The position numbers and the translations under genes are program-made. From Candidatus Izimoplasma sp. HR2 (lineage in GTDB: Bacteria; Bacillota_I; Bacilli_A; Izemoplasmatales; Izemoplasmataceae), in assembly GCA_000753575.1 (NCBI GenBank), contig JRFF01000011.1, positions 19,592-83,591 on the forward strand: DNA of 64,000 nt, in the 5' to 3' direction. The notes under the pieces are model-generated. The model made no database searches and was not told where the DNA came from. It worked only from the letters and a program-made list of their open reading frames with translations. Positions 1 through 64,000 of this stretch are shown here, piece after piece. Every line of letters starts with the position of its first letter. Within the stretch, counting starts at the first letter, position 1.

Positions 1-1
1 A

Positions 2-847
2 ATTGATAAAATAAGAGAAAAAGTAGAAGAAGATTTCTTATTATCTAGAGATATTAAAGAATTCTTAACTGTAACAGTTGGTGTATCTTCTTTTCCTAAA
101 GATGGTAAAACATTAGAAGATATTATTTCTAAAGCTGATAGAGCAATGTATTACGGTAAAAAAATTGGTCGTAATAAATCAATTGTATTTAGAGAAGACG
201 TTTCAACTAATAGAACAATTGATGATGAAGTTAGTGAGAAAATTCGAGATGCACATGTTGCAAGTATATATGCTTTAGCAGCGACAATTGATGCTAAGGA
301 TCACTATACATATGGTCATTCAAACAATGTTGCTATTCTTTCTGAAGCAATCGCAAAAGCAGCATCATTTAATGATGAAGATGTTGAAATAGTTAGAAGT
401 GCTGGATTACTTCATGATATTGGTAAAGTAGGAATACCTGAATCAGTATTATCTAAACCAGGTGTTTTAACTGTAGATGAGATGGAAATAATGAAATCTC
501 ATGTAGTTCAATCAATTAATATTATTAAACATATTCCTAATTTATTAGAAACTGTTCCTGTAATAATAAGTCATCATGAAAGATATGATGGATTTGGATA
601 CCCAAGAGGTATTAGAGGGGAACAAATTCCAATACTAGGTAGAGTTATTTGTATAGCAGATGCATTTGATGCAATGACCACAGATAGACCTTATCGTAAA
701 GGATTATCTTTAGAACAAGCAATTTATGAATTAAATAAAAACAAGGGGAAACAATTTGATCCTGACCTTGTAGATATTTTTATAAATAAAATAATTAGTA
801 ACGGAGTATTATCAACATTAACTCTTGAAAATAGACCATCTTTCTAG
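2..847 (+). CDS. GGDEF (C-terminal part) fused to HD-GYP phosphodiesterase-like domain, 5' truncated by window edge
   Basis: Frame is open from base 2 (IDKIREKVEEDF...VTVGVSSFPKDGKTLEDIISKADRAMYYGKKIGRN = GGDEF C-terminus), followed by HD-GYP motifs HDIGKVGIP and HHERYDGFGYP. Confidence 0.88.
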   Translation: MDKIREKVEEDFLLSRDIKEFLTVTVGVSSFPKDGKTLEDIISKADRAMYYGKKIGRNKSIVFREDVSTNRTIDDEVSEKIRDAHVASIYALAATIDAKDHYTYGHSNNVAILSEAIAKAASFNDEDVEIVRSAGLLHDIGKVGIPESVLSKPGVLTVDEMEIMKSHVVQSINIIKHIPNLLETVPVIISHHERYDGFGYPRGIRGEQIPILGRVICIADAFDAMTTDRPYRKGLSLEQAIYELNKNKGKQFDPDLVDIFINKIISNGVLSTLTLENRPSF

Positions 848-862
848 ATAGGTCTATTTTTT
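828..862 (+). terminator. Rho-independent terminator
   Basis: AAAATAGACC...GGTCTATTTTTT stem plus T run. Confidence 0.75.
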
Positions 863-978
863 CTTAATGACACTTTTTAAAATAGTGTATATTAAATGTT
901 TGATAATCTATTATATGTGATAAAATATATATTGAAGAATAATTTAAAATACAAAGATATAATATAAAGAGGAGGAAG

Positions 979-3183
979 ATGATTTTGAATAAAAAATACA
1001 AAAGAATACAATTTTTACTAGCAAGTTTTGTAATTGTATTTTTATTAGTAGGATGTGGTCCTACTGAAGCAGAAGATATTGATACTACCGATACGGATAC
1101 ACCAGTTATTAGTGGGGCAGTTGATATCGAATTTGAACCTGGTGATGCTGATGAAATAGCGTATTTAGAAGGTGTAACTGCACTTGATGAACTTGATGGT
1201 GACATAACTTCATTAATTACAGTTGATACAGAAGAAGTAAACTTATTTACAGTTGGTATTTATGAAATAACTTATACTGTTACAGATACAGATGGATTTA
1301 CTGCATCTATAGCTGTAGATGTATATGTTGGTAAACAACTTGAAGCTGATACTATTGCAGATCTTGAAGAACTTAACTTTGATTTTGCATGGAATTTCCC
1401 AACAGTTGGAACAAATGGAACTATCTTTTTCTGGAGTTCTAGTAATACGAGAGTAATGACTGATAAAGGGCTTGTAATTCCACCACCTATTGGATCTGGT
1501 CCTGAGACTATTACGATGACTGTTGACGCTTATAATGGTATATACTCAGATTCAATGACATTTGAATTTGTTGTTGAGGATAGAGATGAATCTACAGTAA
1601 CACTTATGAAGACATTACCATTTGTTGGTACATCAGATGAATATGTTGTAACTGATGATCCAGCAGTTGATATTTTTTATGTTGATTACGGGAATGTTCC
1701 TTATATAGATATAGAAACATATATTGATATGATTGATGGAGCTATTGATTCAGATATAATAGATTTTACTACAGAAGGTGACGATGTATTAATCGTATCT
1801 TATGAAGTTACTTATGATGATTTTGATGGAATAGAAGTAACTGATGAATTTATAGCAACTATTGATTTTACTGAAAATACTTTTACAGTAAATAATTATG
1901 GTTTCTTTGAAAATTATGTTGCTGAAACTTCAACTGATTATGGTGAAGGATTAGATTATGTAGATGCAGATTATGTTGATCCTAAAGAAGTTACAATTCC
2001 TTTAGGTGAATACTCTTTTGATTTAGTAGTCTATGAAAATGATGGAAATACTTATTACTTAATGCCATTCCATGTAGCGAATTTATTATTTGCTGGTGGA
2101 GTATATTATGATGTTTATTATAATGGTGATTCATTATATGGTATCGATACATTTGGAATTAGTGGTGGATCAGAAGAAGACTTAGAAATACAAGAACTAG
2201 TTCGTACTAGTTCATATAATGATATGTCAGCTCCTAAAGATGTTAAAGAAGCAACTTATCACTTTATGGCTTTAGCATTAGATTATTTCTATGGTCTTAA
2301 AGAAGATCAAAAAGTTGATACATATTATGATTATCTTGAAGGATATGCTTCTGCTTTAATTACTAAAAGTGATTATTCATTATACGAAGCTATGTTTGAT
2401 ATAGCATACGGATTAGATGATTTACATACATCTCATGTTTTCCCAGGGTATTACAATCCAGCTGATTCATCATTTGGATTAAGTATTAATGATTTAGGAT
2501 CTAAATCAACTACTTTCTATGAAGGATTATGGGATATTCAAGATGATATAGAAGAAATTTTTGGAACTGCAGGATTACCTGGATATGAACTTATTGATGA
2601 TGATAAGACAGCTATTATTTATTTAGAAGGGTTTGACGTTGATACTCCTGATTCATTTAAGGCTATTTTAAATAGTTTACCTAGTAGTGTTGATAATGTT
2701 GTTATTGATTTAGCTTATAACACAGGTGGTAACTTAGGTGCAGTATTAAGAATCTTTGGTTATATGACTGAAGATGATATTTTATTCCATTCTCAAAATC
2801 CAGCTGATGATAGTGCTGTAACTTGGTATGTTCAAAGTTCTTATAGAGCAAAGGATTACAACTGGTTTATTAAAACATCAAGTGTAACATTTAGTGCGGC
2901 TAACTTAATGGCAAGTATGGCTCAAGAAATGGGTATTGCGACTATTGTAGGGCAAGACTCAACAGGTGGAGCTTCGTCAATTGGTGTAATTATGGCACCT
3001 GATGGAACTACGTTATTAATTAGTACTAATAATGTATTAAGTACACGTATTGGAAATGAAACTGATGGATATAGATATAAGAGTATAGAATACGGAATTG
3101 AAGTTGATTACTATATGAGTAATGTATATAGTGAATCTCTATTAATTAGTATTATTGAACAAGCAAACGCTGCAAACGAATAA
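979..3183 (+). CDS. Lipoprotein with Ig-like (DUF5011-type) domain and C-terminal S41-peptidase-like domain
   Basis: Lipobox LLVGC; 'LDELDGDIT...YEITYTVTDTDG'; C-terminal 'NVVIDLAYNTGGNLG...TFSAANLMASMA...GQDSTGGAS' resembles tail-specific protease fold. Confidence 0.7.
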   Translation: MILNKKYKRIQFLLASFVIVFLLVGCGPTEAEDIDTTDTDTPVISGAVDIEFEPGDADEIAYLEGVTALDELDGDITSLITVDTEEVNLFTVGIYEITYTVTDTDGFTASIAVDVYVGKQLEADTIADLEELNFDFAWNFPTVGTNGTIFFWSSSNTRVMTDKGLVIPPPIGSGPETITMTVDAYNGIYSDSMTFEFVVEDRDESTVTLMKTLPFVGTSDEYVVTDDPAVDIFYVDYGNVPYIDIETYIDMIDGAIDSDIIDFTTEGDDVLIVSYEVTYDDFDGIEVTDEFIATIDFTENTFTVNNYGFFENYVAETSTDYGEGLDYVDADYVDPKEVTIPLGEYSFDLVVYENDGNTYYLMPFHVANLLFAGGVYYDVYYNGDSLYGIDTFGISGGSEEDLEIQELVRTSSYNDMSAPKDVKEATYHFMALALDYFYGLKEDQKVDTYYDYLEGYASALITKSDYSLYEAMFDIAYGLDDLHTSHVFPGYYNPADSSFGLSINDLGSKSTTFYEGLWDIQDDIEEIFGTAGLPGYELIDDDKTAIIYLEGFDVDTPDSFKAILNSLPSSVDNVVIDLAYNTGGNLGAVLRIFGYMTEDDILFHSQNPADDSAVTWYVQSSYRAKDYNWFIKTSSVTFSAANLMASMAQEMGIATIVGQDSTGGASSIGVIMAPDGTTLLISTNNVLSTRIGNETDGYRYKSIEYGIEVDYYMSNVYSESLLISIIEQANAANE

Positions 3184-3195
3184 TTAAGTTTAATT

Positions 3196-3227
3196 AAAAA
3201 GAGTATCTTAAAGATGCTCTTTTTTTT
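3196..3227 (+). terminator. Rho-independent terminator
   Basis: AAAAGAGTATCTTAAAGATGCTCTTTTTTT. Confidence 0.75.
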
Positions 3228-3263
3228 GTTATATAGTATAATAAAGATGAAAGGAGAGATTAT

Positions 3264-3734
3264 ATGAAATATGAAGTTAAAGATTTTGAAGAAAGATATT
3301 TTGCTGGTATCGAATTTGATGGTGGAGTAAAGTTAGGAAAGACTGATAAAATTCCTAAGCTTTGGGATAAGTTTTTAAATGATGTTTTAGAAACAATCCC
3401 TTCAAGAAAGAGTGGTTTTCCCGTGATTGGGCTTGAATGTTATCCACCTAATTTTATGGAAACAAAAGAGTTTGATTACTACACATTAGTTGAAACTGAC
3501 GGATTAATAGAAAGCACAGAAGCATATGTAACTAAGAAACTTCCTAAAGGGAAGTATATAAGTTTTGAAATTGGGTTTGATACTTTACATGAGGATATTA
3601 AAAAAGTGTATAGGTATATCAAGGAACACAATGTAAAAGTTCATAGAGGTTTTGATTTTGAAGAGTATTTAGAAGAACAAAAGTATTATGAAAGTGGAGC
3701 AATTTTGAATTTCTCATTTTTGTTAGATGAATAA
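3264..3734 (+). CDS. GyrI-like / AraC effector-binding domain protein
   Basis: Sequence pattern of GyrI-like small-molecule-binding domain, SD AAGGAGAG. Confidence 0.6.
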   Translation: MKYEVKDFEERYFAGIEFDGGVKLGKTDKIPKLWDKFLNDVLETIPSRKSGFPVIGLECYPPNFMETKEFDYYTLVETDGLIESTEAYVTKKLPKGKYISFEIGFDTLHEDIKKVYRYIKEHNVKVHRGFDFEEYLEEQKYYESGAILNFSFLLDE

Positions 3735-4624
3735 TGATTGATAATAAATTGATTAGAAATAAGATTCTACCAAAAGTAAAAGAAGAAGGTAGAATGCTTG
3801 ATTATTACTTAGTAAAAGGTTTAATCGAAAATACTGATAAAGAAATTATAAATGAACTTCTAAAATTTCAAAATGATGATAAAGGTTTTGGTCATGGACT
3901 AGAGCCAGATTTAAGAATGCCTAATTCAAGTGTAGCTTGTACAAATCACGCAGTTCATATATTAGATCAAGTTAAGGACAAGAGTTTAACTATTAAACTA
4001 AGAAAGCAAATTGTAGAGTATTATGAAAGCGTATATTTAGAAGATTTAGAAAGATGGAGAATGACAAGTGAAGTTGTAAATGATTTCCCTAGAGCTATCT
4101 GGTGGAATTATGAAACAGTGGATGATTTCACTTACGGAAATCCTAATCCTGAAATCATAGGATTCTTATATCAAAATAAAAAGTACTTAAAAAAGATTGG
4201 AATAAATAAACAAATAAACAACGTATTAAAATATATTGATACTGACTTTGAAAAAGAAGCTAGTATGCATTCAGTAATGAGTATGCTACATTTTTATAAA
4301 AATATTGATAAAGATATTCAAAACTTAATTAAATCAAAACTTCAAAAAGTTGTTGTATCTGAATTAAATAAATCTTATGGTAAATGGGAAAAATATGGAC
4401 TAGAGCCGTATAAAATAGCTATAATTGATAAGAAATTCTTAAATACAAGACTAGAAGAATTGAATGAAAATCTTCTAGTTATTAAGGAAAAGGTTGAAAA
4501 AGGATTGATAATTCCTAATTGGAGATGGTATCAATTTAAAGAAGTATTTGAAGAGTGTAAAATGGAGTGGAGTGGATATTTAACATTTAATGTCCTAAGA
4601 GCTTTAAGATTAAATAGATTGTAA
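3734..4624 (+). CDS. Conserved hypothetical protein (alpha-helical, terpenoid-cyclase-fold-like)
   Basis: ORF overlapping upstream stop; 'LLKFQNDDKGFGHGLEPDLRMPNSS' motif. Confidence 0.5.
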   Translation: MIDNKLIRNKILPKVKEEGRMLDYYLVKGLIENTDKEIINELLKFQNDDKGFGHGLEPDLRMPNSSVACTNHAVHILDQVKDKSLTIKLRKQIVEYYESVYLEDLERWRMTSEVVNDFPRAIWWNYETVDDFTYGNPNPEIIGFLYQNKKYLKKIGINKQINNVLKYIDTDFEKEASMHSVMSMLHFYKNIDKDIQNLIKSKLQKVVVSELNKSYGKWEKYGLEPYKIAIIDKKFLNTRLEELNENLLVIKEKVEKGLIIPNWRWYQFKEVFEECKMEWSGYLTFNVLRALRLNRL

Positions 4625-4656
4625 AAATAGAACCCAAATTGGTTTCTATTTTTTTA
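4623..4656 (+). terminator. Rho-independent terminator
   Basis: AAAAATAGAACC...GGTTTCTATTTTTT. Confidence 0.7.
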
Positions 4657-4705
4657 TTAAAGAAAAAGAATAATGATGAAAGTAATATGTTATTGAGGTG
4701 ATAAA

Positions 4706-6541
4706 ATGATAAAGAAAATAGGAATAACATTATTACTAATTTTAACGTTCGTTTTTACTAGTGTTAGTGCGACTACATTTACTAATCAACTACCAGGAGG
4801 TAAAAATTATATAGATATTAATAACCTAGTAATAGGGGAGAATACTCTTAGTACAGTAAATGAATTCAAAGTTAAAGAAAATACTTTTTATACTTTTAGT
4901 ATGCCTGGATACGATATGATTAGTGGAGAATTATCAGTTGAAATTTCTGGTAATGAAGTATATTTAGAAGGATATGTTGAATCTAATCCAGATTGTATTA
5001 TGGAATTACAAGAGACAACATGTACATTTGAAACTGCAGTAGGAGAAAGTTATTTAAATATTGTTATAAACTCTCTTGATATTGAAAGTTTTATTTTTTA
5101 CTACGGAATAAATGCATTTCAATTAGAGGAAGGGAATGTATACACATATTATGAAGATTATATTCCTCCACTTGAAGATACAACCGAACCGTCATTTTCT
5201 GGGATTGGTGCATATATAAAAAGTTATAGTAATTACGAAAGCTTATTAAGTATTATTAATAATCATATTGTTGTAATAGATGAAGTTGATGGGGATATCA
5301 CAAGTAATATAGTAATTATTAGTGACTTATATACGGGAAATGAACAAATAGTAGGTGAATATCTTGTTGAGTTAAGTGCAAGTGATTCTAGTGGAAATAC
5401 AGCATATTTTAGTTTGAGTATTTTAGTTAAAGATGAAATAGATCCAATCATTACTGGACCTACTAATATTGATATTAGTATATCTGAGATAACTAATATC
5501 AATGAGATAATTACTAATTATTTTACAGTAAGTGATGATTATGGAATAGCAACTATAAATATATTAGTAGATAACTATACAGTAAATAATGATTTACTTG
5601 GAATATATTTAGTTAAAATTGAAGCAGTAGATGAATCTTTAAATAGTGTATCTTTAGAATTTAATGTTTCTTTAGTAGATATTGATAGTCCTGTAGTTAC
5701 ATCAGTTTTAAATGTAGATTCATACTTATCTAATCCACTTGATTTAACAGGTATACTAGACACTATAGTATTAAGTGATAACTACGATGATATGAGTAAT
5801 CCTAATATCATTGTAATTAGTAATCAATTTAATGGAAATGAAAGTATTCCTGGTACATATACAATTAATTTTGAAGTAAGTGATGGACAAGGGAACACCT
5901 TAAATGAGGATATAGTAGTTACTGTAATTGATGATGTAGCACCAGCAATCAGTGGACCTATTACTTATCAAGGATCATATGAAGAAGAGCTTTTAGCAAG
6001 TGATTTTTTAAATATGTTGAATGTTAGTGATAATAGTGATTCTTTAAGTTTAATTGATATGTATATTATTGAAGATACATATTCAAATAGAAGTAGTATT
6101 ACCGGTAGTTATTTAATTACGTTTGGAGTAATTGATAGTAATAATAATGAAATTACTCATTCAATCAGTATTACTTTATTTGATGATATAGCTCCGATAA
6201 TATATATAGATGACTATATTGTTACAGTTGATATGGAATCAACTTTTACAACTGATGATGCTTTAACTTTATTGATTAATTCAAATGAATTAACTGAAGG
6301 AAGTTATACTGTTAAAAAGTTATTTGATGGATATACAGGTAATGAATTAAATGAAGGGACCTATGTATATTTACTTGAATTCACTAATAACTCAGGTGAA
6401 AGTTTCCAAAAAGAGTTTTTAGTAAAAGTAATAGATACTGATGATTCTTTGATTGATGAAGATTTATTTATTAGAAATATAATTTTATATTCTTTTTCTA
6501 TTACATTCTTTGGGTATGTTGTGTATAAAAACAAAAAATAA
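4706..6541 (+). CDS. Surface-anchored protein with tandem Ig-like (DUF5011-type) repeats and C-terminal TM anchor
   Basis: Signal peptide, repeated 'D..(A/D)P.I.GP' / 'DGDIT' Ig-like units, C-terminal hydrophobic segment followed by YKNKK. Confidence 0.7.
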   Translation: MIKKIGITLLLILTFVFTSVSATTFTNQLPGGKNYIDINNLVIGENTLSTVNEFKVKENTFYTFSMPGYDMISGELSVEISGNEVYLEGYVESNPDCIMELQETTCTFETAVGESYLNIVINSLDIESFIFYYGINAFQLEEGNVYTYYEDYIPPLEDTTEPSFSGIGAYIKSYSNYESLLSIINNHIVVIDEVDGDITSNIVIISDLYTGNEQIVGEYLVELSASDSSGNTAYFSLSILVKDEIDPIITGPTNIDISISEITNINEIITNYFTVSDDYGIATINILVDNYTVNNDLLGIYLVKIEAVDESLNSVSLEFNVSLVDIDSPVVTSVLNVDSYLSNPLDLTGILDTIVLSDNYDDMSNPNIIVISNQFNGNESIPGTYTINFEVSDGQGNTLNEDIVVTVIDDVAPAISGPITYQGSYEEELLASDFLNMLNVSDNSDSLSLIDMYIIEDTYSNRSSITGSYLITFGVIDSNNNEITHSISITLFDDIAPIIYIDDYIVTVDMESTFTTDDALTLLINSNELTEGSYTVKKLFDGYTGNELNEGTYVYLLEFTNNSGESFQKEFLVKVIDTDDSLIDEDLFIRNIILYSFSITFFGYVVYKNKK

Positions 6542-6572
6542 AACGTATTCATTTCATTATGATTGACTTTCA

Positions 6573-6595
6573 CCTTAATTTCTTATAAATTAAGG
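6573..6595. promoter_or_regulatory. Inverted repeat overlapping lactate permease promoter
   Basis: CCTTAATTT-cttat-AAATTAAGG (9-bp perfect arms) downstream of TTGACT (6563-6568). Confidence 0.55.
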
Positions 6596-6614
6596 TTGAA
6601 AGCGGTGATTTAAT

Positions 6615-8171
6615 ATGGAATTATTACGTATATTAACTAGTATATTGCCAGTGCTTGGACCGTTAGTACTTTTAGTTATATTTAGAATGAGTGCTAAAAA
6701 AGGAATGACAATAAGTATGGTCTTAATGATGGTGCTTGCCTTAGTTATATGGCAAGTATCATTTGATGTTATATTTGCTTCTGTATTTGTAGGTATTCAT
6801 AAGTCATTAACAATTATTTTAATATTGCTTGGAGCTTTGACTTTAGTTAATACTTTAAAAAATACAAAAGCTATTAAAAGAATTAATCAAGGATTTGAAA
6901 CTATCTCAAAAGATAAAAGAATTTTAGCTGTAATAATTGCATTCTTATTTGGGGCTTTAATTGAAGGAGCTAGTGGATTTGGAACACCAGCTGCGATTAC
7001 AGGACCATTACTTGTGGGTATGGGATTTGATCCATTAACTGCTGTAGTTTTAGCACTTGTAGCTGATAGTACTCCTGTATCATTTGGTGCTGTAGGTACA
7101 CCACTTGCTGTTGGACTAGGTGACATGAGTTTAGATTTAAATTTAATAGCTAGTAATGTTACTTTCATAGATTTGTTTAGTGGAATATTTATTCCTCTAA
7201 TTGTAGTTACAATGTTTGTAGTAATGAATAAAGAATATAAAGATAAGAAAATGAAGAGTATTATTGAAATTCTTCCATGGACTTTATTTGTTGGAGTTAT
7301 ATATGTTTTAACAGCATATGGTACAGCTTCATTTATTGGTTTTGAATTTGTTTCTATTATTACTCCTATAGTAACTTTGTTAGTAGTAACAATATCTACT
7401 AAGTATGGTTTCTTAGTTCCAAAGGATTTAGAACAAGTAGAAAACGAAAAAACTGAGATGTCTTTATTTAAGGCATGGAGTCCATATTTAGTTGTTGTAG
7501 TCTTACTATTACTAACTAGAGTTATTGAACCACTAAAAGAGCTATTATTATCAATTGACTTTTTATCTTTGAATAATGTTCTTGGAACATCTATTTCTTC
7601 ATCATTTGCTATATTTTACTCCCCTGGAGCTGTTCTAATACTCGCAAGTGTATTTGCGTCTATATATCAGAAAAAGGGGCTAAAAGAGTTTAAAAACGCT
7701 ATAAGAGATACTAAAAAAGTAATAATTGGAGCAAGTCTTGCTTTAATACCTACTTTAATAATGGTAACTATATATACCAATAGTCAGTTTAATGGATTAG
7801 ATTTAGAGAGTATGCCGACATATTTTGCGAATAATCTAGGAAGTATATTTGGTGGTATGTGGTCTGTGATGAGTCCGTTTCTTGGAATGTTAGGAAGTTT
7901 TGTTTCAGGAAGTGCAACTGTTTCTAATTTAACATTTGGGAATGTTCAGTACTCAATTGCAAATACTGTGAATTTAGATACTAATGTCATAATGGCTGAA
8001 CAAGTAATAGGAGCAGCTATAGGTAATATGATATGTGTTCATAATGTAGTCGCTGCATCTAGTGTAGTAGGTCTTGAGAATCAAGAAGGTATAATAATTA
8101 AGAAAACTATTATACCTGCGCTTATATATGCAACACTAGTTGCGATTATTAGTTTTATAATACTATTTTAA
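6615..8171 (+). CDS. lctP: L-lactate permease family transporter
   Basis: '[47 protein letters not shown]' signature. Confidence 0.88.
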
Positions 8172-8172
8172 T

Positions 8173-8198
8173 AAAAGCTGAAGAAATTCAGCTTTTTT
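8173..8198 (+). terminator. Rho-independent terminator
   Basis: AAAAGCTGAAgaaaTTCAGCTTTTTT. Confidence 0.75.
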
Positions 8199-8199
8199 A

Positions 8200-8245
8200 T
8201 TGACTAAATTTGTGGATGATTATATAATGATTAGGTAGAACCTAA
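8200..8245 (+). promoter_or_regulatory. Sigma-A promoter with overlapping MarR-type operator
   Basis: TTGACT (8200-8205), 17-nt spacer, TATAAT (8223-8228), palindrome TTAGGT-AGA-ACCTAA (8231-8245). Confidence 0.7.
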
Positions 8246-8271
8246 CTATTATGTATTAGGAGTTGAATAAT

Positions 8272-8697
8272 ATGGATAAAGAAGAATTAAGAATATCTTT
8301 TAATAAGTTTCTAAAAATGTACTTTGATTCTTGTAAAGAGGTTTATGATGAGATAAACGCTAGTAGAATTACAGGTAGACAATTTAGGTATTTAAGAGAG
8401 ATTCATAAAAGAGAAGAAGCAACACTAACTGAACTTGCTGAACATTTTCAAATATCAAAACCTTCAATGAATGAAGTTTTGAATAAATTTGAAAATACTA
8501 AGATTATTAAAAAAAGAAGAAGTGAAACAGATAAAAGATATAGTTATATTTCGTTAACAGATATTGGGGTTATACTTGCTACTTCTAATGAACTTGAAAG
8601 TAAGAGAGCAGTTACTAAAATGTTTGAAACATTAAATGAAAAAGAAATTCTTAATATTAAGAATTCTTTTGATAAGTTTGGAGATGATCATAAATGA
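8272..8697 (+). CDS. MarR family transcriptional regulator
   Basis: wHTH 'ATLTELAEHFQISKPSMNEVLNKFENTKIIKKRRSETDKRYSYISLT'; ATG at 8272 preferred over the tracked TTG (AGGAG SD). Confidence 0.85.
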   Translation: MDKEELRISFNKFLKMYFDSCKEVYDEINASRITGRQFRYLREIHKREEATLTELAEHFQISKPSMNEVLNKFENTKIIKKRRSETDKRYSYISLTDIGVILATSNELESKRAVTKMFETLNEKEILNIKNSFDKFGDDHK

Positions 8698-10460
8698 TTT
8701 TTGGTAAAGCAGTTAATAAGTATTATTTAAAATATGCTCATCTATTTATTTTTGGACTTATCGCATTAGTTATTGTTGATTATGTTCAATTAGAAATCCC
8801 GATTTTAACAGGGCAATTAATAGATGGATTAGATCAAGGTACTATGGATAAGAGTGGTATCTTAGATTTAGTTAAACTAATAGGTATATATGTTTCAATG
8901 ATAATTGTAGGTAGATTCCTATGGAGAATGTTTATATTTGGAGCAAGTAGAAGAGTTGATTATGGTATTAGGAATGAAATGTTTGAACATTGTGAAAACT
9001 TATCAAATAGCTTTTATTCTGAAAATAAAGTTGGAGGATTAATGGCTCATTTTACTAATGATGTTGAATCAGTAAGACGTGCAATTGGTCCTGGAATGAT
9101 TATGCTTGTAGATGCTTTATTCTTAGGAGGATTAGCATTTTATCATATGTTTAATTTAGATGTTACTATGACGTTGTTCGCTGGTATTCCTTTAATTATT
9201 ATCGCAATTTTAGGGGCGTATATGGGAAGAAAAATGCGTAACAAATTTAAAGAAGCTCAAAAAGCATTTGAAGATTTAAGTGATTTTACTAATGAAAATT
9301 TATCTGGAATAAATGTAGTAAAAGCATTTGTTAAAGAGGAAACTGAAATTAATGAGTTCTTAAAAATTAATACCAGAGCAAAACGCAAAAATATTTCTTA
9401 TGTAAAAAGTCAAACATTACTTCAAATGTCAATTAGAGCTATAACAGGGATTATATACGTTATTATTTTAGGTTATGGTGGATACTTAGTACATAGTACA
9501 GCTGGTACAACTGAAGAGTTCACTGTAGGATACTTAACTACTTTCATTTTATTATTTGGATCATTACTATGGCCTATGAGAGCTTTAGCTATGATAATTA
9601 ATGTTAGAAGTAGAGGTAAAGGATCACTTCAAAGAATAGAAAGAATTCTTGATGAAGTACCTGATGTCTTTGATAGTGAAGACGTTATTAATGTAGAAGA
9701 GATTAACGGAAAACTAGAATTTAGAAATCTATCATTTAAGTATCCTGATGGTAGTGAAGATGCATTAAGTAATATAAGTTTCAAAGTTAATATTGGTGAT
9801 ACTGTCGGAATTTTAGGTAGAACCGGGAGTGGTAAAACTAGTTTAGTTGATTTATTACTTAGATTATATAATATCAATGAAAATCAATTATTCATTGATG
9901 GAATAGATATTATGAAACTACCTATAAAAAAAGTTAGAGAAAGCATTGGGTATGTACCACAAGATGGTTTCTTATTTAGTGATTCAATTTCAAATAATAT
10001 ATCATTTGGACTTGAAAAGAAAAAAGATTATTTTAATGATATTCAGGAAGCTGCGAAATTAAGTGATGTTCATGATAATATCACTGAGTTTAGTGAAGAA
10101 TACGAAACGATTATCGGTGAAAGAGGAGTAACTCTTTCTGGCGGACAAAGACAAAGATTAAGTATAGCTCGTGCTTTAATTAAAGATCCAGCTATCTTAA
10201 TACTTGATGATTCAGTTTCTGCAGTAGATACAAAAACTGAAGAAACTATTCTTAATAACTTAAACAAAGTAAGAAAAGGTAAAACTACTTTAATAATTGC
10301 ACATAGAATTAGTACTATTAAAGACGCAGATAAAATTATTATTGTTGATGAAGGTAAAGTAATTGATGTTGGAACACATAGTGAGTTATTAAAAAGATGT
10401 ACCTTCTACCTTGATATGGTTGAAAGACAAAAACTTGAAGATGAAGTAGAGGTGGACTAG
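8694..10460 (+). CDS. ABC exporter (TMD-NBD), heterodimer half 1
   Basis: Walker A GRTGSGKTS, LSGGQRQR, Walker B. Confidence 0.9.
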   Translation: MIFGKAVNKYYLKYAHLFIFGLIALVIVDYVQLEIPILTGQLIDGLDQGTMDKSGILDLVKLIGIYVSMIIVGRFLWRMFIFGASRRVDYGIRNEMFEHCENLSNSFYSENKVGGLMAHFTNDVESVRRAIGPGMIMLVDALFLGGLAFYHMFNLDVTMTLFAGIPLIIIAILGAYMGRKMRNKFKEAQKAFEDLSDFTNENLSGINVVKAFVKEETEINEFLKINTRAKRKNISYVKSQTLLQMSIRAITGIIYVIILGYGGYLVHSTAGTTEEFTVGYLTTFILLFGSLLWPMRALAMIINVRSRGKGSLQRIERILDEVPDVFDSEDVINVEEINGKLEFRNLSFKYPDGSEDALSNISFKVNIGDTVGILGRTGSGKTSLVDLLLRLYNINENQLFIDGIDIMKLPIKKVRESIGYVPQDGFLFSDSISNNISFGLEKKKDYFNDIQEAAKLSDVHDNITEFSEEYETIIGERGVTLSGGQRQRLSIARALIKDPAILILDDSVSAVDTKTEETILNNLNKVRKGKTTLIIAHRISTIKDADKIIIVDEGKVIDVGTHSELLKRCTFYLDMVERQKLEDEVEVD

Positions 10461-12230
10461 ATGAGTGCAGATAACTTAGATAAAAGACTTCATACAATGA
10501 CAGATATGGATATCATTAAAAGATTATTAGGTTATGCAGTTCCGTATATTCCGAAATTTATTTTCACATTAGGATTAATGATATTTAGTGTATTAGCTGG
10601 ATTATTAGAACCTTATTTAACAGGTAAAAGTATCGATTTAATTAACGAGGATGTAATTGATTTACAAGTGTTATATATGTATTTAGGTGTATTTGTAGTA
10701 GCTATTTTAGTTGGTAATATTCTAAATTATGCACAAACACTTATTTTACAAAAAACTGGACAAGCTATCATCTATAATATTCGTGAAGAGATATTTACAC
10801 ATCTTGAATATCATGATGTATCATACTTGAATAGTACTCCTACAGGGGCTTTAGTTACTAGAGTTACAAATGATACTAATACATTAAGTGAAATGTATAC
10901 TAGTGTAATAGTTAGTGTATTTAGAAATGTAATAATGGTAGTATTAATAATTGTTGCAATGTTATTTATTAATGTACAATTAACGTTATTAATCTTAATT
11001 GTAGTTCCATTTATTATATTCTTTTCATTCTTGTTTAGAAGATATTCTAGAAAAGCTTATAGAGCTGTAAGAGCAAACTTATCAAAAGTAAATGCATTCC
11101 TTGCTGAGCATTTATCGGGAATGAAAATTATTCAAATTTTCAATCAAGAAGCTGAAAAATTTAATGAATTTGATTTAAGAAATAGTAAATTAAAAAGATC
11201 ATATTATCGTCAAATATTTGTATTTGGATTATATCGACCTACAATGTATTTGCTATATATGATTGCATTAGTAATAGTGTTCTACTTTGGTGGTATTAGT
11301 GTTATAGAAGGTATTATTACTATTGGTGTTTTAATTACATTTCAAAGTTATATTGGTAGATTCTTCGAACCTATCCAACAGTTAGCTGAGCAGTTTAATG
11401 TATTACAATCAGCTTTTGCTTCGGCAGAGAGATTGTTTGGTATTTTAGATAATAAACCACAAATTTCTAATATTGAAAACTCAATTGATTTAAAAGAAAT
11501 GAAGGGGGATATTGAATTTAAAAATGTTTGGTTTGCCTATAATAATGAAGATTGGATTTTAAAGGATGTATCATTTAAAGTTAAAGAAAAAGAATCAGTA
11601 GCATTTATAGGAGCAACAGGTGCTGGTAAAACTACTATTCTTAGATTAATTACTAGAAATTATGATATCCAAAAAGGTCAAATATTTATTGATGGAATTG
11701 ATATTAAAACTGTTTCAAAAGAGACATTAAGAAAATTTATTGGAGTTATGCTTCAAGATGTATTTATGTTTAGTGGAACAATTGAATCAAACATCAAACT
11801 TAGAGATGAATCAATAAGTGATGAAAAAATGATTCAAGCATGTAAATATGTTAATGCAGATACATTTATTAATAAATTAAAACAAGGGTATAGTGAAGCA
11901 GTAAAAGAAAGAGGAATTAACTTTAGTACAGGACAACGTCAATTATTATCGTTTGCTAGAACTTTAGTTCATGACCCTAAGGTAATGATTTTAGATGAAG
12001 CAACTAGTAATATCGATACTGAGACAGAACAATTAATTCAAGACTCTTTAGAAAAAATGATGAGTATTGGAACAATGTTAATTGTTGCACATAGATTATC
12101 TACTATTCAACACGTTGATAATATTATTGTCTTTAGTAAAGGTGAGATTATAGAACAAGGCAATCACCAAGATTTACTTAGAAATAAACAACATTATTAC
12201 GATCTTTATAGGTTACAGTATCAAGATTAA
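10461..12230 (+). CDS. ABC exporter (TMD-NBD), heterodimer half 2
   Basis: Walker A GATGAGKTT, FSTGQRQL, ILDEATSNID. Confidence 0.9.
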   Translation: MSADNLDKRLHTMTDMDIIKRLLGYAVPYIPKFIFTLGLMIFSVLAGLLEPYLTGKSIDLINEDVIDLQVLYMYLGVFVVAILVGNILNYAQTLILQKTGQAIIYNIREEIFTHLEYHDVSYLNSTPTGALVTRVTNDTNTLSEMYTSVIVSVFRNVIMVVLIIVAMLFINVQLTLLILIVVPFIIFFSFLFRRYSRKAYRAVRANLSKVNAFLAEHLSGMKIIQIFNQEAEKFNEFDLRNSKLKRSYYRQIFVFGLYRPTMYLLYMIALVIVFYFGGISVIEGIITIGVLITFQSYIGRFFEPIQQLAEQFNVLQSAFASAERLFGILDNKPQISNIENSIDLKEMKGDIEFKNVWFAYNNEDWILKDVSFKVKEKESVAFIGATGAGKTTILRLITRNYDIQKGQIFIDGIDIKTVSKETLRKFIGVMLQDVFMFSGTIESNIKLRDESISDEKMIQACKYVNADTFINKLKQGYSEAVKERGINFSTGQRQLLSFARTLVHDPKVMILDEATSNIDTETEQLIQDSLEKMMSIGTMLIVAHRLSTIQHVDNIIVFSKGEIIEQGNHQDLLRNKQHYYDLYRLQYQD

Positions 12231-12233
12231 AAA

Positions 12234-12258
12234 AAACGACACTTCCAAAGTGTCGTTT
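12234..12258. terminator. Terminator hairpin between convergent genes
   Basis: AAACGACACTTccaAAGTGTCGTTT. Confidence 0.65.
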
Positions 12259-12279
12259 AGCAAATATATAGTATTGTTA

Positions 12280-12612
12280 TTACCAGTTGAGAAGTTCAAC
12301 ATCCTTTTTTGTAACCTTTTTTTCAGAATTGAAAGAAACAAATTTACTGCCCTGTCTTTCCAGTAAACCTAAAGAATCAATTTTTATTTGATGATATAAT
12401 TGTGCTTGAATCAGAAAGGATTTCCTTCCCTTCTTTGTCATAAAAAATACCTGATATTGAGTAGTCTTTTTCTTGTTATTACCACCGATACTATCATATA
12501 TTCCAAATTTCATTCTTGTGATATTCACACCATCACTTGGTTTATTTGTACTCAATATAACTTTCTTTTCAATTACGATTGCTTTCTCAGTTTTTATTTT
12601 TGATTTAAACAC
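12280..12612 (-). CDS. Hypothetical protein (possibly DUF2500-like)
   Basis: Minus-strand ORF; its 5' end is followed by RBS-like AGGGGTGG; competing + ORF 12400-12603 less plausible. Confidence 0.45.
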   Translation of the reverse strand: MFKSKIKTEKAIVIEKKVILSTNKPSDGVNITRMKFGIYDSIGGNNKKKTTQYQVFFMTKKGRKSFLIQAQLYHQIKIDSLGLLERQGSKFVSFNSEKKVTKKDVELLNW

Positions 12613-12839
12613 TTAACCACCCCTTAACTATGACTGATTATATCATAGTTTTATTCGCGGGATTAGAGAAAGTAGTGTTATATGTAAATAAAGTGAAATA
12701 GAAATATAGTATTTGTGAATATAAAACCATGAAGAATAGGAATATTTTGAATATTACAGATTTAATATTTAACGATTTAATGCAAAATAATATGCTTATA
12801 GAAGTAAAATAGATATAATAATTATGAGAGGTGAAAGAT

Positions 12840-13664
12840 ATGAAAAATGTAAAATTAAATAATGGAATAGAAATGCCGATAGTAGGACTTGGAACATTTA
12901 GAAGTAAAAGTGAAGATGTATATAATGCTGTACTAGATGCTTTTGAAGCAGGATATCGTCACATTGATACTGCGATGATTTATGGTAATGAAGAAGCAAT
13001 TGGTAAAGCTATTAAAGATTCTAAAATACCTAGAGAAGAATTATTTATTACAACTAAATTATGGAATAGTGATCAAGGTTATGAAAGTGCAAAAGAAGCT
13101 TTTAATTTATCACTTAAGAAATTAGATTTAGAATATGTAGATTTATATTTAATTCATTGGTTTAAAGGTTATGAGTTAGCTCTTGATTCATATAGAGCAA
13201 TGGAAGAATTATATAATGAAGGTAAGATAAAAGCACTTGGTGTAAGTAACTTTAATGTTCACCATATTATGAAAATATTAGAACATTGCACAGTACCACC
13301 TACAGTAAACCAAGTAGAAACACATATTGCTCTTCAAAATGTATTTTTACAAGAATATTGTGAAAGTGTTGGAGTTAAATTAGAAGCTTATGCACCTTTG
13401 ATGAGTCAACATATTAATGATTTATTAACTAATGAAACTATGATTGAAATAGCAAAAAAATATAATAAATCAGTACCTCAAATAGCTATTAAATGGTTAG
13501 TTACTAGAGGAGTAATTGTAATCCCTAAATCAATTAATAAAAATAGAATAGTTGAAAATTTTGATATCTTTGATTTTGAATTAAATGAAGAAGATATGGT
13601 TAACATTAAAAAATTAAATCAAGCTAGAAAGTTTTTCCCTGAGTTTGATAACGTACCGTTTTAA
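12840..13664 (+). CDS. Aldo/keto reductase
   Basis: 'GYRHIDTAMIYGNEEAIGKAI', 'VDLYLIHW', 'GVSNF' motifs; ATG at 12840 preferred over the tracked GTG. Confidence 0.92.
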   Translation: MKNVKLNNGIEMPIVGLGTFRSKSEDVYNAVLDAFEAGYRHIDTAMIYGNEEAIGKAIKDSKIPREELFITTKLWNSDQGYESAKEAFNLSLKKLDLEYVDLYLIHWFKGYELALDSYRAMEELYNEGKIKALGVSNFNVHHIMKILEHCTVPPTVNQVETHIALQNVFLQEYCESVGVKLEAYAPLMSQHINDLLTNETMIEIAKKYNKSVPQIAIKWLVTRGVIVIPKSINKNRIVENFDIFDFELNEEDMVNIKKLNQARKFFPEFDNVPF

Positions 13665-14629
13665 TGATTAGATTTGGAATAGTAGGAGCAGGAGTAATTG
13701 CACATACATTTGCGAAAGATATAAAACTTGTGGAAGGTGCAGTCCTTGTAGCTATTGCTTCTAGAAATATTAATAAAGCAAATGATTTTAGGGAAGAATA
13801 CAATTTAGACCTAGCATTTGGTAGTTATGAAGAAATGGCTTTAAGTAACTCAATTGATGCGGTATATATCGCAACTCCTCATAACTTTCATAAAGATCAA
13901 TCTATTTTATTCATGAATAATAGTAAACACGTTTTATGTGAAAAACCAATCTCAGTAAACAGTGTTGAATTAGAAGAAATGATTAAAAATGCTAAAAAGA
14001 ACAAAGTATTACTAATGGAAGCAATGTGGACTAGATATTTACCTTCATTTCAAAAGGTAAAAGAAGTAGTTGAATCTAATGTTTTAGGTAAGTTTAAAAA
14101 GGCATATCTTGAACTTGGATGGAGCTTAATTAATGATTACTCAGTTGATAAAAGATTATTAAATATGGATTTAGCTGGTGGTAGTATTCTAGATATTGGA
14201 GTTTATCCTATTGCTTGTTTTAGATATATTAATAAACAAGACATAAGTAAGTTTAATGCAAGCGCTAGTTTTCATAATACAGGTGTTGATACTGAGTGTA
14301 TTATAGATTTAGAGTTTAATGATGGATCAAGAGCTAAATTAAAATCTAGTATTAAAGAAACATTAATGAAAGATGCTATATTTGAATTTGATAACGGAAA
14401 AATTATCATGAATAGATTCCACAGTTCAGAGAGTATATATATTAATGGTGAACACTTTAATTTGCCATTTAAAGGGTTAGGATTCGTTCATGAAATTGAA
14501 AGTTTTGTGGATACAATTAATAAAGGATTACTTGAAGATCCAATTATGACATATTCTGAATCAAGAGATATTATGAAGATAATGGATATGGCTAGAAATG
14601 AAATCGGACTTAAATATCCGTTTGAATAA
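13664..14629 (+). CDS. Gfo/Idh/MocA family oxidoreductase
   Basis: Rossmann 'GIVGAGVIAHTFAKDI', 'IATPHNFHKDQS', 'HVLCEKPISV'. Confidence 0.92.
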   Translation: MIRFGIVGAGVIAHTFAKDIKLVEGAVLVAIASRNINKANDFREEYNLDLAFGSYEEMALSNSIDAVYIATPHNFHKDQSILFMNNSKHVLCEKPISVNSVELEEMIKNAKKNKVLLMEAMWTRYLPSFQKVKEVVESNVLGKFKKAYLELGWSLINDYSVDKRLLNMDLAGGSILDIGVYPIACFRYINKQDISKFNASASFHNTGVDTECIIDLEFNDGSRAKLKSSIKETLMKDAIFEFDNGKIIMNRFHSSESIYINGEHFNLPFKGLGFVHEIESFVDTINKGLLEDPIMTYSESRDIMKIMDMARNEIGLKYPFE

Positions 14630-14633
14630 ATAA

Positions 14634-14662
14634 AAAAAGACATTTTCAAAATGTCTTTTTTA
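14634..14662. terminator. Bidirectional terminator
   Basis: AAAAAAAGACATTTTCAAAATGTCTTTTTT between convergent genes. Confidence 0.75.
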
Positions 14663-14667
14663 TTTGT

Positions 14668-15621
14668 TTAATAATCAATACTTGCTAAGTTGTTTCTTAA
14701 AATTGTTGCAGAGTTTTTAAGTTTTATTGTTTCATCAGCATTTAAATTTAATCTAACAATGTGATGAACTCCATCTCTATTTAAGACAGCAGGTAGTCCA
14801 ATATATATATCAGTTTCACAGTCATACTCACCACTATTTAATACAGAAATAGGTATAATACTGTTTTCATTATTAAAGATAGCAGAAGTTATTCTTACAA
14901 GTGCCATTCCAATTCCCCAGTATGTTGCTTTTTTTCTTTTAATAATTTCATAAGCTGCATCTTTTACTTTAACGTATATTTTATCTAAATCGTTAAAACT
15001 TATTTCATCCATTGTATTAATTACGTCACTAATTGATTTAGCACCAACGTTAGCACTAGACCAACAAACAAATTCACTATCACCATGTTCACCTAAGATA
15101 TAAGCATGAACATTCCTAGTATCTATATTTATTATTCTAGAAACTTCATATCTAAGTCTAGCTGTATCAAGTGATGTACCACTACCTATTACTCTTGATT
15201 TATCTAATCCTGACTCTTTCCAAGCAACATATGCTAAAATATCAACTGGATTAGATGCTACAAGTAATATACCATCAAAACCTGATGCCATAATCTCTTT
15301 AACAACACTTTTAACAATTCCAGCATTTCTATTTAATAGGTGAGTCCTAGTTTCACCTTCTTTTTGATTAACACCAGCTGTTATTACAACTAATCCAGCA
15401 TCTTTACATTCAGAGTAGTCTCCTGCTCTAATATTCATTTTCCTAGGAGCGAATGCAAGACCATGATTTAAGTCCATTGCTTCACCTTCAGCTTTATCAT
15501 GGTTAATATCGATAAGAACTAATTCTTCAACCGTACCTTGATTAACCAAAGCATAAGCATAACTCATTCCTACAAACCCTGTTCCTACTATTACAACTTT
15601 ACTATTTTGCATAAGCATCAC
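14668..15621 (-). CDS. ldh: L-lactate dehydrogenase
   Basis: 'VVIVGTGFVGMSYAYALVNQG', 'VASNPVDILAYVAWKESG', 'GEHGDSE'. Confidence 0.93.
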   Translation of the reverse strand: MMLMQNSKVVIVGTGFVGMSYAYALVNQGTVEELVLIDINHDKAEGEAMDLNHGLAFAPRKMNIRAGDYSECKDAGLVVITAGVNQKEGETRTHLLNRNAGIVKSVVKEIMASGFDGILLVASNPVDILAYVAWKESGLDKSRVIGSGTSLDTARLRYEVSRIINIDTRNVHAYILGEHGDSEFVCWSSANVGAKSISDVINTMDEISFNDLDKIYVKVKDAAYEIIKRKKATYWGIGMALVRITSAIFNNENSIIPISVLNSGEYDCETDIYIGLPAVLNRDGVHHIVRLNLNADETIKLKNSATILRNNLASIDY

Positions 15622-15837
15622 CTCAATTTCATCTTAACAAACTTTTTATAATAATTCTAATTATACACTCATAATATATAGTGATTTAACAAGTAAGTGT
15701 TTTCATTAAAAAATAAACTAAAATACAAAAACTTTCACAAGATTTTCATAACATCTTCATTAGATTAACATATCTTTTTTGTATACTAAAAGTGTATTAA
15801 AATTCATGACTCCCTTCTAATATTGTATAAATTACAT

Positions 15838-15863
15838 AAAGCCCCTCCCCCAAGGGGCTTTTT
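15838..15863 (+). terminator. Orphan intrinsic terminator
   Basis: AAAGCCCCTcccccaAGGGGCTTTTT with no + strand CDS upstream. Confidence 0.65.
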
Positions 15864-15876
15864 GTTTGTTTTGTGC

Positions 15877-15926
15877 TTGACTTATGACAAATCGTCATAT
15901 AAAATTAAACTATGACAAATCGTCAT
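15877..15926 (+). promoter_or_regulatory. tetR promoter with two identical TetR-type operators
   Basis: TTGACT (15877), TAAAAT (15900, 17-nt spacer); ATGACAAATCGTCAT at 15884-15898 and again at 15912-15926. Confidence 0.75.
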
Positions 15927-15940
15927 TAGGAGGAAAGAAA

Positions 15941-16564
15941 ATGCCGAAGGATACATTTTTTAATTTAGTAGAAGAAAAAAGACTGAAGATTATAAAAGCA
16001 GCTAAGGCTGAGTTTTTAGATAATCCTTTAAGAAAAGCAAGAGTTTCTAATATAGTGACTGTGGCTGGTATACCTAGAGGAAGTTTCTATCAGTATTTTG
16101 AAGATTTAGATGACCTTTACTACTTCATAGTAGAAGAGGTTTTTGCTGAAATATTTAATGCAGGATATGTTTATAGCGAAATGACAGATGATCTTTTTGA
16201 ATTTGTAAAAATATCATTTGATTTTGATTATAGAGGATTTAAAAAAGAATCTAGACATAAATACATGACAAATGTTTTTCAAAGTATAGCTGGCAATGTA
16301 GAATACCTTGAGCAATTCAATGTTAAGAGAATTAAATATATAGAAGAAATATTGGATAGATTAGATTTATCAAATATAAAATACACGAAAAGAGAAGACC
16401 ACGTTAAAATGTATCAAATGATACAGGATTTGAAAATATCTACTATTAAGAAAACGTTAGTAAATAATTTAACTAAAGAAGAAGCATTTACTGAATTTGA
16501 ATGGTATTTAGATATCCTAAAAAACGGACTTCTAAAGGAGGAACAATATGGGGAACCTAAATAG
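15941..16564 (+). CDS. TetR family transcriptional regulator
   Basis: N-terminal HTH 'ARVSNIVTVAGIPRGSFYQYFEDLDDLYYFI'; ATG 15941 with AGGAGG SD (tracked start lies in the operator). Confidence 0.88.
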   Translation: MPKDTFFNLVEEKRLKIIKAAKAEFLDNPLRKARVSNIVTVAGIPRGSFYQYFEDLDDLYYFIVEEVFAEIFNAGYVYSEMTDDLFEFVKISFDFDYRGFKKESRHKYMTNVFQSIAGNVEYLEQFNVKRIKYIEEILDRLDLSNIKYTKREDHVKMYQMIQDLKISTIKKTLVNNLTKEEAFTEFEWYLDILKNGLLKEEQYGEPK

Positions 16565-18329
16565 ATTACTAAAATATACAGGGAAGTATTATCAGAATAT
16601 AATTGTATCATTAACAGCGATGTTAGTGCAGGTTTGGGCAGGATTTAAAATTCCATTATTAATGAAAGATATAATTGATGAAGCTATACCAAATAAAGAT
16701 TATGATGATTTATTAAGGACAACTATTTTAATGGTTGCAGTTGCATTATTTGGTCTTGGAGCAGGATTATTAAATAATTATAATTCACAAAAAGTATCAC
16801 AATTTGCAAGTGCAGATTTAAGATTAGATTTATTTAAAAAGATTCAATCTTTATCTTTTACAAATATAGATAAATTTAAAACTAGTAGGTTAATTACATC
16901 ATCTACTAATGATATAGTAAGAATCCAACAATTTTATCAAATGCTTCTTAGAATTATAGTAAGAGCACCATTAATGATTGGGTTTGGATTGTTTATGGCA
17001 ATATCTTTGAATAAAGATTTGTCTAATATTTTTTATGTATCAATGCCGATTTTGGTAATTGCGATTATTATCATTATGATTATTGCATTTCCAAAGTTTA
17101 CTAAAGTACAAAAAACTGTTGATGAATTAAATAAAACAGTATTAGAAACTGCGAATGCGCCTAGAGTTATTAAATCATTTGTTTCAATAAAACATGAGAA
17201 TGATAAATTTGAAGCAGCAAATGAACTTTTTAGAAAAACTAATACTGCAGCTGAGAAAGTAATGACTTTTGCTGATCCTATTATTATGTTTATCTTTAAT
17301 GCAAGTTTAGCAGGGTTAATCTATTTAAGTGCTTACTATTTAGACTTAGGTACTTTCCCATTAATGACTAACGATAGTGGAGATTTGATACCAAAAGTTG
17401 GGGAGATAATTGCATTTAGTAATTTTAGTATGCAAATACTATTTGGATTAATGATGTTTGCAATGATGATGATTTTTATATCACGAGCAAGTGTTAGTGC
17501 AAAAAGAATTATGGAAATATTTAATGAGGAAGTTGATTTAACGAATAAAGATAATGCTTTAAAAGATATTACTATAACAGGAAATATTGAGTTTAGAAAT
17601 GTTAGTTTTAATTATGGTGAAGAAGGATTAAATGTATTGGAAAAAATTAATTTTAAAATTAAAAGTGGAGAAACTATTGGAATAATCGGTTCAACTGGTA
17701 GTGGTAAAACTTCATTAATTAATTTAATTCCTAGATTATATGATGTTTCTGATGGATCTGTTTCCTTAGATGGTGAAGATGTTAGGAATTTTGATTTAGA
17801 AACTTTAAGATCGCAAATAAGCGTTGTTACTCAAACAGCGACTGTATTTAGTGGATCTATTGGTACAAATATTGCACAAGGTAAAAAAGATGCTGATATG
17901 GCTGATTATAAAGAAGCTGCTAAGAATGCATCTGCATTAGGATTTATTGAAGATTATGATGATTTCTTTAATCATCAAATTCAACAAAAAGGTTCTAATT
18001 TAAGTGGTGGAGAAAAACAAAGGTTATCTTTAAGTAGAGCGTTTATTAGAAAACCTAAGATTTTAATTTTAGATGATTCTACTAGTGCAGTTGATGCTAA
18101 GAGTGAAGAATCTATATTAAAGGCTATTAATAAATTATCAAAAAATATGACTACTTTAGTTATTAGTCAAAAAATATCTACAATTAAAGATATGGACAAA
18201 ATTATTGTCTTAGATACTCTTGGAAGACTTGATGGATTTAATAGTCATGAAGAGTTACTTAAAACGAGCAAGGTGTATGCTGAAATTGCACTCTCTCAAG
18301 TTGGTAATGGGGGTGACTTTGATGAATAA
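16548..18329 (+). CDS. ABC exporter (TMD-NBD), heterodimer half 1
   Basis: GSTGSGKTS, LSGGEKQRLSLSRA. Confidence 0.9.
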   Translation: MGNLNRLLKYTGKYYQNIIVSLTAMLVQVWAGFKIPLLMKDIIDEAIPNKDYDDLLRTTILMVAVALFGLGAGLLNNYNSQKVSQFASADLRLDLFKKIQSLSFTNIDKFKTSRLITSSTNDIVRIQQFYQMLLRIIVRAPLMIGFGLFMAISLNKDLSNIFYVSMPILVIAIIIIMIIAFPKFTKVQKTVDELNKTVLETANAPRVIKSFVSIKHENDKFEAANELFRKTNTAAEKVMTFADPIIMFIFNASLAGLIYLSAYYLDLGTFPLMTNDSGDLIPKVGEIIAFSNFSMQILFGLMMFAMMMIFISRASVSAKRIMEIFNEEVDLTNKDNALKDITITGNIEFRNVSFNYGEEGLNVLEKINFKIKSGETIGIIGSTGSGKTSLINLIPRLYDVSDGSVSLDGEDVRNFDLETLRSQISVVTQTATVFSGSIGTNIAQGKKDADMADYKEAAKNASALGFIEDYDDFFNHQIQQKGSNLSGGEKQRLSLSRAFIRKPKILILDDSTSAVDAKSEESILKAINKLSKNMTTLVISQKISTIKDMDKIIVLDTLGRLDGFNSHEELLKTSKVYAEIALSQVGNGGDFDE

Positions 18330-20298
18330 ACAAGAAAAAATGAAAATGAAGAAACAAGAAATGATGAAAAACATGAAGAAACCTGTTGATCCATTTAAAG
18401 AATATGATCATAAGAATAATGTGTTAGACAAAATTAAAATCAAGAAAAGAAATGAAGCAACAAAAGATTATTCAAAAGAAATGAATAAAACACAAGGTAG
18501 ATCTAGAGGTCCTGGTAGAACTATGTATCTTGGTGGTAAAGCAAGTGATACAAGAGGGACAGCTTTAAGAATTTGGAGATATTTAGGAAAATACCAAGCA
18601 GGATTAATTGTTGTTATTATTGGTGTAATTTTGACAAGTGCACTTGGTGCATTAATTCCATGGCTATTTGCAAAAGCCATTGATGATTATATTTTACTAT
18701 CTGATTTTAGTGGTGCTGTTAATATTGCAATGATTTTAGTATTTATTGCATTGTTTACTAGTATAGTTAGATTTATAGCTAGATATACAATGGCAATTAT
18801 TTCTCAAAGAACTGTTAAGAAGATAAGGAAAGATGCTTTTGATAAATTACAAAAGCTTTCTGTTAATTATTATGATACAAATCAAGCAGGAGATATTGTT
18901 TCAAGAATTACTAATGATGTTGATTTAATTAGTAATAGTTTATCAACATTTACAATTGAAATGTTTGGTTCTGTTGTTACTCTTATTGTTTCGTTATTCA
19001 TGATGTTTTACGTAAACTGGGCACTAGCAATAGTAGTAATATTGTTTGTTCCTATAATGGTATTTTTCACAATGAAAGTATCAAAAGTTACTAGAAAAGG
19101 ATTTGTTGCTCAACAAAAACATTTAGGAGCATTAAATAGTATAACTGAGGAAAGTATTTCAGGATTAAAAATTATAAAATTATATTCTCAAGAATCAGAG
19201 ATTATTAACGAATATGGAAGAAAAAATGAAGAGTTAAGAAAAGCAGGTTTTAAAGCTCAAGTTTGGGCTGGAGTTATTATGCCAGTAATTAACTTTATGA
19301 ATAATTTTATCTATTTATTAATAGCAGCAATGGGTGGATTACTTGCAATATCTGGAAAAGTAGCTATTACTGTTGGAGATATCTCAGCTATTACGATGTA
19401 TGCAAGACAGTTTATTAGACCGATAGCGAACTTAGCACAGTTATTTAATTCTTTACAACAAGGACTTGCTGGTGCTGAAAGAGTATTTAGTTTAATTGAT
19501 GAAGAAGATGAGTATGTTGGAGATGGAGATGTTGAAGTAGAAAAATTTAATGGTTGTGTTCAATTTAATGATGTTACATTTGGATATGTCAAAGATAAGA
19601 TAGTCTTAAAGAACATCTCATTTGAAGCACCTGCTGGTGAGACTGTTGCGATAGTTGGACCAACAGGTAGTGGTAAAACAACTATTATTAATCTTTTAAA
19701 CCGTTTTTATGATATTAATAGTGGAAGTATTGAAATTGATAATATAAATATTAATACATATAAAAAAGATGATTTAAGAAATAAAATAGGAGTAGTTTTA
19801 CAAGATACAAATTTATTTAGTGGTACTGTTTATGAAAATATCATTTATGGAGATTTAACTGCTTCTAAAGATAAAGTAATAAATGCTGCTAAAATGGCTA
19901 ATGCGTATGACTTCATTATGAAGTTACCTCATGGTATGGATAGTGAAGTATATGAAGGTGGACAAAACTTTAGCCAAGGTGAAAGACAGTTAATCTCGAT
20001 TGCTAGAACTATATTGTCTGATCCAGATATTTTAATTCTTGATGAAGCAACGTCAAACGTTGATACTAGAACTGAGTTTAAAATTCAAGAAAGTATGAGA
20101 ACACTGATGAAGGGAAGAACCAGTTTTGTAATTGCACATAGACTTCAAACAATTAGAAATGCACATAAGATAATTGTTATTAATGATGGAATGTTAATAG
20201 AAAGTGGAACTCATCATGAGTTGTTGGAATATAAAGGATTCTATTATGATTTATATACAACTCAATTTAAAGATTTAGTAAAAGACTTAGAAGGTTAG
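18322..20298 (+). CDS. ABC exporter (TMD-NBD), heterodimer half 2
   Basis: GPTGSGKTT, FSQGERQL, ILDEATSNVD; ATG at 18322 preferred over tracked 18220. Confidence 0.9.
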   Translation: MNKQEKMKMKKQEMMKNMKKPVDPFKEYDHKNNVLDKIKIKKRNEATKDYSKEMNKTQGRSRGPGRTMYLGGKASDTRGTALRIWRYLGKYQAGLIVVIIGVILTSALGALIPWLFAKAIDDYILLSDFSGAVNIAMILVFIALFTSIVRFIARYTMAIISQRTVKKIRKDAFDKLQKLSVNYYDTNQAGDIVSRITNDVDLISNSLSTFTIEMFGSVVTLIVSLFMMFYVNWALAIVVILFVPIMVFFTMKVSKVTRKGFVAQQKHLGALNSITEESISGLKIIKLYSQESEIINEYGRKNEELRKAGFKAQVWAGVIMPVINFMNNFIYLLIAAMGGLLAISGKVAITVGDISAITMYARQFIRPIANLAQLFNSLQQGLAGAERVFSLIDEEDEYVGDGDVEVEKFNGCVQFNDVTFGYVKDKIVLKNISFEAPAGETVAIVGPTGSGKTTIINLLNRFYDINSGSIEIDNININTYKKDDLRNKIGVVLQDTNLFSGTVYENIIYGDLTASKDKVINAAKMANAYDFIMKLPHGMDSEVYEGGQNFSQGERQLISIARTILSDPDILILDEATSNVDTRTEFKIQESMRTLMKGRTSFVIAHRLQTIRNAHKIIVINDGMLIESGTHHELLEYKGFYYDLYTTQFKDLVKDLEG

Positions 20299-20304
20299 GA
20301 TAAT

Positions 20305-20352
20305 TATACAAAAAATGATAATCACATACTTGTGATTATCATTTTTTGTATA
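20305..20352. terminator. 22-bp perfect inverted repeat, bidirectional terminator between convergent genes
   Basis: TATACAAAAAATGATAATCACA-tact-TGTGATTATCATTTTTTGTATA. Confidence 0.8.
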
Positions 20353-21274
20353 AGATTTGTTTTTTGTATTTAGGTATTAATTCAAGTGGGTCTTTTTTAA
20401 AATCTGAAATTAATTCCCTATGAAACATCTCTAGTTCGTAAGGATTCTCCTTTGATATGGCATTAGACAGACATTTAATTGCTTCTATTTCAGCTTCTTG
20501 AACGTATCCTAGCTTCAATAATGATAATGCTTTGACATATCTTAAATGAGATAGAGAGCCAAAGTCTGAGTGCAATATAGAGTATTTAATTCCGCTATCT
20601 GATACAGAGTTACTATCCTCATATTTATTAAGTCTTGATAGGAATAAGCTAACATTCGCATATATTGAAGGTAATATATTACTTGACTCAGAGCTAATAT
20701 AAATCATATCTTTATTATTTAAGATTTGAATTAGTTTATTTAATGCAATTTCCTTTTTAAACTCCACTTCAATTTGAGCAATTAATTGCAAAGATATTAA
20801 ATCAACAAAATCGAACGCACTTTTTTTAATACAATTAGGATAATCAGCAACTAAGGATGCTTTATCTAAAGTATTTTTTGAATTAGTTGCTTTATTAATG
20901 TATTCAGCTTTTAATATACAGAAATCCAAAAATCGTTCATTTTGAATACTGATAAGCATGTCTTTGTTAATAGATTTATGTATTTTTTGAAAATTAGTAA
21001 AATCTCTAGAAACAATTGTTTTATATAGCTCTTTAATTTTCCTTAACTCATATCTATCTTTTTCGCTAGCACTATAGTAAAAGTCACTTGGACTAATTCC
21101 AAGCTTTTCACAAAATTCTATTATTTTTAAATGTGTCAGAGTTCTTTCCCCAGATAAATATCTTCTATAAAGTCTAGAATCACATATATCCCCACATAAA
21201 TCATCAACAGTTATTTTATATTTTCGTCTTAGATTATCAAGATGATAAGCATAATTTTGTACAATAATATTCAT
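20339..21274 (-). CDS. HTH plus C-terminal helical-repeat regulator, RRNPP/Rgg-like architecture
   Basis: N-terminal HTH 'DDLCGDICDSRLYRRYLSGERTLTHLKIIEFCEKLGISPSDFYY' then ~240-aa helical region; start at ATG 21274 after GAGGGG SD. Confidence 0.65.
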   Translation of the reverse strand: MNIIVQNYAYHLDNLRRKYKITVDDLCGDICDSRLYRRYLSGERTLTHLKIIEFCEKLGISPSDFYYSASEKDRYELRKIKELYKTIVSRDFTNFQKIHKSINKDMLISIQNERFLDFCILKAEYINKATNSKNTLDKASLVADYPNCIKKSAFDFVDLISLQLIAQIEVEFKKEIALNKLIQILNNKDMIYISSESSNILPSIYANVSLFLSRLNKYEDSNSVSDSGIKYSILHSDFGSLSHLRYVKALSLLKLGYVQEAEIEAIKCLSNAISKENPYELEMFHRELISDFKKDPLELIPKYKKQILYKK

Positions 21275-21289
21275 ACTACCCCTCAAAAC

Positions 21290-21304
21290 GGGCCCCACAG
21301 GCCC
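21290..21304. promoter_or_regulatory. GC-rich palindrome between divergent regulator and peptide genes (candidate operator)
   Basis: GGGCC-ccaca-GGCCC in an otherwise AT-rich intergenic. Confidence 0.45.
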
Positions 21305-21352
21305 TTATATTTTATGTAAAATAATAATACCATAGAATCATGGAGGGAAAAA

Positions 21353-21484
21353 ATGAAAAAGAAAATTGCATTACTAGTAGTAATGGTATTATCGATGTTT
21401 TGTTTAGTAAATGGGTTAGCAACGAAGGTAAGTGCTGATGGAAATGGTGTTACACCTGTTGATTCACCTGACCCACAACCTTAA
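21353..21484 (+). CDS. 43-aa secreted peptide precursor, candidate quorum-sensing pro-peptide
   Basis: TGGAGGGAAAAAATG; MKKKIALLVVMVLSMFCLVNGLATKVSADGNGVTPVDSPDPQP*; signal peptide followed by short polar tail; not in ORF track. Confidence 0.65.
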   Translation: MKKKIALLVVMVLSMFCLVNGLATKVSADGNGVTPVDSPDPQP

Positions 21485-21579
21485 TACTAATTATACAACA
21501 TTTTAATATTATTATTCAAGTAGACGAAAATAGTAGATAATAATCTACGTTTTCGCAGTAATTTTCTGAAAGGAGAGAT

Positions 21580-21864
21580 ATTATAGGAATCGAGCAAATA
21601 GTTCAAGTTGAACTAAAAGCCTTAAGTAGAACAATATGTGAGTACTCAACTGATAATTATATAACAAGTTATGCTGAACAGATTAGTAAAATTAATTATC
21701 CTGAAGAAAAAAGTAAATTACGAATTTTGATAGAAAAACTAATTGATTGGTATTCTGATGAGATAAAGATAATTAAAGATGGAGAGTATATACATAGTAA
21801 GGAGTCACATATAAAGAGTTATAGATTACTCAAAGAAATGAAAGAATTATTAAAGACGGATTAA
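21580..21864 (+). CDS. Hypothetical ~94-aa protein with apparent non-canonical ATT (or ATA) start
   Basis: Open frame IIGIEQIVQVELKALSRTICEYSTDNYITSYAEQISKINYPEEKSKLRILIEKLIDWYSDEIKIIKDGEYIHSKESHIKSYRLLKEMKELLKTD* with AAAGGAGA just upstream of ATT at 21580; absent from ORF track. Confidence 0.45.
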   Translation: MIGIEQIVQVELKALSRTICEYSTDNYITSYAEQISKINYPEEKSKLRILIEKLIDWYSDEIKIIKDGEYIHSKESHIKSYRLLKEMKELLKTD

Positions 21865-21880
21865 GGAAAGAGGTAAAAAA

Positions 21881-22165
21881 ATGAATTTTTCAGATTCAGT
21901 AATTGATAAAGTTTGGGAAAAAGGAAAAGTAATATCAGGAGTGAATCCTAAAGTAAAAAGAAAAGATAAATGCGGAGGGACAATAGCTAAGTCAGCATAT
22001 GGAGATCATAATAGTAATTTTGGATGGGATATAGATCATATAAAACCATCTTCAAAAGGTGGAACTAATGTATTATCAAACCTACAGCCTTTACATTGGA
22101 AGAATAATGCGAATAAAGGTGATGGACCAGATAATCCAAGCAGCTATTGTGTGATAAAGAAATAA
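21881..22165 (+). CDS. Small HNH-endonuclease-like protein
   Basis: 'WDIDHIKPSSKGGTNVLSNLQPLHWKNNANKGD' HNH signature. Confidence 0.8.
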   Translation: MNFSDSVIDKVWEKGKVISGVNPKVKRKDKCGGTIAKSAYGDHNSNFGWDIDHIKPSSKGGTNVLSNLQPLHWKNNANKGDGPDNPSSYCVIKK

Positions 22166-22227
22166 GTTAAGAAGAGTACTAAGAAGTATTCTTCTTTATA
22201 TTAATTTAGAAGAAAGGAGGAGGAAAA

Positions 22228-22500
22228 GTGAAAGTTACTAAGATTAAAATGCTAGTAGAAGATTCTCAAGAATTTGAGGAAATAGATTCTCTATATTTAG
22301 AAGGAGCTGATGTAGAACAATTTTATAAAAAGGCGATAGTTTATGATTATTTAAAAAAGAGTACTAGTAATGAAATAAATGTTGATGGATATCCAAATAC
22401 ATATCTTCAACCTGTTTTGAGCTCTAAAGATGAGAAGTATGTTAGAAGCATAAAAAACGGAACTGTAAATGATAACTTAATGAAATTACCAAGAGAATAA
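22228..22500 (+). CDS. DUF3892-like small protein
   Basis: C-terminal 'KYVRSIKNGTVNDNLMKLP' resembles DUF3892 'YLRS.PDG...NLD.LP'; strong SD AAAGGAGGAGG. Confidence 0.45.
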   Translation: MKVTKIKMLVEDSQEFEEIDSLYLEGADVEQFYKKAIVYDYLKKSTSNEINVDGYPNTYLQPVLSSKDEKYVRSIKNGTVNDNLMKLPRE

Positions 22501-22527
22501 GTATAAAAAATAGAAGGAGAAAAGAAT

Positions 22528-25500
22528 ATGTTTAAGAGGATAAGAAAGCCAATAACAACGAAAGAAACAATGAGTTTTGTATTTTTGTTAAACTCATTTA
22601 GAAAGTTTTTAACAATTATTGCAATATTAGGAATGATATGGGGATATGTTCCATGGAAACAAATTGAAGCAGCTGTTATAGAGGAAGTCCAAATAACGGA
22701 TTTATCAGAAGAAATTGATTCTAGTATTCAAGAAGAAAATATTTATGAAAGTGTAGACTTGAATCCTAGTTTAGTTCCAATTGATTTTGAAGATATCACT
22801 AAAAGAACTGAGACAGAGAAACACTTCCGAAAAATTGATGGAACTTATGAAGTAGCAATATATGACCAACCTATTCATTACTATGAAAATGGTGAGTGGA
22901 AAGATATAGATAATAGTTTATCTGAAAATGGAACTGTTTTTGAAACGAAAGCGAACAAATTTAAATTAAAATTCCCAAAAAAACTAGATGATAATAAACA
23001 AATTAAACTAACACTTGATGGGTATAGTATTGATTGGAGTATTCTTAATATAGAATCATCAGATATTGATGTCGATGATTCTACATATAGTCCAAACAAT
23101 ATTAAAGAATTAACAAATGTAAATCAAGCAATTATTTACAAGGATATTCAAATAAATGTAGATATTGAATATATTGTAACTGGAGATAGAGTAAAAGAAA
23201 ATATAATACTTAATGAGTATATTCAAGGATTTAGTTTAACATTTGAGTATAAATTGAAAGATTTAGAAATTATTCAAGATGATGAAGGTAATATATTATT
23301 TATAAATGAAGATAATGAAGTTATCTTCACTTTTGAAGAGTTATATATGTTTGATGTTAATGAAGATTTGTCATATGATATTGAGTTTCAGCTAATAGAA
23401 ACTGGAAATAAAACATATGAAATTATTATTACACCAAACGATGAGTGGTTACAAAATGCTGCATACCCAGTAGTGATTGATCCTACTCTTAAGAGTGATA
23501 CAACAACTATGAATATATATGACACATATATATCCGAAAGTTCTCCAACAACTAATTATGCATCTTCTACGTATATGCCTGTTTCTAGTTCAAGTTCAGC
23601 TAGTGAATATAGAGCATTATTATATTTTTATATTCCATCTAGTATAATGGATCAAGTAATTACATATTCTTATTTGACATTAACTAAAAGCTCAGCTACT
23701 GTTGGTAGACAAATTAACTTGTATAAAAATACTGAAACTTTTTCAAGTGGGTCAGCAACATGGGCAAATGCTCCTGCATTTGATACAAGGGTAGTAGATT
23801 ATCATGTAATCACGTCAGATAGTAAATATATATTTGATATAACTAAATCAGTAAAAGAATGGCAAGCAACTGGTAGCACAAGAACTACAGGATTTACTAT
23901 TACTGATGATGAATGGTATGGAGCTTATAATTCTGTAAAACAAATGGGATACTCAACAGTTTCAAGTAGACCATTAGTTACAATAGGGTATGAAGAACCT
24001 TCAGGATTAAAAGATTACTGGACTTACACTTCTCAAGATATGGGAATGATAGGTACAGGATATATTAGTGATTATACAGGGAATTTAACATGGGTACGTA
24101 ATGAGTATTCATTGGATAATGATTATATGTCTTTAACTCTCAACTTTTTCCATAATAATCATTCAAGATCAGTTGATATTGGTTATGGTGATGGATGGAG
24201 AACAAATTATAATATTCAAATCTTAACTGATTCAGTAAGCGGAAAGTATTACATGCAAAATCCAGATGGTAATAAAATATACTTTATGAATGAAGAATGT
24301 GTAACAGTTTATTCAGGAGTACAACAATGTACTTCGATTTCTGAAGATGGATCAAGAATGATTCTTGAGAGAAATACATATCTTGGTGCAAATCAAAGTA
24401 TGAATATTGTAACAATTTCAAATCTTAAATATAATTTTAACTCTTCAGGAAGATTAACAAATATATATAATTTGAAGACACAACATTATATTAGAGTATA
24501 TTATATAGATACTACATCTCAAAAAATAGACTATGTAAAAGATGAAGCGGAAAATAGAATTGAATTCACGTATGATTCAACCAGGTTAATTAAAACTGAA
24601 GTACAGTTAAAACAACCTGACTCTTCACTTAGAGAAGTAGAAAAAAATCATTACTATTATGATGCTGATAATAATATAAATTATATGTTAAGAGCATATC
24701 GATATGGTACTGATACAAATACCTCTTGGTCTAGTTATGAAAGACTAGAATATACATTTGATAGTAATAATAAAATGGTAGATGGACAAAATACAACAAA
24801 TTCTTATAAAATAGAATATGGATATGACTCTCAATATCGTGTAGACAATGTTATTACTACTGACAGTGGATTGAATATTGGTGAACTTAATATTACTTAT
24901 GAACTTGGGAAAACAACATATACAGATTTTGAAGGAGATAGTATATATTATATATTTGATAATTATGGACACACTGTAAATGTAATGGATGACTTTGGAA
25001 ATGCAACTTTCTATAAATATAGTGGTCTTTTTCCAAATGCTGCAGGTATTTGGTATTCAGACGCAGATTTTAGTATTATTGATGTAGATCCAAATTATTA
25101 CAACAATCATAATTTAATCGAAAGTTCAGATGTTATTAAACAACAACATAATCCTATTGTTAATCATGGGTTTGAATTAGGAACATGGGGATGGACAATG
25201 ATTGAAGGGACGAATGGCCAAATTAACAACTCATCTTATTCAAATATTGGCAATCAATCACTTTCAATTGAGTCTGCATCAACTACATCTTATTCTTATG
25301 CATATCAAAGTATATATTTAGAAGCAGGAAGTTACACAGCTTCTGTATGGATAGATAATCCTGGAGGAAGTCCTGGAGCATATATTGATGTAACAGGTGA
25401 AACATCATCTGGTACAGTAAATAAGATATATAACTCAGATGGATGGGAGAAAGTTGAATTGACTTTCTATATAAGTACTCCTAGAACTATTACTATAAAA

Positions 25501-28500
25501 TTAGTTAATCAAAGTATTTCATTAGCTCACTTTGACAATGTTCAGGTTGTTGAAGGTTATCTATATACTGCTTGTAATGACGATGCAACTGAATCATGTG
25601 CTGATTTTACTAATACTAGATACAACGTTATTACAAATAGCTCATTTGAAAGCGGAAGCACTGGCTGGACATATAGTGGTGCAAGTGTTGTTAATATAAA
25701 TGAGACTGGTTTAATGCAAGATATACTGGGTGAAAAAGCCGTGAGAATTATTGGTGATGGTAGTACAGAAAAATATGTTAAACAAGACTTAGGGAACCTA
25801 TATACAAGTCAATCTACTTATATCATTGGTGCCTGGGCAAAAGCTGATGCAGTACCTAATAAAACTTACTTTAAATTTAATGATACATCGGGGCAACCAT
25901 TAGGTGATTCAGATGATAGATTTTTTGGTCTAAAAATTAGTTGGTTTGATATAAATGATAATGAAACATATTACAAGTATTTAACTTTCAATCCTGATAT
26001 TGAGGATTGGCAATTTCAAATGATTACTTTAGATGTTCCAGCATCGGTTCTATATTTAAGAATTTATGCAGTTTATCAAGGTGAGGGGACAGCTTACTTT
26101 GATAATATTCAGTTCTATCATGATAAACTTAGTACAGGATATTCTTATGATGCTTCAAATGGAAATCTAGTTGAGGTTGATTCAGTTGATGGAACAACTT
26201 TATATGATTATGATACTGAATATAATGTTGTTTCTATTACTAAAGATGATATAACTACTTCAATTGATAGAAATACAACTTATCAAGTAGAAGAAGTATC
26301 TAGAAATAATGTTAGAATTACATTTTCTTACGATTCATCCACAAATCAACTTATTGAAACATATATAGGATATGATAAAGATGCATCTACACAAGATAAA
26401 TGGTTTAAAGCTTCAACAACTCACACTTCCGAAGGACAGTATATTGATTCTATCACCGATGAGTTTGGAAATACATCTAGTTCAACAACTGATTACTCAG
26501 TAGGTCTTATTTCTGAAATTATGGATGCTATGGGTAATATACAGGAGTTTATCTATGATGAATACGGAAACTTAATAAGTACAACTGCATATAGCAATGT
26601 ACCAATTGATCCAATATCGGGTTCTTATGTTTATGATAATAATGGAAGGTTAAGTGAAATTCAACGAGATGGATATATTTATGAATTTATTTATAATAGT
26701 TTAGATCAAGTTGAATCTGTAGAGATTTCAGGAATTGAAGTAATGATATATGATTACTGGGAAGAAGTGGAAGGTACTACGACGTATTATACTGATAAAC
26801 TAAAAGAACAGGAATATGGAAATGGGGATTATGTATCATTCACATATACGGAAGAGAATCAAGTAAAAACTATTAGTTTTAATGGAATTATTAGATATGA
26901 ATATGAATATGATTCTAGTGGGAGATTATCTATATTTAAAGATATAAACAATTCAAATATTTATTTCTATTCATATGATTTAGCAGGTAGAATTGAATCA
27001 GTTATTGATAAAGATGGAAATGAAATAAGCTATACTTATGATAGTAGTGGAAATCTAAATAGTTATGATTATAGTATTGGATCGTCAAGTAGAGAAGTAC
27101 TTTATTACTATAACCTAACTACTGGAGAGTATGATTATACGCAATATGATGTTGGTTCAACTGAAGTAACAATTGATTACAATTATGAAAATGATTCACT
27201 AAGAAGATTAGATACAATTGAATTAACAATTGGAGCTATTTCATTTACAAAAGATTTTGGATACAATAGTAGTTCTGTTGATCCAACAATGGGTAATGCG
27301 ACAAATAGAGTTTCAAATATTACTTATAATAATAATGGTACAGAAACATTCTATACATATACATATGATGAAAATCATAATATAGTTGAGATTAGAGTAT
27401 ATGATGATATTTACTGGAATATAATTGATCAATATAATTATCATTATGATGGATTTAATCAATTAATTCGTGAAGATATCAAAGTTAATTATGGATCTAT
27501 CTCAATGACATATATTTATGAATATGATAATCAAGGGAATATTATACTAATAAAAGAATATGAGTATACAACAAATTTTACAGTAACAACTACTCAACTA
27601 TCAAGAAAAGAATTATATTATGATAATATGTGGGGAGATCAGTTAACAAAACTTGAAGTATACGAAGGTTCCACACAAGTTAATGAAATAGATTTACATT
27701 ATGATAATAGTGGGAATCCTACATATGAGTATGATTGTTTGTCAGGAGCAAGCGTTGAATATGTATGGGATGGTAGACAATTAACTGGTTATGCAAACCA
27801 ACATGAATTAATAACTTACAAATATAATGATCAAGGTATAAGAACTCAAAAGGATAATACTATTTATACATTAGATGGAGATAAAGTATTAGTAGAAAAT
27901 AGAGGATCAAGTACAACTATATATTATACTTATGATCTTGATGGAACTCTATTAAGTATGAATTATAATGGAAATGAGTATTTCTATATAACAAACTTAC
28001 AAGGTGATATTATTGAACTTGTTGACATTAGTGGTACTACTGTGGCAAAATACAAATATGATGCTTGGGGAAATACAGTTTACAAAACTGGATCTATGGC
28101 AGATATAAACCCATATCGTTATAGAGGGTATCGGTTTGATAATGATACTGGATTATATTATTTAAACTCAAGATATTATAATCCTAAGATTGGACGATTT
28201 ATTAATGTCGATGGATTATTAGGTGAAGTTGGAGAATTAACTCAGCATAATGTTTTTTCATATGTTTCAAATAATCCTGTAAATTATGTAGATTATAATG
28301 GCTACAAAAAGAAGAAAATAAATGACTATATTTCTTTCTGGCCATCAAGGAAAATTGAACTATTCGAACCAATAAGTGGTCAATTAGGAATAAAGTATGG
28401 AACTAGACATTCAACAGTATCAAGAGCGGGCTATTTAGATTTAACTGGGCCGACTATATCTACAATTGGTATTACAGTTATCAATGCTGAAATAGGTTTT

Positions 28501-28779
28501 ATTTCATTAAGTTATGATGGTGAAATAACTGATTGGGGATTTGAACTTTTTAAAGGAGAACTTACTGCAGAATGCACCTTTAATTTGTGTGGAGTTGAAA
28601 TTGGGGGGAGTTTTTTAAGTTATCATCAAGATTTTGATTTTGAGATGTTTAATCATGATCTTTCTGTAGGCGGTGAAATTATCTTAGGTGGTTTTGGATT
28701 TGAATTTACTAGCTCGAAGGAAGGTTTTCAGTTTGGTGGAGCCTTTATAGTTGGATTCAAGTTTAGAATAAAAATATAA
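22528..28779 (+). CDS. Giant RHS/YD-repeat protein with DNRLRE-like and CBM-like domains, RHS core and variable C-terminal tip
   Basis: 'PVVIDPT' module, many YDxxGN repeats, core 'NPYRYRGYRFDNDTGLYYLNSRYYNPKIGRFINVDGL...NVFSYVSNNPVNYVDYNG' then unique ~157-aa tail. Confidence 0.92.
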   Translation: MFKRIRKPITTKETMSFVFLLNSFRKFLTIIAILGMIWGYVPWKQIEAAVIEEVQITDLSEEIDSSIQEENIYESVDLNPSLVPIDFEDITKRTETEKHFRKIDGTYEVAIYDQPIHYYENGEWKDIDNSLSENGTVFETKANKFKLKFPKKLDDNKQIKLTLDGYSIDWSILNIESSDIDVDDSTYSPNNIKELTNVNQAIIYKDIQINVDIEYIVTGDRVKENIILNEYIQGFSLTFEYKLKDLEIIQDDEGNILFINEDNEVIFTFEELYMFDVNEDLSYDIEFQLIETGNKTYEIIITPNDEWLQNAAYPVVIDPTLKSDTTTMNIYDTYISESSPTTNYASSTYMPVSSSSSASEYRALLYFYIPSSIMDQVITYSYLTLTKSSATVGRQINLYKNTETFSSGSATWANAPAFDTRVVDYHVITSDSKYIFDITKSVKEWQATGSTRTTGFTITDDEWYGAYNSVKQMGYSTVSSRPLVTIGYEEPSGLKDYWTYTSQDMGMIGTGYISDYTGNLTWVRNEYSLDNDYMSLTLNFFHNNHSRSVDIGYGDGWRTNYNIQILTDSVSGKYYMQNPDGNKIYFMNEECVTVYSGVQQCTSISEDGSRMILERNTYLGANQSMNIVTISNLKYNFNSSGRLTNIYNLKTQHYIRVYYIDTTSQKIDYVKDEAENRIEFTYDSTRLIKTEVQLKQPDSSLREVEKNHYYYDADNNINYMLRAYRYGTDTNTSWSSYERLEYTFDSNNKMVDGQNTTNSYKIEYGYDSQYRVDNVITTDSGLNIGELNITYELGKTTYTDFEGDSIYYIFDNYGHTVNVMDDFGNATFYKYSGLFPNAAGIWYSDADFSIIDVDPNYYNNHNLIESSDVIKQQHNPIVNHGFELGTWGWTMIEGTNGQINNSSYSNIGNQSLSIESASTTSYSYAYQSIYLEAGSYTASVWIDNPGGSPGAYIDVTGETSSGTVNKIYNSDGWEKVELTFYISTPRTITIKLVNQSISLAHFDNVQVVEGYLYTACNDDATESCADFTNTRYNVITNSSFESGSTGWTYSGASVVNINETGLMQDILGEKAVRIIGDGSTEKYVKQDLGNLYTSQSTYIIGAWAKADAVPNKTYFKFNDTSGQPLGDSDDRFFGLKISWFDINDNETYYKYLTFNPDIEDWQFQMITLDVPASVLYLRIYAVYQGEGTAYFDNIQFYHDKLSTGYSYDASNGNLVEVDSVDGTTLYDYDTEYNVVSITKDDITTSIDRNTTYQVEEVSRNNVRITFSYDSSTNQLIETYIGYDKDASTQDKWFKASTTHTSEGQYIDSITDEFGNTSSSTTDYSVGLISEIMDAMGNIQEFIYDEYGNLISTTAYSNVPIDPISGSYVYDNNGRLSEIQRDGYIYEFIYNSLDQVESVEISGIEVMIYDYWEEVEGTTTYYTDKLKEQEYGNGDYVSFTYTEENQVKTISFNGIIRYEYEYDSSGRLSIFKDINNSNIYFYSYDLAGRIESVIDKDGNEISYTYDSSGNLNSYDYSIGSSSREVLYYYNLTTGEYDYTQYDVGSTEVTIDYNYENDSLRRLDTIELTIGAISFTKDFGYNSSSVDPTMGNATNRVSNITYNNNGTETFYTYTYDENHNIVEIRVYDDIYWNIIDQYNYHYDGFNQLIREDIKVNYGSISMTYIYEYDNQGNIILIKEYEYTTNFTVTTTQLSRKELYYDNMWGDQLTKLEVYEGSTQVNEIDLHYDNSGNPTYEYDCLSGASVEYVWDGRQLTGYANQHELITYKYNDQGIRTQKDNTIYTLDGDKVLVENRGSSTTIYYTYDLDGTLLSMNYNGNEYFYITNLQGDIIELVDISGTTVAKYKYDAWGNTVYKTGSMADINPYRYRGYRFDNDTGLYYLNSRYYNPKIGRFINVDGLLGEVGELTQHNVFSYVSNNPVNYVDYNGYKKKKINDYISFWPSRKIELFEPISGQLGIKYGTRHSTVSRAGYLDLTGPTISTIGITVINAEIGFISLSYDGEITDWGFELFKGELTAECTFNLCGVEIGGSFLSYHQDFDFEMFNHDLSVGGEIILGGFGFEFTSSKEGFQFGGAFIVGFKFRIKI

Positions 28780-28792
28780 AGGAGAAGTAATG

Positions 28793-29122
28793 ATGAATAT
28801 ATATATTTACTATCTTATAGCAATATTATTTATATTATGTTTAAGTTTTATTAAAGGTATTAGGTATAATATTATGAAATTGTTAGGAGTATATAGTTTT
28901 TGTTATCTTGAAGGTCAGAAAGAACGTAATTTCCAAAATTTATTCACAAAGTTTTTAGGGTATTCTTTCTTTATTTGTTGGGTGGTAATTACAGTAACTA
29001 TCACCTTGAAATTTTTAGTTGAGCTAGATATATTTTACTTAATTGTTGGAATATTTTCATCAATAATATTTGGGGTTTCTACTAAAACTATGTTTTGGAT
29101 AATCCATAAGTTTGGGTATTAA
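28793..29122 (+). CDS. Small multi-pass membrane protein, candidate immunity protein
   Basis: ORF directly after RHS with AAGGAG SD; several hydrophobic segments. Confidence 0.5.
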   Translation: MNIYIYYLIAILFILCLSFIKGIRYNIMKLLGVYSFCYLEGQKERNFQNLFTKFLGYSFFICWVVITVTITLKFLVELDIFYLIVGIFSSIIFGVSTKTMFWIIHKFGY

Positions 29123-29126
29123 TATT

Positions 29127-29654
29127 ATGAAAAAGAAGAATAATTTGCTTACTTTTAACTTAATTATTTTATCTATAATTACAATAACATGGGCAATATT
29201 TATTTTTTTTGGGCAACAACATATTGATGATACAAATGGAATAGACTCGTATCCTAATACTATAATATTTGATGATGGTATTTTTGAAGATGAATATGGT
29301 TTTTTCTCATATATCTCTAATTTTAAATGTGCAGTTGAGAATGTTAGTAACAATATAAAGGATATCACCCTATGCAATAATTATCATTTTAATTCAAAAA
29401 AGACTTCTGGAGTTCTATTATTGCAAAATATAGATGAAGATATTAGTTCTGAATATTTTGTAAAAATTGATATTAGTGTATTCTCAGGAAATGCCTTAAT
29501 ATTAGTTGTTGCTAATAATTACACGATTCTTGATGAGTATATGGTAGATGAATATATAATTCAGATTAAAAATTACAATCAAAGTTACCAAATATATCTT
29601 ATTACTGAGAGTGCTGAAATCGATTTATCATTAAATGTACAGCTAAAAGATTAG
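29127..29654 (+). CDS. Membrane-anchored hypothetical protein
   Basis: ATG 29127 (tracked TTG 29112); N-terminal TM plus ectodomain. Confidence 0.5.
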   Translation: MKKKNNLLTFNLIILSIITITWAIFIFFGQQHIDDTNGIDSYPNTIIFDDGIFEDEYGFFSYISNFKCAVENVSNNIKDITLCNNYHFNSKKTSGVLLLQNIDEDISSEYFVKIDISVFSGNALILVVANNYTILDEYMVDEYIIQIKNYNQSYQIYLITESAEIDLSLNVQLKD

Positions 29655-29684
29655 TTATTCAATATTAGGATTATTTTTTAAAAA

Positions 29685-29740
29685 ATTCTTGGACATAAGG
29701 GATTCTCTTATGATTTGTATGCTTCTTATTACAACTTTAA
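29685..29740 (+). pseudogene. Short decayed remnant resembling an ABC exporter 3' end
   Basis: ATTCTTGGACATAAGGGATTCTCTTATGATTTGTAT = ILGHKGFSYDLY, cf. EYKGFYYDLY at 20230-20257. Confidence 0.4.
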
Positions 29741-29776
29741 ATTTACATATTGGGTAAGTCATTTGGAGGGGTTTGA

Positions 29777-31111
29777 ATGATAAAAAAAATATTAATTTTA
29801 ATTATATTATTGATTTCATTAGTTTCTTGTGATAATCAAGATAAACAATGTATAAGCTACATTAATCCTGAGAGTAGTTATGAAGGAACTTTTTATAAAA
29901 ACGAGTGTAGTACAAGTGAGTCAATATATTACGGTTTAGTTAATGATGATTATGATTTGGTTATAGAAACTAAGTATTCTTCAATCGATGATGGTACTAA
30001 TAAATATTCTGATTTAGACTATCAATATGGATTTGATAGCAGTATTGAGTATTTAAGAGTTAGTCTTTTTGACAAAGATTTAGGCTTAACTTATGGAGTT
30101 ATTGATAGAGAAGGAAATGAGATTCTAAGTATTGAATATGAAGAAGTAATAATTTTCCACCAAGTAGGCTTAATCTATTTTTCTTCAAGTAAAACGCAGT
30201 ATATCTTAGATATTAGTAGTGGGTATGTTACTTCTTTTGATTTTGAGTTTCATGAATTAATAAACTCTTTCTACATAATGATAAAAAATAATAAAGAGTA
30301 TATATTTGACAAATATTTTAATCAAGTATTCGATATAGGATTTAATAATGTAATTTGGATTTCTAGTGATGAAGTAATTGTTGAACTTGACAATGAATTA
30401 AAGGTGTTTACTTATGATTTTCAGTTAGTAAAGTCTTTAGAAAATCTTTATGATTATTATAAATATTATGGTATTCCTGATAATTATCTTATATATATAT
30501 TAAATGGAGAAATAATTCCTTTTAATTATCTTAAAGAAGTAGATTTAGTTTTAAGTAATTATAACTTTTTGATGTTCACTGATAATTACTTGATATTTTT
30601 AGGTGAAAATTATAGGGTATTTGATTTTGATATGAATGAATTATACAAGAATTCCATTATACTAGATATACTAGATAATCAGATTTTTTTGATTGCTGAG
30701 TGTAATAATTATTATTTGATCAAGGATAATTACAAAGTGTTAATAGGAGATAGTTTAACTGATTTTGAATATAGTTCAAATTTAATTGTTGATTCACAAT
30801 TTTTAGTGGTGGAAAAACTAGACAAATTTTTGTATTATGATGAAGAACTTCAGTTGGTTGCAGAATCAGGTGATAAATGCATTATAAGAAATAATTCTGG
30901 AAAATATGAGTTTGAAGTTTTAACATATGCTGAATGTCCTATTAGACAGATAAGTGAAAATTATCGTTTTGTTGTAGTAGAAGATTTATATATTGAAGAA
31001 AAATACGTTATTGTTTTTAGTGATGAAAAGGTATATATATTATCAAACGGGGGTAGTGTTATATTTATTGAAAAAAGCATTTATTCTGTAAACTATAAAT
31101 ATATACCATAA
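29777..31111 (+). CDS. Lipoprotein with WG-repeat-like beta-propeller
   Basis: Lipobox LISLVSC; 'YGVIDREGNEILSIEYEEV' WG-type unit. Confidence 0.55.
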   Translation: MIKKILILIILLISLVSCDNQDKQCISYINPESSYEGTFYKNECSTSESIYYGLVNDDYDLVIETKYSSIDDGTNKYSDLDYQYGFDSSIEYLRVSLFDKDLGLTYGVIDREGNEILSIEYEEVIIFHQVGLIYFSSSKTQYILDISSGYVTSFDFEFHELINSFYIMIKNNKEYIFDKYFNQVFDIGFNNVIWISSDEVIVELDNELKVFTYDFQLVKSLENLYDYYKYYGIPDNYLIYILNGEIIPFNYLKEVDLVLSNYNFLMFTDNYLIFLGENYRVFDFDMNELYKNSIILDILDNQIFLIAECNNYYLIKDNYKVLIGDSLTDFEYSSNLIVDSQFLVVEKLDKFLYYDEELQLVAESGDKCIIRNNSGKYEFEVLTYAECPIRQISENYRFVVVEDLYIEEKYVIVFSDEKVYILSNGGSVIFIEKSIYSVNYKYIP

Positions 31112-31137
31112 GTGTAATATAATGATAAAATCAAATA

Positions 31138-31189
31138 GATATTCTATTATGATTTATATAAAACACAATTTAAAGACTTAAAAGGCTAG
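31138..31189 (+). pseudogene. Orphan 3' tail of an ABC exporter gene
   Basis: ATATTCTATTATGATTTATATAAAACACAATTTAAAGACTTAAAAGGCTAG = IFYYDLYKTQFKDLKG*, vs intact C-terminus GFYYDLYTTQFKDLVKDLEG* ending at 20298; 20-bp exact DNA match. Confidence 0.7.
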
Positions 31190-31208
31190 AAATAGCCTTT
31201 TTCTTTTT
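31181..31208 (+). terminator. Rho-independent terminator
   Basis: AAAGGCTAgaaaTAGCCTTTTTCTTTTT. Confidence 0.7.
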
Positions 31209-31259
31209 CTATTTATAAATAGTAAAAAGTATTATATAATAGTTAGTGGAGATGGTATT

Positions 31260-32129
31260 ATGAGAAGACGATTTGGAGACAGAAAAGATGGATACAAATT
31301 AAGAAAAGCAGATCCCTTTTTTAGAATTATTCCTTACTTAATGAAAGAAAGATCTGATGCCCAAGTATTTTTTGAAGACAGAGTATACTTAGAAGAGACT
31401 GATAAATTAATAAGACAGTTAAGAAAAGAAGGCCACGCTGTAGGCTTTTTGCATATAGTTATTGCTTCAATGGTAAGAGTAATTAGTCAAAGACCTAAGA
31501 TTAATAGATTTGTTGTTGGTAAGAAGACATATGCTAGAAAAGAGATATCTTTTTCTATTGCAATAAAAAAAGATATGTCTGAGGATACAGAAGAAACAAC
31601 TATTAAAATAATATTTGAACCAACTGATACTATTTATAATGTTATACAAAAAGTTAATAAACAAATTAATGACAATAAAAATACAGAAGATAAGAATAGT
31701 ACAGATAAAGCAGCAAAGTTTTTTTCAATTATGCCAGGATTTTTAATTAATTGGAGTCTTAATTTTATAAGATTTTTAGATGCTCATGGTAAACTACCTA
31801 GATTTTTAACTGATCTTAGTCCATTTCATTCAAGTATATTTATAACAGATCTTGGATCACTTGGAATAAAAGGTGTTTATCATCATATTTATAATATAGG
31901 AACAAATACAATATTCCTTGCTTTTGGAACAAAAACAAAAGAACAGTATATTGATGAAGAAAATAATATAACAATTAAAAAGAGTATGGACATAAAAGTA
32001 GTAGTGGATGAACGTGTTGTTGATGGCTATTACTTCGCGAAATCTATCAAATTAGCTAAGCGTATTATGGCAAAACCAAGACAACTTTTACTACCTCCTA
32101 ATGAAGTAATAATTGATAATGAAATCTAA
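31260..32129 (+). CDS. 2-oxoacid dehydrogenase E2 / CAT-fold acyltransferase-like protein
   Basis: 'SSIFITDLGSLGIKGVYHHIYNIGTNTIFLAFG...VVVDERVVDGYYFAKSI' resembles E2 catalytic domain; no lipoyl domain. Confidence 0.65.
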   Translation: MRRRFGDRKDGYKLRKADPFFRIIPYLMKERSDAQVFFEDRVYLEETDKLIRQLRKEGHAVGFLHIVIASMVRVISQRPKINRFVVGKKTYARKEISFSIAIKKDMSEDTEETTIKIIFEPTDTIYNVIQKVNKQINDNKNTEDKNSTDKAAKFFSIMPGFLINWSLNFIRFLDAHGKLPRFLTDLSPFHSSIFITDLGSLGIKGVYHHIYNIGTNTIFLAFGTKTKEQYIDEENNITIKKSMDIKVVVDERVVDGYYFAKSIKLAKRIMAKPRQLLLPPNEVIIDNEI

Positions 32130-32164
32130 GTTTTTACTTATTTATAAAAAATGAAGATTTTGTA

Positions 32165-32193
32165 TTTACAATAGCGCTTACTTATGCTATTCT
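32165..32193 (+). promoter_or_regulatory. Promoter of ABC-F leader
   Basis: TTTACA (32165-32170), 17-nt spacer, TATTCT (32188-32193). Confidence 0.5.
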
Positions 32194-32244
32194 AATAGAG
32201 TTAAAGCAATTTTTTAAATAAAAAAAAAGAAAGAGGTGATGGTA

Positions 32245-32337
32245 ATGAATAAACTTTTAGTAATGACAATGACATATAATGTTTCGAAAAATAGATTTTT
32301 TTGTGTGGACTTACCATCACGTATGAATAGATATTAG
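32245..32337 (+). CDS. 30-aa leader peptide upstream of ABC-F
   Basis: GAGGTGATGGTAATG; MNKLLVMTMTYNVSKNRFFCVDLPSRMNRY*. Confidence 0.6.
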   Translation: MNKLLVMTMTYNVSKNRFFCVDLPSRMNRY

Positions 32338-32380
32338 CTTGTTTTACATACAAGTTATAAACGCTTATTTTGAAAAAGAT

Positions 32381-32417
32381 AAACGTCTTTCATCCGAGTG
32401 GTGAGAGATGTTTTTTT
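32381..32417 (+). terminator. Attenuator-type terminator just before ABC-F gene
   Basis: AAACGTCTTTCATC-cgagt-GGTGAGAGATGTTT, 14 pairs including 3 G-U, then T run. Confidence 0.75.
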
Positions 32418-32437
32418 AATGGAAGAAGGTGAGTATT

Positions 32438-34279
32438 ATGAATATTTTAAGTGTTTCAAAACTACAAAAAGAGTTTAATGGAGATGTGTTGTTTAATAAC
32501 ATTTCTTTTGAAATAAACAGTAAAGATAAGATAGCCATTATTGGGAAAAATGGAACTGGTAAATCAACACTTATTAAAATGATAATTGGTGATTTGGATA
32601 TTGATAAGGGTGACGTTTATAAAAATTCAAAAGCTGTCTTTGGCTACTTAAGTCAAGATGTGATATCAAGTAAAAATAATACTCTAATTTTTGAAATGAG
32701 AGAAGTGTTTAAAGACTTAATAAACTTAGGTGAGAAAATAGCTTTACTAACAGAAAAATTAGCTTTAATGCCAGATGATAAAGAGTTATTAAAAAGATAT
32801 TCTACTATGGAACATAATTACGAGATTCAAGGTGGATATGAATACCATTATAAAATAGATTTAATTCTTAGTAAATTTGGATTTACAAAGGATGAATATA
32901 AAAGAGAAATAATCACTTTTAGTGGAGGAGAAAAAACAAGAATTGCCTTTGCTAAATTATTATTAATTAATCCTGATTTATTAATTTTAGATGAGCCTAC
33001 AAACCATTTAGACATTGATATAATTGAATGGCTAGAGGACTATTTAAATAAATATGCAGGAGCAGTTTTAATTGTTACTCATGATAAATATTTTATTAGT
33101 AAGGTATGTCGTAAAATTATTGAAATAGATCATGGAACAAGTCATGTTTATCATGGTAGTTACGAAGAATATCAATTAGAAAAAGTTAAGAGATATGAAA
33201 TATTATTAAAACATTATAATCGTCAACAAAAAGAGATAGAACATCTTCAAAGTTTTGTTGATAGATTTAGATATAACGCTAAAAAAGCGAGTATCGCACA
33301 AGATAGAGTTAAAAAGATTGATAGGATGGTTAAATTAGACAAACCGACTATCTCAAGAAGTAAAGTGAAGATGGCTTTTGAAAATAAAAGGGCAACTCGT
33401 GAGATAATACTAGAGGCTAAAAATTTAAGTATTGGATATGAAAAACCATTACTATCAAGTATTAATTTTACAATGAGAGGCTACGACAAATTAGCTATTA
33501 TTGGTCCTAATGGAACTGGTAAAACTACTTTGTTAAAAATTATAGAGAAAAAGTTAAAACCACTAGCTGGAAAAATAGACTTTTTAAGAGAGTATAAAGT
33601 GGGTTATTTTGATCAAAATCAAGAAGGTTTAAGTTACAATAAAACGATCTTTGAAGAGATACATGATTACTACCCAAGATTTACTAATAAAGAAGTTAGA
33701 AGTGTGGCCGCAAGATTCTTATTTATGAATGAGGATGCATTGAAACCAATCAGTGTACTAAGCGGCGGAGAGAAAGTAAGATTGGTTTTATTATTGCTAA
33801 TGTTATCTAATCCAGATTTGTTAATTTTAGATGAACCAACTAACCATTTGGATATTGAAACTAAGGATATAATTGAAGATGTTTTTAATGAATTTAGTGG
33901 ACCAATTATTTTTGTGTCTCATGATAGATATTTCATTAATAAAATTGGTACTAAAATTATTCATTTATCTGATTCAGATGTTACAGAATTTGAAGGTTCA
34001 TATGAAGAGTTTAAAGAGTTAAAAAAAGAAAAAATTGTTAAAAAATCAAAACTAAAGAAACAAAACAATATAAAAATAGATTATGAGAAAGAAATTAAAA
34101 GTTTAGAAAAAGAAATTCATAAAATTGAAAAAAGAATTAAAGAGTTAGAACAAGATACTTTTAAAGTTGAAGTGTATACTAATCATTTAGAAATAAAGAG
34201 AGTAAATGAGAAGATAGATTTGCTTAAGGGAGAGTTAATACTTTTAGAAAAACAATATTATGAACTACACGAACTTTAA
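32438..34279 (+). CDS. ABC-F family ATPase (ribosome-associated)
   Basis: Two NBDs (GKNGTGKST, GPNGTGKTT), no TMD, linker between, C-terminal coiled coil; ATG 32438. Confidence 0.88.
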   Translation: MNILSVSKLQKEFNGDVLFNNISFEINSKDKIAIIGKNGTGKSTLIKMIIGDLDIDKGDVYKNSKAVFGYLSQDVISSKNNTLIFEMREVFKDLINLGEKIALLTEKLALMPDDKELLKRYSTMEHNYEIQGGYEYHYKIDLILSKFGFTKDEYKREIITFSGGEKTRIAFAKLLLINPDLLILDEPTNHLDIDIIEWLEDYLNKYAGAVLIVTHDKYFISKVCRKIIEIDHGTSHVYHGSYEEYQLEKVKRYEILLKHYNRQQKEIEHLQSFVDRFRYNAKKASIAQDRVKKIDRMVKLDKPTISRSKVKMAFENKRATREIILEAKNLSIGYEKPLLSSINFTMRGYDKLAIIGPNGTGKTTLLKIIEKKLKPLAGKIDFLREYKVGYFDQNQEGLSYNKTIFEEIHDYYPRFTNKEVRSVAARFLFMNEDALKPISVLSGGEKVRLVLLLLMLSNPDLLILDEPTNHLDIETKDIIEDVFNEFSGPIIFVSHDRYFINKIGTKIIHLSDSDVTEFEGSYEEFKELKKEKIVKKSKLKKQNNIKIDYEKEIKSLEKEIHKIEKRIKELEQDTFKVEVYTNHLEIKRVNEKIDLLKGELILLEKQYYELHEL

Positions 34280-34297
34280 TGAAACAGAGGTGATATT

Positions 34298-36100
34298 ATG
34301 AAGAGATTCCATCAGTTTTTCAAATGGATGAAAGGCAATAAAAGATACTATTTTATTGCAGCTACTATTTTGATTTTTTTACAATACTTCAGAACACTTA
34401 CACCACTATTCGTTAGACATGCTATAGATATTGTCACAAATGGTGAAGATTCAGGATTACCTGAATTTCTAGTAGAGCTAATAGCCGCTGATACAGCTGC
34501 AAAACAATTGTTATTGTTAGCATTTGCATATGTTGTTTTTGCGCTATTTAGAGTTACATTAATGTTTATTAGAAGAATGATCAATGCGATCTTTACTGAG
34601 CGTATTGCTTATAATATGAGAAATAAATTGTATGGTACTTTACAGGATTTATCGTATACATATCATTCAAATGCTGAAACAGGAGATTTAATTCAACGTT
34701 GTACAACAGATGTTGAGACTTATAGAGTATTTGTTGGTGAACAGTTAATTGAGATTTTAAGATTAGTATTCTTAATTGGATTTACAATATACCAAATGCA
34801 AAGAATGGATTTAACATTAACGTTTATTTCATTAGCTATGACACCAGTAATATTCTTTGTAGCTTTATTGTACTTTGTTTACGTTAAGAGAATCTTCAAA
34901 GAAGTTGAAGAAGCAGAAGGTAAAATGACAACGACATTACAAGAAAGTATGACAGGAATAAGAGTTGTTAAAGCTTTTGCAAAAGAAGAATTTGAAATTA
35001 ACAAATTTAATAAACACTCAAAAGATTACATGAAAAAAGATACTAAATTATTAGTATTGATGGCAATATTTTGGGGTAGTACTGACTTTATGATTTTAGT
35101 TCAATATGGACTTACTGCTGGTTTTGGTGTTGTAATGGCAGTTAATGGGTATATTACTGCTGATGAATTTGTCGCATTCTTATACTATATTGGTATGATA
35201 GTTTGGCCAATGAGACAGCTTGGTAGAATTGTTGGAGACTTTGGTAAAACAACAGTTGCACTAGACCGTATTGATGAAATTGTATTAAAAGAAAGTGAAC
35301 ATAAAGATGATAGTACTTTAAAACCAAGAATTACTGGAACAGTTGAATTCGATAATGTAGGATTCCAATTTGATGATGACGATAAACCATTGTTAAAAGG
35401 AATATCATTTAATGTTCATAAAGGAGAAAGTATTGCTATTGTTGGTAAAACAGGTAGTGGTAAATCTACTTTAATAAACCTTATGATTAGATTATTAGAT
35501 AATCAAACAGGTACTATTAAGTTTGATGGTGTTGATATTAAAGATATGAACAAAAAACACTTAAGAAAAAATGTAGGAATAATTATGCAAGAACCATTCT
35601 TATATAGTAGAACTGTTTATGAAAATATTAGAATCATGAATAGGTCTGCAAATAAAGAACAAATTTATAAAGCTGCGTCTATCGCAAGTTTACATGATGA
35701 TATTGGTAAGTTTGAAGAAGGATATGAAACAATGGTTGGTGAAAGAGGAGTAACGTTGTCAGGTGGACAAAAACAACGTGTTGCAATCGCTAGAATGTTA
35801 CTTGATGATAAACCTGTTTTAATCTTTGATGATAGCTTAAGCGCAGTAGATACAGAAACAGATATACAAATTAGAACTGCTTTAGATAAACAATGGAAAA
35901 ATACGACAGTGTTTATTATTACACATCGTATTACTACAGCTATGGAAGCAGACAAGATTATTGTATTAGATAAGGGAGAAATCGCAGAAATGGGTAACCA
36001 TGATTCTCTTGTTAAAAAAGGTGGAATTTATGCACAACTTTGGGATATTCAATCAAATGTTGAGTATGATTTTAAAAGCCTAGATAAAGGAGTTGAGTAA
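34298..36100 (+). CDS. ABC exporter (TMD-NBD), heterodimer half 1
   Basis: GKTGSGKST, LSGGQKQRVAIARM. Confidence 0.9.
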   Translation: MKRFHQFFKWMKGNKRYYFIAATILIFLQYFRTLTPLFVRHAIDIVTNGEDSGLPEFLVELIAADTAAKQLLLLAFAYVVFALFRVTLMFIRRMINAIFTERIAYNMRNKLYGTLQDLSYTYHSNAETGDLIQRCTTDVETYRVFVGEQLIEILRLVFLIGFTIYQMQRMDLTLTFISLAMTPVIFFVALLYFVYVKRIFKEVEEAEGKMTTTLQESMTGIRVVKAFAKEEFEINKFNKHSKDYMKKDTKLLVLMAIFWGSTDFMILVQYGLTAGFGVVMAVNGYITADEFVAFLYYIGMIVWPMRQLGRIVGDFGKTTVALDRIDEIVLKESEHKDDSTLKPRITGTVEFDNVGFQFDDDDKPLLKGISFNVHKGESIAIVGKTGSGKSTLINLMIRLLDNQTGTIKFDGVDIKDMNKKHLRKNVGIIMQEPFLYSRTVYENIRIMNRSANKEQIYKAASIASLHDDIGKFEEGYETMVGERGVTLSGGQKQRVAIARMLLDDKPVLIFDDSLSAVDTETDIQIRTALDKQWKNTTVFIITHRITTAMEADKIIVLDKGEIAEMGNHDSLVKKGGIYAQLWDIQSNVEYDFKSLDKGVE

Positions 36101-36101
36101 T

Positions 36102-37931
36102 ATGAATTATTACGAAGAAGAAGAGTATACTAACTCCAAATTTGATTTAGTAGTATGGAAAAAAATATTTTCTTATATGAAAGAATTTAAGAAACATATT
36201 ATAATTGGATTACTCGCAGTTATTTCACTTTCAATCACAGATATTTTATATCCGTTAATGAATGTATATGCACTTGAACAAATTATTGGAGCAGGAAATT
36301 TAGATAAGTTACCAATGTTTTTAGGATTTTACGCATTTTTCATTTTATTAACAGCATCAATGGTATATGTATTTATTATTAACGCTGGAACTATTCAACG
36401 TAAGTTATCATATGTTTTAAGAGAAAAAGCGTTCAAAAGATTACATGAATTACCGTTCTCTTATTATGATAAAACACCTGTTGGGTGGATAATGGCGAGA
36501 ATGACAAGTGATTCAAGAAATCTTAGTGAGATATTATCATGGGGATTAATTGATTTAACTTGGGGTCTATTTATGATGATAGGAATTACAATTGTAATGT
36601 TTATAGTTAACGTAAAATTAGCTTTAATTACATTGTCTGTCCTTCCATTACTTATAATAGTTAGTATTTATTTTAGAAGAAAGATTTTATTTGCTTATCG
36701 TAAAATAAGAAAAGAAAATTCAAAAATTACTGGATTATTTAATGAAGGTATTATGGGTGCTAAAACAACAAAAACTTTAGTACTAGAACAACAAAACTTT
36801 AATGACTTTGATCGTTTGACTAGTAATATGAAAAGACATTCAATTAGAGCTGCGATGTTTGCGGGATTATATTTCCCAACAATATTATTTATCGCATCAG
36901 TTGCAACAGGATTAGCAATTTACTATGGTGGACTTGAAGTAGTTAATGGAGTTATTAGTTTTTCTATTTTATATTTATTCTTAGCATATATTGGACAGTT
37001 TTTTGAACCAGTTATGCAGTTAGCTAATATTTTGGCTCGTTTTCAACAAGCACAAGCTAGTGCCGAAAGGTTAATCAGTTTAATTGAACAAAAGGCAGAA
37101 ATATTCGACACACCTGAAGTAATTGAAAAATATGGTGACGCAATTAACTTTAAAAAAGAAAATTGGGAAGATTTAGTTGGAGCTGTCAAATTTGATAATG
37201 TAACATTTAAATACAATAAAGGTGAAGAAGTATTAACTAACTTTACTTTAGATGTTAAAGCTGGTGAAAGTATTGCCCTTGTAGGACAAACTGGTGCTGG
37301 TAAATCAACTATAGTTAATTTAATATGCCGTTTCTATGAACCGACAACAGGAACAATTCTAATTGATGGAAAAGATTATAAAGATAGATCAATTGGATGG
37401 TTACATGATAACTTAGGATATGTTCTTCAATCACCACATTTATTCAGTGGTTCAATTTTTGATAACATCCGTTATGGAAAACCTGAGGCAACATTAGAAG
37501 AAGTTATTGAAGCTGCTAAACTAGTTGAAGCACATGATTTCATTATAAAATCAAAGGATGGATATGATACAGAAGTTGGTGAAGGCGGAGCGAAATTATC
37601 TGTAGGAGAAAAACAGTTAGTAAGTTTTGCAAGAGCCTTGATAGCAGATCCAAAAATATTAATATTAGATGAAGCAACATCAAGTGTTGATACTAAAACT
37701 GAGAAGAGCATTCAACGTGCAATTGAGATTGTTTTAAAAGATAGAACAAGTTTTGTAATTGCTCATAGATTATCTACTATTACATCAAGTGATAGAATCT
37801 TAGTATTAGAAGATGGTAAGGTAATTGAATCTGGAACACATAGTGATTTAATTGCTTTAGAAAATAAGTACTTTAAGCTTTATACTAACCAGTTTAAGTC
37901 TAAAGTTATTGAAGAGTCTAAAAACGGGTAG
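36102..37931 (+). CDS. ABC exporter (TMD-NBD), heterodimer half 2
   Basis: GQTGAGKST, LSVGEKQLVSFARA; ATG 36102. Confidence 0.9.
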   Translation: MNYYEEEEYTNSKFDLVVWKKIFSYMKEFKKHIIIGLLAVISLSITDILYPLMNVYALEQIIGAGNLDKLPMFLGFYAFFILLTASMVYVFIINAGTIQRKLSYVLREKAFKRLHELPFSYYDKTPVGWIMARMTSDSRNLSEILSWGLIDLTWGLFMMIGITIVMFIVNVKLALITLSVLPLLIIVSIYFRRKILFAYRKIRKENSKITGLFNEGIMGAKTTKTLVLEQQNFNDFDRLTSNMKRHSIRAAMFAGLYFPTILFIASVATGLAIYYGGLEVVNGVISFSILYLFLAYIGQFFEPVMQLANILARFQQAQASAERLISLIEQKAEIFDTPEVIEKYGDAINFKKENWEDLVGAVKFDNVTFKYNKGEEVLTNFTLDVKAGESIALVGQTGAGKSTIVNLICRFYEPTTGTILIDGKDYKDRSIGWLHDNLGYVLQSPHLFSGSIFDNIRYGKPEATLEEVIEAAKLVEAHDFIIKSKDGYDTEVGEGGAKLSVGEKQLVSFARALIADPKILILDEATSSVDTKTEKSIQRAIEIVLKDRTSFVIAHRLSTITSSDRILVLEDGKVIESGTHSDLIALENKYFKLYTNQFKSKVIEESKNG

Positions 37932-37948
37932 ATTTTACCCGTTTTTTT
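37920..37948 (+). terminator. Rho-independent terminator
   Basis: AAAACGGGTAGATTTTACCCGTTTTTTT. Confidence 0.75.
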
Positions 37949-38149
37949 ATACCCTATAAGGGTATATATTTGTGCATATGCACTTGTTTAAATATAATCT
38001 TTATAATTATCTTATTTATAAAAAGTGTTTAAACCGCTATGTATAACCATTTGTAAATATTGTTTGATTTATAAACTATTTCGTATACAAAATAGGTCTT
38101 GTCGGATGTTTTTTACTTATATATAATATAAGTAGAAAAGGTGATGTTT

Positions 38150-39067
38150 ATGAAGTTTATGGAGATCTTTAATCGTGATTTAAACACCAGTTTAAATCAG
38201 GAAAATAAAGATGTTGATGCTTTTCGCCTCCAAGTGGATTTAATATTAAAATCACTTGTGGAAAGATTAAACGACAATAAAATAGCTATAGTAATTGGTG
38301 CGGGGAAAATGAAAGATTTTTCCGCAACCTTTTTTGTGCGTAGATTTGATGAGGTCGTTTTAACAGATGTTGATATGAACACTGTTATTGAAGCGGAAAG
38401 TAAATTAAATTTAAGTGAAAAAGATAAGAAAAAGATTACTAAGATTAGAATTGAATATACAGGTTTTGAGAAAAATGCTTTTTTCCAAGACTTTAAAGAA
38501 AGAATTATTAACTGTCGTACTTTTGAAAAAATTGATCAAGTTATTTCTAGTAAATTACAAGGACTTGAAGATTATCGATTTTTAAGAGATTATGAAGGTT
38601 GTGGAGATTTAGTTTATGTTTCTCCAATTTATACGCAGTTAGTTTATAATCAGATTTTAAGAGAATGCTCAGTTTTACGTGAGAATGGATATCCTGAACA
38701 TATGCTTAAATATATTGAAAATACTATGTTAGATAAAATGGTTCAAATTATAGATACTTTTAATGACAATATAATTACAACATTAAAAGACGACGGTTAT
38801 TTAATTGTACTTAGTGATGTTTTCCAACTTGATAAGAAAAGTAATTTCTATTTAAGAGTTAAAAATGGAATAAGAAGTCACGAAGTAATGGAAGAGATGT
38901 ATGAAGGATACAAGAAGAAGTATGGTATGGGAATTGGGGATTATGGACTTTTGAACCTTGATGAGAAATTGAAATCATATTTATCTAGATGGCTGATTTG
39001 GCCTTATGATGAAGATAGTTCGTTTGTTGTTAAGTTAAAAATATATAAAAAAAGATTAAAAGAATAG
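38150..39067 (+). CDS. Hypothetical protein, Rossmann/SAM-methyltransferase-like N-terminus
   Basis: 'IAIVIGAGKMKDFSATFFVRRFDEVVLTDVD'. Confidence 0.45.
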   Translation: MKFMEIFNRDLNTSLNQENKDVDAFRLQVDLILKSLVERLNDNKIAIVIGAGKMKDFSATFFVRRFDEVVLTDVDMNTVIEAESKLNLSEKDKKKITKIRIEYTGFEKNAFFQDFKERIINCRTFEKIDQVISSKLQGLEDYRFLRDYEGCGDLVYVSPIYTQLVYNQILRECSVLRENGYPEHMLKYIENTMLDKMVQIIDTFNDNIITTLKDDGYLIVLSDVFQLDKKSNFYLRVKNGIRSHEVMEEMYEGYKKKYGMGIGDYGLLNLDEKLKSYLSRWLIWPYDEDSSFVVKLKIYKKRLKE

Positions 39068-39082
39068 AAGGAGGAATTATTT

Positions 39083-39571
39083 ATGAAGTATGTAGCAACT
39101 TTTTTAGTACTTTTTGTGAGTTATATAGCACTTGCAGGAATTCATGTACAAGAATTGTTACTCGGGGCAATCGTTAGTGCTATCTTAACTGTTATCTTAG
39201 CGAAACATGTTAATTACACAATTGATTATCGTTTCCCAGTGAAACTTCTAGTGTTTATTTTTGCTTATTTACCACTGTTCGTATGGCAATTGGTTTTATC
39301 GAACTTGGCAGTAGCAAGAATCGTTTTAAGTCCTAGGATTAAGAAACATTTAAATCCTGGTTTTGTAAAGATCAATACGGACTTAAAAGGTGATTTTGCG
39401 AAGTTAACACTTGCAAACTCAATTACACTAACACCTGGTACTTTATCAGTTGATATTGATGGTAATGATATTTATATCCATACCGTTTATATTAAAGGTA
39501 AAACACCAGAAGAAAACAGACAAAATATTAGTGCCAAATTTGAAAAAGTGTTGGGAGTGGTTTTTAAATGA
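39083..39571 (+). CDS. mrpE: Mrp antiporter subunit E-like (MbsA/MbxA equivalent)
   Basis: MrpE motif 'LTLANSITLTPGTLSVDIDGNDIYIHTVYIKG'. Confidence 0.85.
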   Translation: MKYVATFLVLFVSYIALAGIHVQELLLGAIVSAILTVILAKHVNYTIDYRFPVKLLVFIFAYLPLFVWQLVLSNLAVARIVLSPRIKKHLNPGFVKINTDLKGDFAKLTLANSITLTPGTLSVDIDGNDIYIHTVYIKGKTPEENRQNISAKFEKVLGVVFK

Positions 39572-39828
39572 TGGATATAATAGTCTTTTCTCTAATAGGA
39601 CTTGGCGTTTTATTCGCAGTTTCTAGATTGCTTATAGGGCCTACGCCTGCCGACAGAGTTGTATCGTTAGATACTTTTAACATTATAGTTATTGGAGTTA
39701 TTGCTTTACTTGCTAATCAATTTGAAAATAGTTTATATCTAGATATCGCAATTGTTTATGGAATCTTAGCATTCATAGAAACAATCGTATTTGCTAGATA
39801 CTTGGAGGGTCAACATGGAGATTGCTAG
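39568..39828 (+). CDS. mrpF: Mrp antiporter subunit F-like
   Basis: 'GPTPADRVVSLDTFNIIVIGVIALLA'. Confidence 0.82.
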   Translation: MMDIIVFSLIGLGVLFAVSRLLIGPTPADRVVSLDTFNIIVIGVIALLANQFENSLYLDIAIVYGILAFIETIVFARYLEGQHGDC

Positions 39829-40150
39829 TTATATATTTATGACAATCGGTGGATTGTTCTACCTTCTAGGAGGACTTGGTATTTTAAGAATGCCAGATAC
39901 ATTTAACAGAATTCAAGCAGGTACAAAAGCAACAACTTTAGGAGCATTCACATTATTAATTGGTATTGGATTTAATAACCCGGAATGGTTCCCTAAATTA
40001 TTATTAATTATTGTATTTATAGCTTTTGCTAATCCTATTGGTTCTAGTGCTTTAGCTAAAGCTTCATATAAGAGTTGTGATTTGCCAGACAACCTAGTAC
40101 AAGATGATTTAATCGATTTGTTTGGAGGTAAAGAAGATGGACCTAGTTAA
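39815..40150 (+). CDS. mrpG: Mrp antiporter subunit G-like
   Basis: 'GILRMPDTFNRIQAGTKATTLGAFTLLIG'; ATG 39815. Confidence 0.85.
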   Translation: MEIASYIFMTIGGLFYLLGGLGILRMPDTFNRIQAGTKATTLGAFTLLIGIGFNNPEWFPKLLLIIVFIAFANPIGSSALAKASYKSCDLPDNLVQDDLIDLFGGKEDGPS

Positions 40151-40388
40151 TATTGTTGAAATAATAGTTTCAGTATTGATGCTTATTCTTGCTTTCCTTG
40201 CAATTAATTCAAAATCTTTAGTTAAATCAGTTATGTTCTTATCAGCTTTAAGTATGTTAGCTGTTGTTGGATTTGTTTTAATGAAAGCACCTGATGTTGC
40301 AGTAACTGAAGCAGTAATTGGGAGTGGACTTGTAACAAGTTTATTTATATTTACTTTACTAGCTGCTAGAAAGGTAGGTAATAAATAA
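40137..40388 (+). CDS. Mrp B N-terminal/MbhD-like subunit
   Basis: 'MFLSALSMLAVVGFVLMKAPDVAVTEAVIGSGLVTSLFIFTL'. Confidence 0.8.
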   Translation: MDLVNIVEIIVSVLMLILAFLAINSKSLVKSVMFLSALSMLAVVGFVLMKAPDVAVTEAVIGSGLVTSLFIFTLLAARKVGNK

Positions 40389-41134
40389 TGAAAAACTTTT
40401 TAGCGTTTATTACTGTGTTAGTTCTTGGATACATGATTGTTGTATCTTTAGATAATAATGAAGCTTTTCCAGCATATGGAGAAGCAGATGTTAGTTCACG
40501 TGTTTCACAAGCTTTTATAGATAGAAGTGTTACAGAAGATCCAGGAGATATTATATTTGGACAAGCTACTAATTTAGAAAGTGGTCCAGCTAATATCGTT
40601 ACTGCGATTGTTGCTGATTACCGTAGTTTTGATACATTAGGAGAAGTTACTGTATTATTCGTAAGTTCACTTGGTGTTGCATTATTACTTGGTGGTAAAA
40701 AACAAAAACGTTTAGAACTTAACTTCCATCCTAACTTTATGTTAAGAGTTGGTAGTAGAGCATTGTTCGGTATTATTTTAATGACTGGAGTTTATATTGC
40801 TATTCATGGGCATTTAACTCCTGGTGGTGGGTTCCCTGGTGGAGCTATGATTGCATCATCAATGTTGTTACTATATTTAGCTGATGATGAATTTAGAGCA
40901 AAAATAAAAGGATTCAAAATGTTAGAAAGTTTCGCAGGAACAGCTTATGTATTAATCGGTTTAACTGGTTTATTACTTGGTGGTTACTTCTTAGAAAACT
41001 TACTTGATAATGGTGTTATCGGTGATTTATTTAGTGCTGGTATTATCCCAATAGTATATGTACTTATTGGATTAAAAGTTGGTAGTGAAATTTCTGGTAT
41101 TATTGACAATTTCCTTACAGAGGAGGGTGTTTAA
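40388..41134 (+). CDS. mrpB: MrpB/MnhB-domain subunit
   Basis: 'IHGHLTPGGGFPGGAMIASSMLL'. Confidence 0.85.
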   Translation: MKNFLAFITVLVLGYMIVVSLDNNEAFPAYGEADVSSRVSQAFIDRSVTEDPGDIIFGQATNLESGPANIVTAIVADYRSFDTLGEVTVLFVSSLGVALLLGGKKQKRLELNFHPNFMLRVGSRALFGIILMTGVYIAIHGHLTPGGGFPGGAMIASSMLLLYLADDEFRAKIKGFKMLESFAGTAYVLIGLTGLLLGGYFLENLLDNGVIGDLFSAGIIPIVYVLIGLKVGSEISGIIDNFLTEEGV

Positions 41135-41135
41135 T

Positions 41136-41471
41136 ATGTTACAGTACGCTGCGATAGCAATGTTGATGTTAGGACTTTATGGTCTATTAACTCAAAGAAA
41201 TATTATAAAAATTATTGTTTCAATAAACATTCTTGAAATAGGACTTAACTTATTTATTGTTAGTGTTGGTTATGTTGAAGGTGGAATTGCTCCTATCTTA
41301 ACAAGTGACTTTAACAATAATGGATTAGTATTTGTTGATCCACTTCCTAGTGCTTTAGTACTTACTGCGATTGTTATCGGTGTTGGGACAACTGCTTTAG
41401 GACTTGCATTAGCTAAAAACATTTATCAAAAGTATGGAACTTTTGAAATAGATGAAATGGGGGAAGAATAA
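41136..41471 (+). CDS. mrpC: MrpC/NuoK-like subunit
   Basis: 'LPSALVLTAIVIGVGTTALGLALA'; ATG 41136. Confidence 0.85.
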   Translation: MLQYAAIAMLMLGLYGLLTQRNIIKIIVSINILEIGLNLFIVSVGYVEGGIAPILTSDFNNNGLVFVDPLPSALVLTAIVIGVGTTALGLALAKNIYQKYGTFEIDEMGEE

Positions 41472-41472
41472 G

Positions 41473-42855
41473 ATGAGTGCGATATTATTAATTGCAGTTC
41501 CCTTGTTAGCTGCCTTTATTTCAATATTATTTAAAAAGTATGCACATTACATCCTTGTCTTTGTATCATTTGCTAGTGTGTTTGCTCTTGGTTATATGGA
41601 TTTAGGAACAATTACTGTTGGTGGATTTAATGCACCATTTGGTATTGTATTAATTTTAGATGATTATAGTTTAATTGCCCTTTATATAGTAAATACGTTG
41701 TTCTTCTTAGTAGCAATACTAAATTGTAACGAATTTAAAAAAGTTGGTTCTATTATGTTAGTAGCACTTGCTGGATTAAACGGATTATTACTAACTGGTG
41801 ATTTATTCAACTTATTTGTATTTTTAGAAGTAGCAGGAATCGCTGCTTACTTAATTACTACTACAAATAAAAAACCACTTGCATCGTTCAATTATTTAAT
41901 TCAAGGAACTGTTGGTAGTAGTTTATATTTACTTGGTTTAATTTTACTTTATGCAATGTTTGGAACTTTAAATATGGCAGATATGGCAAGTTCAATTGCA
42001 AATAGTGGATATGGTGCAGGAGTTACTGCATTCCCATTCTTACTAATGTTTATTGGATTTGGGGTTGAAGCTAAGTTATTACCATTTAACTCGTGGACTA
42101 AAGGAATTTTAGCTAATTCTAATAGATTAACTGGTCCGATGATTGCTTCAGTTTATGCTGCTGCAATTGGATTTGTATTTGGTAGATTATTAACTAATGT
42201 ATTTGTTATTGAAGATACATTCTTAATCATTGTAACAATTATATTAATATTCAGCGTTGTTGCTGGTGAGGCAATGGCTTATGCATCAACTAAGGTAAGA
42301 GAAATCTTATTATATTCAAGTGTTGCTCAAGCAGCACTAGTAGTAGTTGTGTTTATGAGTGGATTCACTGGTTGGGCTGTATATTTAATTATTGGAAATG
42401 CTGCTGCTAAGTTAGTATTATTCTTAATAACTAATACAGCAACTAAACAGTTAGGTAATGATGATGTTGAAACGTTTAAAGGATTATTTGTTAATAACAA
42501 AGTAATCGGACTTGCGTTCACTGCTGTTACTTTAAGTGTTATTGGATTACCAATGTTCCTTGGTTTCGTTACTAAAATGAATATTTTAGAAAATATGTTT
42601 GTTTCTGGTGATTATATATGGCCAGCTATTATTCTTATTACTAGCGTTGTTGAAGGAATTTACTTTATTAGACTATTACTTAACTTATGGTATAAAGAAA
42701 ATGATTTACCAGAAGTTAAATTTGAATTTGTATTAAAATATGTTGTTGTAATTATTGCTGTATTAATAATGGTATTTGGTGTTTACACTGAACCTGTTCA
42801 AGATTCAGCTGATAATTTAGTAGCATATTCGTACATTGAAGGAGGGAACCTATAA
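41473..42855 (+). CDS. mrpD: MrpD/NuoN-like antiporter subunit
   Basis: Proton_antipo_M features 'LTGDLFNLFVFLEVAGIAAYLI', 'LPFNSWTKG'; ATG 41473. Confidence 0.85.
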   Translation: MSAILLIAVPLLAAFISILFKKYAHYILVFVSFASVFALGYMDLGTITVGGFNAPFGIVLILDDYSLIALYIVNTLFFLVAILNCNEFKKVGSIMLVALAGLNGLLLTGDLFNLFVFLEVAGIAAYLITTTNKKPLASFNYLIQGTVGSSLYLLGLILLYAMFGTLNMADMASSIANSGYGAGVTAFPFLLMFIGFGVEAKLLPFNSWTKGILANSNRLTGPMIASVYAAAIGFVFGRLLTNVFVIEDTFLIIVTIILIFSVVAGEAMAYASTKVREILLYSSVAQAALVVVVFMSGFTGWAVYLIIGNAAAKLVLFLITNTATKQLGNDDVETFKGLFVNNKVIGLAFTAVTLSVIGLPMFLGFVTKMNILENMFVSGDYIWPAIILITSVVEGIYFIRLLLNLWYKENDLPEVKFEFVLKYVVVIIAVLIMVFGVYTEPVQDSADNLVAYSYIEGGNL

Positions 42856-44717
42856 TGACTGTTGAGTTACTTATACTAGTTGCACTAGCTTCTGGGATCC
42901 TTGCTTACTTTGTTGGAAGACTTAATAAAGTTTTAGGTGCTGTTGTTACAATAGTAGCAAGTATGTTTATCTTTATTATGATTGGTTACATGATGCAAGA
43001 TATTAATGCTGGTACAACATTTAATTATAATGCTGTTGAATATATGCCAGACTTTGTAACGTTTATGGTTACATATTTAGGATTGTTCTTTGCAATTCTA
43101 GTTACATTTATCTTTGCAATGGTTTCATTCTTTAATCCGTTCTTTGTAGAAAAATATAAATACCCTGCTTTATATAGTATGCTTTACTTATTCAGTTTAG
43201 CAGGTGTACTTGGAGTATTCTTAACTGATAACTTCATGGTATTATTCTTCTTCTTTGAATTTATTGTTTGGAGTGGGTTATTCTTAATTCCTCTAGGTAA
43301 AAATAATAAAGCTGCAATATCATATTATGCATTTAGTACTGCAGGAAGTTTTGCATTACTATACGCTATCTTCATTATGTTTGCACAAACTGGAAGTTAT
43401 AATCTTCATTTAGGACTTGCGACAGTTAGTGGAACTACTGAAGGTACTTATGTTCTTGCATTGTTAGCATTTGCTGCATTTGCAAAACTTGGGGCATTCC
43501 CACTTAATGTTTGGTTACCTCGAGCTTTAGGTAAAGCACCTGATGCTATTACCGCAGTATTTAGTGGTGGACTTGAAAAGTTAGGCGCATTCGTTGCAGT
43601 TCTTGCTCTTGTTAAACTTGCACCTATTGGTGATATAGCTGGTACTTTAGGAGGATTAACTGAGGCAACGTTCTTATTTGCTTCTCAGTATATCGTAGCA
43701 ACTTTAGGAGCTATGACAATCGTCTTTGGTACGTTGATGGCTATTCGTCAAGATGATGCTAAAAAATTACTTGCTTATAGTTCTATGAGTAATGGTGGAT
43801 ATATCTTAGTTGCACTTAGTTTAGGTGGAACACTAGGTTTATCTGGTGGGTTATACCACATCGTAGCACATGCACTTGCTAGTGCTGCAGCATTCCTTGC
43901 AATAGGAGCTGTATCACGTGTTACTGGAACTACAAAAATGAGTGAACTTGGTGGGATGATTCATAAGATGCCAGTTACTTATATGGTTTACTTAATTGCA
44001 ATTATCAGTATGGCTGGTATTCCTCCTATGGGTGGATTTATTAGTAAATGGCTTATATTCCAAGCTGTTATTGATAATGGATTAATCTTGATTGCTGTTG
44101 CAGTATTCTTTGGTAGTATAGGTAGTTTCTTATACGTATTTAGACCACTTGCTGCATTATTCTTAGGTCAAGAATTACCACAGCATAGAGATAAAGCGAA
44201 AGAAGCTCCATTCTTTATGTTATTACCAATGTTAATCTTAAGTGGATTAATCGTGTTCACAGGAGTAATGCCTAACATCTTCTTAGATTTTATAAATGAT
44301 GTTATTGCTGAACTTGGAGGAACTGGTTTATTACTTGGTGATTATACAATTACTGGAGTTAACGGTGTGTTACAACCTACATTAATTGCATCTGTATTTG
44401 GTGTTGGTGTGTTAATTGCATTTATAATCTTTATCCTTCTTAAGAAATCTAAAAAAGTTGGACTTATGGATACATATACTGCTGGTAACTTTATATATAC
44501 TGAAGAGTTAATGCATTATAGTTTAGATTTTTATGCTCCGCTTGAAAGATTATATGAAAAACATATTAATATAACTAAAGACTTCTATAAAAAATTAGAA
44601 AATAAGGTAGTTGATTTTGGTAGAATGATTAAGTATTTCTTCTTTACTAATAAACCTGAAATCACAGTCTTTTGGATAATTGTTCTTATAGGATTCTTAT
44701 TGTGGGGTGAATTATAA
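42855..44717 (+). CDS. NuoL/MbhH'-like proton-translocating subunit with C-terminal lateral extension
   Basis: 'GAFPLNVWLPRALGKAPDAITAVFSGGLEKLGAF', 'AGIPPMGGFISKW'; C-terminal amphipathic helix plus TM. Confidence 0.82.
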   Translation: MTVELLILVALASGILAYFVGRLNKVLGAVVTIVASMFIFIMIGYMMQDINAGTTFNYNAVEYMPDFVTFMVTYLGLFFAILVTFIFAMVSFFNPFFVEKYKYPALYSMLYLFSLAGVLGVFLTDNFMVLFFFFEFIVWSGLFLIPLGKNNKAAISYYAFSTAGSFALLYAIFIMFAQTGSYNLHLGLATVSGTTEGTYVLALLAFAAFAKLGAFPLNVWLPRALGKAPDAITAVFSGGLEKLGAFVAVLALVKLAPIGDIAGTLGGLTEATFLFASQYIVATLGAMTIVFGTLMAIRQDDAKKLLAYSSMSNGGYILVALSLGGTLGLSGGLYHIVAHALASAAAFLAIGAVSRVTGTTKMSELGGMIHKMPVTYMVYLIAIISMAGIPPMGGFISKWLIFQAVIDNGLILIAVAVFFGSIGSFLYVFRPLAALFLGQELPQHRDKAKEAPFFMLLPMLILSGLIVFTGVMPNIFLDFINDVIAELGGTGLLLGDYTITGVNGVLQPTLIASVFGVGVLIAFIIFILLKKSKKVGLMDTYTAGNFIYTEELMHYSLDFYAPLERLYEKHINITKDFYKKLENKVVDFGRMIKYFFFTNKPEITVFWIIVLIGFLLWGEL

Positions 44718-45631
44718 TGATTGATATATTATTAATGATCTTAACTGGTATCGGTGTTGCGTTATTCGGATTTGTTCTTCAAACTTCAATTGCTGGTGTA
44801 AACCGTAAAGTTGTTGCTAGAGTTCAAAAAAGATATGGACCAAAATGGTATCAAGAGTTTTTAGATATATTCAAATTATTAAGTAAAAGAAGTGTAACAC
44901 ATGGTTGGATCTTCGACTTTGGTGTAATTATGGCTTTAGGTGGAATTATTGGGACGGCAATGTTTATGCCTCTTACAAGTTCATTTATGGCATTTGATGG
45001 TTATGATAACTTCTTTATCTTTGTATATTTAATTGCTGTAGGAATGTTAGGTATGGCTATGAGTGCTAGTGGTAGTGGTAACCCACTTGCTAGTATCGGG
45101 GTTATGCGTGCTCTTACAACAATGCTTGCTTATGAAGTTCCATTTATGATTGTTGTTTTAACAATAATTAAAATAACTGGAACAAGTAGCTTATCAGAAA
45201 TAGGATTATTCCAGCAGGTTGCTGGAAATAGTTGGTTCTTTATAGCTTTACCTATTGGTGGAATTGTTGCTGTAATGGCTTTAATGGGTATGCTTGGTAA
45301 GAAACCATTTGAAACTTATATAGCTCCTGCTGAAATCGCATCAGGGCCAATGGTTGAATATGGTGGAAAACAACTTGGTATGTTATTCATTATGCATGAA
45401 ATTACAGTATTCATCGAAGTAAGTTTATTTGTACACTTATTCTTAGGTGGAGCTGAAAATATAGTGTTATTTATAGTTAAATACTTTGTTGTTTATACTG
45501 CATTAAATATTATATCTAGTGTTTATGGTCGATTCAAAATTGATCAAGTAGTATTATTCTTCTATAAATGGCCATTAATTATGGCTATAACTCAAGCGTT
45601 TATCGCAATTTATTTAGGGTGGGTGATTTAA
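44717..45631 (+). CDS. NuoH/MbhM-like membrane subunit
   Basis: 'KRYGPKWYQEFLDIFKLLSKRS', 'PFETYIAPAEIASGPMVEYGGKQLGMLFI'. Confidence 0.87.
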   Translation: MIDILLMILTGIGVALFGFVLQTSIAGVNRKVVARVQKRYGPKWYQEFLDIFKLLSKRSVTHGWIFDFGVIMALGGIIGTAMFMPLTSSFMAFDGYDNFFIFVYLIAVGMLGMAMSASGSGNPLASIGVMRALTTMLAYEVPFMIVVLTIIKITGTSSLSEIGLFQQVAGNSWFFIALPIGGIVAVMALMGMLGKKPFETYIAPAEIASGPMVEYGGKQLGMLFIMHEITVFIEVSLFVHLFLGGAENIVLFIVKYFVVYTALNIISSVYGRFKIDQVVLFFYKWPLIMAITQAFIAIYLGWVI

Positions 45632-46201
45632 ATGTTGTCAACTAAATTTTCGCCAATGTCTAAAGAAGAAGTAGACAGAAAATGGTGGGAAATCGGAGAT
45701 TTCTTTAGAAGAAATTCTCTATGGATGTTAATGTATTGTACTGGATGTTGTGCTATCGAATTACCTCCTGCAATGACTTCTGCTTATGATATGGAAAGAC
45801 TTGGTATGGGTCCTATGGCTACACCTCGTCAAGCAGATGTATTACTTGTAACTGGTTATTTATCTTTAAAAACGCTACGTCGTTTGATTTATACTTATGA
45901 ACAAATGAGTGAACCTAAATATATTGTTGGGTTTGGTAGTTGTACTATAAACGGTGGGATCTATCATGATTCACATGCCGTAATTAATCAATTAAATAAA
46001 TATATTCCTGTAGATGTTTTTGTAGCTGGGTGTATGCCTAATACAGAAGCAGTAATGAATGGGTTTGTAGATTTAATGGATTTAATAAAAAATAAAAAAG
46101 CAAATGGTTGGAAAGATTATCATGAAAGATATGAATGGTATTTAGCTAACCAAAAAGCCGCTCTTGGGGAGGTTAGAGTCCATGACGAATTCCATGAGTA
46201 A
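45632..46201 (+). CDS. NuoB/MbhJ-like [4Fe-4S] subunit
   Basis: 'CTGCCAIELPPAM', 'GFGSCTINGGIY', 'VAGCMPNTEAVM'. Confidence 0.87.
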   Translation: MLSTKFSPMSKEEVDRKWWEIGDFFRRNSLWMLMYCTGCCAIELPPAMTSAYDMERLGMGPMATPRQADVLLVTGYLSLKTLRRLIYTYEQMSEPKYIVGFGSCTINGGIYHDSHAVINQLNKYIPVDVFVAGCMPNTEAVMNGFVDLMDLIKNKKANGWKDYHERYEWYLANQKAALGEVRVHDEFHE

Positions 46202-46772
46202 TACTGAATTTGTAACTAACTTAGTTGAAAGCAAGTTCAAAGTACTAAGTACTGAAGTTCTTGATAAGTATCAAGTTAGTTTTGAAGTTAAAAAAGAAGA
46301 TGTTCATAGTTTATTAAGTTTATTAAAAACTAGTGGATGGATTCAGTTATCATATTTAAGTGCTGTAGACTGGCCAAATGATAATGAGTTTGAATTAGTT
46401 TATATCGTATTTAACTGGGATAAAGCAGTTCATATTCAAATTAGATGTCGATTAGATAGAGAAACAGCTAGTATGAATAGTATCTTACCTATTTTCCCTG
46501 GATGTAAATATTACGAAAGAGAAGCACATGAATTCTTTGGAATTAAATTCCCTGGAAATCCAGATCATGAGAAACAACTTATTTTAGAAGAATGGGATGA
46601 TATTCCACCTCTAAGAAAAGACTTTGATCCTCGTGCTTATTCTGATAGAAAATTTAGTAAAATGGAATATAAAAATGACTTCGTTAATAAAAATGGTGAA
46701 GTTAGTAAACAAGATGCACGTACTAAGAGATACGATGATATTGATAAGTTAAGAACAGGAGGGAAAAAATAA
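46182..46772 (+). CDS. NuoC/MbhK-like subunit
   Basis: 'FPGCKYYEREAHEFFGIKFPGNPDHEKQLILEEWDDIPPLRKDFD'. Confidence 0.85.
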   Translation: MTNSMSNTEFVTNLVESKFKVLSTEVLDKYQVSFEVKKEDVHSLLSLLKTSGWIQLSYLSAVDWPNDNEFELVYIVFNWDKAVHIQIRCRLDRETASMNSILPIFPGCKYYEREAHEFFGIKFPGNPDHEKQLILEEWDDIPPLRKDFDPRAYSDRKFSKMEYKNDFVNKNGEVSKQDARTKRYDDIDKLRTGGKK

Positions 46773-47878
46773 TGAAAGAGATGAAATTATTTTTAGGACC
46801 TCAACATCCTGGGATGCATGGTAATGCTTCTGTACACATTTATGTAGATGGAGATATTATTAAGAAATCATTTTTACTTCCAGGTATGTTACATCGTGGA
46901 TTTGAAAAAGGTATGGAACGTCATTCATGGGTTAACAATATTAGTTTAATTCCTAGAGTTTGCGTTGTAGAACCTGATACAAATGAAATGGCATTTGCAA
47001 TGGCTGTTGAAATGTTAGCAAAATTAGAAGTACCTGAAAGAGCACACTGGATTAGAATGATTATATTAGAGTTAGCTAGATTAAGTATCCATTTAATGGC
47101 TTATGGTGGTCTAGGAAGTCCTACTGGACTTTACACTATGATGTATCATGCTCATACAGATAGAAATACAATCCTTAATATCTTTGAAAAGATTACTGGA
47201 CACCGTGTGTATCATCAATATATCGTTCCTGGTGGAGTTAGAAAAGATTTACCAGTTGGTATTGAAAAAGATATTCATAGTTTCTTAGATGATTTAGAAT
47301 CAAGATATGAAGAATATAGAGATTTAGGTATTAATAATCCTACTATTCAAGCTCGTATTAATGATACTATTCCACTTCCTGCAGAAGTTGTATGGGAACT
47401 TGGTGTTACTGGTATTGGTATGAGAAGTGCGGTTAATAAACCTTATGATTTAAGAAAAGTTAAACCTTATGCAAGATATGATCAAGTTGAATTTGATGTT
47501 CCTGTAGCTCCTTATAGTGATGCGTATGCACGTGTTGACTGTAAACTACAAGAAGTAGTTCAATCTATTGGTATTATTCGTCAGTGTTTAGCAAAAATGC
47601 CTGAAGGTGACGTTCGCGTACCAATTAGTAGAGGTCAAGCAATGCGTTGGACAGTTCCTAAAGGACATGTTTATGCTTGTGTTGAATCAAGTCGTGGTGA
47701 ATTTGGTTACTTTATGGTTAGTGATGGTGGAACTAATCCTTACAGAGTTGGTGTAAGGGGTGCAAGTTATCCTCAAGGATTACTTGGAATTGAAAAATAT
47801 TTACCTGGAACTCGTTTAGACGACGCAGCTTTATGGGTAGATACTATGGGTGTTTGTTCACCTGAAATAGATAGATAG
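46772..47878 (+). CDS. NuoD/MbsL-like catalytic large subunit (not a canonical [NiFe] hydrogenase)
   Basis: 'LGPQHPGMHG', 'RVCVVEPD' and C-terminal 'DTMGVCSPEIDR': one Cys in each of the two usual CxxC motifs. Confidence 0.82.
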   Translation: MKEMKLFLGPQHPGMHGNASVHIYVDGDIIKKSFLLPGMLHRGFEKGMERHSWVNNISLIPRVCVVEPDTNEMAFAMAVEMLAKLEVPERAHWIRMIILELARLSIHLMAYGGLGSPTGLYTMMYHAHTDRNTILNIFEKITGHRVYHQYIVPGGVRKDLPVGIEKDIHSFLDDLESRYEEYRDLGINNPTIQARINDTIPLPAEVVWELGVTGIGMRSAVNKPYDLRKVKPYARYDQVEFDVPVAPYSDAYARVDCKLQEVVQSIGIIRQCLAKMPEGDVRVPISRGQAMRWTVPKGHVYACVESSRGEFGYFMVSDGGTNPYRVGVRGASYPQGLLGIEKYLPGTRLDDAALWVDTMGVCSPEIDR

Positions 47879-47891
47879 GAGTGATTGAATA

Positions 47892-49868
47892 ATGAAAAAA
47901 CAATATAGTATTTTTACATCATGGCGTCACTTTAAACATCTATTTAAAAAACCACTTACTATCCCATTCACTGAAATATTCACTAAGAAAAATGCTGATT
48001 ACTTAAATAAAAATTCAATTTTAAAATCAAAGAAAAATGTAGAATGTAGTAGCCCAAGAGTAGGTGCTGATAACTTACGTGGTTTCCATACTAATGATTG
48101 GGAAGTATGTATTGGTTGTGGGACTTGTGAAGATATTTGTCCTACTGAAGCTATTAATATGGTTGAAAGATTAGATATTAAAGATGAAGAAGGTAAATTA
48201 CAACAACGTCCTACTATTGATTATGGTAGATGTTGCTTCTGTGCATTATGCGTTGATATTTGTACTTCTGATTCTCTTAAAATGAGTAAAGAATATGTTT
48301 ATAGTCATGAAGATCCTAACGCTTTTGAAATTATGCCTGAAGCCTTATGGCAAGGACAAGCTGTAGAAGAAGGATGGACTAAAACTGAAGCATCTAATTT
48401 ACTTGATTTAGAAAGAATTGATATGGAACATGAAGATCCAGAAGAACGTAAATCTTCATTTATTGAAATCGTTAGAGGATATTCTAAAGAGTACGCTAAA
48501 CAAGAAGCAGCACGTTGTGTTGAATGTGGAGTTTGTACTGGTAGTTGTCCTGTTCAAATGCATATCCCTGCTTATATTAAAGCAATATGGGAAGATGATA
48601 TTGAAGGTGGATTAAGACAAATTTATGAGACTAATCCATTACCTGGTGTCTGTGGTAGAGTTTGTACACATAACTGTGAAACTGCATGTTCTATCGCTGT
48701 TAAAGGTGAAGCAATTGCAATTAGATGGCTTAAACGTTATATAATTGATAGTGCACCTACAGATATGTATGAAAAAATATTAAGTGAACCTGTTAGTGAA
48801 GTAATCGATGCTAGAGTAGCTGTAGTTGGAGCTGGTCCTGCTGGACTAGGTGCTGCTTACTACTTAAAAGTTATGGGTTATAAAGTTGACGTTTATGAAG
48901 AAAAACCAATGTCAGGTGGAGTAATGAGATATGGGATTCCTTCGTATAGATTACCAGACAGTGCAATTGATAAAGATATTGATTTCATTGAAAAAATTGG
49001 TGTTAAGATGATTCTTAACACACGTGTTGGTAGAGATATATCGATGGAAAAACTTGAAAAAGATTACGACGCAGTGTTCTTAGGTACAGGGTTCTTCAAA
49101 CCACGTACATTAGGAATTCCTGGTGGAGACCATAAAGATGTTATCGGAGCTATGACATTCTTACCTCAAGTTAGAGACTTCGAAAGACGAGTGTTAAAGC
49201 TTGAAGATATTGATGTAGCTAAAAGTGTTGTAGTAATCGGTGGTGGAGATGTTGCGTTTGACGTTGCAAGAAGTGCTACTAGATTACAAATGCTTAAATA
49301 TGGTAAATCTGATGTTAAATTAACTTCACTAGAAAATGAAGATCAACTTCCGTCATCTGATGATGAATTAATCGAAGGTAGCGAGGAAGGAATCGAATTA
49401 TTCTGTGGAAATGGACCTCAAGAAGTTATGATTAAAAATAACAAAGTTACAGGTCTTAGATTATGGAAATGTTTATGTATCTTTGATGAAGCAGGAAGTT
49501 TCAATCCTGAATATGATAAAGAATGTGAACAAATTATTGAAGGACAACAAGTTTATATCGCAATTGGTCAGTCACCTGACTATGATTATATTCCTAAGTC
49601 ACTTCAAGGTAAACTTCAGTTTGTTAGAGGTAAAATTGCCGCTGATGAATTCGGACAAGTTAAAGATCTTCCTTGGTTATTCGTAGGTGGAGACATCTTA
49701 CGCGGACCAGACTTAATTAGCGGTGTTGCTGATGGTCATCGTGCTGCTCAAGGTATTGATGAATATCTATATACAAATGCAAAAAAGAAAGAAGCATCTG
49801 ATACACTTAAAGAAATGAGACTTGCTGCTAAAGCGCAAACTCCTGGACTTACTTTTAGACAAAAATAG
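47892..49868 (+). CDS. Fusion of NuoI/MbhN-like 2x[4Fe-4S] ferredoxin with GltD-like FAD/NAD(P)H oxidoreductase
   Basis: 'CIGCGTCEDICP...CCFCALCVDICT', then 'CVECGVCTGSCPVQMHIPAYIKAI...GVCGRVCTHNCETAC', 'VAVVGAGPAGLGAAYYL', 'VVVIGGGDVAFDVARS'. Confidence 0.85.
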   Translation: MKKQYSIFTSWRHFKHLFKKPLTIPFTEIFTKKNADYLNKNSILKSKKNVECSSPRVGADNLRGFHTNDWEVCIGCGTCEDICPTEAINMVERLDIKDEEGKLQQRPTIDYGRCCFCALCVDICTSDSLKMSKEYVYSHEDPNAFEIMPEALWQGQAVEEGWTKTEASNLLDLERIDMEHEDPEERKSSFIEIVRGYSKEYAKQEAARCVECGVCTGSCPVQMHIPAYIKAIWEDDIEGGLRQIYETNPLPGVCGRVCTHNCETACSIAVKGEAIAIRWLKRYIIDSAPTDMYEKILSEPVSEVIDARVAVVGAGPAGLGAAYYLKVMGYKVDVYEEKPMSGGVMRYGIPSYRLPDSAIDKDIDFIEKIGVKMILNTRVGRDISMEKLEKDYDAVFLGTGFFKPRTLGIPGGDHKDVIGAMTFLPQVRDFERRVLKLEDIDVAKSVVVIGGGDVAFDVARSATRLQMLKYGKSDVKLTSLENEDQLPSSDDELIEGSEEGIELFCGNGPQEVMIKNNKVTGLRLWKCLCIFDEAGSFNPEYDKECEQIIEGQQVYIAIGQSPDYDYIPKSLQGKLQFVRGKIAADEFGQVKDLPWLFVGGDILRGPDLISGVADGHRAAQGIDEYLYTNAKKKEASDTLKEMRLAAKAQTPGLTFRQK

Positions 49869-49874
49869 TATTTG

Positions 49875-49903
49875 AAAAAAGCCTCCAATTTTGGAGGCTT
49901 TTT
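49875..49903. terminator. Bidirectional terminator
   Basis: AAAAAAGCCTCCAATTTTGGAGGCTTTTT. Confidence 0.8.
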
Positions 49904-49908
49904 GATTA

Positions 49909-50784
49909 CTAATTATTACCAGGGTTATCATTATTACCAGGTAAGTTGTCTGTACCAGGAATATCATCAAACTCAGGAATATCGTCTAAACCAGGCGCAT
50001 CATTATTACCAGGAAGAGAATCATCTAGTGGATTTACTTCTATTAGAATTGAATATAATCTTCTTATAGAATAATCTTTTAATGTTTCAATTGTGTATGA
50101 ATCATCAGATTGAATAATCCTATTAATCAACAATAGTTTTGCAACAGAAATATTGTTTTCCTCTGCAATATTATTAATTCTATTAACTTGGTCTACAGTT
50201 AAATCATCTCTATTTTGTCTTACAATTTTATAGAGTTTTGAAGCTCTTTCCATCTCTTCAGATATTTTCAATTCTAAAGCTGCTTCAACGCGGGCTTTAA
50301 CATCTTCCCTATCTGACGAAACATCAATGAGGATTATATTGTCTTCATCCCCATCAATTATGAATCCTCTTTTAACAGCTTCTGCCATAATTAATTCAAT
50401 AGCTCTATCAAGTGATAAGCCTTTAAATTTGATATCACGGTCAATAAGTAATTCACCATCTGAATTAATAGCAGTAATATTAATTACGTTATCATCATCA
50501 TCAAGTGTAATTTGAACTGAAGGGTTAATATCTAGTGTTACAGTAGATGCAACTACAGCTGGAACTTCCGTTCCACTCGATAATATACTAAATAGAACAA
50601 GTGCTAGTACGAAGACTGAGGCTAAACTATATGATAATCTTTTATTAAAGAATCTACTAAAATCATATTTTTTAACTTTATTAGGTATATAGAATTGATC
50701 ACTTGATTTAATTTTATCAAGAATATCTGGAGTTTCTGTTTTGAAAGAAGTAGTAATACGTTCTTCAAATTTAGATTTTTTCAT
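49909..50784 (-). CDS. RsgI-like transmembrane anti-sigma factor
   Basis: One TM, then 'VTLDINPSVQITLDDDDNVINITAINSDGE' RsgI-type domain; low-complexity NNDxPG tail; overlaps upstream sigma gene. Confidence 0.75.
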   Translation of the reverse strand: MKKSKFEERITTSFKTETPDILDKIKSSDQFYIPNKVKKYDFSRFFNKRLSYSLASVFVLALVLFSILSSGTEVPAVVASTVTLDINPSVQITLDDDDNVINITAINSDGELLIDRDIKFKGLSLDRAIELIMAEAVKRGFIIDGDEDNIILIDVSSDREDVKARVEAALELKISEEMERASKLYKIVRQNRDDLTVDQVNRINNIAEENNISVAKLLLINRIIQSDDSYTIETLKDYSIRRLYSILIEVNPLDDSLPGNNDAPGLDDIPEFDDIPGTDNLPGNNDNPGNN

Positions 50785-50789
50785 ATAAT

Positions 50790-51326
50790 TCACCTACTTT
50801 CATTTAATTCTTTTTTAAGCTTTTCTAATGAGTTTTTATAAGCCCAAGTTATTGTGCCTAGTGGCTTATTCAACATCTTAGCTATTTCTCTATGTTTGAG
50901 ATCACCTACAACGTGGAGCAAAACGATTTCTCGTTCAGTGTCATTTAGTACTTTAAATATTTGTTCAATTAATATTTGATTTTCGGATCTACTTTCAGTT
51001 TGTCCTAAGAACATTTCATCTGTTTGTATATCTATGGTTGTTTCTCTTTTTCTTCTATTAAATTCATTTATAGCAAGGTTTTTAGCAATTGTGACTATCC
51101 AGGATTTAAAGGAGTGAGTGGGCTTATAACTATGTATTTTACTTAAGGCTTTTAAATATGTGTCCTGCATGATATCTTCTGATATTGAGTAATCTTTTAA
51201 AATTCCAAGGATGGAATAAAAGACAATATCTTTTGTTTGGTAATATAAATCATCAAATACACTCATATCACCATTTTGTAGTTGTTTCACTAATATTTTA
51301 ATATCTGAATTTGACACATAAATCAC
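50790..51326 (-). CDS. ECF-type RNA polymerase sigma factor
   Basis: Sigma-70 region 2 'DYSISEDIMQDTYLKALSKIHSYKPTHSFKSWIVTIAKNLAINEFNRRKRE', region 4 'LKHREIAKMLNKPLGTITWAYKNSLEKLKK'. Confidence 0.88.
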   Translation of the reverse strand: MIYVSNSDIKILVKQLQNGDMSVFDDLYYQTKDIVFYSILGILKDYSISEDIMQDTYLKALSKIHSYKPTHSFKSWIVTIAKNLAINEFNRRKRETTIDIQTDEMFLGQTESRSENQILIEQIFKVLNDTEREIVLLHVVGDLKHREIAKMLNKPLGTITWAYKNSLEKLKKELNESR

Positions 51327-51425
51327 CTCGCTTTATTAGTAATTTTAACATGCCAAATTAAGATAGTAAAGTATTAATAAGGGGTGTGGGTAGACAGATG
51401 TGTCTACCCACAAATTAATTAAAGT

Positions 51426-52295
51426 TTATTCAGTTGAGTCATCGTCTTCGTTATTTGTATTTTGACGTCTTTCTTCAATAATGTTTCTCCAAGTTTCTGC
51501 AGCTTCTTGCCATTCTTCTCTAGTAGTAGTTCGTATTGTATTTTGTACTCTATTAACTATAGCTTCAATTTCTTCATCAGTTAATGGAGTATTTTCTTGT
51601 AAGTGTGTTTCTAATCTTTCTGAATATTGAGTCATTAATGCTTGCTTTTTTTCTACCAATGCAGCTCTTTGTTCTTCAGTAAGATTATCCATAATTTCTT
51701 TTTGTGCAGCTCTTACTTGAGCTACTAAGTCTTTAACTGGAGTTTCCATTCCAACTTCGATTGTAAGTGTTTCATCATAACTTTGAGCTAGTAAGATTAA
51801 TTTAAGTTTTCCTGGAGTAATTCCTAGTTCTTCAGCTTGAAGTACTAAATCTTCTTGAGTGAAGTCTTCAGTAAAGATTTCTGCGTTAATAAAGTTTCTA
51901 GCAAAGAATCTAAGTGCTCTAACTCTAACTCTTTCTTGAAGTTGTTCAGCAAGTGAGTCTTCATCTCCACCTAGAACTGTGAATAATACTGCGTTATCTT
52001 CTGATTCGATATCAATAAATCCAGCTTCAGTTGCAAGAGATATAAATAATTCAACTGCATCTTCAATATTCATTCCGATAAATTCAACATCAGCACATAA
52101 GATAAGTGCATCCTCATTAACTAAATTAAATGATGTTACTACGTCTTCATCGTCTACGATAAATTCGATAGATGGGTTTATATCAACCGCTACGTAAATT
52201 TCTGATGCGCTTGATTCTGCCACTTGATCTGTACATGCACCAAGTGTTAATACTACTGCAAATCCTAATACTAATAATCCTAATTTTTTTATCAT
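51426..52295 (-). CDS. Lipoprotein carrying an RsgI-ectodomain-like domain
   Basis: Lipobox VLTLGAC; 'EIYVAVDINPSIEFIVDDEDVVTSFNLVNEDA' parallels the adjacent anti-sigma ectodomain. Confidence 0.65.
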   Translation of the reverse strand: MIKKLGLLVLGFAVVLTLGACTDQVAESSASEIYVAVDINPSIEFIVDDEDVVTSFNLVNEDALILCADVEFIGMNIEDAVELFISLATEAGFIDIESEDNAVLFTVLGGDEDSLAEQLQERVRVRALRFFARNFINAEIFTEDFTQEDLVLQAEELGITPGKLKLILLAQSYDETLTIEVGMETPVKDLVAQVRAAQKEIMDNLTEEQRAALVEKKQALMTQYSERLETHLQENTPLTDEEIEAIVNRVQNTIRTTTREEWQEAAETWRNIIEERRQNTNNEDDDSTE

Positions 52296-52438
52296 TTTTA
52301 AATCCTCCTTTTATTTGCTTTCACTATAGTAACAAATGAAGTCTGATTTTTATTGGAATTATTTACAAAAAAAATTGAAATGCTAGTTTTAATAATTTAT
52401 AATGATATATGGTAATATATTAATAAGGAGTTGATTTG

Positions 52439-53770
52439 ATGAAAGTAGTAGCAATCGGTGGGGTCGCTTTATCAATGAGCGCAGTTAGCAAACTTAAAAG
52501 ACTTAATAAAAATATTGATATAGTAGTATATGAAAAAGGTGAAGTACTAAGTTATGGTGCTTGTGGAATGCCTTACTATATAAGTGATGAAATAAAGGAT
52601 TCTGCTAGATTAGTAGCTAGAACTAAATCACAGTTTAAAGATTTAGGGATTACTGTTCACACTAAACATGAAGTAGTAAAAGTACATGACAGGGTTAAAG
52701 AGATTGAAATCCTAAATTTAGAAACAAATGAAATCATCAAAGATACATATGATAAGTTAATAATTGGAACTGGAGCTAGTGCTGTTGTACCTCCTTGGAA
52801 GAATGTTAGTTTAAGTAATATATTTAAATTAAGTGTTTATGAAGATAGTATAAAGATTAAAGAAGAGATTGATAAAGGCCATATTAGAAAAGTTACTGTT
52901 ATTGGTGCTGGATTTATTGGTCTTGAAATGGTTGAAGCATTTTTAACAAGAGGTCTTGAAGTTACATTAATTCAACTAGATGAACAAATCTTAAGTATAT
53001 TTGATGCGGAATTAACTATTCCTATTGAAGATCATTTAAGAAGTAAAGATGTTAAGTTATTATTAGGTGAAAAAGTAATTGGATTTGATGGATACAATAC
53101 TGTTAGTAAAGTTTTAACTGATAAAGGTGAATATGATACTGACTTAGTATTAGTAAGTATAGGCGTTAAACCAAATACTGAATTCTTAAAAGGAAGCAAT
53201 ATAAATTTAGCAAAAAATGGGGCAGTAGAAGTAAATCAATTTATGGAAACGTCAGTACTTAGTGTCTATAGTGGTGGAGATTGCGCAATGATTTATAATT
53301 TAGCTTTAAAAGAAAATAGTTATTTACCAATGGGAAGTAACGCTAATAAACAAGGTAGAGTAATCGCTGAGAATATAAGTGGTAATAGATTTAAGTTTAA
53401 TGGTGTACTTGGAACAATTGTTATTAAGATAATTGATATGGAAGCAGCTATGACTGGTGTAAATGAAAAACTAGCAATAGCTAAGAATATAAAGCATAAA
53501 ACAGTTACTATAACTGGGAAAAATCATGCTGGATATTATCCTAATCCACAGCCTATAACTGTTAAAGTAATATATGATCCGTCAACATTTGTAATACTAG
53601 GAGCAGAGTTAGTTGGATATAAAGATACAGCTTTACGTGTTAACGTATTTGCTCTAGCTATTCAAAAAGGTATGACTACTAAAGAATTGGGATTTTTAGA
53701 TTTAGCTTATGCACCACCATTCGCTGGTGTATGGGATGTTATTCAAGTTGCAGTTAATCAAGCAAAATAA
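52439..53770 (+). CDS. CoA-disulfide reductase / NSR-type FAD oxidoreductase
   Basis: 'GEVLSYGACGMPYYISDEI' active Cys in CoADR position, 'VTVIGAGFIGLEMVEAF', 'VYSGGDCA', C-terminal dimerisation domain. Confidence 0.82.
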   Translation: MKVVAIGGVALSMSAVSKLKRLNKNIDIVVYEKGEVLSYGACGMPYYISDEIKDSARLVARTKSQFKDLGITVHTKHEVVKVHDRVKEIEILNLETNEIIKDTYDKLIIGTGASAVVPPWKNVSLSNIFKLSVYEDSIKIKEEIDKGHIRKVTVIGAGFIGLEMVEAFLTRGLEVTLIQLDEQILSIFDAELTIPIEDHLRSKDVKLLLGEKVIGFDGYNTVSKVLTDKGEYDTDLVLVSIGVKPNTEFLKGSNINLAKNGAVEVNQFMETSVLSVYSGGDCAMIYNLALKENSYLPMGSNANKQGRVIAENISGNRFKFNGVLGTIVIKIIDMEAAMTGVNEKLAIAKNIKHKTVTITGKNHAGYYPNPQPITVKVIYDPSTFVILGAELVGYKDTALRVNVFALAIQKGMTTKELGFLDLAYAPPFAGVWDVIQVAVNQAK

Positions 53771-53796
53771 ACCAGTCTTAGTTTAGACTGGTTTTT
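53770..53796 (+). terminator. Rho-independent terminator
   Basis: AACCAGTCTtagtttAGACTGGTTTTT. Confidence 0.75.
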
Positions 53797-53856
53797 CTTT
53801 TCATAATTATAAAATTTTGATATAATATTTATGGACAAAATAAAAGAGGTGGAAAT

Positions 53857-54150
53857 ATGAGTTATCACTATAAAATTCAAAATGAAGACATTAATAATTT
53901 ATTCAAAGGGATCTTAAAACTTGAGAGTGTTGAAGAGTGTTATAAGTTTTTTGATGATTTATGTACTATAAATGAGCTTGAAGCTTTTGGGCAAAGATTA
54001 ATTGTTGCTAAAATGCTTCATAATAAGTTTACTTATCAAGAGATTGAAAATAGAACTGGTATTAGTGCAGCAACTATTAGTAAGATATCAAAATCTTACG
54101 CTTATGGACCTGGGGGATACAAAATGTTTATAGAAAGACTAGAAAAATAG
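53857..54150 (+). CDS. TrpR-superfamily / YerC-like DNA-binding protein
   Basis: 'FFDDLCTINELEAFGQRLIVAKMLHNKFTYQEIENRTGISAATISKISKSYAYGPGGY'. Confidence 0.82.
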   Translation: MSYHYKIQNEDINNLFKGILKLESVEECYKFFDDLCTINELEAFGQRLIVAKMLHNKFTYQEIENRTGISAATISKISKSYAYGPGGYKMFIERLEK

Positions 54151-54201
54151 TTTTTTGTAAAATAATAATGAATAAAAATATGAATATATCGGGGTGAATT
54201 C

Positions 54202-55020
54202 ATGAAAGTTATTACATTAATGGAAAATGGTAAAGTAAGTGACAATTTAAAAAGTGCACATGGTCTTAGTTTATATATTGAAACTAAAGGTAAAAAGATA
54301 TTATTTGATCTAGGACCAAATAATAAGTATATTAGTAATGCATCTAAATTAGGAGTGGATTTAGGTGATATAGACATTTTAGTAATATCGCATGGACATT
54401 ATGATCATGGTAGTGGTCTTAAAAAGTTTTTAAAAATTAATAAAAAAGCAAAAGTTTACTTATCTAAAGAAGCATTTTCTAAACATTATAAAATATTAAA
54501 AGGTTTATATATTCCTATTGGAATAAAAAAACCTAAAGATTTAGAAAGAATTTATTTTATTGATTTAGATCAAAGTATAACTCCAGAAATTAAACTGTAT
54601 TCTAACGTTGAATATGTTAAACAAGTTATTGGAGATGCATCATTACTAAGAAATGTTAATGGTCTTTACGAACTTGATAGATTTGATCATGAAATATATT
54701 TAGTAATAAATGAAGACGAAAAAAGCGTTTTGTTTTCTGGATGTTCACATAAAGGTATTAAAAATATTATTGAAGAAATTGAGAAAAGACAAAAAGCTAA
54801 GTTTACACATATTATAGGTGGATTCCATCTTTCTCATTATGAACCTGAAGATTCTGATCAAACTACTTATCTAGAAAGTTTAGGTAAGGATTTAATTAAG
54901 AATTCATCATCTAAATTCTTTAGTTGTCACTGTACTGGTGATATGGCTTTTGATGAATTGAAAAAACAAATGGATACTAGCTTAGATAGAATAAAGACAG
55001 GATCTATTTTAGATATTTAA
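54202..55020 (+). CDS. MBL-fold metallohydrolase
   Basis: 'ILVISHGHYDHGSGL', 'GCSHKGIKNII', 'IIGGFHLS'. Confidence 0.85.
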   Translation: MKVITLMENGKVSDNLKSAHGLSLYIETKGKKILFDLGPNNKYISNASKLGVDLGDIDILVISHGHYDHGSGLKKFLKINKKAKVYLSKEAFSKHYKILKGLYIPIGIKKPKDLERIYFIDLDQSITPEIKLYSNVEYVKQVIGDASLLRNVNGLYELDRFDHEIYLVINEDEKSVLFSGCSHKGIKNIIEEIEKRQKAKFTHIIGGFHLSHYEPEDSDQTTYLESLGKDLIKNSSSKFFSCHCTGDMAFDELKKQMDTSLDRIKTGSILDI

Positions 55021-55078
55021 AAAGAGTAAAAAACTATGTTATAAAAAACTAAGTTTAATGTATAATAAATAATGTTGT

Positions 55079-55165
55079 GCCAGTATGGTGGAATTGGTAG
55101 ACACGCAAGATTCAAAATCTTGTGGCTTTACGGCCGTGTCGGTTCGACCCCGACTACTGGTACCA
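55079..55165 (+). tRNA. tRNA-Leu (anticodon CAA), CCA encoded; integration target
   Basis: Acceptor GCCAGTA/TACTGGT, anticodon loop TTCAAAA, T-arm GGTTCGACCCC. Confidence 0.9.
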
Positions 55166-55262
55166 ATAAAGCGATTTGTCGGCATTTGCACTTGATTTGT
55201 ACCGCTAGATTTTGTGCATATAGGCCGTAAGATTAACTTCCTAATAAAAGGAGGTTTTTTTT

Positions 55263-56225
55263 ATGCAACGTAACAAAGTTTTTACAATGAACAGTAGTAG
55301 TAACCGTAACATTGAAGAAGCATTTGATAGTTTTTTATCTAGGTGTGAATATAAAACCCTTAGCCCTTGGACTATAACTAGCTACAAGCAGTATTGGAAG
55401 ATATTTGTTAGGTATTTAGGGAATGACAATATTGATACTTCTAGTATTACAGTTGAGACGGTAGAAGAGTATCTTATATATCTTAAGGATAACTACAAGG
55501 GTAATGACGTAACAAGAGCAACTAATATCCGAAGTGTTAGAGTTGTTTTGTATTACTATATGGAGAAAGGTTGGACGAATCCATTTAAGGTTACTATACC
55601 TAAAAGTGGAAGAACTATAAAAGAAGTGTACTCAGAAACTGAACTAAAGAAATTACTTAAGAAACCAGATTTGAAAACTTGTACATTCGCGGAACTTCGC
55701 AATTGGACCATATGCTCATTCTTTATAGGCACTGGTTGTAGAGCGAGAACTTTAACGATTATGAATATAGGTGATTTAAACTTGCAATCTGGAGAGGTAT
55801 TGTATCGTCATACTAAGAATGGCAAACAACAGAATGTACCACTATCAAAAGTTCTTATAAGAACACTAAAAATATATATATCATTTAGACAAGGAAATGC
55901 TAATGAACTATTATTTCCAACTATATATGGAACTGAATTAGCTGTGGATTCATTAGGGAAAGAAATAAAGAAATACAACTTCTCCAGAGGGGTATATTCT
56001 AGAGGACTTCATAAATTCAGACATACATTTGCAACTCTTTGGATTAGTAATGGCGGAGACCCGTTTACGTTACAAAGAATACTAGGTCACAGTGATTTAT
56101 CAATGGTAAATAGGTACCTTCAAATAAGCTCTGAGAGCGTATCTAAGACATTTGCTAGATTCAATCCCTTAGAGTCTTTAAACAGCGACACAGAGCGATT
56201 TAACATGACTGGAGAGGTGTTGTAA
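55263..56225 (+). CDS. Tyrosine recombinase/integrase
   Basis: 'GTGCRARTLTIMNIGDL', 'LHKFRHTFATLWISNGGDPFTLQRILGHSDLSMVNRYLQIS'. Confidence 0.92.
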   Translation: MQRNKVFTMNSSSNRNIEEAFDSFLSRCEYKTLSPWTITSYKQYWKIFVRYLGNDNIDTSSITVETVEEYLIYLKDNYKGNDVTRATNIRSVRVVLYYYMEKGWTNPFKVTIPKSGRTIKEVYSETELKKLLKKPDLKTCTFAELRNWTICSFFIGTGCRARTLTIMNIGDLNLQSGEVLYRHTKNGKQQNVPLSKVLIRTLKIYISFRQGNANELLFPTIYGTELAVDSLGKEIKKYNFSRGVYSRGLHKFRHTFATLWISNGGDPFTLQRILGHSDLSMVNRYLQISSESVSKTFARFNPLESLNSDTERFNMTGEVL

Positions 56226-56786
56226 ATGGGTAACATTATAGGCTATGCTAGAGTATCAACAATTGATCAAAATTTAGATAGACAATTGAAATCACTTAAT
56301 GACTATGGGTGTAAAATAATATACAAAGATAAGATAAGTGGTAAGAGTATAATTCGTCCTCAGTTGGAAGCAATGATACTAGAATGTAAAGAAGGTGATA
56401 CAATAGTTGTCAGCAGTCTTTCACGGCTAGGAAGAAGTACAAAGGACTTAATAGATTTATCTATACTATTCAAAGAACGCAACATAGAGTTAGTGTCACT
56501 CAAAGAGAGTATTGATACAAGTTCTCCAAGCGGTAAAATGATGTTTGGTTTATTAGCGGTCTTGTATGAGTTTGAACGTGATATGAATAACATAAGAGTT
56601 AGAGAAGGGTTAGCAGTTGCTAAAGCAAGAGGAGTTAAGTTAGGTAGACCGAAGAAGAAAGATGTTGGAGTTAAGAAGGCATTGGAGTTGTACAAGGAAG
56701 GTGAACTTACTACAAAGGAAATAATTGAACAAACGGGAATAAGCAAGTCTATGTTCTTTAGAAGACTAAAGGCTATTCAAAGATAA
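56226..56786 (+). CDS. Serine recombinase (resolvase/invertase family)
   Basis: 'IIGYARVSTIDQNLDRQL', 'SSLSRLGRSTKDLI', 'AVLYEFERD', C-terminal HTH; start abuts integrase stop. Confidence 0.92.
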   Translation: MGNIIGYARVSTIDQNLDRQLKSLNDYGCKIIYKDKISGKSIIRPQLEAMILECKEGDTIVVSSLSRLGRSTKDLIDLSILFKERNIELVSLKESIDTSSPSGKMMFGLLAVLYEFERDMNNIRVREGLAVAKARGVKLGRPKKKDVGVKKALELYKEGELTTKEIIEQTGISKSMFFRRLKAIQR

Positions 56787-56795
56787 TGTGTTCAA

Positions 56796-56820
56796 GGAAG
56801 TCATTTACTGGCTTCTTTTT
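56796..56820 (+). terminator. Terminator, copy 1 of a duplicated sequence
   Basis: GGAAGTCATTTACTGGCTTCTTTTT. Confidence 0.7.
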
Positions 56821-56859
56821 ATATGGTACAATTAAATCACAAAAACAAAGAAGGTGAAT

Positions 56860-57042
56860 ATGTTGGAAGATATAACAAAATGTCCTAGATGTAATACTCA
56901 ATTTGTTACAATTGAACCAGTGATTTCCTCTTTAGATGAAAATGGGGAAGCTACAAAGATGGAATATGTATGTGGTAAATGTGGGTATAGAAAAATAGAA
57001 GAATGGAAACCTAAAGAAAATAACAAAGGCAAACTTCTTTAA
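56860..57042 (+). CDS. Small zinc-ribbon protein
   Basis: 'CPRCNTQF...CGKCGYRK'; ATG 56860. Confidence 0.6.
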   Translation: MLEDITKCPRCNTQFVTIEPVISSLDENGEATKMEYVCGKCGYRKIEEWKPKENNKGKLL

Positions 57043-57095
57043 GAGATATTTTAAAAGTAAGTTAAGCTTTATTTGGAATTAAGGAGGTAAGTTGT

Positions 57096-57323
57096 ATGAA
57101 GAAAAAAGGATATATAAGTATGAACTCAATTAGAGGGTTCTTCATTTTGTTAATTATTATTAACTTAATATTGAAAAATTCATTAAATTATAGCACTAAT
57201 CTCTATAGAAGTGGGTTAACAGGTATACTATACTCTTTTGCAGACCCAATTGTTTTATACATCTTAGGGATACTATTAGCTTGGTCTTTCTTTGCAAACG
57301 AGGATAGTAAAGAGGGAACTTAA
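57096..57323 (+). CDS. Small membrane protein
   Basis: AAGGAGG SD, two hydrophobic segments. Confidence 0.5.
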   Translation: MKKKGYISMNSIRGFFILLIIINLILKNSLNYSTNLYRSGLTGILYSFADPIVLYILGILLAWSFFANEDSKEGT

Positions 57324-57380
57324 GTAATTGAAAATAAATCTATCAAAAATATATACTGATTTTAGAACTCCATAACTTAG

Positions 57381-57406
57381 GGAAGTCATTTACTGGCTTC
57401 TTTTTT
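57381..57406 (+). terminator. Terminator, copy 2 of a duplicated sequence
   Basis: GGAAGTCATTTACTGGCTTCTTTTTT, identical to 56796-56820. Confidence 0.7.
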
Positions 57407-57481
57407 AATTGTGCTGATAACAGAAATTAGCTACACAAATTCACGTACACAGTTCATATTATAATAGTACTACTTATGACT

Positions 57482-57845
57482 ATAACGGTACTAACGGTTC
57501 TAACGGTATAACGGTTATACGGTTGGATACTGTTTGTTAAGGTGCAAATACTGCACCTTCCTTTAGGTAAGGGCTTAACAGTAACCCTCTATTACCTATA
57601 TACTATTGTAAGAAAGGAACTATTATTGTAATATCTAACTGAGTAGATAAGGTCTAGCTAATACTAACGGTACTAACGGTACTAACGGTTAGTAGGTTGG
57701 ATACTGTTTGTTAAGGTGCATATTTTGCACTTTCCTTTAGGTAAGGCATTAACTGATACAATTATCATTGTAAATAATAACGGAGTTTATAAGGCCTAAC
57801 TGGTATATTAATGTGTAAATACTGCACTTTGCTATAGGTAAGACT
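57482..57845. repeat. Iteron-like (ACTAACGGT)n tracts plus three imperfect hairpin repeats
   Basis: ACTAACGGT variants at 57482-57520 and 57662-57690; GGTTGGATACTGTTTGTTAAGGTGCA...CTTTAGGTAAG at 57521 and 57695, degenerate third hairpin at 57810. Confidence 0.75.
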
Positions 57846-58362
57846 CTAGGACAAATAAAGAACGTATAATACACTTTGGGTTCTCAATTTTGGTATACAG
57901 ATTTTACAGCCACTAGTTGTAGAGCATAGTACCCAGTAGGCTCCCCGGGGTGGGACATGTACTTTAATGTAGGGTAATGTGCAATTATAGCAAGATATAA
58001 CAATGGGCGTCTAAGGAGAGAAAACTTCAATATATAACAATAATCAAAGTACAAAGCGAAACCGCGTGTAATGGCTAAGTAGAAGGCTTTGAGCTTATTT
58101 TAAACGAGTTATACTGTAGTTTTTGAAAGCTACAACAAGAAAACTTAAAGACATTTGGGTTCTGAGCAGGTCGTTACATTACATGAACAATAGAGATGAT
58201 TTTTAAAGATGTGATTTTAAGTGTTCACGAGGTATTAAGATTAAAATAATTCAGATTAAAAGGGGAATATCTTGACCTTTAGCTTGCAATACCACTACAT
58301 TAAATAATAAGCGTTTACTAATTTTATTTATTGTTGTAAAATAAATTTAGGGAGATGATACA

Positions 58363-58563
58363 ATGGGAAAGAAAACAGTTATAGGTGTTCTCTTAATTAT
58401 TATGCAAATTTTAATTATTAAATATGGACTTTTATCCAGCCAAGAAAATATTGATTCGTTTAAAGGTGAAGAGTTTAGCTACTATATAGGTTTCTTTATA
58501 CCAACTATAGTAGGAATAATACTTATTGGTAAAGATATACATAATAAGCAAAAAGGAAAGTGA
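58363..58563 (+). CDS. Small membrane protein
   Basis: ORF with GGGAGATG RBS-like, two TM segments. Confidence 0.5.
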   Translation: MGKKTVIGVLLIIMQILIIKYGLLSSQENIDSFKGEEFSYYIGFFIPTIVGIILIGKDIHNKQKGK

Positions 58564-58636
58564 GTTATATGAATCACATTTTAGTTGTTGAACTTGAAAA
58601 AGAAGTATCATATAAACATTTATAGGGGGATAATAA

Positions 58637-58861
58637 ATGGAATATAATAAGATTAACGAAAATGAAAAAAACAATTCAGGTATTATATCTGTAGTATTAG
58701 GAATTATTGGTTTATTTGTATTTCCAGGGATATTAGGAATTATAGCAATAATATTAGGAATAAAAAGTCTTAAAAAAGGAAAATTAGGAATATTAGGAAT
58801 TATATTAGGAATCTTAGATATTTTAGTTGGAATTGTTATGATGTCAATGGGTATACAGTAG
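58637..58861 (+). CDS. Small DUF4190-like membrane protein
   Basis: 'ISVVLGIIGLFVFPGILGIIAIILGIKSLKKGKLGILGIILGILDILVGIVMM'; SD AGGGGG. Confidence 0.55.
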   Translation: MEYNKINENEKNNSGIISVVLGIIGLFVFPGILGIIAIILGIKSLKKGKLGILGIILGILDILVGIVMMSMGIQ

Positions 58862-58961
58862 ATAAGTTATAATGATTTACATAAAACATATTAAAGTTTT
58901 GCATGAACGTAAAACTATATGAGTATGATAAGGAACTAGAGTTAGTTTAATAACTATAAAA

Positions 58962-58988
58962 AAATGACGGTAGATTTCACCGTCTTTT
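58962..58988 (+). terminator. Rho-independent terminator
   Basis: GACGGTagatttcACCGTCTTTTA. Confidence 0.6.
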
Positions 58989-59099
58989 AATTTGGGGATT
59001 GACAAATATAGTCCGTTAGAATACACTGTTTACAAGGAAATAATCTTACGGATTTGCACGTTGATTTGCCCATATAGATAGCTTTAATAAGCCGTATTA

Positions 59100-59178
59100 G
59101 TGGAATTGGTAGACACGCAAGATTCAAAATCTTGTGGCTTTACGGTCGTGTCGGTTCGACCCCGACTACTGGTACCAA
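59100..59178 (+). repeat. Partial tRNA-Leu copy (att repeat), broken acceptor stem
   Basis: 78/79 identical to 55088-55166 but its 5' GCCGTAT no longer pairs with TACTGGT. Confidence 0.85.
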
Positions 59179-59190
59179 ATTAAGAATTGA

Positions 59191-59212
59191 GACGCTCTTA
59201 AAGGGCGTTTTT
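59191..59212 (+). terminator. Rho-independent terminator after att repeat
   Basis: GACGCTCTTAAAGGGCGTTTTTTA. Confidence 0.65.
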
Positions 59213-59313
59213 TATTTATGTAGTTTAGTGAGCTAAAATTGTATTTAAGATTTAGGATTATGATATTACTAATAATGATGTTATGTTAATAATGTAGTGG
59301 AGGTTGATATTGA

Positions 59314-59739
59314 GTGAAAAATATACTGTTATTACTTATTATAATATTAGTACTTTTATTAGGTGCTTGTGAGGAAGAAGAAATAGAGATAGAAGTAAAA
59401 TATCGAGGGAATGTTAAAGAAAAACTTCTCGATAATGATGAATGGAATTGTGATGATTCAATTTGTACTTTGGATGAAACAAAATATTGGAATACACTTA
59501 CATACAATTTTGATACAGAAATATTTGAAGTAAAACTTAGAACTGCTGTTGATGGCACTTTCGGGACAGCTACTATTAGTTATTTAGAAGATAGTATTGA
59601 AGTTGATTTATATATGGGTGGAAATTGTACGTGTTCTATTGATACTGATATTGACTGTGGAGATTTAGTAATTGGAGAACCGTATGAACAGTTAATCCAA
59701 GCAACAAATGCAGTATTTGAAATTGTAATTTTTAAATAA
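59314..59739 (+). CDS. Small lipoprotein
   Basis: Signal peptide with lipobox LLLGAC. Confidence 0.55.
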   Translation: MKNILLLLIIILVLLLGACEEEEIEIEVKYRGNVKEKLLDNDEWNCDDSICTLDETKYWNTLTYNFDTEIFEVKLRTAVDGTFGTATISYLEDSIEVDLYMGGNCTCSIDTDIDCGDLVIGEPYEQLIQATNAVFEIVIFK

Positions 59740-59741
59740 TA

Positions 59742-59767
59742 GAAAACACTCTTGAGGGTGTTTTTTT
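59742..59767 (+). terminator. Rho-independent terminator
   Basis: AAAACACTCttgaGGGTGTTTTTTT. Confidence 0.7.
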
Positions 59768-59862
59768 AATAAAAATTATAAATAGCATCCTTAATTGTAA
59801 TTTAGATATATATTATTATATAAGATATGATATAATATGAGAGTAAATAAAGAGGTGACAAG

Positions 59863-61029
59863 ATGAAAAACTTTGAATACAGATCGTTAACAAAAATTAT
59901 CTTTGGTAAAGATCAGATTTCTAACTTAGAAAGAGAATTAGAAGAATTTAAAGTTAGAAAACTGTTACTTGTATATGGAATGAGTTCAATAAAGAATCTT
60001 GGAATATATGAGCAAGTTATTTTCATTTGTAATAAACTTGATATTGAAGTTTATGAAGAGGGTGGAGTTAGACCTAATCCTGATATGAGTAGTGTTAGAA
60101 GTGGGATAGAAACTTGTAGAACTAATGATATTGATTTTGTTCTTGCTGCTGGTGGAGGTAGTGCAATTGATTGTGCTAAGGCTATTGCTTTTGGAACTAA
60201 ATATGATGGAGATCCTTGGGATGTTTATTTATTAAAAGATAAAGCAACTAGTGCTTTACCACTTGGAGTAATTATTACACTAGCTGCTACTGGAACTGAG
60301 ACAAATGGTAACAGTGTTATTAGTAATGATGAAACTGGTGAAAAGAGAAGTGTTGCTTACCCATTTAGTGTTCCTAAATTTGCAATAATTGATCCAAGTT
60401 ATACGTTAAGTGTAGATAGGTATCACGTTATTGCAGGTAGTATGGATATTATGATGCATGTTTTTGAACAGTTCTTTAGTAATACTTTGAGAACTGAAAC
60501 TAGTGATTATATGAGTATGGGTGTTATTAAATCAGTTATTGAAAATACGAGTAGATACTTAGCTGGCGAAGATGGCTATGAGACAAGAGCTAATTTAAGT
60601 TGGGCTTCAACAATTGGACTTAACTGGATACTTGGAGTAGATAAAGTTGGAGACTGGGCAACGCATAGACTTAGTTATCCTATTACAAAAGAGTATGGTA
60701 TAACTCACGGATATGCTCTTGCGTTAATATTTACTTCATGGATTAGAGTTGCTTTAAAATATAATAGTATTACAATGATTCCAAGGTTAGAAATAATCGG
60801 TGATATGATTTTTGATGGAACTGATTATAGTCTTGTACCTGATAAATTAGACGAATTATTTAGTGAGTGGGGAGCTAAAGTAAAACTTAGTGAAGAATTA
60901 AAAGATGTTACATTAGAAGAAATTGATAAGCTTATTGAAAATGCACTTGCGCTTGGGAGCGTAGGTACAGTTATTGAAATAGATAAAGAGAAAGCATTAG
61001 AAATATTTAAAAATTCATTAGGGTGGTGA
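59863..61029 (+). CDS. Iron-containing alcohol dehydrogenase (butanol dehydrogenase-like)
   Basis: 'LAAGGGSAIDCAKAIAFG', 'ATGTETNGNSVI', 'THRLSYPITKEYGITHGYALA'. Confidence 0.9.
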   Translation: MKNFEYRSLTKIIFGKDQISNLERELEEFKVRKLLLVYGMSSIKNLGIYEQVIFICNKLDIEVYEEGGVRPNPDMSSVRSGIETCRTNDIDFVLAAGGGSAIDCAKAIAFGTKYDGDPWDVYLLKDKATSALPLGVIITLAATGTETNGNSVISNDETGEKRSVAYPFSVPKFAIIDPSYTLSVDRYHVIAGSMDIMMHVFEQFFSNTLRTETSDYMSMGVIKSVIENTSRYLAGEDGYETRANLSWASTIGLNWILGVDKVGDWATHRLSYPITKEYGITHGYALALIFTSWIRVALKYNSITMIPRLEIIGDMIFDGTDYSLVPDKLDELFSEWGAKVKLSEELKDVTLEEIDKLIENALALGSVGTVIEIDKEKALEIFKNSLGW

Positions 61030-61033
61030 ACAT

Positions 61034-61933
61034 ATGTATGACAAAAAGTATTTAGAATTACTTTCATATTTATATGAAGGGGTTTACGTTGTTGATCAAC
61101 AACGTAAAATTGTTTTTTGGAATAAAGGTAGTGAAGAAATCACTGGATATAGTGCAGAAGAAGTTACGGAATCATATTGTTATAACAATATTCTTAGACA
61201 TGTTACTGAAGATGGTAAAAATCTTTGTTTTGATGGTTGTCCACTACATCATACTTTAGCAACTGGGGAACTTCAGGAAGCAGATGTATTTTTACATCAT
61301 AAAGAAGGACATAGAATTCCTGTAAAAGTAAAATCTATTCCTATTTATGATTCAGAAGAAAATATTGTTGCAGCTATTGAAGTATTCACAGATGAAAGAT
61401 ATAAAAAAGATACTTACTCTGAAAATAGAAAATTAAAAGAGTTATTAGTAACTGATCCTTTAACAAAGATATCTAATAGAAGATATTTAGATTTTCACTT
61501 AGAAAGTTGTAAAAAAGAAGCTGATGAATTTGAAACAACATTTGGATTATTGTTCTTTGATATTGATAAGTTTAAAGGCGTTAATGATACATATGGACAT
61601 GACATTGGTGATGAAATATTGAAACTTATGTCAAGAACTATATCTTCAAATATTCGTGGTGATGATAAGGTTGGCAGATGGGGTGGAGAAGAATTTATAG
61701 CAGTAATTAAAATTGATCATTTAGGTGGTCTTGAAAAAATAGCTAATAAGCTTCGTTTACTAGTTTCTAAATCAGAACATAAACTTGAAAATGATAAGGA
61801 ATTACGTGTAACTGTTTCTATTGGTGGTACTCTTTATAAACCTGGAGAATCTTTGATAGAGTTAGTTAAAAGAGCGGATTCTTATATGTATCAAGCTAAG
61901 GAAAAAGGTAGAAATAGAGTGATAGTAAAATAG
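61034..61933 (+). CDS. PAS-GGDEF diguanylate cyclase
   Basis: PAS 'KIVFWNKGSEEITGYSAEEV'; 'DPLTKISNRRYLD', 'RWGGEEF'. Confidence 0.92.
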   Translation: MYDKKYLELLSYLYEGVYVVDQQRKIVFWNKGSEEITGYSAEEVTESYCYNNILRHVTEDGKNLCFDGCPLHHTLATGELQEADVFLHHKEGHRIPVKVKSIPIYDSEENIVAAIEVFTDERYKKDTYSENRKLKELLVTDPLTKISNRRYLDFHLESCKKEADEFETTFGLLFFDIDKFKGVNDTYGHDIGDEILKLMSRTISSNIRGDDKVGRWGGEEFIAVIKIDHLGGLEKIANKLRLLVSKSEHKLENDKELRVTVSIGGTLYKPGESLIELVKRADSYMYQAKEKGRNRVIVK

Positions 61934-61956
61934 ACTTTTTTAAGTCTATTTTTTTT
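61927..61956 (+). terminator. Rho-independent terminator
   Basis: AAAATAGACTTTTTTAAGTCTATTTTTTTT. Confidence 0.75.
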
Positions 61957-62025
61957 AATGACTTATATAGTAGATTATGATACAATTTAAATTGATAATA
62001 ATCGTAATACGAGGAGAGTACTAAT

Positions 62026-63213
62026 ATGAAAATAATTGCAGTTAATGCGGGTAGTAGTTCTTTAAAATTTCAATTACTTGATATGCCAAGTGAGAATGTA
62101 TTAATCAGTGGAATTGTTGAAAGAATTGGACAAGATAAATCCGTTATGAAAATTAAATTAAATGGTGATAAACTAGTAGAAAATTTAGTAATAAAAGATC
62201 ATAGTGTAGCTGTTGATTTATTACTTAAGCAACTTATTGAATTAAAGGTTGTTACGTCGCTTGATGAGATTGATGGAGTAGGACACAGAGTTGTTCATGG
62301 TGGAGAAGCATTTACTGATAGTGTATTAATAACGGATGATGTTATTAAAGCTATTGAAGATGTTAGTGACTTAGCTCCTTTACATAACCCTGCAAATCTT
62401 ACTGGTATATTTGCTTTCCAAAAAGCACTTCCACATATAAAAGGTGTTGCTGTATTTGATACTGCATTTCATCAAACAATGGAAGAAGAAGTTTATTTAT
62501 ATGGTGTTCCATATGATTGGTATGAAAAGTATGGAGTTAGAAAATATGGATTCCATGGAACTAGTCATAAATTTGTAAGTTTAAAAGCTGCTGAATTACT
62601 TGGTAAGAAACCAGAAGATGTAAATATTGTAGTATTACATCTTGGAAATGGTGCTAGTTTATGTGCTGTTAAGGGTGGAATAAGTGTTGATACTTCAATG
62701 GGTTTCACTCCTCTAGCCGGAATATTAATGGGTACTAGAAGTGGAGATATTGATCCTGCGATAGTAGAATATATCGTTGAAAAAGAAAATAAAACAGTTA
62801 AAGAAGTAATAAGCGATTTAAATAAAAAATCTGGATATCTTGGAATGAGTAGAAATTCAAGTGATTCTAGAGATTTATGGACAGCAACTCACGGTGGAGA
62901 TAGACAAAGTATTAAAGCTATTAAGAAACAAGTTAAAATGATTTGTGATTATGTAGCTTCTTACTATGTTACTATGGGTGGAATTGACGCTATTTGTTTC
63001 ACTGCAGGTGTTGGTGAAAATGCTATATTTACTAGACAGTTAATTGCTAATAGATTGGCTCCTTTAGGAGTTAAACTCGATATCGAGAGAAATTACGTTA
63101 GAAGTGTTGAAGCTTTAATTTCAGCTGATGACTCTAAAATTAAATTGTTCTTATTACCTACAGATGAAGAAGTAATGATAGCGAGAGATACATTAAGATT
63201 ATCTAATACATAA
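62026..63213 (+). CDS. ackA: Acetate kinase
   Basis: 'VNAGSSSLKFQL', 'FDTAFHQTM', 'HLGNGASLCAVKGG', 'FTAGVGEN'. Confidence 0.95.
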   Translation: MKIIAVNAGSSSLKFQLLDMPSENVLISGIVERIGQDKSVMKIKLNGDKLVENLVIKDHSVAVDLLLKQLIELKVVTSLDEIDGVGHRVVHGGEAFTDSVLITDDVIKAIEDVSDLAPLHNPANLTGIFAFQKALPHIKGVAVFDTAFHQTMEEEVYLYGVPYDWYEKYGVRKYGFHGTSHKFVSLKAAELLGKKPEDVNIVVLHLGNGASLCAVKGGISVDTSMGFTPLAGILMGTRSGDIDPAIVEYIVEKENKTVKEVISDLNKKSGYLGMSRNSSDSRDLWTATHGGDRQSIKAIKKQVKMICDYVASYYVTMGGIDAICFTAGVGENAIFTRQLIANRLAPLGVKLDIERNYVRSVEALISADDSKIKLFLLPTDEEVMIARDTLRLSNT

Positions 63214-63236
63214 GGAGTGGATTTTACACTCCTTTT
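63212..63236 (+). terminator. Rho-independent terminator
   Basis: AAGGAGTGgattttaCACTCCTTTTC. Confidence 0.65.
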
Positions 63237-63273
63237 CTTTTTGTGATATAATATAATAGACGAGGTGATTATA

Positions 63274-63927
63274 TTGAAAATTACAATTGATAAAATTATA
63301 AAAGAAAAAACACCGAATTTTCATATTGGTGTTATGTCTTGTGATGTTTTAATATATGAGAATAGAGATATTGTAAATCTAGTGAATGATTGTGAAGTAG
63401 AAATATCAGAAAACATTGATATAACTGACGTCATAAAACTTGAAACAATTAAAGATGCTAGAGACGCTTATAAAGTATATGGTAAAGATCCATCAAGATA
63501 TCGATTAGCTACTGAGTCTTTGTATAGAAGATTAGCTAAAGGTAATAGTTTATATCGAATCAACAATGTAGTTGATTTAGGTAATATATTATCACTTAGT
63601 TCTAGAAAAAGTGTTGCAGTACTTGATTATGATAAAATTGAGGGAGATATACTTATAAGATTAGGAAATAAAGGTGAAGAATATTACGGAATAGGTAGAG
63701 GTAAATTAAATATTGAAAATGTGCCATTATATGAAGATTCAATAGGACCTTTTGGATCAACAACAAGTGATACAGAAAGAACAATGATTACTGATAGTAC
63801 TAAAAAGATATTGCTGTTTATTATATCTTTTAGTGGTGATGAAGATTTAATGTATGAACTTAAATATGCGAAAGAATTATATGAAAAATATGCTAATGGA
63901 GATAATTTTGAATTGAATGTAATGTGA
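63274..63927 (+). CDS. B3/B4 domain (PheT-like tRNA-binding) protein
   Basis: 'YKVYGKDPSRYRLATESLYRRLAKGNSLYRINNVVDLGNILSL' B3/B4 signature. Confidence 0.8.
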   Translation: MKITIDKIIKEKTPNFHIGVMSCDVLIYENRDIVNLVNDCEVEISENIDITDVIKLETIKDARDAYKVYGKDPSRYRLATESLYRRLAKGNSLYRINNVVDLGNILSLSSRKSVAVLDYDKIEGDILIRLGNKGEEYYGIGRGKLNIENVPLYEDSIGPFGSTTSDTERTMITDSTKKILLFIISFSGDEDLMYELKYAKELYEKYANGDNFELNVM

Positions 63928-63930
63928 ATA

Positions 63931-63965
63931 CTCCCCCGCTTAATTTAAATTTGAAGTGGGAGCTT
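63931..63965. mobile_element. Possible IS200/IS605-type terminal hairpin at window edge
   Basis: CTCCCCCGCTTaatttaaatttGAAGTGGGAGCTTC, recalled IS605-like end sequence; rest outside window. Confidence 0.4.
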
Positions 63966-64000
63966 CATGGGTTATGCGAACTAACGTTCGAAAAATTACC

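Follow-up and report, generated by a model that had tools for sequence, protein, structure and literature searches.

What supplies electrons to a complex I-type pump whose last gene encodes a ferredoxin-like subunit fused to a flavin oxidoreductase, and where do those electrons go? The question is raised by a gene at 47892..49868 (+) of the window, the 64,000-nucleotide stretch of contig JRFF01000011.1 from Candidatus Izimoplasma sp. HR2 analyzed here. Its ORF, profile matches, and structural model describe a 658-aa subunit that combines an MbsN/NuoI-like part with an NfnL/GltD-like part (NF010590/PRK13984 family). The donors of bacterial Mbx complexes have so far been assigned by analogy with archaeal MBS, as for ferredoxin in Thermotoga maritima (PMC9431562), and for the MBX of the Riftia symbiont both function and direction have been left open (PMC11636981). 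With slightly better than even confidence, we read the fusion as a predicted linear, non-bifurcating NAD(H) input subunit of an ion-pumping Mrp-Mbx complex whose acceptor would be sulfane sulfur or a disulfide.

The fusion is genuine. One ORF with an ATG start and zero internal stops joins an MbsN/NuoI subunit to a complete NfnL/GltD-type FAD/NAD module, as the first-pass annotation had proposed, and Pfam places Fer4_7 at residues 73-127, Fer4_20 (the DPD/GltD N-terminal domain) at 187-288, and Pyr_redox_2 at 308-609. The MbsN/NuoI-like part (residues 1-150, 47892..48341), which includes an N-terminal stretch in common with Pyrococcus MbsN, carries two CxxCxxCxxxC motifs for [4Fe-4S] clusters, one formed by C73, C76, C79, and C83 (48108..48140) and the other by C114, C117, C120, and C124 (48231..48263). 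The GltD/DPD-type two-cluster domain (48450..48755), delimited by Pfam and alignment, contributes eight further cysteines in C209-C219 and C254-C266, and it is followed by the FAD Rossmann motif GAGPAG (residues 313-318, 48828..48845) and the NAD Rossmann motif GGGDVAFD (residues 450-457, 49239..49262), all on the + strand. In an alignment spanning at least six bacterial phyla, all 16 cluster cysteines are invariant in 86/86 homologues. An AlphaFold2 (AF2) model of the fusion reached a pLDDT of 88 and a pTM of 0.83, and Foldseek matched its GltD half to NfnL 5jca with a target TM of 0.89. Among the solved chains listed, none spans both halves of the fusion by sequence.

The possibility of a missed stop near 48350, which the first-pass annotation had allowed for, is excluded because the fusion is unbroken elsewhere, including seven other sampled Bacilli genomes and the loci of named genomes, and because the cluster cysteines are invariant. 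An assembly error or frameshift joining two ORFs is likewise ruled out by the many independent genomes with an unbroken fusion, and its probability is practically nil. In a class sample of 120 genomes that includes the window's own, every genome with this type of NuoD (E below 1e-200) has the fusion (7/7, again counting the window's own), and these seven are also the only ones of the sample in which the fusion occurs. A scan of species genomes returned 156 relatives of the fusion, and the 80 that were kept come from Izemoplasmatales, other Bacilli, Clostridia, Thermotogota, Spirochaetota, WOR-3, Cloacimonadota, Mcinerneyibacterium, and sulfur-oxidizing Gammaproteobacteria. The fusion is widespread in anaerobes and sulfur bacteria. 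Its tree has two sides, one of Bacillota/Mycoplasmatota and the other of Thermotogota/Spirochaetota/Pseudomonadota; on the latter, the Thermotogota form a single group, as do the Pseudomonadota.

The fusion is also already in the databases, only as a function-less "putative oxidoreductase". NCBIfam model NF010590 (PRK13984) matches it end to end (838 bits, E 3e-252), with fusion residues 54-628 aligned to profile positions 33-608. The Izemoplasma score lies below the curated equivalog cut-off of 946 bits, which is exceeded by a Thermotogaceae homologue (L050, 1157 bits), by a spirochaete homologue (L058, 953 bits), and by the protein of T. maritima, the sole control genome remaining at E 1e-150. 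The arrangement had been described as uncharacterized. As regards biochemistry this stands, since we found no paper on the fusion in a literature search that left subscription journals mostly outside, so that an earlier Thermotoga description is possible; as an arrangement, however, it was already modeled full length in NF010590 and is present in T. maritima.

The fusion is normally the final gene of a 13-gene Mrp-Mbx operon. In the window, the genes that precede it on the + strand encode MrpE-like (MNHE, 39083..39571), MrpF-like (39568..39828), MrpG-like (39791..40150), MbhD-like (40122..40388), MbhE/MnhB-like (40388..41134), and NuoK/MrpC-like (41079..41471) subunits, the NuoN/MrpD-like (41452..42855) and NuoM/L-like (42855..44717, NuoL in the operon order) pump subunits, and the NuoH/MbsM-like (44717..45631), NuoB/MbsJ-like (45632..46201), NuoC-like (46164..46772), and NuoD/MbsL-like (46772..47878) proteins. 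The complete set was found in 48 of the 54 loci with enough upstream DNA, and the exact order in 40 by a strict test; three Thiotrichaceae loci in this count have the fusion only. Divergence of the fusion follows that of NuoD (r 0.86, 0/500 permutations) and NuoB (r 0.86). These 13 subunits, with an Mrp-type membrane arm and a NuoH/B/C/D/I-like peripheral part, are those of an Mrp-Mbx/MBS complex, and the position of the fusion as last gene of an operon with MBS-like NuoB, NuoD, and NuoI bears out its designation as the terminal subunit of an Mbs/Mbx-type complex. Neither a NuoEFG input module nor a gene for an NfnS partner is present in the operon, in the window or in the loci examined. The absence of NuoEFG supports the earlier idea that the fusion wires the complex to a pyridine nucleotide in its place; the suggestion that it also replaces soluble ferredoxin is less secure, since the NuoI clusters may still offer it a docking site and exchange electrons with it.

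Variations on this neighborhood were seen in several loci. In Thiotrichaceae (L079, L081, L087, and L091), the fusion gene stands alone, apart from the Mrp-Mbx operon. Three spirochaete fusions (L058 9962-12244, L068 9914-12154, and L077 9905-12154) have a C-terminal extension of ~150 aa. A separate rubrerythrin-like gene, located right behind the fusion in L081 and L079 of the Thiotrichaceae, is a relative of the L058 extension (E 4e-14). In the window, a 308-aa ORF without a Pfam match (38141-39067, +) lies immediately upstream of mrpE.

NAD(P)H had been named as the input, and the evidence retains a pyridine nucleotide while narrowing the choice to NAD(H). The NADP-binding YRR of NfnL is missing in every row of the alignment; 77/82 rows read x-L/M-E at this position, and the other five comprise four with A-R-K (Clostridia-type) and one with G-S-A. 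The window fusion reads S479-L480-E481 (49326..49334, +). In DsrL, loss of YRR accompanies measured NAD(H) use or preference (PMC7596348), and from the same absence we infer that NAD(H) is the predicted substrate of the fusion. As an internal control, the separate Nfn pair that this genome encodes on a different contig retains both YRR and the glutamate cluster ligand. The likely carrier of A-R-K at the NAD/NADP position is a four-row, mostly Clostridia clade (L061, L063, L067, and L070), whose members may use NADP(H).

The GltD module is nearest to bifurcating NfnL in both sequence and fold, so an Nfn-like enzyme that bifurcates or confurcates, using NADH and ferredoxin together at the GltD-type flavin, has to be considered. 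We regard this as improbable. The glutamate that ligates a cluster in NfnL is replaced by lysine in 86/86 homologues (K281 in the window fusion, 48732..48734, +), and the operon has no NfnS-like partner. Among solved structures, this position is E in NfnL (4ylf and 5jca) and K in 9bov and 9n5u, the relatives through which the lysine of StnC was equated with K281. StnC, in which a GltD-type input module is combined with a NuoG-like domain, likewise has a lysine at this proximal cluster, and its corresponding flavin is non-bifurcating (PMC10482914), and the E126C change in NfnL uncouples the bifurcation branches (PMC9503767). The substitution, the missing partner, and the StnC precedent all point to a non-bifurcating flavin with linear electron transfer.

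From this flavin, electrons would pass into a NuoI part that, judged by sequence, is specifically MbsN-like. It matches Pyrococcus MBS subunit N (6u8y_N) at E 9.5e-19 in an alignment that extends to the N-terminal "LFKKPxTI" stretch, and the family profile scores 4e-37 for MbsN versus 5e-19 or weaker for the NuoI chains of complex I. In the path that we propose, NADH would bind the GltD-like part and transfer hydride to FAD. Electrons would leave FAD singly and without bifurcation, first through the GltD-type pair of [4Fe-4S] clusters and then, within the same polypeptide, through the NuoI-type pair. From there they would move on to the cluster of NuoB and finally to an acceptor within the NuoB/NuoD/NuoH cavity.

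The opposite entry point is taken by an Rnf-like ferredoxin:NAD+ oxidoreductase, in which reduced ferredoxin would donate at the NuoI clusters and NAD+ would be reduced at the GltD part. This draws on ferredoxin as the donor of Pyrococcus MBS (PMC7684303), on its assumed role in T. maritima MBX (PMC9431562), and on an Fd:NADP+ role cited for archaeal Mbx (PMC6349859). Flow from NuoI to GltD would, however, bypass NuoB and NuoD and leave their conserved cysteines without use. Coupling in this superfamily occurs at NuoB/NuoD. By inspection, the same genome also has Rnf-like genes after an [FeFe] hydrogenase gene on one contig, and on this evidence we consider ferredoxin:NAD+ oxidoreduction unlikely. 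The fusion suggests instead that the donor of bacterial Mbx complexes is NADH and not, as has been assumed, ferredoxin.

For the acceptor, the relevant proteins are NuoD and NuoB. NuoD, of which the genome has one homologue only, keeps just C64 and C362 of the Ni-ligand positions; it lacks the full set of four Ni-binding cysteines of a group 4 [NiFe] hydrogenase and retains the two that remain in MbsL, as in Mrp-Mbx/MBS. The NuoB loop at the proximal cluster has the length of MbsJ, aligning ungapped to 6u8y_J with its CxxC (CTGC). Among solved structures, MBS subunits are in each case the nearest relatives, for NuoB and NuoD as well as for the NuoI part. The "Mbs" label given earlier holds in the sense of Mbs/Mbx-type but is not fully accurate for this clade, since window-clade NuoB has an extra tandem cysteine that MBS lacks: CTGCC (45737-45751) combines the MBS-type CxxC with the complex I-type tandem cysteine in one protein, whose cysteines are C36, C39, C40, C104, and C134. 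C40, which aligns with the second tandem cysteine of complex I, occurs in 23 rows, while 36 rows have G there as in MBS, and CTGCC is confined to the Izemoplasma branch and some of the Clostridia. Catalysis by MBS on polysulfide depends on an open-iron site of the proximal cluster (PMC7684303), a site that C40 may close in the window clade.

This extra cysteine would complete the ligand set of complex I cluster N2, and window-clade NuoD retains the His of the complex I motif (H16), both of which would suit an NADH:quinone oxidoreductase, that is, complex I with GltD in place of NuoEFG. The quinone-site Tyr, however, is replaced by Val, and a search for UbiA prenyltransferase found none in 8/8 fusion-carrying Bacilli genomes, with all 14 control genomes positive. 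Quinone is therefore unlikely as the acceptor in these Bacilli, and we give NADH:quinone oxidoreduction a slim chance overall; since the UbiA search covered Bacilli, quinone use is possible in Gammaproteobacteria. Because of the MBS-like features of NuoD and NuoB and the doubt about quinone, sulfane sulfur or another disulfide is the most likely acceptor, with modest confidence. The mbx genes of T. maritima are up-regulated by S0 (PMC9431562).

A CoA-disulfide reductase/NAD(P)H sulfur reductase gene (52436-53770, +; NF007123, 528 bits, above cut-off) lies 2.6 kb downstream of the fusion. A gene of this family is also found <3 kb from the fusion in five Izemoplasma loci (L014, L017, L018, L022, and L037). 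The link to sulfur through this gene is weak, since the CoA-disulfide/polysulfide reductase family is frequent in the class, with members in 65/120 genomes, and a search at 1e-100 gave no hit in two complete genomes that have the fusion.

By established potentials, little energy is released when electrons pass from NADH to polysulfide, so that either weak pumping, at best, or operation in reverse is to be expected. Reduction of the acceptor would power the NuoN/NuoL/Mrp membrane arm for Na+/H+ transport. The reaction probably lies close to equilibrium and is probably reversible, and in sulfur-oxidizing Gammaproteobacteria it could run in reverse as ion-driven NAD+ reduction. We infer the order of electron flow and the pumping from sequence comparisons, and the acceptor and direction, which amount to a guess, are the least certain parts of the proposal. 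A broader and more speculative reading, possible but doubtful, is that GltD-input relatives of complex I form a widespread group of disulfide/sulfane-sulfur oxidoreductases that are linked to NAD(H), translocate ions, and work reversibly. Fermenters would run them forward, and sulfur-oxidizing symbionts and giant sulfur bacteria would run them backward, using ion flow to reduce NAD+ with electrons from reduced sulfur. An NADH donor would change ATP yields and redox balances in these organisms, as well as the direction in which electrons flow, and would make the fusion a second way, besides NuoEFG, of joining a complex I-type pump to NAD(H). The NADH-donor proposal is directly testable in T. 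maritima.

Each part of this arrangement has relatives in known systems. AegA and YgfT also have an N-terminal ferredoxin and GltD, although their matches are weaker (E 3e-81 and 3e-64), and we know of no link between them and an Mrp-Mbx operon. DsrL-1 is an NfnB-like flavoprotein with two extra [4Fe-4S] clusters and an NAD(H) triplet without YRR, but its extra ferredoxin domain is C-terminal and its partner is rDsrAB. NfnL/NfnB of Nfn (4ylf and 5jca) has the same fold as the GltD part at ~33% identity; unlike the fusion, it requires NfnS and has YRR and the Glu ligand, both motifs being absent here. StnC/NfnABC subunit A (8oh5, 9bov, and 9n5u) offers, as here, a GltD-type pyridine-nucleotide port on complex I-like parts, and in 9bov and 9n5u Lys takes the place of the Glu ligand. 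It differs in being joined to NuoG/formate-dehydrogenase-like parts outside any membrane pump, and StnC is linked to NADPH and passes electrons to a bifurcating module of the HydBC type. The proteins of NF010590/PRK13984 in T. maritima and other Thermotogota have the same two modules and match end to end, while the Izemoplasma fusion has extra residues in its N-terminal part and a C-terminal tail; the model assigns no function. Pyrococcus MBS/Mbx (6u8y) likewise has 13 subunits, and its MbsJ, MbsL, and MbsN are nearest to the NuoB, NuoD, and NuoI parts described here. In Pyrococcus, however, MbsN is a stand-alone, ferredoxin-accepting subunit, whereas here it is fused to a predicted NAD(H) module and accompanied by a NuoB with an extra cysteine.
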